This document shows positions 1 to 64,000 of a DNA stretch of 64,000 nt, piece by piece (the stretch's first letter is position 1; the number at the start of each line of letters is the position of its first letter). The notes below the pieces were generated by a model, which saw only the letters and a list, made by a program, of their open reading frames with translations, did no database searches and was not told where the DNA came from. Origin of the DNA: Clytia hemisphaerica (Eukaryota; Cnidaria; Hydrozoa; Leptothecata; Clytiidae); the NCBI GenBank assembly GCA_902728285.1, contig CACVBU010000293.1:23336-87335 (forward strand). The letters run 5' to 3'. Position numbers and translations under genes: made by a program.

Positions 1-162
1 TAATGCCAGAAGACATTGTAGTGATGCATATCATGAATATTGGAAAATTAAGTGAAAGTAAAGCAACGATACAGTATATATTATACAGGCCATTTTCAAG
101 GCCTTGTATTTGATGGATTGTTGTATTTAAGTGCTGTCAATCACTGATGACATAAGTATATA

Positions 163-391
163 CAGTGCAGTATGTCCGTAACAAAGCAAAATCCTCAAAA
201 AATCTTGTCATGATAAATGACCTACGTTGATTATTATTCTCTTACAAACCTAATTAAATTGTCTGGGGAATTAGATATCTTTTGAATAAGCAAAAAAATT
301 CTAGCATGCAATCGTTAATTCAAATCCCATAAGGCTAAGAATTTTGAGGATTTTAGGTATCAATTTGTGGTCGTTTTTTACGGACACACTG
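163..391. repeat. Mariner-like MITE with TA target duplication
   Basis: The ends are inverted copies of each other: left CAGTGCAGTATGTCCGTAAC, right (reverse complement) CAGTGTGTCCGTAAAAAACG, differing by a small indel. TA flanks both sides (161-162 and 392-393), as for Tc1/mariner-type insertion. There is no coding capacity. Confidence 0.6.
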
Positions 392-472
392 TACAGGTCA
401 GCCTGGTTCCGGGTGGATCTATTTGACACCGAGTTTAGTAATTTTTAATATCGCTATTTTTCTTACATACAG

Positions 473-751
473 GAACCAGGAACACGGGTCAGCTTGTGGA
501 TGCCCCCTGATTACCTTTATCTACGGCAACACGGTAAAATGTTCATTGATAAAAGTGTTAAAATGAATGAAGAAACAACAAAATGTCTGGGTTATCTCTA
601 TGATAAATACTCACTCACCCAAATCAGAGTGAGAGTTGCGTACGAAAGAATTCTGGAAACTAATGAGAAGAAGAAAAAAAGAAGGCAAAATGACTTGTTT
701 ATTGTACCGGTTAACATTATCGCAATAAATCTGTACAGGAGCATTCCATGA
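473..751 (+). CDS. Possible internal/terminal exon, unknown protein
   Basis: The reading frame opens directly after a good acceptor (cttacatacag, AG at 471-472) and runs about 92 codons to a stop. It starts EPGTRVSLWMPPDYLYLRQ and ends in a lysine/arginine-rich stretch (KKKKRRQND) after which coding character fades, so the true exon may end near 690. No family was recognised and no partner exon is visible in the window; upstream exons would lie beyond the left edge or in the first 470 bases, which hold a MITE. The mixed composition of the first 70 residues looks protein-like rather than random, but this is a judgement by eye. Confidence 0.3.
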   Translation, partial: EPGTRVSLWMPPDYLYLRQHGKMFIDKSVKMNEETTKCLGYLYDKYSLTQIRVRVAYERILETNEKKKKRRQNDLFIVPVNIIAINLYRSIP

Positions 752-1881
752 GATGCCACACGCGTAACGAAGTTTCTTTGATTTGTAAAGTGGTTGATTT
801 GTAAAAGGGTCTGAAATTAAAACCAAATTTTAAGGCTATTCTGTTTAATACGAACTAATTTTTAATACAAAAAGTTTCTTTGAAAAATTTCAAATGTCAT
901 TTTTGTTACGTGTGTGCCACCAACTCACGTTGGAATGTACTGTGAGTGTCTCGGTTGGGCTTTCTGTGAAATACAACCTGTGAAAGCAAAATGGAGAATT
1001 CCATTCGGGCAGACTGTCAGCAATAACAAACATTGTTAAATGTTATTATCTTAAGCAACTTTCAAAAACATCTGAGATGGAGAACATTAATTTCCATTTG
1101 ACCAGAAGACAATTTGCGATCAAAGCTATAGGAGTAGTGAAAGCTTTTACAATTTTAAAAATTATAAATACAAACATCGCATCTTGCAAGCTCCTTTATT
1201 GTTCCAAAAGGATCATTTTCTATTGCAAAAAAAATTACAATTCTTTTCAACTCCTTTGATGATTAAAAGGAAAGAAATTCCAAATTCAATTCTCAAGTGA
1301 CTTACGATAATAGTTTTCTTTTATAAAAGTTATCACAGTCAAATCAAGACACATTTTAGAACAATTCGATGTTTTCAAAAAACAGGCTCTCTCTCGTGAT
1401 AAGCTTGAGATGAATTCATGAAAACAAAACAGACTTTTTGTGCTACTTGATTCCACCACGGGAATTCAAACATATCTAGTTTGCTTAGTCCAGCTTTCTG
1501 GACTAGCTGCTATGGTTACCTTTGTTCTCAGTTGAATAGAACTGCGATTTGCTTTCACAGTGAGTATTACGAACTGTGATTATCACGGAAGTTGGAATGT
1601 TCATACAAAGCTTTGTTGGCAACGGAGTTGGTAAAGTGCAAACGATATCTTTTGAACTGTTACTGAAACATTTACACCATGAAATTTTATGATTTTTTTT
1701 TAAACATATACACATCCTCGGTAAGAGGTGTTAACGCGGTAGTATATATTTTTTTAGGTTGTATGTATAGTTAAACCGTGCAAAATATACGTTAAACCAG
1801 AAATATGGCAAAGAAAGATAGATTACGTCTATTCATCTTTTGTTCTCTAGGCTAGTCAACACTTTTTGTTCCTTTGTAACT
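752..1881. other. No gene seen; diverged dispersed repeat at 1230-1500
   Basis: No convincing exon. About 1,230-1,500 resembles 9,115-9,395 in the same orientation: both contain a run ending in Ttttataaaag, a later caaactctct/caggctctctc block, and a ttgatyccaccac motif. They are probably two old copies of one dispersed repeat. Confidence 0.45.
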
Positions 1882-2480
1882 GTCAGTTACGAGTAACTTA
1901 AAATTAGCCCATCATCTCGGAATATCAGCAATTTAGCCCAGAATGGGCAATTTAGCCCAGATTATATAGGAAAATTAGCCCATAATGAAGAAAAATTTGA
2001 TTTTTGAGCGAAATATTAATAGTCGCATTCTATAACTCCTCAGATTTGATTTTTAATGATTCAATCAATGTATATTCCAAATATTATCCCTTAATTAGCT
2101 CCAGAATGGGAAATATTCAATTTTTTCTAACTGCGCATGCTCGAGCATATGCGCAGTGAAACAAAATCAGAAAAAAAGCTTTCTGCACACGGCACTCAAT
2201 ATCTGAAAAATAGCCCATTATCGATTATTTAGCCCATCAGCTAATAATTCTTTTCTAGGAGCTAAACAGGAAAGATTTTTCAGTGGAGATTATTCTTTGA
2301 AACATGAAAAATTTGTTTCTGGCAAAAAAAAGATGCGACTACTAATATTTCGCTCAAAAATCAAATTTTTCTTCATAATGGGCTAATTTTCCTATATAAT
2401 CTGGGCTAAATTGCCAATTCTGGGCTAAAATTGCTGATATTCCGAGATGATGGGCTAATTTTAAGTTACTCCTAACTGAC
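1882..2480. repeat. Foldback/MITE element with ~130-bp terminal inverted repeats
   Basis: The left arm from GTCAGTTACGAGTAACTTAA is mirrored at the right end (TTAAGTTACTCCTAACTGAC). The arms stay matched for roughly 130 bases, through repeated TTAGCCCA words and a segment reading tcgctcaaaaatcaaattt. The loop is about 330 bases with no ORF. I could not identify a target-site duplication. Confidence 0.7.
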
Positions 2481-2730
2481 TGTTAATTTCAATTGTTAAA
2501 CAGCGTTTTCAGCCAATCAAAGTCAAGGATAACAAAACCTCAGTGCCAAAATCTTCGAGGCTGAGCCAAAAAAAAGTAATCATATATACGGAATCCTGGT
2601 AACCTATGCTACACAGAAAAATCTTTTTCATTTTCTAAATATTCCAGGAATTATTTTTTAGACCTTACGAGTGATAGTAAATAACACGCCCTAATTAGCC
2701 GATAAGTAGTGAACTATTTCGTTCTTTTGA

Positions 2731-2960
2731 CGTGAAGCGTTGGCTCAGTGTGGTTAGCACACTGGGTTTCTAATCATAGACACTTTGCATTTAGTGGGTT
2801 CGAACCCCGTAGGTATCAATTTTGAGCAAGGGGATTTTCCCCGACGAAAGTTTTCAACACAAATAGAAATTGAAACTTAATTTCTTAGTTTTAATCTAAT
2901 ACAGTGACCGTGTTTGAGGGTCGATCATCGTTATTTTCATCAACTGACATCTATTTCTTT
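2731..2960 (+). repeat. tRNA-like SINE head with Pol III A and B boxes
   Basis: An A-box-like word (TGGCTCAGTGTGG, 2741-2753) is followed 56 bases later by a perfect B box, GGTTCGAACCC (2797-2807). The spacing is longer than in most tRNAs, and the anticodon stem between them does not pair cleanly, so this is more likely a tRNA-derived SINE than a working tRNA gene. The tail runs into unrelated AT-rich DNA around 2,960. No poly(A) or target duplication was resolved. Confidence 0.55.
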
Positions 2961-3616
2961 CCATCAATCACAAAAACAAAATTTCGGGCGAGGATTAAAA
3001 AATCAGATAGGATTTTTGGAGGAGTGTTGAAAAGTACGGGGAAAATTTTGTAGAAACGATTCCAGGATTGCCTAGAAATACTTGCTGACATTAGCATTGC
3101 GGTATTTTCATTAAAATGTCATGTTGGAAATAAGCCAATTCGATACGACCGTGCTATGTGTATAAAGGTGTATGGCCATTTTCGTCTTTGAAAAAAGCAA
3201 ATACCAAAATAATCATCAAAATTTCAACAAAAAACACGCTCTTAAAAGTTTATCACATTTCCCTTTCTCAAAATTCGCTGCGCTTAGATACCGTGGAATT
3301 AGGCATGTGCCAATTTCTATTATAACTATCGGCAGAGCGTCTCAAGAAATCTCCTTTTTTATCATCACAGAAGAAGTGATTTCCTTTACCTCAGATTACA
3401 CAGTTCAATGTTCATTGTTGAACTGAGGGGAATCTCCTTCAAAACACAATTATTAAATATCCCACCTTGCCGCAGCCTTGAGCTACGGTAAATCTTGCGA
3501 TTTTTTTATACCGTATTATAGAAAAAACTCAACAGGAATCGTGTATCCATGGATTCATTATAGACACCGGATGAACATTAGGTTGAATTTTTTCTCAATT
3601 TTTCATGTTCTAGCTA
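2961..3616. other. No gene seen
   Basis: AT-rich sequence. Short open frames at 3,172-3,426 and 3,478-3,681 lack splice context and recognisable motifs and are treated as chance. Confidence 0.4.
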
Positions 3617-3959
3617 CTTTAGGGGAAGAGACTTTCGCGGAAAGAAACTTTCACGATTCATTAAATTTCCATTGTTTTTAACCCAGTTTTTTTTATGAAT
3701 ATCTTTGCAACAGGTGGCTAAAAACGCGGGCTTTCTTCGCACGCCCATCAAACCAAAATGTGTCCCAATATTGATTTTTAAGTCGGTCTGAATGAAATTT
3801 CAATACCAACCGTAAATTTTAGAAAAACATTATTTTCGCGAGAATTAACTTTCACGAATTAGCTTTTCAGAATTTTTCGCGTAATTAACTTTCACGAATT
3901 TGCCCAAAATTAGCGAAAATCGCGAAAGTTTCTTTCCGCGAAAGTTTCTTCCCCTAAAG
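3617..3959. repeat. TA-flanked MITE with CTTTAGGGGAAGA ends
   Basis: The left end CTTTAGGGGAAGAG and right end CTTCCCCTAAAG are inverted copies, continued inward by ACTTTCGCGGAAAG / CTTTCCGCGAAAG. TA flanks both ends (3615-3616 and 3960-3961). The internal sequence repeats gcgaaagtt/actttcgc words. Related short elements with similar ends occur at 10,618, 15,836, 22,380 and 60,792. Confidence 0.75.
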
Positions 3960-4313
3960 TATGTCCGCAGTAACGACATTATTGTTCACCCTCCTTCAGT
4001 GATAAAATATTATTTCGCTGCATAGTTGTATTGCCTTTTTACACTATAACGTTGCTTTTGAATTCCCAAATGAGACTTCAAGTCTTCCTCAGAGAAACAA
4101 AACCAAAAAACTAATTACTAACTACATCTCCTTGTGACGTTTCAAGTTGTGAGATAGATGCAACAGTCACGCTATCTATAAGAATCTGAACAGTTACACC
4201 AGAAAATTTTAGAATCACCTTGCCGCCGCGTGCCAACAATACCATGTGAAGCTAAGGTGCCCCGGTTTAGTATATGTGAAACCCAGCTCTTAACGACTTC
4301 ATCATCATCATCA

Positions 4314-5990
4314 TCATCTTTCGACCGCGGTCGAGATGATGGATTCCACCCTCTGGCGCCAAGAATCGCGGTCGCGCATGGCAGTCTCCAGGTCACTATA
4401 ATGAAGTCCAGTGTCCCTGCTAACTGCGTCAGTAAAAGTTAACTTTCTCGATCTTTGAACCAGCCGCTTGGGTTTCCAGAGTAAGAGAGAGGAGATGACT
4501 TCTGTGGATGCACGAAGGCAATGACCAGCAAACTGAACACGTCTAGCCTTTAAGATGTTTGAGATAGGCTTAATCAAACCATAGATGGTGTTTTCAGTGG
4601 GATGATCGCGCCAGGAAAGATTTTTAACTCTTCTTAGAAGGTGTGTGTATGTTCCATCGAGTTGTTTTTCTAATTTACGTGTGAAGGACCACGTTTCCGA
4701 ACCATAAAGAAGGATAGGTTCTATGGTGGATTTAAAAACTTTAATCTTAAGGTTAGAGTCAAGAAGAGAAGATGTCCAAATTTTGTGTAGTTTGTTACAC
4801 GCACTCCAGGCAAGTGCTTTGCGAATATTAAAATCTTTTTCAGATGACGAAATATAGGAGCCTAAGTATTTGTAATCGTCAACTTTCTTTAATTTGATTC
4901 CTGCAACAGTTCTGATACTTTCGGAAGGATCAATGGGATTGAGACTGAAAAACTCGGTTTTTGATTCGTTAAGATGTAAGCCTATGGAATTTGCAGCCGA
5001 TTCTAGTGCATTTAGTAATTTTTGAGCGTCTGAAAGCTTAGAACTGGTTAGAGCTATATCATCAGCAAAGTCTGTATCAGTGAGATAAGTCGCTGGACTA
5101 CGAGGCCCAAGTTTATGTTCAAGTAGAAAACCACATTGTGAGATTTTATCAACAGAAATACGCATGATGTAATCTACAACTAAAATAAAAAGAAACGGGG
5201 CTAGGGTATCACCTTGCAAGATACCTGCTAAGATGGGAAAAGTATCAGTCTCGCCGTCTGTAGTCTGGATAGAAGATTTGGTGTCTGTATAAAGAAGCTT
5301 GATGGCATTAATGATTTTCAAGGGAATGCCATATAGTGAGAGGATATCAAACATTTTATCTCGATCAACTGAATCGAAAGCTTTTTTTAAAGTCAACAAA
5401 TACAAGTATAGCGTCGAGATTGAAATTCCTGGCTTCTTCAAGTATGCGACGAAGGGATAGGATTTGTGTTAGTGTGGAGCGCCCACTACGAAAACCATTT
5501 TGGTTTTTACGAAGAATGGGTTCGACTTTAGACCTAATCCTATTGAGTAAAAGTTTGTTGTAAATCTTGGCCGCTATTGGAAGAAGAGATATACCACGAT
5601 AGTTAGTGGCAAGAGTGAGGTCTCCCTTTTTCGGAACAGAAATGATATGAGATTTTAGCCAATGATTTGTGCAAACATTTTCTTCGAACGCGATATTACA
5701 GAGATTAAGAAGGAAACTGTGGAAGTTTTCGTCTTTCCAGATAATAGGTGGAATGTTATCTGGACCGAAAGCTTTACAAGATTTAGTTTGGGAAAGGACC
5801 TTTGTTAATTCTTTTAAAGTGAAAGGAGAAAGAGGAATGTCCAAAGGCGGAGATATTTGTTCCCTGGGTAGAGAATTATTTTCAGAGAGAATTGGCTTTT
5901 TGCCAAGAAGATTTTTAAAATGATTGAGCCAATTATCTAGACGTTTCGCAGTGGATCCGCCTTTTAATTGAATGGGGGGTTTCGAATTTT
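4314..5990 (-). pseudogene. LINE reverse transcriptase, frameshifted
   Basis: Continues the endonuclease ORF. Finger/palm motifs appear in order: LKSHIISVPKKGD, NYRGISLLP, QNGFRSGRST, then VFVDFKK and KAFDSVDR, a GILQGDTLAPFLF motif, and the catalytic FADDIAL. The break between DFKK and KAFDSV falls in a run of seven A (minus strand, near 5,385); with six A the frame would be continuous. The C-terminal region after the palm (YGSETWSF, RRVQFAGHCLR) is the usual LINE thumb/linker. The product would copy the element RNA at a nicked chromosomal site. As assembled it is not translatable in one piece. Confidence 0.75.
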
Positions 5991-6008
5991 TTCCACTAAG
6001 CTCTCTGA

Positions 6009-7481
6009 CTAGGCTCCATGCATTTCGATAGAGTTATGCGAGAAGTATTCAGACATGGAGTTTATCTTGCCGTTTATAAAGGATATTTCGGCTTCTAGGT
6101 AGGCCTCGTCAAGTTTAGCTTTGCAAGAATCTAAATTTGCCTTTCGCCTGCGCTTAGGGACATTGTTGTAGAGAGATGCTGCAAGTTTGAGATTTTCTCT
6201 TGCTGCAATGACAGACGGGATGTCTTTCGAGTTTGAGATGTTTTCTTTTCTTTTCCTAGGAAGCTGCTCGAGAGCTATTTTTTCAGTGGTTTCAATCAAA
6301 CTGGAATAAGCATCTTCAATGTTGTCTTTATTTAGATCCTCAATGAAAAGATGAGAAAAGCGGTTATATACTTCGACAGTAAATCTGTTACGGATTTCAG
6401 GATTGAGAGAAGATTCCTTCCAATCGATTTTCTTCAGAGGGTGTGGCTTCGAGTGTTTTGATGCACGAAGGCTCAATTTGATATTTGAGGAAACAATACG
6501 ATGATCAGAGCTAACAGTGGAGAATGAGGAATATGCCCTGGAGTCTTTAATACTATTCCTCCATTTTTTACCAAAGAGAATATAGTCAATTTGAGCTTTA
6601 TCGCCATTTGGATATCGGAATGTCCAAAGGTGATTGGCACATTTCATGAAATAGTTATTTGAGGAGAAAAGGCCGTATTCATCAATCAGATCTAAGAGGT
6701 ATTCGCCATTGCGATTAGTGTGCTTATTAAAGGAGAAAGAGACATCGGGACATGCAAGCTTCGCATTAAAGTCACCCGCAATGCTTATGAAATTATGTCT
6801 TGGTATATCGTCGAGTACATTTTTAAGTTCCAAATAGAATTCCTCAACTTCCTCTTTGGGGGCGCTATTGTGTGGACTATAGACACAAATAACTGATAAA
6901 ACTGGATTGCTTGAGAACTCAGCAATCAAAATTCTAGGCGTGATAGATTCTACCTTAATCAAGTTATTTTTAGCTTTGGAAGAAAGAAGAAGACCTACTC
7001 CTCCCACCGTAGTATTAACAGAGTTTTTGGTTGCTGAAGATGTAATAAGTTGAAAAGTAGAGTTTGAAGAATACATAAGGTTATCAGCAGGGTGAAAAAT
7101 GCGATGTTCTTGGATTGCAATCATGTCTATGGAATTTTCAGACATTGAACGCACGAGCTCGTTTATTTGTGTAGGTCCATTCAAGGTTCGAACATTGAAA
7201 GTACTAATTTTCAAGAGATTGGTACATCTCAGTAATTTGTTTTGTTTTGGGTGATCAGGTTCTTTCTTGTCAGAAGAAAACCTCCCCAAGGAACTGGGGG
7301 TGAAGATCTCTCCATCATTGGATCCCTTTATGGTATCAAAGAGAGAAAAATGATCGATAAAATCAGGGGCTTGCCCGGGGATCAAGGGCGTGTCCTGAAG
7401 GACTACCGATTGATCCCGGACCCTGGTGCTGTTTGGTGTAGAATCCATTATCTTTTCAATTGCTAAAATAGTGCTGCGCAA
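6009..7481 (-). pseudogene. LINE ORF, apurinic endonuclease part (frameshifted at 3' end)
   Basis: The translation shows the exonuclease/endonuclease/phosphatase fold motifs in order: KISTFNVRTLNG near residue 90, IDMIAIQEHR with the catalytic Glu, SIAGDFNAK near 240, and SSDHRIV near 325. These match the N, E, DxN and DH signatures of LINE AP endonucleases that nick target DNA. The frame ends at 6,009 within IEMHGA, but the next frame reads AWSLVRELSGKN across the same bases, so a 1-nt loss around 6,020 has split the ORF. The first 80 residues are polar and may be LINE 5' sequence rather than domain. Confidence 0.75.
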
Positions 7482-7510
7482 CGGCTACATACCCATTTTC
7501 CCATGGGTGG

Positions 7511-8449
7511 GGCAGTACTCAACTAATTCGAGAGATATCTCCTTAACGACTTAACATATGACGACGTGAAGATGCTAGAAAGATTTCGGTCTCTAAATGT
7601 TTGATATTGATTTGTGCCTTTTGCTTTTGCTTTGCTTGATTTTTCTTGTCAGAAGAGTTTTATGGCATGCAAGATTTGACAAATGTATTTATTGAGCCTT
7701 TTTGGTTTTATTTTGAAAGTTTCTGCTAGTACAAGTTATAGAAGTTATAAAGCTTAGATAATTAATCATTTTTCAAAATCAGAAGTCTTCGAGCCGCCAT
7801 GACAGTTGTCCTTTGTACAGCAATTGTTTTCTAAAACAATGGAAATACAATGGCTCGCTCTCCACCGTTTCATGAGATGTTTATCCGGAGTCTGTAATAA
7901 ATCCTTGGCGGAAACACTCTAAACAGACACAAATGTCAATTCTATCCTTTATTTTGATTTTCTTTTATTTAACTTGAAATGCCAGAAAGGGTATGATTCC
8001 TTTGCTCAGATTGGCATTTCAAATTACCACTCGCTGGCATCATTATTAGGAATTTGATAAACTGAACAATAGTGTAGAACAATTGGACACAAAAGAAAAT
8101 CAACAGCAGTTACATATGCCGCAATGTCTAACCGAGCCCATTGTTCAAATTTGTTGTCGTATAATTAGATCAACGCTAATCCCAAGGGCAATAAAAATCT
8201 TATTTTTTCTTTCTTTTCGACATTCTTGCTTTCGAGCAAGAGACTTGATGATAAGACTTGATCTTAGTGATTTTAATCTTACGACGTATATAAGCTTGAC
8301 ACGATTTAATGTTGTGTGGAATAACTTTCTAAAGTCCATTTTTTAGAGGATTTTAGAGTTTAAAACAATAGAATTCTAATCATAAGCCGAAAGTGAAACG
8401 AATTTCGATCCCTTATGGAAATGTATTCGGAAGTTTTAATCCCCAAAGG
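7511..8449. other. No gene seen
   Basis: AT-rich DNA without splice-supported frames. Two overlapping open frames at 8,083-8,346, on opposite strands, have no recognisable motif. Confidence 0.4.
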
Positions 8450-8709
8450 TACTCTTCCGTGCTTAATTGTAGGGGGTATAATATGCAGGGGGTGGAACTC
8501 CGGAAGAAAAATCATAAAATGGGGGGGAGGTCATAATTGAGGGATATTGGAGTGGTTTTAGTGATTATCCCTAGGAAAATGAAGGTTTTTGACACTTTTG
8601 GGGCAAAAGTCATAAAATGGGGGGGGGTCATTATTAAATGATTTTGGGGGTGAAAAAATCGAAAAAATGGAAAATTACCCCCCCCCCTACAATTAAGCAC
8701 GGAAGTGTA
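8450..8709. repeat. MITE family with TACTCTTCCGTGC ends and G-tracts
   Basis: The left end (TACTCTTCCGTGCTTAATTG) is mirrored at the right end (CAATTAAGCACGGAAG). Inside are several runs of 5-9 G or C around the phrase cataaaatggggg. A second full copy is at 44,230-44,450 and half-copies lie at 32,494-32,575 and 35,262-35,343, so this is a dispersed family. Confidence 0.7.
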
Positions 8710-9424
8710 TCGTCATCGAGACAGTCGTGAGGCAATTTTGCTTGGCTGTAACTTTTTTTGCTCTGTTTGATTCACTTCAACTTTTCAGGAAGTGTTGTCC
8801 TCCTTAGAAATAAACAAAAACAGGTAAAAATATTTTTGTACAAAAATATCAGAATCCATGTTGGCGGAATGTTTTTCTTCTTTTGCCTCGTGGGAATTTA
8901 AGGCAAAACAATTTTTTTTGAAAAAATTCAATCCCATCAACCTTTGCGTTAATTTCTCTTGCACGTTAAATGCATCCAATTACAAAAGAAATGTAACAGC
9001 CTGCACGGATTTTAAATTAAGGCGAATTGGATTGTGGGATTGAAACCCGTACAAAAATGAAAAGTAATAATTATGACGTTTGCGTTACGGAGCGCTATTG
9101 CAAAGTCTGTCAACTTTCTTTCCTGCTCCTTTGGGAATTAAAAGTTCTCTTTAAAAATTCTGCTTTCAATTCTCTAGTGACTAAAGATAACTGTTAATTG
9201 TTACTTTCATTTATAAAAGCCGTTAACAGTCAAGTTAATAGAAAGTCAATCTTATTACAAGATGACTTAAATCTTTAGACAAGGGAAACAAACTCTCTTT
9301 CGTTAGAAGTTTGAGAAAAAATCAAAAGAACAAAGCAGATTTTTTGTGTTATTTGATCCCACCACTGCAATTTGAAAATATCCACTTTGCTTGGTACAAG
9401 AATCTGTATCGGTGCGATCGGTAA

Positions 9425-9990
9425 ATTTTGATGACGTTGTTTTGGCCCGAAATGAGCTTAAAACCGCTAAATCAAATCTCAAACATTAATTAAGTCGCTA
9501 AAAATCAAGCCTATTTGTATTCTACACGTAAAATTTCCGATCCATGGATAGGTCAACGACCTGTAAACTCTTTTCCAATCTCAAGATATCGCACTTAACT
9601 GGTATTGGTGACGTCATTGGGCCCAACATTGCCCAAAATGAGTGGCCTCTACCCAGACCCCAAAAACCTATCCAAGTGTGTCCTTTTTCAAATTTCCGAT
9701 CCCTCGAGTATTGAAAGACATCCCAAATCCATTCCAAACTCGAGATATCGAATTTCAAAGATTTTGATGACGTCATTGGGTCCAAATTGGTCCAAAATAA
9801 ATTTGCTAAAGTTCTAACCTCGACATCGACTCTGGCAACCCTCTTCATTGTATTCTCCGTGAAGTTTCCGATCCATCGAGTGGTCATCGAGACGACCTTT
9901 TAACTCCAATCCAAACTTGGAAGATATCGCATTTCAAAGATTTTGGGCCAAACGATGACGTCATAGGGTTCGTTGACCTAATTTTTGGTC
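9425..9990 (+). repeat. Tandem ~160-190-bp repeat, each unit with a CRE palindrome
   Basis: Three units contain the perfect palindrome TGACGTCA (9609-9616, 9768-9775, 9956-9963), and a fourth, more decayed unit has TGACGTTG near 9,431. Around each are shared phrases: gatatcg, atttcaaagattttga, a cattgggcccaa/cattgggtccaa pair, and tttccgatcca. The unit boundaries are blurred by divergence. Reading frames here are not convincing. Confidence 0.6.
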
Positions 9991-10617
9991 AACGTTAAAT
10001 TCGCAAATTTCGAAAATTTAGCGGTATTCGTGTAGCTTATGCCCCAAGGGTCCCAAAAAAACAAAATACGTCAAAAATTTCCATGGGAAAGTAAGTTAAA
10101 ATTTTTGCGAAAGATTAACTCTTGACAAAAAGTTTGAAATCGAAAACGAAAGTGACACACAGAAAGAACAATAAATAATATATAGACAACTTGATACATA
10201 TCCCATTTCACATTATGACTGGAGTTTTTAATTTAAATTTAGATTTTAATGGTATTGGATAATTTATCCAATGCGGACAGAATTAACAGCTCTCTGGATT
10301 CAACCGTTTTTTCGATAAAGATAGCGGGGCACCATTGGTAACAATAAGTAACCTTTAGAAAGTACATACATTTGTTCTTTGAATAATGTGAATTTTTCGA
10401 AAAATTCGAAATTTCAAACTTTTAGAGTCGGAATTAGAATTCCGAATTCCTCAAAACTCAAAACAGGCAAGTATCGAAAATTTCTTTTGATATTTCTTTT
10501 GATTCGCTTATATTTTTTCCTCGGCTCTATAATTCGATATTTACCATTTTATGTTTATCGCATTAGGGAGACTTCTCACTACTCAATACGCTCCATTATT
10601 CCTTAAAAATCGAATTA
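9991..10617. other. No gene seen
   Basis: AT-rich; the open frame at 10,379-10,606 has no motif or splice context. Confidence 0.4.
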
Positions 10618-10950
10618 CTTTAAGGAAAGAAACTTTCACGGAAACAAACTTTGGTCAAATTCGAGAAAGTTAATTCCGCAAAATAATCTGAAAAGCTGAT
10701 TCGCGAAAAGTTTATTTTCGACTTAGAGAGCAATTTTAGAATGAATTTTAGTTTGTTAGATGTAAACAAAGTCAGTTTTTTGGGCTTCTTTCAAGGAGAA
10801 AACCGTAAAAAGTTGAGACAAAGCAAGAAAAAAAAATCAACAAATCGCAGAAGTTTTTCTCTCGCAAAATATTCTTAAAAGCTCAATTCGCAAAAGTTGC
10901 GAAATTGCTGATTCGCGAAAGTTTCTTTCCGTGAGAGTTTCAGAGCATGA
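10618..10950. repeat. MITE related to the CTTTAGGGGAAG family
   Basis: Begins CTTTAAGGAAAGAAACTTTC after a TA (10616-10617). The inverted partner GAAAGTTTCTTTCCGTG lies at about 10,915-10,933. The right boundary is uncertain because the outermost bases are decayed. Confidence 0.5.
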
Positions 10951-11020
10951 CCGAAATGTTTCCAATCGGTCCGTTATAACAACGCAGTAAGTCGCAGTAA
11001 GATGAGTTACATCATAAGCA

Positions 11021-11749
11021 TTAAGGGCTCTGACCATAGTGAAAAATCAATTTCAGAATTTGAAGATAAAACCTTATGTTTTCGCTTCTTTGACATGTTT
11101 AAGAACAAACTGCTTTTGAAAAAATAAATTTAAGTAATTACATCATGAGTAATTAAGGAATAAGTGTGGCATGGACCCTAATAAAACGTCATAACGACGT
11201 TATTCATACTATTATATACTGTTATATTATATACGACGTTATGTATACTATTCACAAAAAAGCCTAATCTCCTTGGGGAAATCTTTTATTGTTTCAAACT
11301 TTTTTTAAGTTAATGAAAAATAATTTCTTTATTTAGATTTTTTCGGAAAAATTTTCTATTTGGCTACATCCCAAGTTATAGCTGTTATAAATTTAGTGCA
11401 GAAAATTGCCAAAAATGAGGTTGTTTGGAGATTTTAAAGGAAAGCTACTTCCACAAAAATTTTCCGAAATTATATTTTTAGATACTAAATAGATACATCA
11501 CCTGAACCAAAAAAATATTCCTAAATGTTTGATTTTTACCGAGATTAGAGCTTTGAAAGGTGAAGTACTCGTTTTTCTTCGAAAAACTCTTCGTTTTCTT
11601 CTTCATTTAATTTTTTCAATATTTCGATTTTTAAATTCTAAAAAGGTAGGTTTACCAGAACATATAAAAAAGTTATACATTAATCTTTTTAAAATGCAGA
11701 AATTGCCATTTAAGTTGGTGTAAAATCGAAAAATGTCCAGAGCCCTTAA
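11021..11749 (+). repeat. TTAA-flanked non-autonomous element (piggyBac-like ends), copy 1
   Basis: Starts TTAAGGGCTCTG and ends CAGAGCCCTTAA, so short inverted repeats abut a TTAA on each side, as in piggyBac-type insertions. A second copy lies at 56,677-57,328 in the same orientation and shares long stretches, for example gtgtggcatggacc and cctaatctccttgggg. The element has no transposase. Assignment to piggyBac rests only on TTAA and the termini. Confidence 0.6.
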
Positions 11750-11750
11750 A

Positions 11751-11981
11751 GGCCGGTCTCCTCTTTCGCGCGAAATTAGCGACAGAGTTTTTGTCAACTG
11801 TTTTTGCCTGAAGAAAAGATTACGTCATTGCGCGACAAATAAAAAAGTTGAACTCAGTTGAACTTTTTCCAACCGTTACGTCAATTTTGGCCAATGTAAT
11901 CGCTTCTTTTTTCGATCGGCCAATGACGTGCCTTAAAATTAGAAATCTGTCGCTCATTTCGCGCGAAAGAGGACACTGGCC
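11751..11981. repeat. 231-bp MITE with ~35-bp TIRs, flanked by TAAA
   Basis: The arms read GGCCGGTCTCCTCTTTCGCG on the left and, reverse complemented, GGCCAGTGTCCTCTTTCGCG on the right. They continue with GCGAAATTAGCGACAG against GCGAAATGAGCGACAG. TAAA borders both ends (11747-11750 and 11982-11985). It sits exactly at the edge of the TTAA-flanked element. Confidence 0.7.
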
Positions 11982-12005
11982 TAAATAGAGTGGTTTTCAA
12001 CCCTT

Positions 12006-12245
12006 TCAATATCGAGGTGACTTTCGCAATATTATGGTGACTTTTAAAATATTACGGTGACTTTGAAACTTTTAAAATATTAGGGTGACTTTGGGTGACT
12101 TTTGAAATATTAGGGTGACTTTGAGTGACTTTTGAAATATTAGGGTGACTTTGGGTGACTTTTGAAATATTAGGGTGACTTTGGGTGACTTTTGAAATAT
12201 TAGGGTGACTTTGGGTGACTTTTGAAATATTAGGGTGACTCTTTC
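12006..12245 (+). repeat. Tandem ~29-bp minisatellite
   Basis: About seven units of the phrase ttttgaaatattagggtgac with a following tttgggtgac; the central units are nearly identical. A short (TAA)n run follows at about 12,354-12,376. Confidence 0.85.
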
Positions 12246-12875
12246 GAAACTTTAAAAATGAAGCGCTACAATGGTTATAAGAAATTTACATTTCGTATTC
12301 ATTCCGATTCGCAAATCGTTCAAAAGTTTTGCCGCGGAAAAAATCATTTCTGTAATAATAATAATAATAATAATAGTTTGACACAATTTCGATCGCTCAA
12401 CTGTCATCTGGCGTGATGTCCAATTTTGAACTTTATTTGTGTATTCTCTTTATCAACAAAGTTATAAAAATTAACTTTTTCCATTTTTATCGTGTTTGTA
12501 AAGCTGCGGCACTATCGGTTGAATTATGTCAGGCTTTTTATAAAATTTACAGACTTTTTGTTTGATTTGTCGGGATTGTTAGTTCACGATCTCTAGAGAT
12601 TTTAGTCATTCAGCGCTTCTTTTTCCGTCAATAGATTAAACTTAGTTATAAAGTTTCTAATAAAGAAAAGATATATCCCATGTGAGCAAAAGATCTTTTC
12701 AAAAAAGTACTTAGGGAATTAAGAAATTAATGGTGTCGCTAAATAAAGGTTACAATAAAGGTTATTTAATATAAATGAGTCTTGTTCATGACAATATTGC
12801 GATGGTGTTTTTTGTAAGAAAAAAAAAAAGATATACGAATTATTTACAAACATTGAATTCTGGTGTTAAGTGTGT
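12246..12875. other. No gene seen
   Basis: AT-rich sequence downstream of the minisatellite; probably the 3' flank of the minus-strand gene ending at 12,876. Confidence 0.4.
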
Positions 12876-15010
12876 CTATCTAATATTATTGGAAATCACT
12901 GTCAGAAGAAAGGTTTGCTGTTGATCGATATCTAACAGGGCGTCTGATTTTGTATTCCCAGCTGCCTTTGCAGGTCCCTGAATAGAAGTGGAAGCCTCGT
13001 TGATAGCCTTTGATTGTGATCTTTCTTTTTCGTTGAGATTTTTGCTTGTTATTGCTTTAGCTTTCTTGCCTTGGTTTTTAGACGGAACATTCTTTTTTCC
13101 TTGGGTATCATTTTAAATTAAGAGTAAAGTTTTAAAACTTTGATGAAATACAATACATTATTAATTATTATCAAAATCACAGTTTATTATTGAAAACAGA
13201 GCTTTTGAAGTTTTTTAATTGTAACTCATTAAGACTTTTCGGCAATTATATTTTATTAAATTTGCACATAATATATTATCCTGCCACAAAATAGCGCTTT
13301 ACTAGTTGTAGTAATCAGATAAGACGAATATCATACTTACTTTTGCTTTCTTTTCAGTAGTTTCAAGGACTTGTGTCCCAGTCTCCCTTCCCATCCGTGT
13401 AAGGTCAAAGTCAATTGGTTTACATATATGTTTTCTTTTCAATGCCTTGGCCTGTTCAATTTTATGTGTTTTATTCTTTTCCAGACTAGTTTCGATTTCA
13501 CAATCTTCACGAGTTGATTTGCCCTGTAAAATTGATTAAAAAAATAGCACACCTAAGTTTCAATTTCAAACCTTAGCTTTTATTTACAAAGATATCTATC
13601 CCACTAGTTTCAATTTCAAACCTTAGCTTTTATTTACAAAGATATCTATCCCACTAGTTTCAATTTTTTCGCATCTATCTTACCTTTGCCATGGGAGTGG
13701 AGGTTGAACATGGATAAGCAATAATTTTCTCCAGAGAAGGAGTGGCTTCTTGATCTGTACATTCGTTGCCCTGTTAAAAATGAGTATAGCTCTTTTGAAT
13801 TAAATGTTAATGATAATTGATTTTTCATTAACTTTAAGAAGTTGAGATTTTCCAACTAGGTGCAAAAATTGTAACTTTATGTAACCTTCCCACTGGAAGC
13901 GAATTACCAAATTCATTTTACCTTCGTCACCTGATCAACTTTTTCGGGGAGGAGTGTCCAAAGTCAGACATTCAGGAGCAATATTGTCTTCCACAAGGCT
14001 AGTTACGTCCATTTGCTATAAAAATTAGCAGATTTTACACAACACAAATTTTTCCCACCGGGGTAACAACCATGCGTCCATCCCCTTCTCACAGACCCAC
14101 TAGAACTCCTTCCCACTGAAAAAAATTGGCCAAAATATTTTCCCCAGTGAAAGATTAGTTTGTGCTTAAGAAATATGTATCAATCGTTATGTCTAATTTA
14201 TTTTCATTTCAGATTTAAAATACTAACAAAGTGTTTATTTATACCTGAAAGTATTCATCATCACAATCTTGAAATATTGTATCGCCTTCGTCCATATTCA
14301 TTGTCCCGAAGACGTCAAGTTCGTTATACGTAAACATTTTGATTTGGTCCTCTACATTGTAAATTTCAATTAATTGTTTGAAAAAAGGGGAGAGGATGGT
14401 GGCTGAGTTCTTGAAATGGTTACGCCAGATTATCTCACGTAGATGTGATCTGAAAGGTAAAAATTATTTAAATTTAATGGAAAAGTAATTATTTTTTAAC
14501 ACAAATAATCAAAATGCGTAAGATTACAAGCTGTGACGACTTTCGATGTTATGTTTTAAGTTTAAAGAATCAAAATGTTTCAAATGTTCAACTAAAAATT
14601 TTCATCAAGGAAGGTTTATGCTTTTGTGTTTCGATCTCACATTAACGGTTTTGAATTTAAAGTTACACAAAATTTGAAGGTCGTGTACCATACATTTTGC
14701 GAAAGTATAGTTTTGCATGTGCCCAGGCACCTTCGATTCGGTTTGTATTGACTTCGACTTTTTCATTTGTTTCAGGGTTGGTGTACTTTGCGGAAAATGC
14801 TTTTTTGTGACATACAGAAAAGTGACGATAACCCAGGTCATTAAGATTTTGGTAGGAGGACCAACCGTCGGATAGGATTGTACTTCCTGGTTCGACATAT
14901 TTGCGAATGATGGACACGAGAGTATCTGGTCACGATTAACGACATGAAACAACAATAAACGATTTGTGGAACACTTGACAAGACCTTTAAGAATGAAGAG
15001 ACTGAGTCAT
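12876..15010 (-). pseudogene. ISXO2/Merlin-type transposase domain in a six-exon gene with basic tail; frameshifted
   Basis: Exons inferred on the minus strand: about 15,010-14,667; 14,449-14,245; 14,015-13,922; 13,770-13,684; 13,523-13,341; about 13,099-12,876. The first two give the C-terminal half of an ISXO2-like (IS1595/Merlin) DDE domain: RLLLFHVVNRD, then PGSTILSDGWSSYQNL, a NRIEGAWAHAKLYFRKMYGT segment, and across the intron SNFV/SHLREIIWRNHFK. The N-terminal zinc-ribbon and first acidic residue are absent. Later exons encode an acidic, then lysine-rich tail ending VISNNIR, not part of known Merlin proteins. Breaks: a missing base between NRD and DTLV (near 14,924), one extra base in exon 3 (94 nt; frame then leads to PRKS-stop), and a phase mismatch into the last exon. 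All lie by short homopolymers. It may be a decaying transposon or a domesticated gene with assembly errors. Confidence 0.65.
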
Positions 15011-15150
15011 TGACATTAGACTGAGTTATGCTATTAGTTACACGGTCTTCTTTACACGGGATTGAACCTTTAAGGTGGCATAGCTTATGTTTTTTTAACA
15101 ATGGAATCTCAAAGTTCTTTTTTATACGAGCGAGTTCTCAGTTTATTTAC

Positions 15151-18100
15151 CTGAAAACGAAGCATCGATCGCATCTTCCAACTCTTGCTTTTCTTTTTTC
15201 GACAGGTTGCAAGGCATGCCTGGTAGATGTTTTTTATGTGACCCGCTATCGTGTGAAGTGGCTCTACTGGCAAAATTTCGTAGTCTTCAAGACCAACATC
15301 TTTCAACTCTGTCTTCCGGGATTCGTACAAAAATGCAGGCAGATGGTGTATTCCAGTCATTTCGTTGTCGTATTTTCCTTTCAACACGTCTTTATTTTCG
15401 CCCTTTGTGAATTTAACCTCGCGTTGGTGGAGCTCACCGATGATATCCGGCTTGGTGATTCTTTCGGCAGGATTTACGATGCCGTTTACGATCGATTGTC
15501 TTCCGTAGCTAAAAGAAAGATAATGCTATGGGAGTTGTTTGTGATTCAATCATGAACACCGGGAACACGGGAGAAAACAATTTGATGAAATATTTGCAAT
15601 AAATAATATTTTTTGATCGAAATAAAAATTATCTTACTGTGTCATTGTTAGCTTGTCTATCCTCTCTTGCACTGTCTGCCGCTCGCAATTCAACAAATGG
15701 GCCAAGTCTTTCCCTCTTGATGCTTTCATAGGACAATGCCAACAAAAATGATTACCCCCATTTTGCTGTCCTGCCTCAAGTTGACAGGCAGGGGCATCTC
15801 CTATAATATGAAAAAATCTAATGAACAATGTTATACTTTAATGAGATAAACTTTCGCGGCTGGTACTATTGGGTGTCAATATTTTAACGGTTTTGTGACT
15901 TTCACTGTCAAATCATACATGTTGGTTGTTAAAACACATTATTTGCGCCTCTTTGATGCAAGTAACCATTCAAAAAGTATTTATTTGACATATTTTGAGT
16001 TTTGTTTAGATATATTTCGCGGATTTTTCCAAATTTCCACTGGGTCTTAATTTCACCGATTCTCGAGGATGACACCCAAATCCGCGAAATTTAATCAACG
16101 TGAAAGTTTATCCCATTAAACACCTCAAAGCAACTCGGGTAATAAGTTAAGCAGATACTCAATATGTGAAAAAATTGGTTTCTAAATTTTTTACTAGTCC
16201 GAGATGATGTAAAATGCCTTTAATTATGAGTAACTTGTGGAAACTCCCACAGATCTGTAAAGCCCGAAGGGCTAGATTTGCGGCTTTTATCGAAAAGTGA
16301 AGCTTAGGTTTGGAAGGATTTCCTACCAAAGTCACGTGACTAAAATATGCAATTTCACCGGTTTGAGAGATGTGAAATAGCGTTTGCCGCCTACTTTGTT
16401 TGATCTCGCACTGCGAAAATTAAAATTCTAGATCCTATCCATCGGCACGAAATTTAAAAAGTCAAATTTTTGCTTCACTTTTTTTTGCTGGAGAAAGCTT
16501 AAAGTTGCGGTTTGTGTAATTTACGATGCGCGATCCAACGATTCACGATGCACGATGCACGATCTATGCATGATTTATGTTAATTATTCTAATTATGCAC
16601 GAATAAGTTTTCATAATTTAAAATTATATCTTCTGTGTAGGAAAAACAAAAATTGATAGCAAGAGAAAGAAAATGTTCGCCGCATGCCTCACTCGTTTTT
16701 AAAATGAAAGAAAAAGCCTAGACGTCATAGAAAAGTTTTGGCGCGAAAAATTTATCAAAACACAAACTCATTTTTGTACGTTTATTATTTTTTTAAGAAC
16801 AGTGAATAAGGTAAAAAAGGAATTACTGGCTACACTACTTTCGGCATGTTCTTATAAAAGCCTTTCACCAACTCAATGGCAACTGGTGCTTTTATTTATT
16901 TGATCTTTTTCTTTGTTTGATGATCAAGTTAATTCATTTGATCTTTCTCAAAAAAGGTGAGTTTATACACGCGCTCTTCATTAAAAAACGTCTTCCCTAC
17001 TTTACCACAACATTGTAAATTTTTATTTATAACCCTGTCTCAATGCAATGCATTTGGTTGGTTTAATCGGAGAAACGTTTTTTTTTAAGAAAGAAAAAAA
17101 GTTTATGTTTTGATGTGATTTGATTGTTGAGGTTAAATTATATACGCGCATACTTTACACTTATTTTCCAGGAATACAAAAGAAGGAATTAAAATATGTG
17201 ATTACTAAAACCTGTAAATGCATAACTAGAATAATTAACATAATATATGCATGGATCGTGCATCGCGCATCGTGAATCGTTGGATCGTGCATCGTAAATT
17301 ACACAAACCGTTAAAGTTGCCTATCTAGCCCTTCGGGCTTTACAGATATCTGTGTAAATTCCTCGTTTTTCAGACTGACCTTTGAAAAATCTCATTTTGT
17401 CCTTAAACGAGATTCCATTACTAAATATGTAAGGCTGATTGTTGATTCTAATGTAATCTTCCAATCGTTCATTGCCATAACAAAGTTGCAACGCAGATGC
17501 GGGACATCTCGCCAAAATATAAGTAACAGGTTTCTCCACCATTGCCTTCACCGAAACTCTATATTCTAAAATACACAGGAAGAAACATTAAGCTCCGCTT
17601 AATCTTACTTCACCTTCAAAAGCCCCGAAATCTTGCGACAAAAACCCCGTTTGCAGGAACGGATTTGGTCGTCAAGGGAGACTTAATTGAGATTAAAGCC
17701 CCTAGATGAATCTTCAACCTTTCTCAAGCAAGAAATAGTGAAAGAATTGCGCCTCGTTTAGAATGACTGATCAATTCTAACTATAACACCTTCTTTTTTT
17801 TTCACGAGGGCATATTTTCGAAATCTGGCAATATGTTTCACTTTCAATCTATATAGCGTTTGTTTTTAAAAACTACGCGGGTCATGCTTTTAGGGTGAGA
17901 AATAAGTGCGGCTTCATTTACCATCCAGTAGTTTAGAGTCTAGCTCTTCGGGCTTGGTAGTCTGATATAATTATCAGTGCTCTTATTTTTGTTGGCTACG
18001 AAATCTGGAAAAGGCAATTTAATTTACGCGTAATGACTTTAACTAGGGTATTCAATGTCACGTCAAAAGACAGAATTTTTTTGCTAGTGAATGCGAGGTG

Positions 18101-19893
18101 ATGGGTTTGTCCGACTCGTTTGGATCAAATGGGAGTAAACATAAACTTAAAGCGTAAACAGGTAAAAGGACAATTTTCTGGATGTTAAATGAAGCTTTTT
18201 GTTTTAAAAAATGTGCAGCGACAAGACAAAGAGAATACAAAAACAAACTATCACGCAAGGTTCAATCTAAAATGAGAGAAAGTGGCGTGCTTCACAATTG
18301 GTCCACCGATGCTACTTTAGATAACGAAGGAACGGGCAGAGTCGTGAAACTTCTGCATTTCGCTAGAACTAACTTTCACGAATTTAGTTTTTTCAAGATA
18401 CTTTGCGATAAATTTTTTTGTGATTCATTAAATTTTCTTTGTTTTTATCCAAGAATTTCATTTAGTTTTTGTGAAACGGAGGGCCAAAAACCTGAATTTC
18501 TTTGCTTCCATAAATCTAAAAGGTGTGTCAAAATTACGATTTTTCTCTCGGATATTTTTTTTACATTCACTTTTGGACAGGACAAAGAAGTCGGCAGAAG
18601 CGACAAAATCACGTTTTCATCTTGGGAAAGGTCGAAAATTCCTCTTTAGCCTATTTACGGGTTCAACAAAGCAGGCGCTAGAGTTAATTTTTTACTTTAA
18701 TTTATGTAATAATTAAGCTTCTGATACATACTAGCTTTTAAAACAGGGATGTTATAAAAAGGCCGGAATTTTTAAGAAAAGATGGATAAAGCGAATAAAA
18801 GAGAAATATTCTTATATTTTTACTCATATATTTAAGTGATGCAGATCAAATAAGCACCAACTCTTAATTAATGGTTACCCTAAACATTTATATTACCTGC
18901 AATTTCAAAGAATTCGTCGTCTGTAAGGAAAAGGGCCGCATCATAAACGGTCGAAAACATGACCAAAAAGTGCGACGAATTGATGATACCAGACGTGTCG
19001 TGCCAGCACATAATTGTCCGATGACGGTGAAAACGTTTTAAATCATCCGCGTTACCAGTTTCGCCAATACGAGCCAATTCCTTCTTTAATGTTTCGTCAT
19101 CGAGATCTTCATAAAATTTGTTTGGTTTGACACGGTAATACGGTCTCTGAAGCTTCATCATTGTGTCTTTCACGTGTTGTATCGAAAATTTGCGACCTTG
19201 AATTAAAAACAACCAGACATTTTGGTACTCTCTACTTTAAGCTTTATAATGGTGATTTCATCATTTTATTTCAAACAGCATGTTTTAAAAATGAGTGCCG
19301 ACAAATCTGCTCATCAAAATCGAAAAATTATATAGGAAGGCTAACCAAATGAAAATGAGAAGCATTGAAAATATTTCAACAAACGCTTGAATGCACGTGC
19401 AAGGGGTCGTCCTTAAAATTATTAAAAAGGGTATACGAGACCACTTTCCAATACAGATCTTAAAAAGAGAAAGCACTATCTTATTAAAAATAAAACTTCT
19501 CAAAATAAAAGTCAAACATTATAAATAAAAACTTATTTTTAAGGGATTCAAATATTTGCCCTACCTGCCACCCTGTATGTTTTCTTTCTCATCTTGGTCC
19601 CATTAAGCTCCAAACATGTGAACGTCTGTGGGACGATCGACTCACCAATAGAATACGTACCCTAAAAATGAGTTCGCTAATTTAGAAAAAAAAATCCTCC
19701 TCACATTCTGTCGAATTATCGTCCACCGTCTAACTAAGTAAAATTTACTTGAAACAAATAAAATACAAATTACATAATAGAGGAGCGTAGTACAAATTAA
19801 TTTGTACTTACAGCTATAACTTCGGATCTAAGATGCTTCTTTAGTTCCATTGTCGATTCTTTAACAGGAATGGGAACATCTGATTTCGTCATC
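15151..19893 (-). CDS. Six-exon uncharacterised TE-like gene, 3' end not found
   Basis: Exons on the minus strand: 19,893-19,812; 19,661-19,565; 19,196-18,897; 17,565-17,380; 15,800-15,638; 15,508-15,151. All junctions are AG/GT and every phase agrees (0,1,1,1,2,0), giving 395 codons from an ATG at 19,892 without a stop. Landmarks: IGESIVPQTFTCLELNGTK in exons 1-2; a CWHDTSGIINSSHFLVMF stretch in exon 3; FKGDAPACQLEAGQQNGG split by an intron and followed by the metal-site-like pair HFCWHCPM; and ILPVEPLHTIAGHIKNIY in exon 6. I recognise this order from uncharacterised predicted proteins common in cnidarians and other marine animals, probably transposon-related, but cannot name a function. After the last donor no continuing exon is visible; the ISXO2 gene starts about 140 bases downstream. 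Introns contain several MITEs. The first exon acceptor implies upstream exons or a spliced 5' UTR. Confidence 0.7.
15836..16121. repeat. MITE with GATAAACTTTCGCGG ends
   Basis: The left end TTTAATGAGATAAACTTTCG is mirrored by cgTGAAAGTTTATCCCATTAAA on the right, next to TA/CA. It lies in an intron of the six-exon minus-strand gene and belongs with the ACTTTCGCGG group of short elements. Confidence 0.6.
16249..17354. repeat. Inverted-repeat element with AAGCCCGAAGGGCTAG ends, hosting a nested element
   Basis: The left end CACAGATCTGTAAAGCCCGA continues with AGGGCTAGAT. It is matched on the right by ATCTAGCCCTTCGGGCTTTA followed by cagatatctgtg. Most of the interior is the nested element at 16,508-17,310. 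A further related end (tctagctcttcgggctt) is at about 17,940. The block sits in an intron, only 26 bases from an exon end at 17,380. Confidence 0.65.
16508..17310. mobile_element. Non-autonomous Mutator-like element, 9-bp target duplication
   Basis: Long terminal inverted repeats of about 65 bases begin CGGTTTGTGTAATTTACGAT at both ends and contain tandem cacgatg words. The identical 9-mer TTAAAGTTG flanks the element (16,499-16,507 and 17,311-17,319). A 9-bp duplication with long TIRs is characteristic of Mutator-like elements. There is no transposase inside. The termini differ by only a few bases, suggesting a fairly recent insertion. Confidence 0.75.
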
Positions 19894-20161
19894 CTAAAAC
19901 AACAACACGATAACAGTAAGTATACCGTCTTGACTGGGAAAGAGTTAGGAGTTAGGCTTTTGTACAATATAAGTAGGAAATATATACTGCAAGAAAATTA
20001 TAAAATGAAGTAAATTTAGATTAACAACAGAAACTCAGAGAAAATTAGTAAGACATATTAAAAACAAAAGCCCACGTTAGACCAATTAAAAATGAAGTAA
20101 AATGTTAGTTTTAAAACCTCTTTTTTGCTTTACGAACGCGTATTTCGCTATGGACGAGTTT

Positions 20162-21079
20162 CTATTGTCCTAAATCAATGTCGTGTACTTCCTCTAAGAA
20201 TTTTCGAACGACTTGTCCCCCATTACCCGGATATTCGCCTACATAAATGAGAATTATAAATTTAATGTGAGCATTAAGATTCCATACAGAGATTTAAAAA
20301 AGAATTATGAGATCAAAGGCTTGCCCTAGCCTACTGCAAAAATGGTCATTGGCTACCCTAGTAACCAAATTAATAAATTTGTACCAGTCGAACGAGCATC
20401 AAAACTGAAATAAAAAAGGTCAAACTTATGATTATAACCAATCAAAATCTCTACCTGACCAGTTCTTGAGATTGAAGTCTCTTGCCAGTTGCGTCAAGTT
20501 TAAAATCGACCCAAAAAGAAACGAGGAAAACTAAAAAACAAAACAAAAAGAGAACAATTAAAATCACGTGTCCAAAACAAACTTGTAAAACAAGTGAATG
20601 AGCCCATGGTGTATTGGTAGGTTCTTGAAAATTGAAAAAAAAATTTACCACATATTTTTGAGCTTGAACAGTCTTTAAAAAACTGTTGAGTACTCTAAAA
20701 ACTTAAAACCAGAGGAGAGAAATCAAGGGACCCTTCTTTTGACAGATCAAAATTATTTTCAAAAATTAATGAACATAGGAGTCCTAATAAGGTATGGGGA
20801 ATGGTAAAAACTTGAAAATTAACAAAGGGTTGGGGTCGGGGGTCATTATGGACCTTCGAGTAACATCTTATCATATCATATCATATAAGTAATACCTTAT
20901 CGTATAAGTTATCCCAATCACATGTATAATTCTCCAAATGCCCCACATGATCACGCTTTCTCTTCAATCCTCTTGCTATCTTTTCATTATCTTTGGCCGT
21001 TCTAGCAACCGCATCATCAAAACTTTCAAAACCATCAGTAGATCTATTTTTCTCTCGCGTTTTAATTGATGTTGTTCCA
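20162..21079 (-). CDS. Candidate spliced gene piece, unknown protein
   Basis: Three exon candidates on the minus strand: 21,079-20,896 (acceptor tgctttcag, donor AAG/GTATTA) reads GTTSIKTREKNRSTDGFES and later DNEKIARGLKRKRD; 20,530-20,455 reads LARDFNLKNWSG; 20,238-20,162 continues in phase as EYPGNGGQVVRKFLEEVHDI and stops at TAG. The last junction is convincing because the split glycine codon restores one smooth frame. The link from the first exon is not: a small exon near 20,660-20,690 would be needed and its phase does not fit. It may be the 5' part of the six-exon gene just downstream, interrupted by a stop, or a separate gene. Confidence 0.4.
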
Positions 21080-21611
21080 CTGAAAGCACTAAATGAGAGC
21101 ATGAAATAAAGTTAACTTCAAAGTTATTTTGGTTATGAACTAATCTTTGATCAATGGTTTCTGGTGCAAAAGAACATATCTGATTTAATGTTTCAATGTT
21201 AACTGAGTTAATTGTTAATGTTTTAAAATACCTATAATCTAATTCGTGTTAATCTAGACAAACATGTAAAAAATTGTGCATAGTACAGAGAGATCATATA
21301 TAAATATAAACCAACAAGACAGAGCTGGAATCTTAAGTTAATTTCAAGCTACGAGTTGACAAGAACAAGTGGATCTAAGACTGTACTGTTGTTTATTGGC
21401 TCTTGCCAGGAAGTCAAATCTCAGGGTACTAAATGATAGCCAGAGTAGATAACTTTCTTCAACAAAAAAGGTACTCACCTAATTCTTTTGGCTTTCTAGT
21501 TAAGTTAACCCACCCTATCAAAAAGATTTAATTAAGATGTTACCACCCAATAAGTAAATTTACTTACTTACAGTCACTTTAATTATTTGCAAATATGAAC
21601 CATCCCACAAG

Positions 21612-22328
21612 CTATGCTTTAATACCCTGGTTGTTGACCCCCTGCTCTGGCTTGTAAAGGTATATACCACTGCTTCCAAACCTCAAGATAGATGTCTCCT
21701 TCCATTGAACTTCTATATCTTTCTTTGTCTCCCTTTGAATCTTTCTCTTGACCTTTCTTTTTGATATTCCATCTAAACCAACCGCCTCCTTGAAGCTACA
21801 AACATAGTCCTGTCTGAATTCCTTGTCTAACTCCTTGACCTTCTCATTTGCTGCTTCTATTGCTTCTTCTTTACTAAGCTTAGTCAAACCTGCAGCCTCA
21901 GCCCTTTTGAGATATGCTGTGTTTTTCTCATTTATCGGGAAAAGCTTCAATAAACTACCGTTCTTTGATACACACTCGCCACATTCAAACAAATTATGCT
22001 TTCCTTTATCTCTTACAACATTCCACCTCTGACCTCCAAAACCTTCACTCAATTTCACTTTATCTTCTGACTTACTCTTGCCAAAATTCTGAAGAAGCTT
22101 TTTCACCTTTACAACATTTCGTCGATACCAATCATATGTTATTTTGTCAAAACCTTCACAGACGTTAAACATACGACAATACTCTTCAAAACCTGCTTTC
22201 AGAGTCCTGCTGTTTCTCATTACTCTTGATCCAGGAGCGTAATCAACAAACTTTACACCTAGCTGGTACATGGCAATCTTTGCATACCCACAGCATAATG
22301 AGTCTAGAATTGCGGTCATCTCCAGTCG
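21612..22328 (-). CDS. Terminal exon, 238 aa, unknown cysteine-containing basic protein
   Basis: The frame opens after a strong polypyrimidine tract and AG (22,329-22,330) and runs 238 codons to a stop. It begins RLEMTAILDSLCCGYAKIAM. Later features: a CxxC pair in LFECGECVSK near residue 125, an acidic/basic helical region (KLSKEEAIEAANEKVKELDK), and a very basic stretch SKRKVKRKIQRETKK near 200. The length of open frame and its amino-acid mix argue for real coding sequence. No domain was recognised. Upstream exons were not found among the repeats at 22.4-29 kb. It ends before the exon candidates at 21.1 kb, so it is not continuous with them. Confidence 0.55.
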   Translation of the reverse strand, partial: RLEMTAILDSLCCGYAKIAMYQLGVKFVDYAPGSRVMRNSRTLKAGFEEYCRMFNVCEGFDKITYDWYRRNVVKVKKLLQNFGKSKSEDKVKLSEGFGGQRWNVVRDKGKHNLFECGECVSKNGSLLKLFPINEKNTAYLKRAEAAGLTKLSKEEAIEAANEKVKELDKEFRQDYVCSFKEAVGLDGISKRKVKRKIQRETKKDIEVQWKETSILRFGSSGIYLYKPEQGVNNQGIKA

Positions 22329-22379
22329 CTAAAAAAAAAATAAGTATGTATAATAAATGCCAAGACAAATTTTTTTCTA

Positions 22380-22520
22380 CCTTAAAGGCAGAAATTTTGG
22401 CGGGAATATAATTTGGCGTTTGCTGGAAAATTTATCCCTAAAATGGTGTAAAAAAAAACAAAAAATGCAAAGACATCTTAAAATAGAAGTTTCTTTCCGC
22501 CAAAATTTCTTCCTTTAAGG
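22380..22520. repeat. 141-bp TA-flanked MITE
   Basis: CCTTAAAGGCAGAAATTTTG at the left and CAAAATTTCTTCCTTTAAGG at the right are inverted copies, with TA at 22,378-22,379 and 22,521-22,522. The ends resemble those at 60,792-60,997. Confidence 0.75.
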
Positions 22521-22676
22521 TAATATTCTAGGGAAACACCTTCAGAAAAATATAGGTCAGTTCGTTAAATAAAAATAAATCTCTTCAAATAGGGTCCGAA
22601 GGTCAAAATCTTAAATATTTAATTTGTAATGTTTTAAAGCAGTACCGTCAACTGCTCTAACTTGGGACGTTTTTTC

Positions 22677-22837
22677 AAAGAGGATGATGTCCTGTTGAAT
22701 AATTATGTAGTGCAGCCATAAAAACAATGATAGAGCCATGCATAATTACTGTATCATGCATATTGTAATATATGTATGGTTTTATAATTGTTTTTCTCCT
22801 GGACTACATAATTATTCAATAGGGTGGCCTCTTTGAA
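22677..22837. repeat. Foldback element
   Basis: The left arm caaagaggatgatgtcctg then ttgaataattatgtag is mirrored by ctacataattattcaata then gggtggcctctttg. The loop is short and AT-rich. Confidence 0.65.
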
Positions 22838-22845
22838 AAAAGGTC

Positions 22846-23222
22846 TATGTCTAGCCATAAAGATGAGCATGGAACCACTTCGTGAAAAAGAAAAGCCTCA
22901 AAAATAAGTACATGAAGTTAGCCACCGAAGAGACCAACTAGTTCTAGCCATCGAGATGACCGTGAACCACTTCGTGAAAAAGAAAAGCCTAAAAAAAATA
23001 AGTACGTAAAGTTAGCCACCGTAAAGACCAACTAGTTCTAGCCATCGAGATGACCATGAACCACTACGTGAAAAAGAAAAGCCTCAAAAATAAGTACGTA
23101 AAGTTAGCCACCGAAGAGACCAACTAGTTATAGCCATCGAGATGACCGTGAACCACTACGTGAAAAAGAAAAGCTTAAAAAATTAAGTACGTAAAGTTAG
23201 CCACCGAAGAGACCAACTAGAA
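22846..23222 (+). repeat. Tandem array (~92-bp unit), left block
   Basis: Four units share catcgagatgaccgtgaacc, gtgaaaaagaaaagcct, and agttagccaccgaagagacc ending in caactagtt. The same unit reappears at 27,962-28,255. Confidence 0.85.
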
Positions 23223-26200
23223 AGTTTTGGTACTATTACTATTATTTGTACAAAACTTGCAATTTTCATGAAAGATCTTACATTATAATACTCAAAACAT
23301 AGATTATATTCTATTAAAATAAGTAATTTATGAAACAAATACTTCAAATAGTGCTAAACTAATTTTAACCCCATCCGACCAGAAGCAAAGTCGATATTTC
23401 GCCATCCCACCGGCTCATTTTCAGAAATTTTCGTACATATACAGATTTTTTTACGCCACGCGCAGATCTAGAGAAAGGATGCTACACTCCCTATTCGCGT
23501 TCTGGAGCGCGCGTAACCCCTAATGTTTAGAAAAAGGGGTTACGCGCGCTCCAGAACGCTTAACCTTTCCAGCGCGCAACTTTTTAAATTTTCACGCTGT
23601 CAGCGCGCAACATTTTTTCAGAAAATAGACATGTTCAGTTATTTTATCATAACTCAAGAACTAGGAATCTTCAGAAAAAAAGTAAGGTATCCCTGAAAAG
23701 CTAATTAAATTCTACAACTTTTAGACCAGGTACCAATCCAAATAGAATATTCCAACAAAAATGGTAGCATCACGTAAACCACAGTTTTTTTTCACGTTTT
23801 GCGGTAATGTCACTTTTTCTGCATTTTTCACTTCTAAAGCAAAAAAAAGTGGGGGGAAGTTAATTAAAAAGTCTTTGGCTATTTATCAATCTATACATCA
23901 TTTTGAAGTAATATACCAAAAATCAGCATCCAGAAAAATCTGTATGTGTCACACCAGCCGCCCAAATATCGGTCACTTTTGCCAAAAATCACGATTTTCG
24001 GCTAAAAAAATCCAATACATACAATTTTGAAGTATTTTGATGATAATCTGTTTCTAGAAGCAGCTACTCAAAAATGGTGTAAAAGTATTTCCCAACTATC
24101 TAAGCAACACTTTCAGTCAGTATTCTTAGCTCCTGAAGCTTTTGAAGGGTATCGGCTACCGTGAAACTAGATGGCATAGTCGGCGACAGTTGCAAAGTTT
24201 CCAAAAACCGTAAGCCTTTTGTTGAGGCAAACTCATTGCTATCAAATCTGGTCTCTTTTGACCATAAGGGATGCTAAATGTCATCATAATAATTCCATGT
24301 GGCTGTTATGTGGTTCCTGCTATCATTTTGATCCATCCATCGTTATGAGCCAAGAATTTCGGGGATCGATCGACCGTCGCTGGTGCTTGGAGAGGAGTGA
24401 AAGAAGTAGTGCAATTCAACATAAATCCAGGCTTTTCAAATTCTTTGGTGCTCCTTTGAAATATATGAGGTGCAGAAAACACTTTTGCATTGGATTTGTC
24501 AACTTTCCATGCTCCAACCTGAAGAAAAAGTAAAAAGTACTGTAAGTTTGGGTCGACCCGCCTATGGTTTGTCGAGAAAAGTGGTCAAAATGACAAATAA
24601 ATGGAATTTTTATGCTAAAAACAAAACAAAAAATATAGGATATACTTACTGGATGTTTTGCCATTATAAAAACAATGTTTCTATGAAGAAAAGTGGCCTA
24701 AACCAGTCAAAAAATCCAAGAGCTTTAGCAGTAAGTTTGAAAAACCCATTTCTTGGTCGCCATCTTGATTCAGTGTTTTTCTCTACTTTTTCTACGAAAT
24801 CTGCTGCCTCACCACGTGATCAAAACATTACATCACCATATATCAAAAGAAAGCTTAGAACCTCTACTTTCCGTTTTTCTTTACTTCTACGGCTAGCAAA
24901 GAAGCCAATTAGCCTCCGTCTCGGAAGAGGACTGGGCCCGAATTTGCGGACGTTTTTACAGTTTCACTTTCGTTTTCGGCTATACGACAGCGTTTTCAAG
25001 CAGAAAGCAGAGGAAATCTGTGAAATTATGGCAGGGAATGCTAACCTATTTTTCCAGTGTTTCTCAAGATTGGAGCAAGATTATTGTTCTAGAAAGTTCA
25101 TAAAGGCCTTATAGTTTCAGATTAGTATGATTTCATCAGAAAAAACATTTACACCAAAGCTCCTTATTGATATGTGAAGGCTACCAAAAATAGCAATGTC
25201 CTCCATCAGAACAACTTTAACATAAGATAAGGGACAAGGGCAGTCAAGAAGTCTACTTTGTTGAAAATTTGCACAAAATACTTAGAGAAAATGGTACTAT
25301 GGAAGCCCATTCTATACTCCTAAATGATAGTTGAAAGATTAGCAGTTGAGAGGGTTGATTAAAATAGAACTCAAAGCACACAATAAAGCATACATATATA
25401 TTTGTCCAGAAAGAACTGGCATGTTGTTTGCTTTGTTTTGGTGTTAAAAAATATGTACTTATCAGTCCTAAAAAATACAAATTCGAATATAATGAGGGCA
25501 ATGAGTCTGGTTAAATGTTACTATATTTACAAGAAAGGATTACTGAAAAAATACTACTGTATGTACTACTGATATGAACTAAACTCAAAAACTAAAACTT
25601 TACCATAAATTTACATTACGACAATTTAAAAATCTATCTTTAATAGCAACAAAGAAAAAAACATGGCTCAAAGTTTTAAAAACAGAGCTAGTCAGAGCTT
25701 CAATTCAGTAGGTATAGAGCTTTCAAAATTTGAAAACAGACACTGCATTGGTTACTACAAGACATACTATCCACACGGTTCTTTCGATTCATGAAAAAAA
25801 TAAAGTATTTTTTTTTAGTAATCAATTCCAACAAACAACAATCAATATAACAGTTTTTTGATAACCATCCCACAGTGTAAACATTATCAACCAACTAAAC
25901 CCACACCGCCAAAATTGTAAAAATAAGTCAATATAATTTCTATCAACATTTTCTCGTAAAATGTTTTTTTTCCAACATTCTGATACCAATCATAGCTGGA
26001 GGCATCATGTGTAGAGTGACTGTGTGGCATTTCATTGCTTTTAATGATCACGATACCAAAACATCAACCAATCAAAACTGACGCCAAGCCAAATCTGTCG
26101 ATTAAAAATTTCCATGAAAATTATAATTGAAACTTATCTCGTAAAATGCTTTTTTCAACATTCTGGAGGTGTTCAAAGTAAGAGGTATCATATATAGAGC

Positions 26201-27961
26201 CAAGCAATACATGAAAAGTCATTTGCTATCCCATTTGCCATGAGATATATGAGTCAACAAATCAAACAAAAACCAACAAATCATGTCTCTTCACTTTCAT
26301 GTCACATCATCTTTTGACTATGACAAAATAGAGAAGCATTTTTCGATCCCAGAAGTTTTGTTTCGCAGTGAGGGGTGTTGCAGATTTTTCGAGATGTATT
26401 TGAAAGTTTCTAGATTGATAAGTGAAAATGCAGATGATGTACAGTATTATTTTGATAGAGAAGAAACCACACTTCATCATTGAATTAATCAGATTGAAAG
26501 CACTGAGTCTTTTTCTATGTTTTTGTTTCGATATACATGGAAAAGAAAAGCAGAGGAAAAAGGAGTTCCATGATTGAAACGTATGCGTTGGTTGTAATAA
26601 TGGTTAAAAAAGACAACATTTTTGAAACAGTAAAACAATGTGAATGATATCTTGATTATCGTCAAGCCGTAATGATTGTTGAGATGCTTAAAAAGTCAAG
26701 GACGTACCTTTGTCGCAAACGTGAGAATTGGGAGAGAACTTTTATAAATAATATCGCTCGTCATATGGTTTTTAAATACAAGACATTACATTCAGTTACA
26801 ATTCCCTTATTATGTTATCAGAAATCTCGAATCATATTGGCAAACATTCACAAGAATCTCAATTTTTTTGTATGCAGTGATGAAAAACTGTTTGGTTTCA
26901 CAACACACGGACAATACCAAAAGCTGAAAATATTTAGATCATGTCAAGTAGTTTTATAAATTTCTTAGTTCATCAGATTTGATTTTAGTGTATTTTATGG
27001 AAGAACTCCAAATTAAAACCTCATCTGAAAATATTTTTGTTGCGTTTTCCCCCTTTGCCTTTGTCTTTGACACTTCCCTACTCTGAAAGTCATCTTTTCG
27101 ACTGTTTTTGATTTGATTTTTCTCAGACAGGCCTGTCTGTTGTTGTTGAGTACTGTATGAAGATTTTAACTTGAATATGAAACTCTTTACCTTGAAATTT
27201 TGTCTTCACAATTAAACCACAGTAATGTCTATGGTTAAAACCAAGAACCAACAAACAAACTGTATCTTACTCTTATTATTAGGTTCTTACTCTCGGGTAC
27301 CTAATAGCCGTCCCCCCCCCCGCTAATTAATTTTTCGAAAATTTTCCACCCAGGACATTCTTATTCCAACCCCCCCGCTTATTAATTTTTGGGAAAATGT
27401 TTTTGAAAGTTCTCTCTTTTGTCCTAATTCTGCTGTATTAGCCTCCTTTTCAAAAATTTTCCTCCCAGGACATTTTTATTCCAACCCCCCCGCTTATTAA
27501 GTTTTGAGATTTTTTCCAACCCCCCCGCTTATTCCAAACCCTATTAGGTTATTAGGTACCCGAGAGTAGTAGGGGGAGGGCTAATTGTTGGAGGGGTTGG
27601 AACTTTTAATTCTAAAAACCCAAAAATAAGCTAAAATCAGGCTTTATAGAGCAAAATAAGGAGCCTTCCTTCCCTCTGTCAGTCAGCTGAAAATATCTTT
27701 ACAAATTGATAAACGATGGGGGGTCCTATTAAGGTCCGGGGGTTGGAAGATTTTCGTTTTGGAGCAATCTCATTATTTAAAATATAAAGCACTGAGGATT
27801 CTTCACTTGCGATCGGAGTGATCTGAGGATTTAAAAATTGATACGAAAATTGATGTCATGTAGTCATACACGAAGTCTGAATTTTGAAAATGGTTGAGCG
27901 ATATATAGGAACTTAGTCGACCGCGCGCACATTATACCAAAGGAGACGCGCTGCGCGCGTA
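23223..27961. other. 4.7-kb block without recognised genes, between two halves of one tandem array
   Basis: The block begins and ends at an AACTAG-like word shared with the array. It holds a palindrome at about 23,500-23,565 (gcgttctggagcgcgcgtaa and its inverse) and a MITE at 27,288-27,567. An open frame at 24,470-25,114 (214 codons, plus) is the longest, but it is biased in composition, lacks motifs and crosses an imperfect donor, so I do not call it a gene. Other frames in 25-27 kb look random. Confidence 0.45.
27288..27567. repeat. MITE with TACTCTCGGGTACCTAATAG ends
   Basis: Termini are TACTCTCGGGTACCTAATAG and, reverse complemented at the right, TACTCTCGGGTACCTAATAA. The interior has repeated ccaacccccccgcttatt blocks. 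A relative at 45,262-45,532 has the same interior but altered ends (TACTCTCTGGTCTCTAATAG); a decayed third copy is near 46,715-46,960. Confidence 0.75.
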
Positions 27962-28255
27962 ACTAGTTCTAGCCATCGAGATGACCGTGAACCACTACGT
28001 GAAAAAGAAAAGCCTCAAAAATAAGTACGGAAAGTTAGCCACCGAAGAGACCAACTAGTTCTAGCCATCGAGATGACCATGAACCACTACGTGAAAAAAA
28101 GAAAAGCCTCAAAAAATAAGTAAGTACGTAAAGTTAGCCACTGAAGAGATCAACTAGTTGGAACTAGTTGATCTCTTCAGTGGCTAACTTTGGGTTATTC
28201 CATCGAGGCGAGATGACCATGGAACCACTATGTGAAAAAGAAAAGCCTCAAAAGT
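27962..28255 (+). repeat. Tandem array (~92-bp unit), right block
   Basis: About three further units of the 22,846 array. The last junction carries a long perfect palindrome (28,131-28,190), and the final unit has an insertion (cgaggcgagatgacc). Confidence 0.8.
28131..28190. repeat. Near-perfect 29-bp-arm palindrome
   Basis: Arms 28,131-28,159 and 28,162-28,190 are exact inverse copies, starting AAGTTAGCCACTGAAGAGAT and separated by two G. It is formed by two array units head to head. Confidence 0.9.
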
Positions 28256-29399
28256 GATTTTAAAATTTGACATGTTAAAGTCTAAAGTTACAGGCAACTG
28301 GTTGTGCTTGTCTTGTGCAGCCAGAGGCAAGTACAAACATAACAGATAAAACAAAACAAAAAACTAATTATTTTCAGCAGTGAAAAAGGTTTTAGCAGCA
28401 ACAAACTGAATTTACAACAACAACACATTATAGAGAAATGCCTGTCACACAGGACAGCTGAAGGTTTATAAGACAAAAGACATCTTAATCTTAATTAATG
28501 TGGAAAGCCAGAGGGTTTAATAAAGATAGGCAAATGCACTTACCGTTGTTTGACAAGAAGAAATTGTGATAACTCAACTTATTCATTCATTTATCCACCA
28601 TCCAGTCTTCACCACCAAGCATAGTCATTTATCGGAGTTTCCATATTGAATATCAACAAAACAAAGCAATACAAATTCAAAACAAAAACAAAATCAAAGT
28701 CGACAAGCCAGCCGCCCAATAAAAAAAAATTTGTCGCTTCGCCTCTGGCTTTGAAAATTTTCAAAACTTGTTTTGGCGGGAATTACAGATTCATTCGGGT
28801 CTGTAAAATTTATACTTGGGGAAAAGACGTTCGAAATAGGCCAAATGTCTTAAAATTCAATACATGGGGTCATTCTTTGCTCGATAGCATGGGTATATGC
28901 ACAAAAAGTCTAGGATTATTATACATCAACAGAAAGGAAATTTAAAATGCCATCTTTTGATGGGTAGGCACTTGACTGAAGTGAAATAGCGGTTGCGTTA
29001 CAAGCAATCAAAATCACCATTAGGGATAATTTTGACCTAAAAAGTGGATTTATTCCGACTGAAATCAATCTGGGCAATGTGCCTAGGGCTAAAAGCATCA
29101 ATAATGATGTGAAGAATCGACATATATCAAAATATAAGTTACTTTTGGTCGAAATACCCATGCGAAAAACGGAAAACGTGTAAAATCGATAATTTCTAAA
29201 ATTTGAAAATTTTGACGTTATTTACGTAGATGGATCAATCAAATTGCTGAAAGAGAAAGTGAAATAGCATTGTTTTCAATTATTTCATCATATCCATCCC
29301 CAAAAAACACTTTTATAGCTCTATTGATGTTGCTATGCAAATCTGTTTGATTATACGCGTAATCCCGGTAATTTACTGACCCCGCCTTTTTGGCGCCGA
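28256..29399. other. No gene seen
   Basis: AT-rich; the open frames at 28,646-28,945 (plus) and 28,919-29,161 (minus) lack motifs and splice context. Confidence 0.4.
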
Positions 29400-29594
29400 G
29401 TCTGTGATCTGACTAAAACCAAAGCAAACCAATTGAATGTGGCAGCACGGTCCTGTCTCAAGTCCCTATTTGGTGTATCCAGAAACAGTAAAAACCATCT
29501 CCACCGTGCCTACCATATTCCGGACGTATCGAAACTTGTTGAAAAACAGAAACTCTCCCTCCTGAAGCAACTTATTGCAAATCCATCCTTTTAG
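29400..29594 (+). pseudogene. 3' tail of a LINE ORF2, 5'-truncated
   Basis: The plus-strand frame reads AARSCLKSLFGVSRNSKNHL then VEKQKLSLLKQLIANPSF and stops at 29,592-29,594. This is the form of the extreme C-terminus of LINE reverse transcriptases (an R-x-FG-VSR-x-S-x-N segment followed by a KLSLL helix). Nothing upstream encodes the rest, consistent with 5' truncation. Confidence 0.5.
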
Positions 29595-30683
29595 AGCAAA
29601 AAAGAAATATCAAACTTTTCGGGCAAAATTTCTTGGTTTTTGCTGGATTTCAACTTTTATGTATATTTTATAGTAATCTTTATCCATTTTTAAAAGTGTC
29701 TCAAAATTTGCCAAATTAAATCCCCGCCAAATTTTATGAAATTGATCTATCGTCAAATTAGCTAACGTCAACTGATCTAACTTGGGACAATTGGTCATTG
29801 GGACTGTTGCATATCTGGTCTGTATTTTCACTTACTGTAAAATCGAAAGAGAAATCGTGTATTTTTAAATACGCCGTTCCTTAGCTCAAATCAAATGACT
29901 TTGGAGGTTCGGTGAAATGGTGGCCAAATTGCTGTCCCGTGTCTTGTCAGATAGTCCCAGGTTAGAGCACTTGACGGCAAATCCCTGTCAAAAATTGTAT
30001 TTCACCGCGATCTGTAGTTGCAAGTATGAAAAATCGGGGAAATTTCAACATATTTAGGCTTAAAAAATAACCTTTAGTCGTCAAAAGTCCACTAATATTT
30101 GATAGAAAGTTGAAAATAACGTATAAAATCCACTAAAAGCATTTGTTCTCAAATAAATGTTTTCACCCTTCCAAACGAGAGCACTTTCGCTTTCAAAAGA
30201 TCCCTCAATCCCCTAAAATCCCCTCTAAGATCCCACAAATCGGAATCCTTATAATTCCTATTGTATTCGGGTTCTGTAAATAAATTTTTGACCTAAACTC
30301 GACATGCTAAATGTAAAGAGGATACAACAAAAAATTCTTATCAGGCATTAAGATTTTTAGAGAAATGTCAAATATCTTGAAGATGTGTATCCGATACAGA
30401 TCGCTGTGTTTTGGTCAATTGCCAAATTACAGTAAATCCACGCCAAAATTCATCCACTTAAGGTATATTCTAATGCAGTGATCACAAACATCTCCATTTC
30501 ACTTTGCCAGTAACATGCTCAAGAGTTTTGAGGAAAATGCTTCTAAAGTGCTTATTTTATTTGAGAAGTATTTAAAGTGTTTGAACTGAATAATGACCAC
30601 CAGCACCATCAGTGAATTTGAAATTTTCTACTACTGTCTGAAAAAGATTCAAAATAAAATGGAGGTGTATTAGTGATTGCTGC
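29595..30683. other. No gene seen
   Basis: AT-rich. A phrase actgatctaacttgggac (about 29,770) also occurs, in variant form, at about 22,655, suggesting a dispersed repeat. Confidence 0.4.
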
Positions 30684-30691
30684 CTTAGTAT

Positions 30692-31434
30692 CAGTGGCGG
30701 CCTGGCAGGGGGTGCAGGGTGTGCAGTGCACCACCCAGAAAGACCTGAGAGGGGCGCCAAAAAAGCTTTTCAAGGGGGCGCCAAATTTTTTTTTGATGTT
30801 TGGTTGGGCGATTTTGCGCCCTTTGACATGTTTTTAGCGCCTTCTATAAGTGCAATGTAAATTTTTTTTCGCCTGCGGCGCTTCGTTTTATTTTACGAAT
30901 TTTTTCAAAACTGATATCAACATTGAATTGCGAAAAGTCAAAGCAAGAGAAGTGTTGTGTATCCACCATGGGTTAAAGAGTATGCTCACCCCCAAAATGA
31001 GAGATTGATCGAAACTGCTCGATGTGGTTTTTGTGGTCTTATGCGGGTTAACTTTCTCTTTTTTAGAATATCTTATAAGCTGTTTGACCTTTCTTGCACC
31101 AAATTTTTTTGCCTGCGGCGCCAGAAATACACAGAACCCTTATTCTTGCAAACTTTCGAATTTTTTGGCCCTTTTTCAGCCATTGATCTTTAATTGAGAG
31201 TACAGTAAGACCAGGAAATAACAAGGAAATAGATATCAAATCATCATTACCGCCACCTTCGTATAAATAAAACTTTGTTAACTCAGAGATGCTGGGCGTT
31301 ATTTTCAACCAGTCACTGCTCTTACCAGTTTAATAGTTTCACTTACTGGTATAGGGCGCAAATAAGGACAAAAATACTAGGGGCGCCAATTTCATAGTTT
31401 GCACCACCAAGAAAATTAAGCCAGGCCGCTACTG
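30692..31434. mobile_element. Non-autonomous hAT-type element, perfect 8-bp target duplication
   Basis: Ends CAGTGGCGGCCTGGC and GCCAGGCCGCTACTG are inverted copies with the CAGTG consensus of animal hAT elements. The 8-mer CTTAGTAT flanks both sides (30,684-30,691 and 31,435-31,442), the duplication length expected for hAT. The interior (ggcgcc and gcctgcggcgc words) has no transposase. Open frames inside are short. Confidence 0.85.
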
Positions 31435-31442
31435 CTTAGTAT

Positions 31443-32493
31443 GTAAAAGTTAATGTCATTGAACATCATTATGTCACAAAACATTCACAATTTGACCCCC
31501 TTCTTGTGTTGCATTAATACGTCCCTAATAAGCGTTTACTTGATCTCAAACCACAAGTCTTTATAATGTCATGTTGAATAATTAAGAAACTTCTGCAAAT
31601 ATTTTGTCCGTTCTTCACCACAGCAGCGTACCTCCTTTATACCTCAACCAGCCTAAAAGCATTTACTATATAGAATACGTTGAACTGTGTATTGACAACA
31701 TGACAAAGAAATCATTGTTCGGCTGAATGTAAAGTTTAACCATGACATGACATTTCCAATAAAATTATAAAGTCTAAATGTTAGAATATTTCGAAATCCA
31801 GATGTTGTTTTAAATCTGACTTGACTGTTGGTTTGATCTCAAGTAGTCAAGCATCAAGCTAGCCATTAATAAAAATAGTTTTCAATGAGATCAACTGATG
31901 TAATAGGAATGGTTACTTCAATCAATTGTCACAAAAATGTGCCATGAAGTATGGATGCCACAAGAAAAACAACCATCTGTCAGACCATTTATCGAAAATT
32001 TCAGTTGACAACATAAAAAACAGCCACACATTGTCACATGTCAGCAAGTTGAGTGGATGGTAGGACAGCTCTCCTCTCCCAGAGGAAATGGCAAAAAACC
32101 TCAAGAATGATACTCGAGTAAAATTTCCAATAAGTGTGAACAGCAGCAACGTCATTTTACAAGCAAAAGATCCAGCTTAAAAACAGAAAAAATCAGCAGG
32201 ATCCTGCCTTGACAATAATCGCCATCTTTTTTGTTTCGCAAGTGTGCAAAAGTGAAAGTAGCAGCAACGACACAACAAACATCTCGCACTTGATTGGATA
32301 GTCAAACTCGATATAATTTTAAAAACACTTTTTATTTTATAAAATAAAGAAAAGTCTACTTTGCTCGGGGTTTTTTCGTGAACCAAATCGGTAGCATTTC
32401 TCGAACATATACAAATTTACGTCCCGCGTACGCAGATCTTGCCAAAGGATGCGGAACGCGCGTTCCGCAATCACTCGATAATATCCCTTCATT
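31443..32493. other. No gene seen
   Basis: AT-rich sequence with short overlapping frames only. Confidence 0.4.
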
Positions 32494-32575
32494 ATGACCC
32501 CCCCATTTTATGATTTAACTTCCAAATGTCCACACCCTGCTTATTTTATGGCCCCTACAATTAAGCACAGAAGAG
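32494..32575. repeat. Half-copy of the TACTCTTCCGTGC MITE family
   Basis: Phrases ccccccattttatga and ccctacaattaagcacag match the right half of the 8,450-8,709 element. Confidence 0.6.
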
Positions 32576-32934
32576 TAATGCTTTCCATAGATGTTTTATT
32601 CGGCCTGGAGAAGTGTTGTCTACCCTGTCTACACTCAAAAAAATCATTTTTCCTTGAAAAAAAAAATTCAATTGTAAACTCTCTAAATAGCGTAGTGAAA
32701 CATTTCACATACTCTAAGGGTTCAATTCAATAGACTTAGGATAACAGTAGGTATAACCCATTTTCATACATATCAACAAAAACAAGAGACACTTTTATGG
32801 ACCTACCTGGTTATCAGAAGAACATTGAACATTTAATTAAAAACCGTTTTACATTGAAAAGTAATGAAATTGATGTGCTTATATAATCAAATACCTTTCA
32901 ACCGTTTCACTTTTTGTCGGTTAGTGTAAAACGC

Positions 32935-32975
32935 AGGTCACAGGTCACAGGTCGCAGGTCACAGGTCATAGGTCA
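32935..32975 (+). promoter_or_regulatory. Array of six AGGTCA half-sites, 1-bp spacing (DR1-like)
   Basis: AGGTCA at 32,935, 32,942, 32,956, 32,963 and 32,970, with AGGTCG at 32,949. Each neighbour is one base apart, the DR1 geometry bound by RXR/HNF4/COUP-type nuclear receptors. The sequence is certain; any binding is inference. Confidence 0.55.
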
Positions 32976-33017
32976 ACAAAGTGCAGACCGGAAAAAAAAA
33001 ATAAGATCATAACATAT

Positions 33018-33356
33018 CCCGGGGGGGGCACTGGGTTTGTGGACTGACGGTATGTGCGGGCCAAAAATTGGCTTTTGAAATTGCACCCTTACAGTGCAGC
33101 AAAAATCAATGAAAATCATACCCTTAGAGTGCACTTCACCCCAAATTTTCGATCCCTTTCGTGCAAAAAATGGTCAAAATTCTAGCATTTTTGGTCAAAA
33201 TATCTAGATTTTTCAAGAATTTTCTGAAATTTCTACCCTTACAGTGCATCTCTAGTTTTTCCGACCCTTACAGTGCATTTTAAACATATTGGAAAAGGTA
33301 CCCTTAGGACCCGCACATACCCGTCGGTCCTTTTGCCCAGCTGCCCCCCCCCCGGG
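33018..33356. mobile_element. 339-bp element with G/C-tract ends, 8-bp target duplication
   Basis: Starts CCCGGGGGGGGCACTGGG and ends with an inverse CCCAGCTGCCCCC-type tract through CCCGGG. TAACATAT flanks both sides (33,010-33,017 and 33,357-33,364). Internal repeats of accttacagtgca-type words (cccttacagtgcag, cccttagagtgcac). It is nested in the AGGTCA-ended element, so it inserted later. Confidence 0.8.
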
Positions 33357-34332
33357 TAACATATACATAACATAACATCAATACATAGCGCATTAAATTA
33401 CAAAAAAGTAATACATGCTATTTAGATATTATAAAATGACAATTGAATAGAATAACAACCTATTTTGATATAGTGACACTTACTTACAAAAATAATGACA
33501 AAATCATAAAATATGATGCCTTGCAAGACAAAAGCACGGAAAATATTTATTATACAAAATGTGATGTGGATGGTGTGAATGGATATAAAATGGCACCAAA
33601 CAGAAGCTTGCAAGGACCCTAAGAGAGTGGTTTTAGAAGGATGGAACTAATTAATTATTCAGTTATTATTTTAATGTCTTAATGACAACTTTTTGACAAA
33701 AATATTAACAGAATCATAAAATATGATGCAAGAACAGACAAAAAACGAAAAATATTTATAATTCAGAATGTGATGTAGATAGTGTGAATGGAAATAAAAT
33801 GGTACCAATCAGAAGCTTGTGAGGTCCCTAAGAGAGTGGTTTTAGAAGGATGAAACTAATTAATTATTCAATTGTCATTTTAATGACTTAATGACAATTT
33901 TTGACAAAAATATTGACAGAATTACAAAATATCATGTCTTACAAGAGAAAAACACCAAAAATATTCAGCATGCCGAATGTGATGATAACAATATGGCTGG
34001 ATATAAAATTACACCAATCAGAAGCTCGTGAGTTCTCTGAGAAGTTAGTTTTAGAGTGATTTGTTTTATTATATGTAACCATCATATAACATTACAAACA
34101 TTACAATATGTAATATACCTGTTATACGTATAATATGGTTTCAAATATTTTCTGGTCTGCATTATACACGGCACAAACTGCGAAAGATCGATAAAAGCAC
34201 ATGGTTAAATTTTGATGTTTTAAATGGTTTTATATGGATGAAATTGCTTGAGAATTATGTTTTTGATAATTCTTTGTGTTTTCCAAACATTTTCCTCTGC
34301 AATGACATTGTTTAGAGTTAACCTGTCATCAC

Positions 34333-34373
34333 TGACCTGTGACCTGTGACCTGCTACCTGTTACCTGTGACCT
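34333..34373 (-). promoter_or_regulatory. Mirror array of AGGTCA half-sites, 1-bp spacing
   Basis: On the plus strand TGACCT occurs at 34,333, 34,340, 34,347 and 34,368, with CTACCT at 34,354 and TTACCT at 34,361, all on a 7-bp grid. It is the inverted counterpart of the left array and part of the right TIR. Confidence 0.55.
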
Positions 34374-34392
34374 GCGTTTTACACTAACCGAC

Positions 34393-35261
34393 TTTTTGTT
34401 CCAAGTTCTCAATGATGGATGTCGACATGTGCACTGTAAAAACCCCAAATTAAATTAAGTAAATGATTACTAGTAAAATTCTTAAAATAAGAAATAAATT
34501 ACTTATTTTAGGATTTGAACAAAATCGTCAGAAATATTCAAAATGATATTCTTAAATTTAGAAAACTTGAAGTAATCATGAGACTGTTAGTGATTTTTTT
34601 CTTAAAATAAGAATCAAGCAATTTTTAAAAGGCTTTGCAAATTTTTCATAAAAAATAGGAAACTTTGTTATCATCAATGGTGCAGTTGGTGGAAGAAATG
34701 GTCAGATGATGGATAATATTTGTACGGTTATTTGAATCGTGAATAATGTCTTTCCAATAGGAACGTTAAAATAGAATAATACAGAACAAATTAGAGTAAA
34801 GAATATCATAGAATAATGAATGAGAATAAATAAAAGTGAGTTGATAAAATATTTGAGTGCAGACAAATTCCATGAAAATGTCCAAAATGAGTGCAAAATG
34901 AGTAAAAACGACAACGTCGAGAAACATAGGCTTTAGGTTAAGTAGTTTGTATAAGTACTTATGAGGCTACTTGCGTCGAGACTTGAAAACTTTTTGGAAA
35001 TCATGTTCTAGGGGTTTTATACTGAAAAAACGTCATAGGAAATTGGTCCGAAAGGGTCCAAAACTTGTCCATTTGATGGGGTTTTTTCTGGTTACACATG
35101 ATACATCGAGAGACTTCTGTACCAAATTTCAGCCACATTATATTTTTTTCCTTTACCTTTTATTTCCCTTACCTTTTTTGAGCTAGTTTCCATACTAAAG
35201 CTGTCAAGGAAACGAGTATTTTGCATTTTTTCAAATTGTTCACCCCTATAATCATTTTATA
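34393..35261. other. No gene seen
   Basis: AT-rich. Around 34,432 the phrase gcactgtaaaaacccc resembles 43,285-43,305 (cactgtaaaaaacccgg), a possible repeat end. Confidence 0.4.
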
Positions 35262-35343
35262 ATGACCCCCCCCCATTTTATGAATTTTCTCCTGGAGTAG
35301 CCACACCCTGCTTATTCGACCCCTCCCCCTACAATTACGCACA
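35262..35343. repeat. Half-copy of the TACTCTTCCGTGC MITE family
   Basis: ccccccattttatgaattttctcc and ccctacaattacgcacaac match the right half of the family. The repeat supplies the last residues and stop codon of the minus-strand gene that ends at 35,335. Confidence 0.6.
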
Positions 35344-38300
35344 ACTTCTTACTTTCTCTGCTGATAAAAAAATAACAAGGAAAGGATATGTTCTTTCTAG
35401 GTTACAATTAATTATATCACCTAAAAAATATTTAGTTTGAATAAAATTACGATCAAAACCACTTTTTAAATGAAAAACGTTGTAGTCCAGTAAAGATTCA
35501 TACGGTACTATTGATGTTTCATCCTTCTGTTCAACTTCATATGCTTGAAAATCCTGGTCGAAGCTAACGGTACGAAAATTTTGAATTTCAAAATAAAGAT
35601 AGCTATGGACAATGTTAATTTGACTGATCTTTCCAAATAAAGGTAACTTCTCTTGATTAATACCTACTGCTAAGACGGCTTCTCGAGAGTACTTTGTTCC
35701 AAACCGTACAACCCAGCTGGCCTTGAAGGCCTTATTATCAAACTCAATACCCGGTAAAAAGTTTTTTTCGTTGAATCTGTTTCTCAAAATAACTTTTTCA
35801 TCTTGAGAAAGGGGCTTGACTACACCATTCTGCTGTTCCTTATTAAACAAGGGGTGCGTCGAGCTTCCTTCAGAGTTATCTCCGTAATTTGCAGTGTCAA
35901 GATATTGGTGACGGTTGGCCAAGGACAAGGGGAGATTTTTGAAATTCTGGGATTTCGCCAACGATTTAAAATATTTATGAGCTGCCTCAAAGCTGTAACA
36001 TGAGTACCTAATGGGAGGACCTAATTCCTCTATCGAGTTCATGAAGTGCAGCATATAATTATGTTTTGGTAGGATGTTTTCAACTGGAAACAATTGCTTA
36101 AATTGTTTTAAATGGTTTGGAAGTCTGATTTTTAGCAATGCAATAGTGTCCTTTCCAATGACTGGAGAAATCAAAATTTGACAAATTTCGTTTAAATCTA
36201 ATATGAGCTTGACAAATTCACTTTCAAACCCTACCAAAGAGCCCACCAAAAATGGAAAAAGTCTTAAAAAGAGTCGTGCTTGATCAGCTTCAAACTTCAA
36301 CTTGTATCCACTGGTCTCGAAAACACTATCTCTTATTGGAGGAGGCTTTGAAGACATCTCAGAGTAACCATAAGAATGATTAGAAATAGAGCCATTGACA
36401 GTAGCTAAAGTTGTCATTTTTTGATTGTATATGAGTTCCTTTAAAACAAGTCGCATCTCATATTGAACGGTTCCCTCAAATAAAATGTGCATTATATCCT
36501 GTGGGAACTGGATAACTACATCAAAATTTGGTGGCCTACACAAAGGACTTCTTTGATTAATACCATATGCGATTTTTAAATTATTTTGAAGTTCACCGGT
36601 TGCATTCTCAATCTCATCACAATGTTTATTATAAAGTTCTTGTGTTCTTTGTTTTATTTTAGATAAGTCAAAAACTGTTTGTAATGTTTGAAAATCGCAT
36701 AAGCAATGCCGACACTTTTGAAAGGCACCACCAACTCCTTCTTTAAATCCACCCCACAAATGCTGACCTAAAGTGTCCCCTAGGCAAATTACGACTTTTC
36801 CAAAAACAGTTAGATCGTTATTATTTAAGTTCATTACATGCCCATTGTACAGTAAAATCAAGTCGTCAATTATAGGTGATAAAATTTTCCCGATTCCGTA
36901 CTTTTTGACATGTGCTGCTGGAGCAATAGCCAATAATTGAACAGCACAGACTCACGAACGATATTTGGGTGAGATATTTGCAACACAATAATAATACATG
37001 TCAATTTTGTATTTTGTAGCAGCGCTACCAAGCGGGCTACAGATTTCAAGTTCATCATGAAACAACATTAAATCAAGCGCATCAGGGTGTTCTTTAAAGA
37101 ATTCATCACTTGTGTACGTAGATCCATCAAAAATGTCATAATAATACCCATTTCCAGTTAAGTGGGGTTTCCTTATGATGAGAGATGCTATTCTAGCATT
37201 ATTAAGCATTTGCTCAAGTGTTTCTAAAATTGGTACATACATAAATGTTTCCTGTTTTTCTGTCAAGAAAAATTCATTCTTCTTACGCTTTCTTTTTAAA
37301 ATGTTTCCAAGAGCTACCTCAACAGGTTTAACATGAGAGAAATTAGACTTGATGAATGATTTATGTTGAGCTTCGGTTGATAATCCATCAAAAATATCTG
37401 CCCCTTCTTGAAATATTTCATTCAGTTGTGCAACATTTTCATGTTCAGTTATATCAAGTTCTTGCATAACTTTAGTTGTTTTCAAAATTTCACAATGCTG
37501 AGCAACAAGACATGCAACATTATCCTTGATGGTTTCCATTGTACCCTGAAAAAATAAAAATAAGTACCTTATTAATATATGTTTGCAGGAGTAATTTTCG
37601 AGTAATATTCAATGTCATGTTGAAAGGAAGAGACAACTCTCACCCACTTTTAGGTAAATTTTAGTTTACACCCTAGGGGAAGCAAAACTCGTGTTGGATG
37701 AAGCGAAATTTCAGGTTTGTGGGACTTCTTTACAAAACCATTCGAACGATAATTAGTTCATTCATTCTTTCAAAACAAAATGGCGGCCGAGAAAAGAAAT
37801 GCAGTAATGGTGGTGTTGCTCAACGAGCTCGTCGATTCAGACGATGAAAAACCAACTAGAGGAAAAACTAGAGAGTGGATTAGGAGAAGGGAGCAAAAGG
37901 GATATTTCCACAATATTGTCCTGGAGCTAAAAATCGAGGACAGACTTGGCTTCAGGAAAATGTTTCGAATGGACAACATTTTAAAACATTCCATCATCAA
38001 ATTCGAACGTTTCATTGTTCGAAATTCGCAGCACTTTGACATGTTGGAAGAAAAGTACCACCAAACCAATCCAACACGAAAAATTACACAATTCAACGAG
38101 AGAGCTTCTTTGATCTTGCCGCAAATGTTGGATGAAATGTTTGATGGCGATCAAACTTCATCCAACACCGTCCAACACGATTTTTTTCTTCTTTTTTTGA
38201 ATTTTCATTTTTTTCCAAAAATTTGAATTGACGCAAACCGGTCCAACATTTCATCCAACATCAGAAAAAAGGCATGTTGGATGAAATGTTGGATCGGTTT

Positions 38301-38940
38301 GCTCTGGCCTTAATTTTTGTAATAGAATTTAATAAAATTAATTGAAAAAATCAAGTCTCATGCAAACTATTATTTTCACACTTACCTGAGACAATTTGTT
38401 TCGTTCTTTGGATTTCAGCAAAGACATTGCAGCACATTTTTTGAGATGCAGTTGAGAATTCTGTAAGATAAAATGTACTCTCATTTAAATTGTGCTCTTC
38501 TACCCCCTATCCCCAACACCTTTTTTAAGACAACTAATTTTGACGATTTTTATTTTGGCATTTTCGCTGCTTACCAAAATTAGTTCTTGCCAAAAGAAAA
38601 TTGAAAACATAATGCCAATGGCTGAAATTGAGGTTTGTTTGTTTTTATCACCTCTCTGTCTGTTTTCATGTAGCTAAACAGTTTAAAATTGTGGTTCAAC
38701 CTTTGTTGTATTAAGATTCAAAATATAACAAAACATTCTGCATGTACAATGAAAGAAAGATGTGGATCAATTTGGTAAACAAGTTAGAACTCACTTCAAT
38801 CATGTTTTCATCGACCTGATGAGGGACAAGAAGCTCCTCTTCTTCTTGTTCATCTTCTGAAGACGATGATAGGCTCACATCATCAAAATTATGCTGTAAA
38901 TTTTCACAAGGCACAACCTCTTCATCTACTTGTATTTCAT
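35335..38940 (-). pseudogene. Spliced transposase-like gene with one in-frame TGA
   Basis: Exons on the minus strand: 38,940-38,795 (acidic: SSSSEDEQEEEELLVP), 38,460-38,386 (NSQLHLKKCAAM...ERNKLSQ, exactly 25 codons) and 37,545-35,335, all joined in phase 0 at GT-AG sites. The large exon is about 736 codons, broken only by TGA at 36,952-36,954 between PKYRS and VCAVQLLAIAPAAH. Reading through gives a protein with KKYGIGKILSPIIDDL, a cysteine/histidine cluster (CRHCLCDF), an INQRSPLCRPPNFDVV segment and QFPQDIMHILFEGTVQYEM. That last pattern, D-x-MH-x3-EG, recalls the Tnp2/Transposase_21-like proteins of CACTA-type elements and a large uncharacterised animal family; assignment is tentative. 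The TGA could come from CGA by a CpG transition. The terminal residues RSCA are encoded by an adjoining MITE half-copy, so the native C-terminus is lost. Confidence 0.65.
37675..38310 (+). mobile_element. Harbinger-like fragment in an intron of the minus-strand gene
   Basis: A plus-strand ORF (start ATG 37,780, preceded by caaa and followed by GCGG; stop at 38,224-38,226) encodes about 148 residues. It includes TREWIRRREQKGYFHNIVLE, KIEDRLGFRKMFRM, HFDMLEEKY and TNPTRKITQFNERASL. This layout (arginine-rich start, LxxEDxxxFRxxFRM, then a FDxLLxxV-like helix) is that of the region preceding the DDE domain in Harbinger/HARBI1-type proteins. The catalytic domain is absent. The 3' side has a palindrome of aacatttcatccaacat and its inverse, and possible ends contain agcaaa. 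No target duplication was confirmed. Confidence 0.5.
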
Positions 38941-38979
38941 CTGCATATTGAAGTCTCTCCTCGATTGCAACCGCAGGTA

Positions 38980-39753
38980 ATGGAAAGGTATAATTCAAAT
39001 GAAACATCAAAAATTGAAGGATTGAAAAACGAAATCAAAGCCTGTGAGAATATGATGAAAAGGCAGGACGAAGAAATAAACCATTTGAAAGCACAAGACG
39101 TCAATGTTATGGTCAACGAAATGAAAGAAACTATCGACAACAGAATAACCACGCTTGAAAAGAAGATTGAAAACATCATCGAAAAGAAAGAAGAGAAAAG
39201 ACCACCAATGAGCTACGCTAAAATCACATCCAAACACATCGAGAAAAACATTGGAGATGCGATTCGAAAAGAAAAGCAGATGGAGCAGCTGATTCGATCT
39301 ACAGCACGCAACCTAATTTTTCATGGGGTTGATGAATCGACAGATGGAACTGAAGAAGAAACAAAAATCGAGGACGAAGAATTTATCCATGACAAAATTA
39401 TTGGTAAGCGGCTCCATCTGAGGAATATAAAGATTACCGAGACGCAGCGGATCGGGAAATTTACGAAAGAAAGAGAAGATTAAGCGAGATACCGACCAAT
39501 TAAAGTCACATTTACGAACGAAGAGGACAAGAACACAGTGTTGCAAGCAATAACAAAAGAAAAAGGCTTTCCTTACCGAGTGACAGAGGATTTGACCAAA
39601 AATGAAAGACAGATAATTAAAGAATGGTGTAAGGAAGCCGAAAAAATGAATGCTAAAATCAAGGAAGACAACACAAAGTGGAAAGTCCGGGGGAGCCCGC
39701 GAAAAAAACTCTATTTCAAAAAGATCATTGTAAAAAGTACGAGCGGTTTATAG
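38980..39753 (+). pseudogene. LINE ORF1-like protein (coiled coil + RRM-like), one in-frame stop
   Basis: From ATG 38,980 the frame reads MERYNSNETSKIEGLKNEIK, a heptad-rich coiled coil to about residue 75 (NRITTLEKKIENIIEKKEEK), then the nucleic-acid-binding part: STARNLIFHGVDE, HLRNIKITETQRIGKF, RPIKVTFTNEEDKNTVL and a basic tail (KWKVRGSPRKKLYFKKIIV). This is the L1-type ORF1p order. A TAA at 39,481-39,483 interrupts KERED/ARYRP; the frame is otherwise open to 39,753. No ORF2 follows; the 3' flank is short, ending in an AT-rich tttattttat run near 39,810. The element abuts the first exon of the opposite-strand gene at 38,940. Confidence 0.65.
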
Positions 39754-40530
39754 AGGCCCATGTGTCTTCACGGTGACCTGCAAACCTGTAAAGCTTTATT
39801 ATTTTTATTTTATTTTATCACTGTAAAATGAACCTAATTCTGCTGACAGACTGACAATGATGCTTAAAATCTTCTCACTACTGTATATAGTCTTACTTTA
39901 CAAAAACAAGAAAATTAATAATGTGAAAAGCCTCAAATACGACACATGCTCTATTCAATTTAAAACAATAGGACTAAAATAGAATAAAATAAGATGTTTG
40001 AATTAACAAGTTTGGAATGCGAGCTTGGTGGCTCTGATGTATTTTTAGTAAATTTCAATAAAACCAAAAAAAAAATGTCAGCCCTAGCCACAGCGTCTCA
40101 TTTCACAGTCTTCTGTTTCCATGGTTCCAGTGTCACTTCAGTGATTTGCGTTCATTAGCTTCCAGTGTCACTTCAGTGATTTGCGTTCATTAGCTTCTGT
40201 TTTAAATTAATTTTTTACGCATCTTATTTTTATGTTCAATGCGTGCGTTTTCATTATTTTTCTATTGTTTCATTATGTAATCTTTTGTTCATTTTTTGTC
40301 AGTTTTTTATCAAAATCGAGACACTTTTTTCAAGGAGCTCACTTGTTCCTTACTAAGAGAGATGTCATCATCTCCTTCGATCTAGGTCTTTAAAGACCTA
40401 GGTCGGAAACCTAAAGATGTGAAAAGAGAGATGTGAGGTTCAAAGTAAAAGTGTTTTTTTTAGAGTCATGGAATTCAATTTTAAACTTTGATTTTTCAAT
40501 CGTCATTTTTGGGCACTCAAAACACAACTA
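39754..40530. other. Non-coding; 35-bp duplication and a 20-bp palindrome
   Basis: ttccagtgtcacttcagtga plus tttgcgttcattagc occurs twice in tandem (40,125-40,159 and 40,160-40,194). A perfect palindrome, CTAGGTCTTTAAAGACCTAG, lies at 40,382-40,401. No gene seen. Confidence 0.7.
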
Positions 40531-40893
40531 CATGTTTTTTTTATAAGCACAACGCTTATAAGCATATGAAGGCTCAGATTTGTAGAATTCCTAAGCATAA
40601 CATAAGCATATGTGTCAGCCTGAAATATTTTTCAAGTTGTCATTTTTTATCAGTTTAAAATGGTTTGGTTGAGGTCAAGTAAAAAAAAACACATTACACA
40701 GCTACCACTGCTCCCAAATCTGAACAAATTTTTACAAAATTTCTAAAATTTCACTAAAACTTGGTTCGGGGATAATTTAAGCATGAATTCATAAGCATAT
40801 AATAAGCATAATCTATGCCTGGATGCTTTGAGAACTTAAGCATACACAAGCCTGACCAAGGGGCATACACTTGCTTATAAAAAAAACATGTAT
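40531..40893. repeat. MITE with ACATGTTTTTTTTATAAGCA ends
   Basis: The right end TGCTTATAAAAAAAACATGT is the exact inverse of the left. The interior repeats aagcata/cataagcat. A related aagcatatgctta motif occurs near 62,730. Confidence 0.75.
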
Positions 40894-41527
40894 CATTTAC
40901 TGGCTACCTGGTAGGTTTCCTTCTCGCTTCTCACTCGTTCATTCTTTCGTGTTTTTCACCAGCCATCGCGTCTCCCTAGGTTAAGATTAGGTTATGAAAT
41001 TTTTGAGACGAATATTTTTTTTAAAATTTTTACGGAGAAATTTCTAGCCAATTTTTCCACTCATTTTTGGTCAGTTTTTGTCAATCTTACAGTATGTGAG
41101 ATTCTTCATTTTTTCAATTTTTTGAGATTAAGATTTGTCAATTTTTCTCAATTTTTGGATGATCAACTTTCGTCACTTTTTTCAATTTTTTCTCAGACTA
41201 AAATTTGTCATTTTTCTTAAGTTTTCTTTGAGACTAAAACATTGTATTTTTTTTCTTCATTCAGTTTGAACATGCCATAAAAGTTCCAAACGCGTCAGTC
41301 TCTGTGCCCTGCCCAACAAATTTAGCCTATTGATCTTCTCGCCAGACAAAAAAATAAAATAAAAAATCTGAGCTGGACAGAATTTTATATCAGAAAAGTT
41401 GCCATTTTGAATGATAATAAATTGACATTTTATTGGTATAGAATAATATTGAGATAAATACAAGTTTCAAAAATAAACACTATGAACATAAGAATGACAG
41501 ATGACAGACACCAAGCAGACGACAATT
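40894..41527. other. Low-complexity T-rich sequence, no gene seen
   Basis: Dominated by cattttttcaattttt-type words from about 41,020 to 41,260. Confidence 0.5.
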
Positions 41528-41817
41528 TCAATCTTTAAAATCAAGAACTTTGGAGTTCACCACAATTTCAAGCTCCAACATTTTTCTCGCAAAAATATGA
41601 TGATCAGTATTAAGTTCAAATTGAAATGCCAAAGTATGGTTCATCATTTCTTTTTCTTCATCAGAAATCTCTTCTCTAATCAATAAGCACATAATTTTAT
41701 CTCTTTTTTTGTCATCCAAATTAAAATACTTTGGGCAATAGCATTTTCCCAATAAAGTGTCTTTGTTTGCATCAAACCATTTTAACGCTACCAAACAATC
41801 ATCAATCTTATTGTATG
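41528..41817 (-). CDS. Terminal exon, ~96 aa, unknown
   Basis: After a good acceptor (ttgtccttttcag) the minus strand reads AYNKIDDCLVALKWFDANKD, then LLGKCYCPKYFNLDDKKRDK, LLIREEISDEEKEMMNHTL and HHIFARKMLELEIVVNS before a stop. The composition is clearly protein-like. There is a faint likeness to the stretch leading into the hinge of SMC5-type proteins (A-x-W-x-x-x-N-K-x-x-x-x-G-K), not enough to name it. No partner exon was identified upstream, where the opposite-strand MULE gene lies. Confidence 0.45.
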
Positions 41818-41886
41818 CTGAAAAGGACAATATCAATATCAATGTACTCTGTACAAATAGTACTAATAGTACAAATGCTGGTCTAG

Positions 41887-43285
41887 AGTAGATTTGAGAA
41901 CAATTCGCCGACGGTTATTCTGTTCAATAAGGAACAAGTTAAGAACATTGCTAAATTCTGTTCATCACCGTTAGATTATCAGGCGTCTGGTCTGTCCTTT
42001 GCTGTGATATGACATTTAACATTGGAGATTTCTGGGTGGTCATAACTACTTATTCCAATCTGATGGTCTTTTCAAAGAAGTACGGCCGACCGGTTACTGG
42101 AATTGGTCCAGTCATGATTTGTAAGACAAAGTCAACCAAACAGTATTCGTCGTTATTTCACGCAATCACAACTGAGGATCCTGATTTAAAGGTGTCTTTG
42201 AGAGCGTTTGGTCAAGGTGGTGAGAAAGCTATATTTGAGGCCAACTAACTGGAATTCCCTTTCGCGATTGGCTTCATATGCTCAATTCACATCCGACGAA
42301 ATATGGATGAGTACATCCATTCAACCTTGCATCTTAGCGAATCGTGTCTCCAGGTCGTCGTAGCTGATGTCTTTGGCTCGACTCGTCAAGAAGGGTTGTA
42401 CCATGCATGTACACGCACTGAATTTGACGAAAATCTGGCTCGGCTCAAAAATAGGTGGAATGAGCTGGAGACGAAAGAGAGGAAGGAAAACAACATGCCA
42501 GAACAGCCTAAATTTTTCACTTATTTCAAGAAAAATAAGGCTGAAACTGTTTACCACTACTGTCGGCAAATGGTAGTTATAGAAGCTAACATCTATCAGC
42601 ACAATCGATTTTCGACTAACGCAACGGAGTCGATAAACAAAGCAATAAAAGTTTGGCAAGAGAACCACAAGGATGACATGCCTGGATTCATTGTCTCCTT
42701 GCAACAATTTGTCCAGAGCCAACGAAATGAAGAAACCGTTGCTTAACAAGTCGTCTGACACCTTAATGGTCAACCCTAATTATCGGGAGTATATTGTTAC
42801 AGATTATGAAGGAAAATCAGGTGAAACTTTTCATTCAACCTTCTAAGATTTATTAAAAATTCTTACTCTCTTTATCTTTTCTTTTTGCGCCGACGTCTTG
42901 TCTGAATTTAATCATTTTAATAGTGGATTTTTGATCCTTAAGAACCAGAGTGGAACTGTTTGAAAGAAGAATGTATTTAAAGACTTAATGAGGGTGCGAA
43001 TTACAAAATTTGGACCTAAACTTGACGGCCTTTTCAAATTTACATCTAAGAGGATTATCTTTTATCTAAAATGCCTTTTCGAGAAGAAAATTATAAGACT
43101 TAACCATTTTAGCCTGCAATGATTAATCTCTATGCATTGATTTTATTATTTTTTTAGCCGCCGAGAAAACTCGCATAGAGAAAAACATCATTTTGTCAAT
43201 CCCACTTAAAGCTGATTCTGTTGCATTGGAAACCACCAACTCAACGAAAATTCCTGAGGAAGAGCCATTTGACCTAAGCCCATTA
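41887..43285 (+). pseudogene. MULE transposase gene, two exons, decayed
   Basis: Exon 1 (41,887-42,820, after acceptor ggtctag) and exon 2 (from 43,158, after tttttttag) join in phase (TCA-G/CC-GCC). The product carries a MULE-type DDE domain: SGLSFAVDMTFNIGDFWVV (first Asp), YGRPVTGIGPVM, LKVSLRAFGQGGEKAIFEAN, then FPFAIGFICSIHIRRNMDEY and a NATESINKAIK segment with the late Glu. Breaks: one base missing between GTG and ATATG at about 42,007; an in-frame TAA at 42,246-42,248 before LEFPFAI; and a frameshift near 42,720 between QSQRNE and MKKPLLNKSS. Exon 2 (AAEKTRIEKNIILSIPLKAD) ends in a repeat at about 43,285. The enzyme would cut and paste Mutator-like elements; a Mutator-like MITE is at 16,508. 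Confidence 0.75.
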
Positions 43286-44229
43286 GAAGGACACACTGTA
43301 AAAAACCCGGATCTTATTTTAAGTAAAAAAAAAGAAAATCAAGAAAATTTTTACTTAATTTTTTTTAAGTTATTTTACTTATATTTAGTAATCAATATCT
43401 AGATTTTGCAGCTTATTTTAGGAAACTTTTTACTAAATTTCGGTAATGATTACCTAGGATTATTTACCATTCTTTTAAAAGAAAAGAATTTAGGGACAAT
43501 AAACTTTGAAATGTTTTCTCATTTTTGTCTATTAGTTACAAATATATAAAGTTTGCTGGTTTGTTTTTTAAAAATGTGACTAAAATTTACAAATAAAAGC
43601 TTGGTAAAATCTGTATGAATGCTATTTTTCTAGACTTTTCTCTATATTTTGAGAAGGAAAATTATTTGAATAGAAATAATGTGGGATACCGCAATAAAAA
43701 ACGAACGCGTCCAGCTGAACTAAAAAAAATGTCATTAAACCTTTAAGCATTTTAGAAGTAGAAGAATTCTCCACATTTTCTCACCCAATATGCATCAAGT
43801 CCAAAAATTATAACTATATTATAACTATTGTCTTCCTATACGATAAAAAGGTCAGTTTGTCGTTAAATTGGCAAAATCATCTCAAGCAAAAGCTTGAATT
43901 AAATTAAACAATTTCAAAGATCAAAGTTCAGTTGATTAAAATATGCGGTCGGTAAGACTAACAAGTTCAGAAGAAGATGTTATAAAAATGGTAAATATTC
44001 ACAAAAAAACGGAACAGTATTTATATAAAATAAAATCCTTAAACTCATGCCTTCGGTGATGTAATTTGCTATTTTGCAAATTTTTGGTCAAGAAAAAATG
44101 CCCGAAAACCCACCTTTTACCGGACTTAAAGTAAATAGTTATAGTAGTAATTATATATTAAATGATTAGTTCAAATCGCATGAAAGGATTTTTGTACATA
44201 AATTCTATCCCGCTTTTTTTCCGGACACT
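43286..44229. other. No gene seen
   Basis: AT-rich sequence after the probable repeat boundary; no exon-like frame. Confidence 0.4.
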
Positions 44230-44450
44230 ATACTTTTGTGCGTAATTGTAGGGGAGAGGGGTACTCCAGGAGAAAATCCATATGGGGGGGTCATAATAAA
44301 ATAACGTGATTTTGGAGTGATTTCTCTAAAAAGCCCTAGGAAAATGAAGGTTTTGGCACTTTTTCAGGAGGGTCATTATAAAATGATTTTGGGGGTGAAA
44401 AAAATTAAAAAAATGCAAAATGACCCCCTACAATTACACACAAAAGAGTA
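44230..44450. repeat. TACTCTTCCGTGC-family MITE, second full copy
   Basis: TATACTTTTGTGCGTAATTG at the left is mirrored by CAATTACACACAAAAGAGTA at the right, with the same G-tract interior as 8,450-8,709. Confidence 0.7.
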
Positions 44451-44497
44451 CACGTTGAAAATGGTACGTCGACAACATAAGCAAATTTTGTAATGTT

Positions 44498-44655
44498 TTG
44501 AACACCAAGAATTGTACCATGCTCTGTCAGATAAACGTTAAACAATATCAACATCAAAACATCGTGCTTTGTCAGATAAACGTTAAAAGAAATCAAGATC
44601 ACAACATCGTGCTCTGTCAGATAAACGTTAAAAAATATCAACATCACAACATCAA
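44498..44655 (+). repeat. Tandem 45-bp repeat, three units
   Basis: Each unit contains gctctgtcagataaacgtta (or gctttgtc...) followed by a variable tatcaacatcacaacat. It lies just beyond the stop of the minus-strand gene ending at 44,658. Confidence 0.8.
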
Positions 44656-44657
44656 CA

Positions 44658-45759
44658 TTAATCAGCATAGTCCCTGTATTGCTGCAGCATGGCGTTTCCT
44701 GACTTGACAAGTTTGGGTGCAGCCTCGAAGTGCTCAAACACCAAAAATTGCAAGATGGTCAACGGCAACTCCAGATCTGATGGGTAGTCGAGATTGAAGA
44801 CACAGTAAGATGCCAGCATTCCAATCACAGCATTACCAATGTCTTTTTCTGTATAAATCATTGCTTTGTTGTAGTAAAGTGTAAACATACTTTTCTCCAC
44901 GAGGAGTATCGGAAAAGACGACGATGTCTTGGCTACCGCCTTTTCTGGATCTTCCTGGGTCTGTAAAAGAGAAAATTTGCAATAAAGAATATATATCACT
45001 TGGCATGTCACAAAGCAGTCTTATCAGTCAGGAAGCTGGACCGTCTGAAACAGCTCAAGAAAATCAAAAAATCAAAAAAATATTTTATTTATTATCCCTA
45101 CCGGCCCACATTTTATGAGAATCTGATTCAAATCTGAATCTGAATCTGAATCTGAATCAAATTAAATTGGTCTCGCCTAAGGGAACTTATTTTGACAAGC
45201 ATCAGAAATGCTGAAACAATAAGCCTGTTGTTTTTAACCTGAATTTTCACCCTGATATTCTTACTCTCTGGTCTCTAATAGAAGGGGGGTTGGAATTGCC
45301 GTGGGGGTTGGAAAAAAATGTAAAACTTAATTGCCGGGGTGGTTGGAATAAAAATGTCCTGGGTGGAAAAATTTGGAAAAGCAGGCTAATACAGAAGAAT
45401 TAGGGCAAAAGAAGGAACTTTCAAAAACATTTTCCCAAAAATTAATAAGCGGGGGGGGGGGGTTGGAATAAGAATGTCCTGGGTGGAAAATTTTCGAAAA
45501 ATTAATTAGCGTCTATTAGAGACCAGAGAGTAGACGTTATTCTTATAAAGGAAAAGGCATATATTTTATGATTCTCTAACCTATAAAAAGCCTTACTTAA
45601 ATAAATCGACTCTACACTTTTGAAATGGGACTATGTTGAATCTAGAAGAAAAAATGAGTGATTAACTTACATCGATGTCTAGGTAAAGCTGCTTCTTAGC
45701 TGTCTTTTTTTGTTGGAAAATCTTTGGGGCATTTTGCAACAGGTACAGGATTTTTTCAT
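44658..45759 (-). CDS. Two-exon 3' end of an uncharacterised TE-like gene
   Basis: Exons 45,759-45,671 (acceptor ttttccacag, donor GAT/GTAAGT) and 44,960-44,658 (acceptor tcttttacag) join in phase 0: EKILYLLQNAPKIFQ...LYLDID then TQEDPEKAVAKTSSSFPILL. The second exon continues NKAMIYTEKDIGNAVIGMLA, SYCVFNLDYPSDLELPLTIL and stops after QQYRDYAD. The pattern of a short LLxxYxVFNxxYPxxL helix near a C-terminus is one I associate with uncharacterised, probably transposon-related proteins of fish and marine invertebrates. No function is assigned. The intron holds the MITE at 45,262-45,532. Upstream exons were not found. Confidence 0.55.
45262..45532. repeat. MITE with TACTCTCTGGTCTCTAATAG ends
   Basis: The right end CTATTAGAGACCAGAGAGTA is the exact inverse of the left. 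The interior (ttggaataaaaatgtcctgg, gaattagggcaaaag, G-tracts) is the reverse complement of the 27,288-27,567 element. It sits inside an intron. Confidence 0.8.
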
Positions 45760-46965
45760 CTGTGGAAAAAGAAAAGTAATAATAAGTCTTAAACAAAATC
45801 ATCGTCTGAATAATCTGCTTTTAAACATCATATCACCTTATTCGTAAAAATCTTGGCGAAGATTTAATTGGCAGATCTGCAATTAGGTAATTTTGCCACA
45901 ACGACCACATCTTCTTCCCATCAAAATTTGTACGAATAAGGTATAGATATAAGTTTAATCCGAATAGTGTTAAGGAAATAGAACCCTGAACATTGAGATT
46001 CTTTTATCTCAATTCACTACAAAGCTCTGAGGGTGACAATTTTCAAATGCTTCATTCTATTCATTATAGGAGTTTCTTGTCTTCTTTCAAAATTTTAAAT
46101 TTCCTTTAGTTATGACCTACTGTTCAAAAAACATCCTTCGTGTGCACAGATTTGTTAGAAGCAAACTATTTCAAAAGATCAATTGGATCCTGAAGATGGT
46201 GAACTGGGTTTTCTACAAGTGACGTCATCACTTTTGCTGGGACTTGAAAATTAAAGTGAAAATTAAAAGCTCAGATATGGTTCAAAATAAAAGATTTTTC
46301 ACCTAAGGATTCAAAAAACACCACGACATATATCTAAAAATCAATTTTTAAGCGCCAAAGCAGATAAAAGATCCAGTAATTAAAAAATTGTCTAAACCAA
46401 AAAATTTTGGTTCATTTGAACAAGTTTTACTATGGAAAATCTTGAATCTGTGGGTATTAGCCCCTGGAAACTAAAATTGTTCCTTATAAAATTTGCCAAG
46501 AAGCTTGGAGCCCCAGGCAGGCCCAGAAACCAGAAATAATGAGACTTCAGACAAAACACGTTTGATCAAAAATGGTCTTATAAATTATGTTACGTCACGC
46601 CACGACCCATGCACCATTTAATAGCACCCATAGAGGCGGTTCCAATTCTGGTTGGCATTTACTAATAATGGCCGTATAATCAGATATATGTTGTGATGTT
46701 TTTGGATCCTTATTCTTAGGTCTCTAAAAACGTCGCCTGGCTAACTAATTTTTTGAAAATTTTCCATCCGGGACATTTCTACTCCAACCCTCCCCCGCTT
46801 ATTAACTTTTGCAAAAAATATTCTTAAAACTTCTTTCTCTTGTCTGAATTCTTCTATATCAGTGCCTTTTTTAGTGATTTTCCATTTTTATTGCAAGCCC
46901 CCAGCAATCAGCTTTTGAAAATACCTCCAACCCCCCCCCTTTATTGGCAAGTTTTCAGGAAAAAT
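45760..46965. other. No gene seen; short MITE and a decayed repeat copy
   Basis: An element with ACCTTATTCGTAaaaat / TTTGTACGAATAAGGT ends spans about 45,837-45,942. From about 46,715 to 46,960 is a decayed copy of the 27,288 family, directly next to the truncated LINE. Confidence 0.55.
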
Positions 46966-49949
46966 TCATAAAATTTTATCTACTTGTTGGTTAAGATTAA
47001 GTTTTTCATCAAAAATTACTCCTAACAAAACAACCGAATGTTTTGCTTTAACTATCACATTTTTACATTTTATAGAAATAGTGGAATTATCAATATTTTT
47101 GCCTAGTAGCATCATTTGAAATTTTCCTGGATTTGCAACCAGATAGTTGGATTCGAACCATGATATTAAAATGGCTAAATCGTTTTTAAGATTGTCTAGT
47201 ACGGTATCTGCAGTGGTTCCACAACTAACGATTGTGTTATCATCAGCAAAATTACAAATGTCACATTGTTCTACAAATTTGATGATATCATTAATAAAAA
47301 TATTGAAAAGTAAGGGTCCTAATATAGAACCCTGTGGTACTCCTGAAAGAATTTCAAGCCATTCACTAAAAACAGATCCAATTTTCACCCTCTGTTTTCG
47401 TTTTTTGAGATAGTTGTATATTAAATGCAGAGCAGGATCCCCAATTTTGTAGGCTTGCAACTTTGCAATGAGTAACTCATGGTTCAGGCAATCATAAGCT
47501 TTAGAGAGGTCAATTAGAACAGTGCCAACAATCTCATTCTTATCTAAACATGCTTGCCAGCGTTTAAGAAGGCGTAAAAGAGCATGTTGTGTGCTGTGGC
47601 CTTTACGAAATCCACAAGGAATTTTACTAAATTTAGGCTCGATGAAATCGTTAAGTTGGTTAAAAAGCACACGTTCAAAAATCTTGGAGATTGCTGGTAG
47701 TATGCTAATGGGACTGTAATTAACTTTGTCCATTTCATCTTCTTTTTTGAAGACTGGATTTATGTCAGCTTTCATTTCATCTGGAAAAACATTGTTCTGT
47801 ATTGATAAATTTACAAAATTAGTTATATAATCCAGGTAGATATCAACTGATAGTTTTAAAATATTTATTGGTAAATCACCACTAACAGATTTCCTTGGAT
47901 TTAGGGAAAGGATAATTTTCCTAATAATATCATTATTTACACATTTAAATTGAAATATTTCTTGGAGATTATCATTACAAGCATCTGACCTAATCTTGAC
48001 ATACTTGGATGATTTGAAAAGTGATTGACGGCTTCCGAAGATTTATCAAATCTTTTCCCAGTGCTTTTGATTGGTAAGGTAGTTGTAATGTCTCTAAAGT
48101 ATTTATTGAATATGTTTACGATCTTTTTATCATCAGAGATAATGTCATCTTTCTCAGCAAGGACAATTTTGCCTTGATATGTGCCTTTGTTTGTAAAATA
48201 AGGGATTTTTCTTTGGTAGTATCAATACTCGAAAAATATTCTTTTTTATATTTTTGTTTAATTTTACTACCAGATTCCTCTGTTTTTATAGGCTTGTTTA
48301 TCCTCAGGAAGCTCTGTTTTTCTGGAAATGTTTTTTAAGCGAGAGCGCTTCATAATTTGCTTTCTGAGTTCTTTTGTCATGTGAGATTTGTCATTACCCC
48401 TGATGGTCTTTTTCTTGATTGGTACATATGTTTGTAAAATAGAGGTAAAAATTAACTTGAATTGTTTATAGTCTGTTGGCTGAAAAAACGCCAAGGTTTG
48501 TGATAAATCTAAATTAAATTCTAATCCTTTAAATTTAGAAAAATCTCTGTATTGTATAGTTTGAGGAGGAAGTCTTTGATATCCCTCTTTAAACATTGTT
48601 ATTGGCATTAGATGAAAATCACTGAGGTCAGTCTCAATAGCATGGGTGTGTTGTAAACTGGACCTGCAGTTTGTTAAAATTAGGTCGATGCAGGTTCCTT
48701 CTGTTTTTTTAAAGCAGGTTTTTTGTTTAATAAGATTTGTTAAATCGTATTTTCCCATGAATTGTTTTAAATCAGTCTGAGATGGCTCAGTGTTAAAATC
48801 ACCTAATATCAATAGACGATCAAACTTTCCTAAAAACTCGTCAATATGTTCTGACAATACACCTAGAAAATAATCAATCTTTATTTTAGGATTCTTATAA
48901 ATACTTAAGATAAGCCACTTATTTTTCTTAAGTCGTAATTCAAATATAATATTAGTTACACGGTTTTCTCGAGGTGGGATACGGGATGTACAGGGTCAGT
49001 AAAACCGGTGGCGAGGCTTGCCGAGTCCCAATACGGTTTTACTGATCCCTGTATATTCCGTATCCCACCTCGAGACGACCGTGCAACGGATTTATCCCGT
49101 TGAAGTCCCTTCATCTTTTCCAAAAGCACGAACAGAATTCAGAACTATCCATCAAGTAGATACTTACATCAAAGAGCTACAAAGTAAATCAAACAGTGAA
49201 AGTGGAATCCATGAAAGTTGCATTTTAGAACATCGCAATTAAAAGTCGTGCTGTATCCATACAAACTCAAGAAAAGTAAAAATCAAAATAACTTTGAAGA
49301 TTTTCTGTTTGTTGACTTTCTCAACCTCGACCATTTCAATTTCGATTTCAATTATTTTCAAAACAAAACATTCGAATTTTGATCGAAACATTCGAAAGCA
49401 CATTCGTCAATATGCAATGTCTTCTTTTTTTTCTCAATCGAACGTGAGGGAGACAGATACGGTATATATCCCACCTCCACGTGATGTCTTTTGACCAATG
49501 AAATCGTTAGAATCTTACTGATGCGGGATAATAACCTGTATACCCTTCTCACTGTATAACCTCAGTTTTCGTGAGGCAAGACCCTCCCTTATGTATACCA
49601 ACATACCCTCCGATCTTTTGTTTACGTCAATTCGATAAGGAAGTTTAAAATTTGTTTTTTTCAAGAGGGCATCAGTAGTGGAAGAATCGAATTTAGTTTC
49701 TGCGATTATTAGAACATCTAGAAGATGACCAGTAAGGGCAAACAGGTTATTAGATTTGTTTTGAAATGAATTTATGTTTAAGTATCCAATTGTAGGGTTA
49801 TTTGATTTTTCTCTCAAATATATCAATTTTTCCAGGCTAGTGTCAGGATCAATGTGGAATAAACTCTCATATAATTTAAAAATAAGTGAATATCTTTTTT
49901 TGTCTTGAAATGAACTGAATGAAACACATGAAATTGCCAGTTTAAGCAT
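46966..49949 (-). pseudogene. Second APE-type LINE (CR1/jockey-like), broken and 3'-truncated
   Basis: Minus-strand pieces in order: endonuclease start (49,949-49,545: NPTIGYLNINSFQNKSNNL, LLDVLIIAETKFDSS, GMLVYIREGLASRKLRL); endonuclease end (48,955-48,267: FELRLKKNKWLILSIYKNPK, LLILGDFNTEPSQTD, DLSDFHLM); and reverse transcriptase (47,775-46,966: NYSPISILPAISKIFER, CGFRKGHSTQHALLR, LIDLSKAYDCLNHELLIAK, SGVPQGSILGPLLFNIFIND, CNFADDNTIV). The EN-RT linker at 47.8-48.3 kb is also coding-like but out of frame. The RT stops at 46,966, before the end of the thumb, at a repeat boundary. A loss of the 3' end is unusual for LINEs, which are usually truncated at the 5' end, and points to later recombination or insertion. 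Confidence 0.75.
48955..49545. mobile_element. ~590-bp insertion inside the LINE endonuclease, with a 60-bp-arm palindrome
   Basis: The LINE coding sequence stops after GLASRKLR and resumes at NIIFELRLKK, so the intervening DNA was inserted. Near its left end, ctcgaggtgggatacgggat followed by gtacagggtcagtaaaac is mirrored at about 49,030-49,075 by gttttactgatccctgta and atcccacctcgag. The exact ends and target duplication were not resolved. Confidence 0.6.
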
Positions 49950-50214
49950 TTTGTTTCATTTCCTTAACACATTTCATAAAAATCCCTAACAAATGAAAAT
50001 AGACGAATAGCATACACGACTTGGTGCAATTAGAGTACCGCCTCTTTTTGGAACAAATACAGTGGCTGATATAAAACTCTCTATAATTGAATATTTCCAA
50101 GAGACTGAAAAATCATTTGACATTTTGTTGGGGGGAAAGAGGTCCATCCAGGGGGGTAATCGAGTCAGTGTACTGGCCCATAGCTTGTGGGGTGGTATAT
50201 TTTTTAGATTAAAT
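49950..50214. other. No gene seen
   Basis: Short stretch between the LINE and a tandem array; no support for a gene. Confidence 0.4.
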
Positions 50215-50960
50215 TGAGTTAGTACAGTGTACTAAAAGGGTGGTCCTCTGAGAAAAATACAATGACAAAGTTAGTACAGTGTACTAAAAGGGTGGTCCTC
50301 TAAGAAAAATACAATGAAAAAGTTAGTACAGTGTACTAAAAGGGTGGTCCTCTGAGAAAAATACAATGAAAAAAGTTAGTACACTGTACTAAAAAGGGTG
50401 GTGTTCTGAATTGATACACACTGAGAAGTTAGTACATTGTACTAATTTCAGTGGTAAAAACACACAAACCCAGTGAATTCCCATGTATATTTGGCCTAAT
50501 TTGCCAGGTCCAAGCTGTTCCGAGACCTTCGAGTCAAGGCTGATACACTGATTTTCTCCCTATGTTTCCTGTTTACTTGATTGGATTTGTTTCAGAGTCG
50601 CAGCATGCGCAAGTGGAGACCGGCCTTAATTCCAATCTTGTTTAGGTTTTCTTTAAGGTCCTATCTACATTTCACTGTATTTGATTGACTTTGCTTTATC
50701 TGTTTCATTGTTTCAGTGTTTGTACTATATAAGGATTCAAGTATTTTAATATTCAAATCTTTCCTTTTGTATTGTTTGGTGCTTTTCTTAGCAAAATGCT
50801 TCAAAACCTTTGTATATGGTGGCAATTAAACTTATCTGGCTAAGAAGAAACCGTGACCGTGAAAAAAAGTTAGTACAGTGTATTAAAAGGGTGGTGTCAA
50901 AGCCCCGACCGTGAAAAAAAGTTAGTACAGTGTACTAAAAAGGGTGGTGGTCTAATATTT
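50215..50960 (+). repeat. Tandem ~53-bp array with AGTACAGTGTACT palindromes, interrupted
   Basis: Four units (50,215-50,440) share gttagtacagtgtactaaaa and gggtggtcctctgagaaaa. Two more, slightly different, lie at about 50,868-50,960 after a 420-base unrelated segment. Each unit has the 13-bp palindrome AGTACAGTGTACT. Confidence 0.8.
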
Positions 50961-51590
50961 TGGAAAGAAATGCCAAAATCAAGTTAGTACCCTATGGTCC
51001 AGTACACTGACTTGGTACCCCCTGGACCATCTCTAGTTGATGGTGATCGTTGGATGGATTTGACAAGAGTGATATCCTTTAGATTTTTGATGTAAAAAAG
51101 ACATGTATCTTATGTTTACCTTGATCTTATGTTAAATAATTATTATATGAAAGAAGAAGTGCACTTTTCCAACAAGTTCTTTGAAATAAACTTTAATATA
51201 TTTTGTAAATTTTTGTTATTATCGAAAAGATTTAGTTCATTAAAATATTTTTTTTAAATTTTCGTAACTCAAAATGTTGTTTGAATATTCAATGTATGAA
51301 AAACAATGAAAAATAAACAAAATCATTCAGGAGCATTCAAAAGATCAACTGGTTGTAATTATTAAGTTTGAATAATTATTATATTGAATTCTATATAAAG
51401 TGCAAAGGGTACTACTGTGTTTTTCATCAATCCTTGCATCAATCTTGTTTCCATGAAAATAAAATATCAAAAATATGTTTTAAAAAACTATGGAAAGTTT
51501 TTTAAAACTATTTTTTGGAAATTTGTATTCATACAAATTTAGTCTTGTTCTACTTTACTGAATTTTGATTAAGTTATTTTAACTTTTTTT
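50961..51590. other. No gene seen
   Basis: AT-rich sequence between the array and the alpha-kinase pseudogene. Confidence 0.4.
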
Positions 51591-52430
51591 TTTTAGAATA
51601 AAGGTAAACAAAGGTAGAACTTCAGAGATTATAAAACGAATTGCTGCTGTCAGATCAAAAAAAGATAATCCAGCAGAGCCAGTTACTTCAATGTAAAATT
51701 ATTATCAGCAACGCCAGCCGGGAAAGCCATTAAATTTGAGCGCTTGGGAACCTTGGCGTCTGTTCTTTTGACTGGTGAAAATACCCTACAAGATATTTAA
51801 ACCTCTTGTTTAAAACATCTTCAGGAAGAGTCGAGAGAGAGCGACCCATCAGCTAGAGAAGGTTACAAGGCAGATTTAAACAAAATTGTTCTCTCTACAG
51901 GCTTCTTCAGATAGATGACTTAGACGAAGTAAACAAAAAGTCATCAACATCCAAGTCAAACAACACTGTACAATCCGTGGAGCCTGAAGGACCTTTGAAA
52001 TATTTGAAACCTGAGAAGTCTACACAACCACCAAGAATTATGAAGAGTACTGTAGCTCCAAAATCTGTCCGTCCTTCAACATATATGAAGCTGGTCATTC
52101 GATTGAATCCAACAAGGCAATTTTTGAGTTGACATTAGAATAATTTAATGTGGAGAAAATGGAATGGTGTGATCCAATATATGCAAATTTTTTATCAAAG
52201 GGTGAATTTTCAAGGGGTGGCTTCCAAAAGGTTTTTAAAGCCAAATGTATCAAAGGTGGATTGGAAAGAGGATATTATATTTTGAAATGCCCACTTGATG
52301 ATGAACCTTGGGAAAATCCTTCAGTGGCTGGTGATCCTAATATACCTAGAAGATCACTCCAAATGCACACTTTGGCTCAGTATTTTGCTTTTCGTATGTC
52401 TTTTGAAGCTCCAGGGGAGTTTTGAGAATA
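51591..52430 (+). pseudogene. Alpha-kinase domain gene fragment, decayed
   Basis: A possible first piece after a T-rich acceptor (51,597) reads NKGRTSEIIKRIAAVRS, similar to the end of a SAP motif, then stops. A second exon after tctctacag (51,900) reads LLQIDDLDEVNKKSSTSKS and a proline/lysine-rich linker. Its frame is shifted by one base near 52,075, where the continuing frame is FNIYEAGHSIESNKAIFEL, then a TAA at about 52,142. From 52,150 the frame gives KMEWCDPIYANFLSKGEFSR, GGFQKVFKAKC, GYYILKCPLDDE and a RRSLQMHTLAQYFAFRMSFE helix. This is the N-lobe of an alpha-kinase: glycine-rich turn, ILK lysine strand, then the Q-x-x-x-A helix. The frame stops at 52,423-52,425 and the catalytic C-lobe is not visible. 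With a stop, a frameshift and a lost C-lobe it is unlikely to be active. Confidence 0.55.
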
Positions 52431-52796
52431 TTTCAAGTATACCACACCCCATTTTACAACAGTCAATACTGTTGTTCAATTGTTGCAATTACCAATTTTA
52501 TGGAAAATCGTGACTGTAATGTTAACGAGTTCTGTAAACTTTTTGGTTTCGATAAGAAATGATTTTTATAAAGATTGCTGATAAGGGTGACTTCATAATT
52601 TTCATCCTCAAGTCTTTTTCGTTTTGTTTTGTTTTTCTGACTTTGTTACTTTTTAGAAAGAATATTTGGACTCTGCAAGTAGGGTTGAGATTTTTTGGAA
52701 TCATATTGGGCTTTGATGGATTCAATTGACTTATCCAGAGGTGCATTTTTAAAGATAGGAGGCCTATAAGAACTTCAGAAATACAATTATGTGAAA
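52431..52796. other. No gene seen
   Basis: AT-rich; could contain decayed remains of the alpha-kinase C-lobe but nothing identifiable. Confidence 0.35.
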
Positions 52797-53150
52797 AGTA
52801 GAGTTTCCTTCGGAGTGAGTTATATCGGATCGCCCAAAGTTACCTTCATATCCACGGATCGCTGATAGTCACCCCGAATGAGACGGGGGTTCGGTTATTA
52901 TCAGTTAGGGTCAGTGTTGGACTCGAGAGTCACAATATAGGGCCGAAGGCCCTCTTAGGGGCACTCGTACCCAGTGACTAAACATAGGACTGCGCAGCAG
53001 CCCTTTTAGGGGCACCGGTAGGGTTGAGAGTTCCACCTATTTATAGAGAATCGCCAGTTCGGTATAATATGTTATGAATTGCGTGGTTTTGCTGTGCGAC
53101 GATGGCTCAACGGATAAGGCATTGGTTTCCGACTTTTAGAAATATCTGAC
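52797..53150 (+). other. GC-richer block with hairpins and a tRNA-like 5' half
   Basis: The composition is clearly less AT-rich than its neighbours. It holds short hairpins (gggccgaaggccc; aggactgcgcagcagccct), two copies of ctyttaggggcac, a TATTTATAG box-like word (about 53,038), and, from about 53,098, gacgatggctcaacggataa followed by ggcattggtttccgac. That last piece resembles the 5' half of a tRNA with A box TGGCTCAACGG; no T arm follows. No coding frame was found. Confidence 0.45.
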
Positions 53151-53769
53151 CCTTAAATAACACAGGAAAAATTTTCGATTTCCAAGGTTGGAAATTCAAT
53201 ATTTTTGGGTTGGAAATTTTGATTTTATAATTGAAGGTTGGAAATTTGAGCGATTACCTTAAGCTGAATTGAAAAACGTAAATTACCCATAGGTTTTGTA
53301 GAAAAAACAATGCCCTTGAAAAATCAAGTGAAAAAAATCCATGTAGAAATGACAATTTTCCAAGGCTGGTTGGAAAACATGACTTTTTGGGTGGGAAATT
53401 TTTATTTTCCAAACAGTTTGGGAATTGAAAAAAAGGTCACAAATTGATGTGAAAATACATATTTTTGTAAATTTGATACCTCGGGTTGAAAAACTAAACT
53501 TTTTGGGTCGGAAATTTGTGTTTCTCCCAAACAGTTTGGAAAACGTTTAAAATCCATGTGGAAATTACTTTTTTGTAAAATTGACACCCTTTCTTGGAAA
53601 ACTAGACTTTTTGGGTTGGAAATTAATTGTGTTTCTCCCAAAATTTGGAAACGGAAATTTCATGTGGAAATTGCATTTTTTTTAAATTGAGAGTCCTCTC
53701 AAACTAACTTTTGGGAAAATTCGTGATATTTTTTGAAATTGAGACTCTTTATTGGAAAACTAGACTTTT
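53151..53769. repeat. Degenerate tandem repeat (ttgggttggaaatt units)
   Basis: Four or five loose repeats of about 110-120 bases contain gactttttgggttggaaatt, ctcccaaaca(g)tttgg and catgtggaaatt. They are more diverged than the satellite that follows. Confidence 0.55.
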
Positions 53770-55520
53770 TGGGTTGAATTTGCTAGTCCAAAATCAGACC
53801 AAATCTTTGGGAAGATGCGGTGGACATTCTTACCAAATTTTAGTTGACAGTGGCCCGGCAGTCAAGAACTATTGATTTATCTCTCGGGAAATTCGCTTGT
53901 CCTAAATCATACCAAATCTCCGGAAAAATGCAGTGGTAAAAATGGAAGGAAATATTTGAGACATTCTTACCTAATTTTAGTGACCGTGGCTCGGCCGTCA
54001 AGAATTATTGGTTTGTCTCTTGGGAAATTGCTAGTTCAAAATCAGACCAAATCTTCAGGAAATGCGGTGGTAAAATTGGAGGGAGATAGTTGAGACATTC
54101 TTACCTAATTTTAGTTGACCGTGGCTCGGCCGTCCAGAATCATTGATTTGTCTCTGGGGAAATTCGCTTGTCCAAAATCATACCAAATCTCCGGGAAAAT
54201 GCAGTGGTAAAAATGGAAGGAAATATTTGAGACATTCTTACCAAATTTTAATTGACCATGGCTCGGCCGTCCAGAATTATTGATTTGTCTCTGGTGAAAT
54301 TTGCTTGTCCAAAATCATACCAAATCTCTGGGAAATGCAGTGGTAAAAATGGAAGTAAATTTTTGTGAAATTCTCACCAAATTTTAGTTGACCGTGGCTC
54401 GGCCGTCCAGAATTATTGATTTGTCTCTGGGTAAATTCATTTGTCCAAAATCATACCAAATCTCCGGGAAATGCAGTGGTAAAAATGGAAGCAAATGTTT
54501 GTGACATTCTCACCAAATTTTAGTTGACCGTGGCTCGCCCGTCCAGAATTATTGATTTGTCTCTGGGGAAATTGGCTTGTCCAAAATCATACCAAATCGC
54601 TGGGAAATGCAGTGGTAAAAATGGAAGCAAATGTTTGTGACATTCTCACCAAATTTTAGTTGACCGTGGCTCGGCCGTCCAGAATTATTGATTTGTCTCT
54701 GGGGAAATTCGCTTATCAAATATCAGATCAAATCTCGGGGAAAATGCGTGGTAAAATTGAACGGAGATATTTGAGACATTCTCACCACATTTTAGTCGAC
54801 CGTGGCTTGGCTTTCCGGAATTATTGGTTTGTCTTTGGGGAGATTCATTTGTCCAAAATCAGAGCAAATCTCCGGGAAAATACGGTGGTAAAATTGAAAG
54901 GGGGATATTTGAGTCATTCTTACCAAACTTTAGTTGAACGTGGCTCGGCCGTCCAGAATTATTGATTTGTCTCTGGGAAAATTTGCTAGTCCAAAATCAG
55001 ACCAAATCTTCCGGAAAATGCGGTGGTAAAATTGGAGGGAGATAGTTGAGACATTCTTACCAAATTTTAGTTGACCGTGGCCAGGTCGTCCGGAATTATT
55101 GATTTGTCTCTGGGGAAATTCGCTTGTCCAAAATCATACCAAATCTCCGGGAAAATGCAGTGGTAAAAATGGAAGGAAATATTTGAAACATTCTCACCAA
55201 ATTTTATTTGACCGTGGCTCGGCCGTCAAGAATTATTGGTTTGTCTCTTGGGAATTTCGCTAGTTCAAAATCAGACAAAATCTCCAGGAAAATACGGTGC
55301 TAAAATTGAAAGGGGGATATTTGAGACATTGTTACCAAACTTAGTTGACCGTGGCTCGGCCGTCAAGAACTATTGATTTTTCTTTCGGGAAATTTGCTTG
55401 TCCAAAATCATACCAAATCTCCGGGAAAATGCAGTGGTAAAAATGCATTTGAGACATTCTTACCAAATTTTAGTTGACCGTGGCTCGGCCGTACAGAATT
55501 ATTTTTTTGTCTCTGGGAAA
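53770..55520 (+). repeat. 136-bp satellite array, ~13 copies
   Basis: The marker gaccgtggctcggccgtc (with variants) recurs at 53,981, 54,117, 54,254, 54,390, 54,526, 54,662, 54,798, 54,936, 55,073, 55,210, 55,348 and 55,476, a period of about 136. Other shared words are agaattattgatttgtctct, atcataccaaatctccggga and atgcagtggtaaaaatgga. Open frames inside are periodic artefacts. Confidence 0.9.
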
Positions 55521-55976
55521 ATAGTTATTAACCCGAGGGGGTACTAGGGCAAAATGGGTTACGGGATGCGCCGCTGGTCAGGGTACCTTTTTTAACCTCA
55601 ATGAGTCCCAGGTAGGGTTGCAAAAAGACCAAAATAGAAAAATCAGTCCCTCTTAGGGTACCATTTTTGGAAAATTTGGGGGAAAAGTAGAAAATGTGAG
55701 AACATTTTGGAGTTTTGGTCACATTCAGAATAATAACGTTCATTATAACAGAAAGAACGCTCAAAATGGAAAGTATTGTCTCTATATAGAGGTTATAGGA
55801 GAATTTTGAAAGACAAGACAAGCGGTCGCACGTTTGTGATAATGTTGCCAGACGCTTAAAGCATGCGGCCAAACGTTTGTGATTTTTCCAAATGTGCAGC
55901 CGGACGATAAGAAACGCGGTCGGACGTTTAAAACAGAACACAAACACACTTGTCTAAATCAGTCACGGTAATTTAC
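55521..55976. other. No confident gene
   Basis: The minus-strand open frame at 55,528-55,947 shows no recognised motif and has repeat-like flanks. Confidence 0.4.
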
Positions 55977-56239
55977 CTTATACAGTTTAGAATTTCTTGT
56001 TTCTTTTTTATCCAAAATCTTAATCACTCCTTGAAATCCATCAGAATCACTTTTTTCATCTTTATCATCTTTTTCATCTTTATCATCGTTTTCATCAACG
56101 GTACCTTGACTTAGATTCATTTCGAATTCAGTTCGATCAACTTCCATCTCTTCTTCGATTGAGTCATCGTGAACTAACGCTGTCGTTTCTTTGTGCTCTT
56201 CACAGACACGCAAACCCTTACTTGGTGTATTCATGCAAC
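55977..56239 (-). CDS. Acidic exon with a Cys/His start, unknown protein
   Basis: Bounded by an acceptor (ttattttttttag, exon from 56,239) and a donor (TATAAG/GTAAAT, exon to 55,977). It reads CMNTPSKGLRVCEEH (a C-x10-C-x2-H group), an acidic middle (DDSIEEEMEVDRTEFEM and a repeated DDKDEK), and VIKILDKKETRNSKLYK. The last strand is reminiscent of the start of a chromo-like fold. Similar Cys/His-plus-acidic segments occur in uncharacterised animal proteins often linked to transposons. No adjoining exon was found; the satellite array lies where downstream exons would be. Confidence 0.5.
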
Positions 56240-56300
56240 CTAAAAAAATAAACAAAAGACAAGTAATGCCAATGCTAATTTCTTTCTTATAGGTTTTTTA

Positions 56301-56493
56301 CAATTCTTTGCCACGGAAAGTCATGTGACATCCTTTTTCAACCAATAAGATCGTTAATAATAATTTCGAGGGTAAAACAAACACTATGGTTTAACTCACT
56401 AAAAGATTATGTTTACTGAAAACACATAATTAATCTTTAGTAAGTGTTCTGTTGTACCCCAGTTCTGACGACATGCCGTGGCGAAGAATAGTG
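56301..56493. repeat. Short inverted-repeat element
   Basis: ATTCTTTGCCACGGaaagtcATG at the left is mirrored by CATGCCGTGGCGAAGAAT at the right. Confidence 0.6.
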
Positions 56494-56676
56494 TCTCGAG
56501 CAATTAAGTACAAGCTTGAAGGGCTAAGAGTGAATCTTCTCTCTTTCCCGGAAAAGACAAAGCAGCAGGTTTTAACTAATTTTAGAGATTGAAGAGTGAA
56601 TGATTGACAAGCGTTCCTTTAACTTTTAATGAACTTTCTTTTGAAATCTAGCGAAAATCAGGGGATAAGCACCATC

Positions 56677-57328
56677 TTAAGGGCTCTGGTCATAGTGAAA
56701 AATCAATTTCGGGATTTGAAGATAAAACCTTATGTTTTCGCTTTTTTGACATGTCTAAGACCAAACTGCTTTTGAAAAAATGAATTTAAGTAATTACATC
56801 ATGAGTAATTAAGGAATAAGTGTGGCATGGACCTTAATAAAACGTCATAACGACGCTATTCGTATACTTTTCACAAAAAAAGCCTAATCTCCTTGGGGAA
56901 ATCATTTTATTGTTTCAAACTTTTTTTAAGTTAATGACAAATAATTTCTTTATTTAGATTTTTTCGGAAAAATTGTCTATTTGGCTACATCCCAAGTTAA
57001 AGCTGTTTTTGTATGGACATTTAATGGAGAAAGTTGCCAAAAATGAGTTTTTTTTTTGAGATTTTAAAGGAAAGATACTTCCACATAGATACATCACCTG
57101 AACCAAAAATAAAAAAATAAATAAAAAGCCCAAAATGTTTGATTTTTACCGCGAAAAACTATTTGTTTCTTCTTCATTTAATTTTTTCATTTAAATTTTT
57201 CGATTTTTAAATTCTAAAAAGGTAGGTTTAACAGAACATATAAAAAAAGTTATACATTAATCTTTTTAAAATGCAGAAATTGCCATTTAAGTAAAATCGA
57301 AAAATTGGGTATGTGGAGAAGCCTTAAA
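56677..57328 (+). repeat. TTAA-flanked non-autonomous element, copy 2
   Basis: Begins TTAAGGGCTCTGGTCATAGT and follows copy 1 (11,021-11,749) closely through tggaccttaataaaacgtca and cctaatctccttgggg, with several deletions. The right end is decayed (agaagccTTAA). Confidence 0.6.
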
Positions 57329-57958
57329 TCCGTCACTTGTTATAAAGCCACGTGGGCCGCAACTTTAATAATGCAGATTCCATTCTAGCCTCTACCTATT
57401 CTATACTTTATCAGTTTCAACGGAAAATTCAAAAATATTTTAGGTCGAAATTTGTTTGTACCCTATTGTTAAAATAATTTGTCGATGAAAATTATTACGG
57501 GCATATAATTTCGTAAAAGATTTTTATCAAAGCCCTTCTGAAATTGATCATCTTCAATAATTCTTCGGTAAAATTTTTTGTCACTTTTCACCGATGATTA
57601 TTCTACCGATAAGGTAGATACTGAAAGAAAATCCAACATTTTTGAAGCCTTCGGATGTTCTTAACTTTCTGAGTTTTAAGCCTAAAAGTTTTTTTACAAT
57701 GTTCTTATTTTTATCATTTTTTGAGTGTTTTTGTCCATTTTCCTAAGAAATTAGTGGTTTTGGAGTCAAAAAGGCCTTAAAATGTTCTTAACTTGTTCTT
57801 ATTATTGTGGCCATCAAAGATTTATGTTCTTATCTATATCTTATAAAAAAAGGTGTATCAAATACCTCTCCAAAAACAAAGAGCATAACAGAAACCTAAA
57901 TTTAAATTTGAATTTAGGTTGACCAAACTAATCCAAATTTAGCTTACTGTTGGTTTTA
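57329..57958. other. 3' flank of the RING gene; no other gene seen
   Basis: AT-rich sequence downstream of the stop codon at 57,959. A small palindrome (aaatttaaatttgaattta region) is near 57,900. Confidence 0.45.
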
Positions 57959-60550
57959 CTATTTCTGTTTCTTAGAGAGATATTTGACTTCGGCTCTGAG
58001 AACAGCAATTTCGATTTCATCTTCTTGTACTTTCTTCTTCAATTCATCAACTACCTCTTCAAGTTCTCCCAAGTAAATTAGCTCGACATGTAGTTCACAT
58101 TTCCTCCGTAAAGCACGGTTCAATTCTTCTCTCAGGCTAAAATATAAAATATCGAGCTAAAGAGAAGCACGGAAAAAGCTGGCGGGTTTCGAGTTTGTAG
58201 GCCGTTCTCTTGTCTCCTCGAAACTTTGCTAATGCCCCACTAACGCCTACACGAAAATATATTGAAAGTTGTTTTGGCTAAACAATATTCGAACATGTTT
58301 TATGACGTTATGTCACTATACAGTATGTCTTTATAAAAGAAAAAACCGGATTGATTTGTTTAAGGTATGTACACCTTTTTTCCGATTTTTTGTCAAAAAA
58401 AAAATTTTCAGTCAAAGTGGAAGAAAAGTTACTGGATTTGATTTTGGTAAAATCGCGATCTTAAAATCTTTTTTTGATCCAGAGTTATAACCATTTAAAT
58501 TTCAGAACAAATTTCGTCTTACTCAAATAATTGTCTCTTTCGGAAACAACAAAGACAAAAGAGAGAATTCAGCTGATGTTTATTCTCACCTCTATTGAAT
58601 AGTAATATTTTTGACACATTTCACTGATTACTCAAATAAACAGCAATCATCTCGTTAAAAATAGAAAAAAACGAAATTTTACCACACCATACTACTTTTA
58701 ACGAAGTTAAAGTCACCCATAGCATTTAGATATCGACTTCATTCTTTTTTTATGAGATTCCCAAAAGATCAAACTTAATAAGTGTCTTAGCATTTTATTT
58801 CTAACCGAGTTGTTTTTCCTCAATTTACAGATAACTGAAAAAATCACATTTAAATTTACTTTTTTATCGATATTTTTACAGAATTTAGAATTTAAAGAGT
58901 TAAAGTCAATTCCAAAAATAATCCCAAGACAATTTTTTAGTTCAATCTATTGGAAACATAGTATCGAAATTATTTTTTCAAAATTCAAAAGCTATGGGTG
59001 ACTTTAACTTCTTTGAAGTAGGTAAGGTTAAAATTCTAAAGATTTTAATTATATCCTGCCCAGTTTTTTAAATTCATCTGAAACTTTTACCATTAGAAAG
59101 AGAATATTATTGGCTTTCAGAAAATATATACGTTTGATATATAAAAATTTGTTGTTCAATTAAAGAGAATGTGTCAAGAAAGGTGAACACATACCTTAAT
59201 CCAGTATACCTTTTGTACATTTCAAATACACCATCCAAAAAAAGTGGTTTCATCTGGTTTTTAGTGCAAGGGACGTTGCACTGCGGACAGCGTTTCCGGC
59301 AAATCTCATCATCGATGGTAAACCATGTTTCCAAGCAGCTAATAGAGTAATAGTAAGGCAAGATCAATTTAATTCATTGTTCTATGGACTCGACCGATCC
59401 TATTCAATCAAAGAAACGGAATTTGTCATTCTTGAAGATTCCAGTAATAGCATTCGTGAAGATTAACGGGCCCTTAGAGAGACTGTTTTAACTTTTTAAT
59501 GTTTTAGAGATGTTTTTTTTGTTTGTTTTAGAAGTTAACCCTTAACCCTTTTTGTAACCGATCCTTAACATCGCATACCCAGCCACCCATTTCCCTAAGA
59601 AGCCCCCCCCCCCCCGAGGGGGGAACCGGAACATTAATGCCATTGGTTTTCCAAAATATTCAATATCATGCAACTGTATCAATAATGTTATAAATATATT
59701 ACCTTTTACCAAAAACATGACCACAAGGTAAGCAGACTGGCCCATGATGATCTTCTACTGTGGGAGCATCTTGGCATATATTGCACTAAAATTTGGAGTA
59801 AAAACCAAGTGTAGAAAGCTCAGTAACAGACATCATGATACCGTTTAGTTGGAAAGGAACTCTTTATTTTTTTAACTTGAAAGCAAAGTTTTTTGGATAT
59901 TTCACTCTTTTTCAAATAAACTGGCAGTTAGAATTTGAATTAAAGTAGCGATTTTTTGCTCATTGAAAAGACAATCCGGATTTGAATATTATCAAAAAAA
60001 AAATAAAAAAGACCGAGAAATGAAGATTGAAAATGAAGAAGGAAATCATAATTATTATTTTCACACGAGTGATTCTTTGATCTTAGAACATCGTTAATGT
60101 GAAAAATATTTTAAAAATAATTTATTTCATCGAAAGATATAGTCCAAAGTTTATCAATGATTGACTTAAAAATCATTAAAAAAAAACAACAAAAAAGAGC
60201 GCTTTTTAAAGTCAACCAGGGCAAAGTTTTTAGCTGTAATTTTTGATTGAATGAAATGTTTTAATCTTTTTTTCACATTAATGACGTTCTAGATTGAAGA
60301 GTTTCTGATACAAAAATGAAAATCTTAGCATCATTCTACAAGAAGTTTATTTTCTTCTTCTGCACGTGCAAATTTCTAAGACTAAATATGCTGAAACAGA
60401 TAAAATGAATTTGATAGAGCTAGATACACGAACTATAAGTCTATAAGGTTTCTTTGAGTTTTTGTCTTGTAAACCGAAAAGCAGTTTAAGATGTAAATCA
60501 AAATGCGAACATACCATGATAATTTCGGGAAAGTCAGTTAAATCTGCCAT
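57959..60550 (-). CDS. RING-finger/coiled-coil protein, complete four-exon gene
   Basis: Exons on the minus strand: 60,550-60,515; 59,785-59,703; 59,338-59,195; 58,136-57,959. All introns are GT-AG with phases 0, 2, 2, giving 146 codons plus TAG. The first exon ends MADLTDFPEIIM exactly before the RING begins in exon 2: CNICQDAPTVEDHHGPVCLP, CGHVFGK, then SCLETWFTIDDEICRKRCPQ and CNVPC in exon 3. This gives the C-x2-C ... C-x-x-CGH ... C ... C-x2-C spacing of a zinc-binding RING, so an E3 ubiquitin ligase role is likely. The CGHVFGKSCLETWF-x(n)-CPQCN pattern resembles RFWD3-type RINGs. Exon 4 is a charged coiled coil (VVDELKKKVQEDEIEIAVLR), a likely dimerisation segment. No WD repeats follow, so it is shorter than RFWD3. 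No frame damage was seen. Introns carry a foldback element and other repeats. Confidence 0.85.
58675..59035. repeat. Foldback element in intron 3 of the RING gene
   Basis: aagttaaagtcacccatagc at the left is mirrored by gctatgggtgactttaactt at the right, with outer arms AATTTTACC.../...GGTTAAAATT. The loop has a short AT-rich frame that looks random. Confidence 0.75.
59786..60514. other. Intron 1 of the RING gene; diverged foldback copy
   Basis: From about 60,010 to 60,370 the sequence resembles the foldback at 62,905-63,552: atgaagattgaaaatgaaga on one side, tgattgactt/agtcaacc in the middle, and ttcattctaca-like words on the other. Confidence 0.5.
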
Positions 60551-60791
60551 CGCACTACTCTTTGTTTTGATGTTTGTTTATTTTATTTTTTATTTTTGTT
60601 ATAATTTAGAATCCGCGTATTTCTATGCATTTATACAATTGGACCACTGTTCTTGAGATTCTTTAATTAACTACAATACAGGGAATGTATTTAAAACCAG
60701 CTCAAACGATTTATAAAAATGTCTAGAAAAAAATTGAAAACAAAAATGCTCCGTTTCTCGAGATATCGAATTTCTCTGACTTGATTGATTA

Positions 60792-60997
60792 CCTTAAGGG
60801 AACTAATTTTAGTGGGAACTAATTTTCGCAGTCGAAAGAAATTCTCAAAATCGCATTTCACGGGTTGGAGACATTTCTTTCATTTTCCTAGGGACTTTTG
60901 TTTTGTTTTTTTGATGAAAATAGCCAAATTTGCGGGTTCTAATATTTGTGGTTTTGTCCGAAAACCGCCAAAAAAGAGAAAATTAGTTTTGTTAAGG
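60792..60997. repeat. 206-bp TA-flanked MITE
   Basis: CCTTAAGGGAACTAATTTTA at the left and AAAATTAGTTTTGTTAAGG at the right, bordered by TA (60,790-60,791 and 60,998-60,999). Confidence 0.7.
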
Positions 60998-60999
60998 TA

Positions 61000-61766
61000 A
61001 CATAAAATTTCTGACAGATTGAACTTATGGTTTTGCGCAAGAGAAATCTTTAACATAATGTAGCTGAAAAATGGGAGCATTTTCCTTATTTTGTTTTTGG
61101 GGAAAATACGGCTGGACTCCTATACACTGTTTTTTTCATCTCAAGCTTCTAGGGTACAGAAAAGATTCAACGAATTCGCAGTCTAGTAGGAAAATATATT
61201 CAAAATAATGTGTAACAAAGATAATAAATGTAACAAAATCCTCCCTAAAAGTTCTCAATATTTTTTGTCATTGATGTTGTCATTGTGTGTGTGTCTGTGA
61301 AGTTCAACTATTAAACCTACAAAATGATCTCGAAATTTAGTTTGTAGGAAAGTTAAAGCAAGAATTTTTAATTGAGTATGATAAAAATATAACAGAAGAA
61401 ACTGAAACAGTTAAAAAAGGTTTACTTTCATGAGTTTTGGCCTAAGGTCATAAAATGTAAAATTATAAACTAACAAATACATCATGAATCAGTGAAAGCC
61501 ACGAAAACAGTCTGCTTGCACATTTTACCTATAAGTGTGTATTTGTAGATTTCATGAAAACGAGTTTTTTTTAACGGGGACTAGTTTTTCAGTAACATCG
61601 AAGCTATCAAGACCTTGATTTTGTTGCAATTTTGCCCAATTGACCTTTGATAGAGTATTTACAGATTTCACGAAAAATGGCATTTCTGATTTTTCATATT
61701 TACATATTTACATTGCTTCAATTAGTGGCACAAGCAATTAACAAGATTCAATATTTAGCTTTAGGC
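61000..61766. other. No gene seen
   Basis: AT-rich; a tgtgtgtgtctgtg microsatellite lies near 61,286. Confidence 0.4.
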
Positions 61767-62025
61767 TTAAAAACTAATGCTGTGTCTCCTCTTGTGATCG
61801 AGTTTCTTCTTGTGCTTCTTGCGATCGAGTCTCTTCTTGTGCTTCTTGCGATTGAGTCTTTGCTTGTGCTTCTTGCGATCGAGTCTTTTCTTGTGCTTCT
61901 TGCGATTGAGTCTCTGCTTGTGCTTCTTGCGATTGAGTATCTGCTTGTGCTTCTTGCGCTGGAGCCTCTTCCGCAGCTCTTTTTCGAGGGCTGCGTGAAT
62001 TTCTAAAGCAATTTTGATGAGCAGC
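61767..62025 (-). CDS. Possible exon with a 27-bp coding minisatellite
   Basis: After an acceptor (tgtcttctttttcag, exon from about 62,025) the minus strand is open in two frames through six 27-bp units. One frame gives KKHKKRLDR-type repeats (very basic, ending HKRRHSISF then stop); another gives QEAQEETRS-type repeats. The plus strand is open as well (LLVLLAIES). An open repeat in three frames is a consequence of its 27-base period. If it is coding, the basic frame, with a smooth lead-in (LLIKIALEIHAALEKELRKR), is the better candidate. No partner exon was identified. Confidence 0.35.
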
Positions 62026-62040
62026 ACTGAAAAAGAAGAC

Positions 62041-62904
62041 AAAGTTTTTAATTTAAAAGGAATTGCATCAAATTTGAAATGTCTGATTAGCTATTAGACT
62101 ATTGATATAAATTGAATTTGAAACTATATGTCAGTTAAACTTGAAAGGCTCAAAACTTTTGATATATCAAAAGAAGACAATAAACAGTTATAAATGTGCA
62201 TTGGAAAGATGATCGAGAGTGGGATATCCTATTAATAAAGCTCTGAAATATTTTGAAAATAAACATGAAAACTTAAAAGGAGAAAATCAACATCTGGTAA
62301 AATATAGGTAAAAAGAATTATGACAGAAAGTTTACAGCTAATTGACTTTAAAAAAGGCTAGACTCAATCAGTGATAAAGTTTGTCAAATCTCAAATTTTC
62401 TTTTGATTGAATGAATATTTTTGAAACTTTTTCACTGGAACGAGTTTTTAAGATTTAAGAATCATTCCTGTAAAAACGGTATCACAATTCTACCGGAAGT
62501 CAATTTTTTTTCATTGTTCATCAAAGTTTTCAAAAAGTTTTCAGAGTTTTATAGGGATAATGCAAAAGCATATTGTAAACATACAAAAATCAAAAAACTA
62601 ACTCAGAAATGCTTACATTGAGAGATTGACAAAGCTGATACTTGAAGGGTGCTTATATCCTGATCAAATTTCAAGCCAAAAACAGCCAAAATCGGAAATT
62701 TAGGCCCAGTTAATGCTTAGTATTATGCTTAAGCATATGCTTAAATTTTGCCATATCTAAGTCTAGATATGCTTATTAAGTGCAATATCTTTAAAGAAGA
62801 AACCCCACTCAGGTTTATTTTTTCAGTGTGCATAGAATTGCTAATTAATTCAAAGTCTATCAATAGTGTCGTTTAGCATAATTTACGGGAAACAAAAAAG
62901 TTCG
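62041..62904. other. No gene seen; foldback-family remnant
   Basis: About 62,300-62,530 contains phrases of the 62,905 family (cagctaattgacttta, ttgattgaatgaat). A gcttaagcatatgctta palindrome is near 62,730. Confidence 0.45.
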
Positions 62905-63552
62905 AAAGTCTATTCACGATAAGTGTGCACTCTTTTTTCTTTTACCTATAACTTTTGAAGGATTTCTTCAATCTTTATAAATTTGGTATCATTGGAGAGA
63001 TATTTGTGAGTGAAACAATTTGAATTAAAAAAGTCTTTAATAAAATTCTAAAAACGAAGATCAAAATGAAGAAGAAAAAAATTAAGATCTCAGAAAAATG
63101 CTATAACTTTCATTTTCACTGGAGGTCATCACTGTGAAGAAATTTCACTGAAATATTTATTCAATATAAAGTTATAATGCAAAGTTGATAAGTGATTGAC
63201 CCCAAAAAAACAGCAGGAAACTGCGTTTTTAGACGTCAATCAGCTTACAACTTTGTCTGATTTCTCTTGACTGAATGATTATTTTTGAGAAATTTTTCAC
63301 AGTGATGACGTTCGATGATAAAGGATGAATTTCAGTGAAATTGATAGTTATAGCGCTTTTCTACAAGATCTTCATTTTTTTCTTCTTCATTTTCATCTTC
63401 ATTTTTAGAATGTTTTTAAATATTTTTTTATTTCGAATTGTTCAACTCGCTAATTTCTTTCTGACGATACCAAATTTATAAAGATCGAAGAATTCCTTCA
63501 AAAGTTACAAGGTAAAAGAAAAAAGAGTGCACACTTAACGTGAATAGACTTT
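62905..63552. repeat. 650-bp foldback element with ~300-bp arms
   Basis: AAAGTCTATTCACGATAAGT at the left is matched by the inverse acttaacgtgaatagacttt at the right, and the arms continue inward (tgcactcttttttcttttac / gtaaaagaaaaaagagtgca, ggatttcttcaatctttata / tataaagatcgaagaattcc). The arms almost meet near 63,228. Copies or remnants occur at about 60,010-60,370 and 62,300-62,530. Confidence 0.8.
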
Positions 63553-63674
63553 AGCTGAAACTTTCTCCAGACCTTCTCTATAGGATGGTTATGCCTCAGG
63601 AAAAAATCCCCTAAAATCCCACTGGTGGATCATCCCTTTTTTGGGACATTTCTTTTTTCCCCAGGCAAAACCCT

Positions 63675-64000
63675 AAGGGCGGAATATTTTGAAAATTTCA
63701 AACTCATTTTCAGACATTATCAAGTATACCATTCGTAAGTTCTCGAAAAGCTATATAGAAGACTTTTAAAAAGGTATAGCCGATTTCATTACCTAACTCG
63801 AGATATTTCACGCAGAAGATGCTATATATGGTCAATTTTAGACCAAAATGTAGCGAAAAGTGGAACTTGCGCATGAAATATCTCGAGCTAGCTAAGGAAA
63901 TCGGCTTTAACCGTTTAAAAATCTTCTATATAGATTTTCGAGAGCTTTTGAATGGTTTACATGATATTGTCTGGAAATAAGTTTAAAATTTTCAAAAGAA
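63675..64000. repeat. Second foldback element, running to the window edge
   Basis: gaaaatttcaaactcatttt and gccgatttcattacctaact at the left are mirrored by agctaaggaaatcggctt and agtttaaaattttcaaaa at the right. The centre is near 63,835. Confidence 0.75.

Follow-up and report, generated by a model that had tools for sequence, protein, structure and literature searches.

AGGTCA-type tandem arrays in the ends of an abundant transposon family of Clytia hemisphaerica

Introduction

Transposon ends that join a short terminal motif to short tandem repeats are known from Muta1 of Aedes aegypti. According to the available part of the source, Muta1 and other mosquito Mutator-like families have 8–9 bp target-site duplications and short subterminal tandem repeats, and non-autonomous derivatives in which repeat number varies also occur (PMC5225508). 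The family described here shares these traits but differs in that its repeat unit is 7 bp long and lacks a linker, and in that its ends span only ~58 bp. The Mutator/foldback element Tm1 of root-knot nematodes is similar in its 9-bp duplications, its composite ends, in which a motif is repeated a variable number of times, and its mostly MITE-like copies; in the sections at hand it is distinguished by a ~14-bp motif, four-domain ends, and a known transposase (PMC3169594). The foldback elements Tetris and Galileo likewise carry tandem repeats of changing copy number within their ends, although, in the accessible text, both the ends and the repeats (~210–220 bp) are far longer, and Galileo differs further in its P-type transposase and its duplications of 7 bp (PMC4079207, PMC3573991). 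Tandem repeats of this kind have been proposed, in the part of the Galileo literature available, to serve as secondary transposase sites (PMC3573991).

A different precedent is the DR2 of Alu, a mobile repeat that has spread consensus receptor direct repeats. There, as far as the available text goes, a single DR2 lies in the body of a SINE and binding was shown by ChIP (PMC1785376), whereas the arrays reported here lie in transposon ends and are known from sequence. A search of the open-licence literature returned no paper that brings AGGTCA together with terminal inverted repeats and transposons and, as far as titles and the openings of abstracts indicate, none that describes transposon ends bearing receptor arrays.

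Results and Discussion

Structure of the window copy

The window, a 64,000-nucleotide stretch of C. hemisphaerica contig CACVBU010000293.1, contains a transposon copy of 1473 bp at 32,918–34,390, a nested insert included. Its inverted arms (32,916–32,975 and 34,333–34,392) are 60 nt long and 95% complementary. Each has a 17-base terminal motif, CGGTTAGTGTAAAACGC (32,918–32,934, plus strand; 34,374–34,390, minus strand), followed directly by six units with an exact 7-bp period. The left array (32,935–32,975, plus strand) is of the AGGTC(A/G)C type and reads AGGTCA, AGGTCA, AGGTCG, AGGTCA, AGGTCA, AGGTCA; the right array (34,333–34,373, minus strand) reads, going inward, AGGTCA, AGGTAA, AGGTAG, AGGTCA, AGGTCA, AGGTCA. 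Our recount thus agrees with the first-pass annotation, which had reported six AGGTCA-type half-sites per terminal inverted repeat on a 7-bp grid, five perfect on the left and four on the right. The same annotation placed a transposable element at 32,916–34,392; the element stands, but its boundaries move inward. Since the first two bases of those outer ends (GT...AC) differ among genomic copies, they belong to the target-site duplication, which is therefore 9 bp long (ACTTTTTGT; 32,909–32,917 and 34,391–34,399) and, at this locus (L005 in the genome set), identical at 9/9 positions.

The perfect DR1 sequence AGGTCANAGGTCA, allowing up to two mismatches, matches the window 12 times against 3.46 expected, a count equalled by 0 of 100 shuffles, and nine of the 12 matches fall in this element. 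The window has two occurrences of the 20-base end (0 expected), and inward extension of the inverted repeat was at chance level (90 of 1000 shuffles). Tandem repeats (209 bp, 2.7 copies) occupy 33,486–34,055 of the interior. Between the left arm and these repeats another element, 339 bp long and bounded by G/C-run inverted ends, is inserted (33,018–33,356), flanked by an 8-bp duplication, TAACATAT (33,010–33,017 and 33,357–33,364). The site is empty in three other copies (L003, L012, and L030), which read straight across an uninterrupted TAACATAT. Once the insert and the 8 bp duplicated with it are subtracted, the window copy measures ~1126 bp, like several others. The element contains no long open reading frame: in a listing of frames of at least 40 aa, the longest lying wholly inside it, with an ATG, GTG, or TTG start, has 63 aa.

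Other repeats and frames lie elsewhere in the window. Two adjoining minus-strand frames of 538 and 218 aa at 35,335–37,608 gave no significant Pfam match. Frames of a non-LTR retroelement lie on the minus strand at 4314–7484, with an endonuclease domain in 6009–7484 and a putative reverse-transcriptase part recognized by look only. A 136-bp tandem array of 12.5 copies spans 53,823–55,522.

Copies and subfamilies

In the 417-Mb genome (951 contigs), the exact 20-base end is found at 10 places (control, 0), and the end with up to three mismatches at 378 + 372 places, against 48 + 57 for the reversed pattern. This settles the question, raised at first pass, of whether the element is multi-copy: the family is abundant, with hundreds of copies. 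The window copy is non-coding. About 100 of the 750 end places were listed, and copy-level counts below are among the matches listed. In 32 distinct two-ended copies, the window copy included, the 9-bp duplications agree at 9/9 positions in 25, 8/9 in four, 7/9 in two, and 3/9 in one, the best-matching right end having been used where a locus held several.

Subfamily A copies are 88–98% identical to the window copy over the best stretch, while subfamily B keeps the ends but is only 66–75% identical in the interior. A variant C (L008 and L033) has a palindrome-like end, CGGTTTGTGTAAACCGC, and AGGTTAC units. The long copies L032 (5.9 kb), L033 (4.4 kb), and L034 (2.1 kb) contain no frame above 139 aa. 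In L033, a C-type copy (3016–4143) is nested in an A-type copy (103–4490), each with its own 9-bp duplication. Locus L043 holds two 916-bp B copies in inverted orientation on one contig (80–995 and 4958–5873), flanked by duplications CCGGTGTGA and its reverse complement; this pair is either a real duplication in inverted orientation or an artefact of the assembly.

Length and conservation of the arrays

Array length ranges from one to ten units in the 106 array-bearing ends among the matches listed (2, 4, 6, 11, 12, 50, 8, 2, 10, and 1 ends, respectively); seven fuzzy end matches without an array were left out. Tandem repeats whose number varies between copies are a foldback trait, although the long inverted ends that fill much of a foldback element are absent here, each arm taking up 60 of 1473 bp. 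The dip at eight units and the rise at nine, together with the order CA CA CG CA CA CA (the last two half-site bases of successive units), suggest that the arrays may have grown in steps of 21 bp, and a 21-bp higher-order pattern is present. Twenty-one base pairs correspond to two turns of DNA.

Such freely varying unit numbers, with a higher-order period, would be expected if the arrays were functionless minisatellites grown by slippage beside the true recognition sequence. Ends with only one or two units are, however, just 6 of the 106 among the matches listed, and six is the usual number in both this family and a second one described below, the array in each adjoining the inner side of the end motif. 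The comparison of subfamilies bears on the same point. Across 40 A–B pairs (8 × 5), identity is 98.8% in the end motif, 95.5% in the array, and 64.7% in the next 160 bp; the corresponding values are 100%, 98.4%, and 96.3% within A and 97.6%, 97.9%, and 88.6% within B. The copies for this comparison, nine of A and five of B, were hand-picked, and one A copy (L028), in which the anchor motif was not found, was dropped. Because ends were retrieved by their match to the end motif, the conservation of the motif itself is not evidence, and only the contrast between array and interior is informative. Judged by this contrast, the array appears to behave as part of the terminal block, being kept while the adjoining 160 bp diverge, which makes a minisatellite origin unlikely in our estimation. 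Homogenization among the repeats could, however, also produce array conservation between subfamilies.

The first-pass annotation had asked whether the half-sites exceed the remainder of the terminal repeat in conservation, and they do not. Over 498 units among the matches listed, the commonest base accounts for 93.6, 99.0, 98.6, 98.8, 95.2, and 80.7% of half-site columns 1–6, and the spacer is C in 492 (98.8%). Base 6 varies more than any other column, with A in 402 of the 498 units among the matches listed. Within subfamily A (370 units), no column is as fixed as the spacer (99.5%). In subfamily B (114 units) it reaches 96.5%, above base 1 (74.6%) and base 6 (95.6%) and below bases 2–5, and variant C contributes only 14 units to these counts. 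The innermost unit of each array was excluded since its seventh base falls outside the array. Units were accepted at four or more of six matches to AGGTCA, a rule that favors the half-site columns and so renders the spacer result conservative. The flank outside the half-sites, just inside the left array, is 92–100% conserved per column (39 ends). With flank and spacer about as fixed as the half-sites, the latter are not singled out.

The variation at base 6, which is mostly between A and G, could also be taken to mean that perfect AGGTCA arose in part by CpG decay of AGGTCG, a route that the accessible text describes for Alu DR2 (PMC1785376). Decay would be expected to yield AGGTTG about equally often, but AGGTTGC is rare, with three units against 239 of AGGTCAC and 62 of AGGTCGC (75 ends). 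Furthermore, the order CA CA CG CA CA CA is common to 31 of the 106 ends among the matches listed, which indicates that it was inherited instead of decaying copy by copy. We do not favor this origin and regard it as very unlikely.

A sister family with a different unit

An 803-bp element with ends CGGTTTGTGTAATTT lies at 16,508–17,310 of the window, flanked by a perfect 9-bp duplication, TTAAAGTTG (16,499–16,507 and 17,311–17,319). Its arms are 121 nt long and 84% complementary, and each carries six 7-bp units of the ACGATGC type, the second of which is followed by a single additional base. The end motif CGGTTWGTGTAA, with up to one mismatch, has four matches in the window (0.41 expected), which are the four ends of these two elements. 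Genome-wide, the sister pattern CGGTTTGTGTAATTTACGATGC (up to two mismatches) marks 133 + 137 places, or 270 ends, with a control of 0 + 0. Among 25 distinct end pairings, the duplications agree at 9/9 positions in 19, 8/9 in four, 5/9 in one, and 2/9 in one, the last being an outer pairing that spans two elements.

The end motif CGGTTWGTGTAA, the 9-bp duplication, the 7-bp grid, and the number of units are common to both families, while the AGGTCA letters are not. With the architecture the same and the unit letters different, the design is the transposon's and not that of AGGTCA, and the repeats most likely function in transposition itself. The alternative already raised at first pass, that the array is a transposase-binding repeat with no link to receptors, therefore fits better than a receptor role, since the sister family places the unrelated unit ACGATGC on the same grid.

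Superfamily and candidate transposase

The 8–10 bp target-site duplications of Mutator-like elements (MULEs) are found in both families. The long inverted ends of MULEs, typically >100 bp, are absent from the main element, whose arms are 60 nt; those of the sister element measure 121 nt at 84% complementarity. Two of 14 mosquito families have ends below 60 bp according to the available part of the source (PMC5225508), so long ends are typical of Mutator-like elements but not required. The ~58-bp ends nevertheless count against this assignment, as does a 7-bp unit shorter than the 9–15 bp given in the same partial source (PMC5225508). The 9-bp duplications of both families do not fit PIF/Harbinger, a superfamily considered on account of the DDE_Tnp_4 gene in the sister copy L086. 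Elements of that superfamily make 3-bp duplications.

None of the scanned window frames or fetched copies gave a transposase proper to these ends. Pfam searches of ten window frames found one protein with assigned families, of the endonuclease/reverse-transcriptase type, and a search of seven window frames at a loose threshold gave only weak matches below the cut-off. A MULE-like assignment of 42,249–42,746 gained no support at that threshold and was dropped. Rfam gave 0 matches. The only transposase gene in a fetched copy belongs to another superfamily: a 4.2-kb sister copy (L086) has a DDE_Tnp_4 frame (E 8.7e-36) as well as one that is Myb/SANT-like (E 8.7e-10). The segment that carries both frames (781–3772 of the element; 841–3832 of the locus) has its own inverted 9-base ends, GTCACACTA, and is missing from the short sister copies, whose sequence it interrupts; it is thus probably nested or cargo and not the source of the transposase. 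A further copy, L087, carries an unrelated insert near the same point.

Viral contigs gave 0 matches to the end pattern and no match to the window protein at 35.3 kb, and prokaryote contigs gave 0 matches. A pure AGGTCAC array matched one phage contig (L001, at and around 1029–1055), which has no such ends and was set aside as an unrelated short tandem repeat.

On balance, the main element is probably a high-copy non-autonomous cut-and-paste DNA transposon of the Mutator/foldback type, whose arrays are putative transposase-binding repeats. Its defined CGGTTWGTGTAA ends, 9-bp duplications, and hundreds of end places argue for this assignment, as do a variable-number 7-bp array within the terminal block, 95.5% array identity between subfamilies whose next 160 bp are only 64.7% identical, and a sister family with another unit. 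A transposase supplied in trans would cut at the CGG ends and stagger the target by 9 bp, and the 7-bp units may be its secondary binding sites, repeated in tandem so that it binds more strongly. Mutator-like and foldback elements are described as organized in this way (PMC5225508, PMC3169594, PMC4079207, PMC3573991). The transposase of each family would read its own unit, AGGTCRC in the main family and ACGATGC in the sister family. The spacer of subfamily B, which at 96.5% (114 units) is surpassed by half-site columns 2–5, fits this less well. If the arrays are transposase sites, their resemblance to DR1 is a coincidence.

Receptor binding as an alternative

The arrays may instead be, or have become, sites of the HNF4/RXR/COUP type, through which the element would spread receptor-responsive sequence or exploit receptors to gain access to open chromatin. 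Of the 106 array-bearing ends among the matches listed, 101 have one or more perfect DR1s (AGGTCANAGGTCA), and receptors able to bind could be present in the host, whose genome has 14 zf-C4 exon matches at 11 places; for one of these DNA-binding domains the closest solved structure is HNF4-alpha (E 7.5e-34). The Alu DR2, with binding seen by ChIP, is a precedent for the spread of receptor sites in the portion of that paper available (PMC1785376). A DR1 under receptor selection would, however, have constrained half-sites and a free spacer, and here the spacer equals the half-site core in conservation while base 6 is the least fixed. Moreover, the fixed base is C, a disfavored DR1 spacer that weakens PPAR/RXR binding and dimer formation in the accessible part of the source, though other receptors may differ (PMC4524655). 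The sister family also has the same design without AGGTCA. We consider a receptor role quite unlikely, although incidental binding to the arrays is possible, as the host encodes nuclear receptors, one of them HNF4-like.

The first-pass suggestion that the element scatters ready-made receptor sites therefore holds in part: perfect DR1 sequence has been spread through a genome that encodes receptors, but a receptor function is at odds with the C spacer and with the sister unit ACGATGC. A bolder version would see a modular transposon group with a constant terminal motif and exchangeable six-unit 7-bp arrays, one of which converged on, or was taken over as, a host HNF4/RXR-type DR1 site, so that receptor-bearing cells would bind hundreds of copies. 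Going by the sequence comparisons, we rate it a long shot.

Conclusions

The observation is real and multi-copy, and is best read as ordinary transposon end architecture that is receptor-like in look. Its most interesting part is the pairing of two families that differ by a swap of the 7-bp unit: two abundant families in one genome, with the same design and different array letters, amount to a natural experiment on the co-evolution of transposases and end repeats. They also show that a receptor-like motif can arise from transposon architecture instead of gene regulation. Should the arrays be bound by host receptors, the main family would have seeded the C. hemisphaerica genome with hundreds of strong DR1 clusters.
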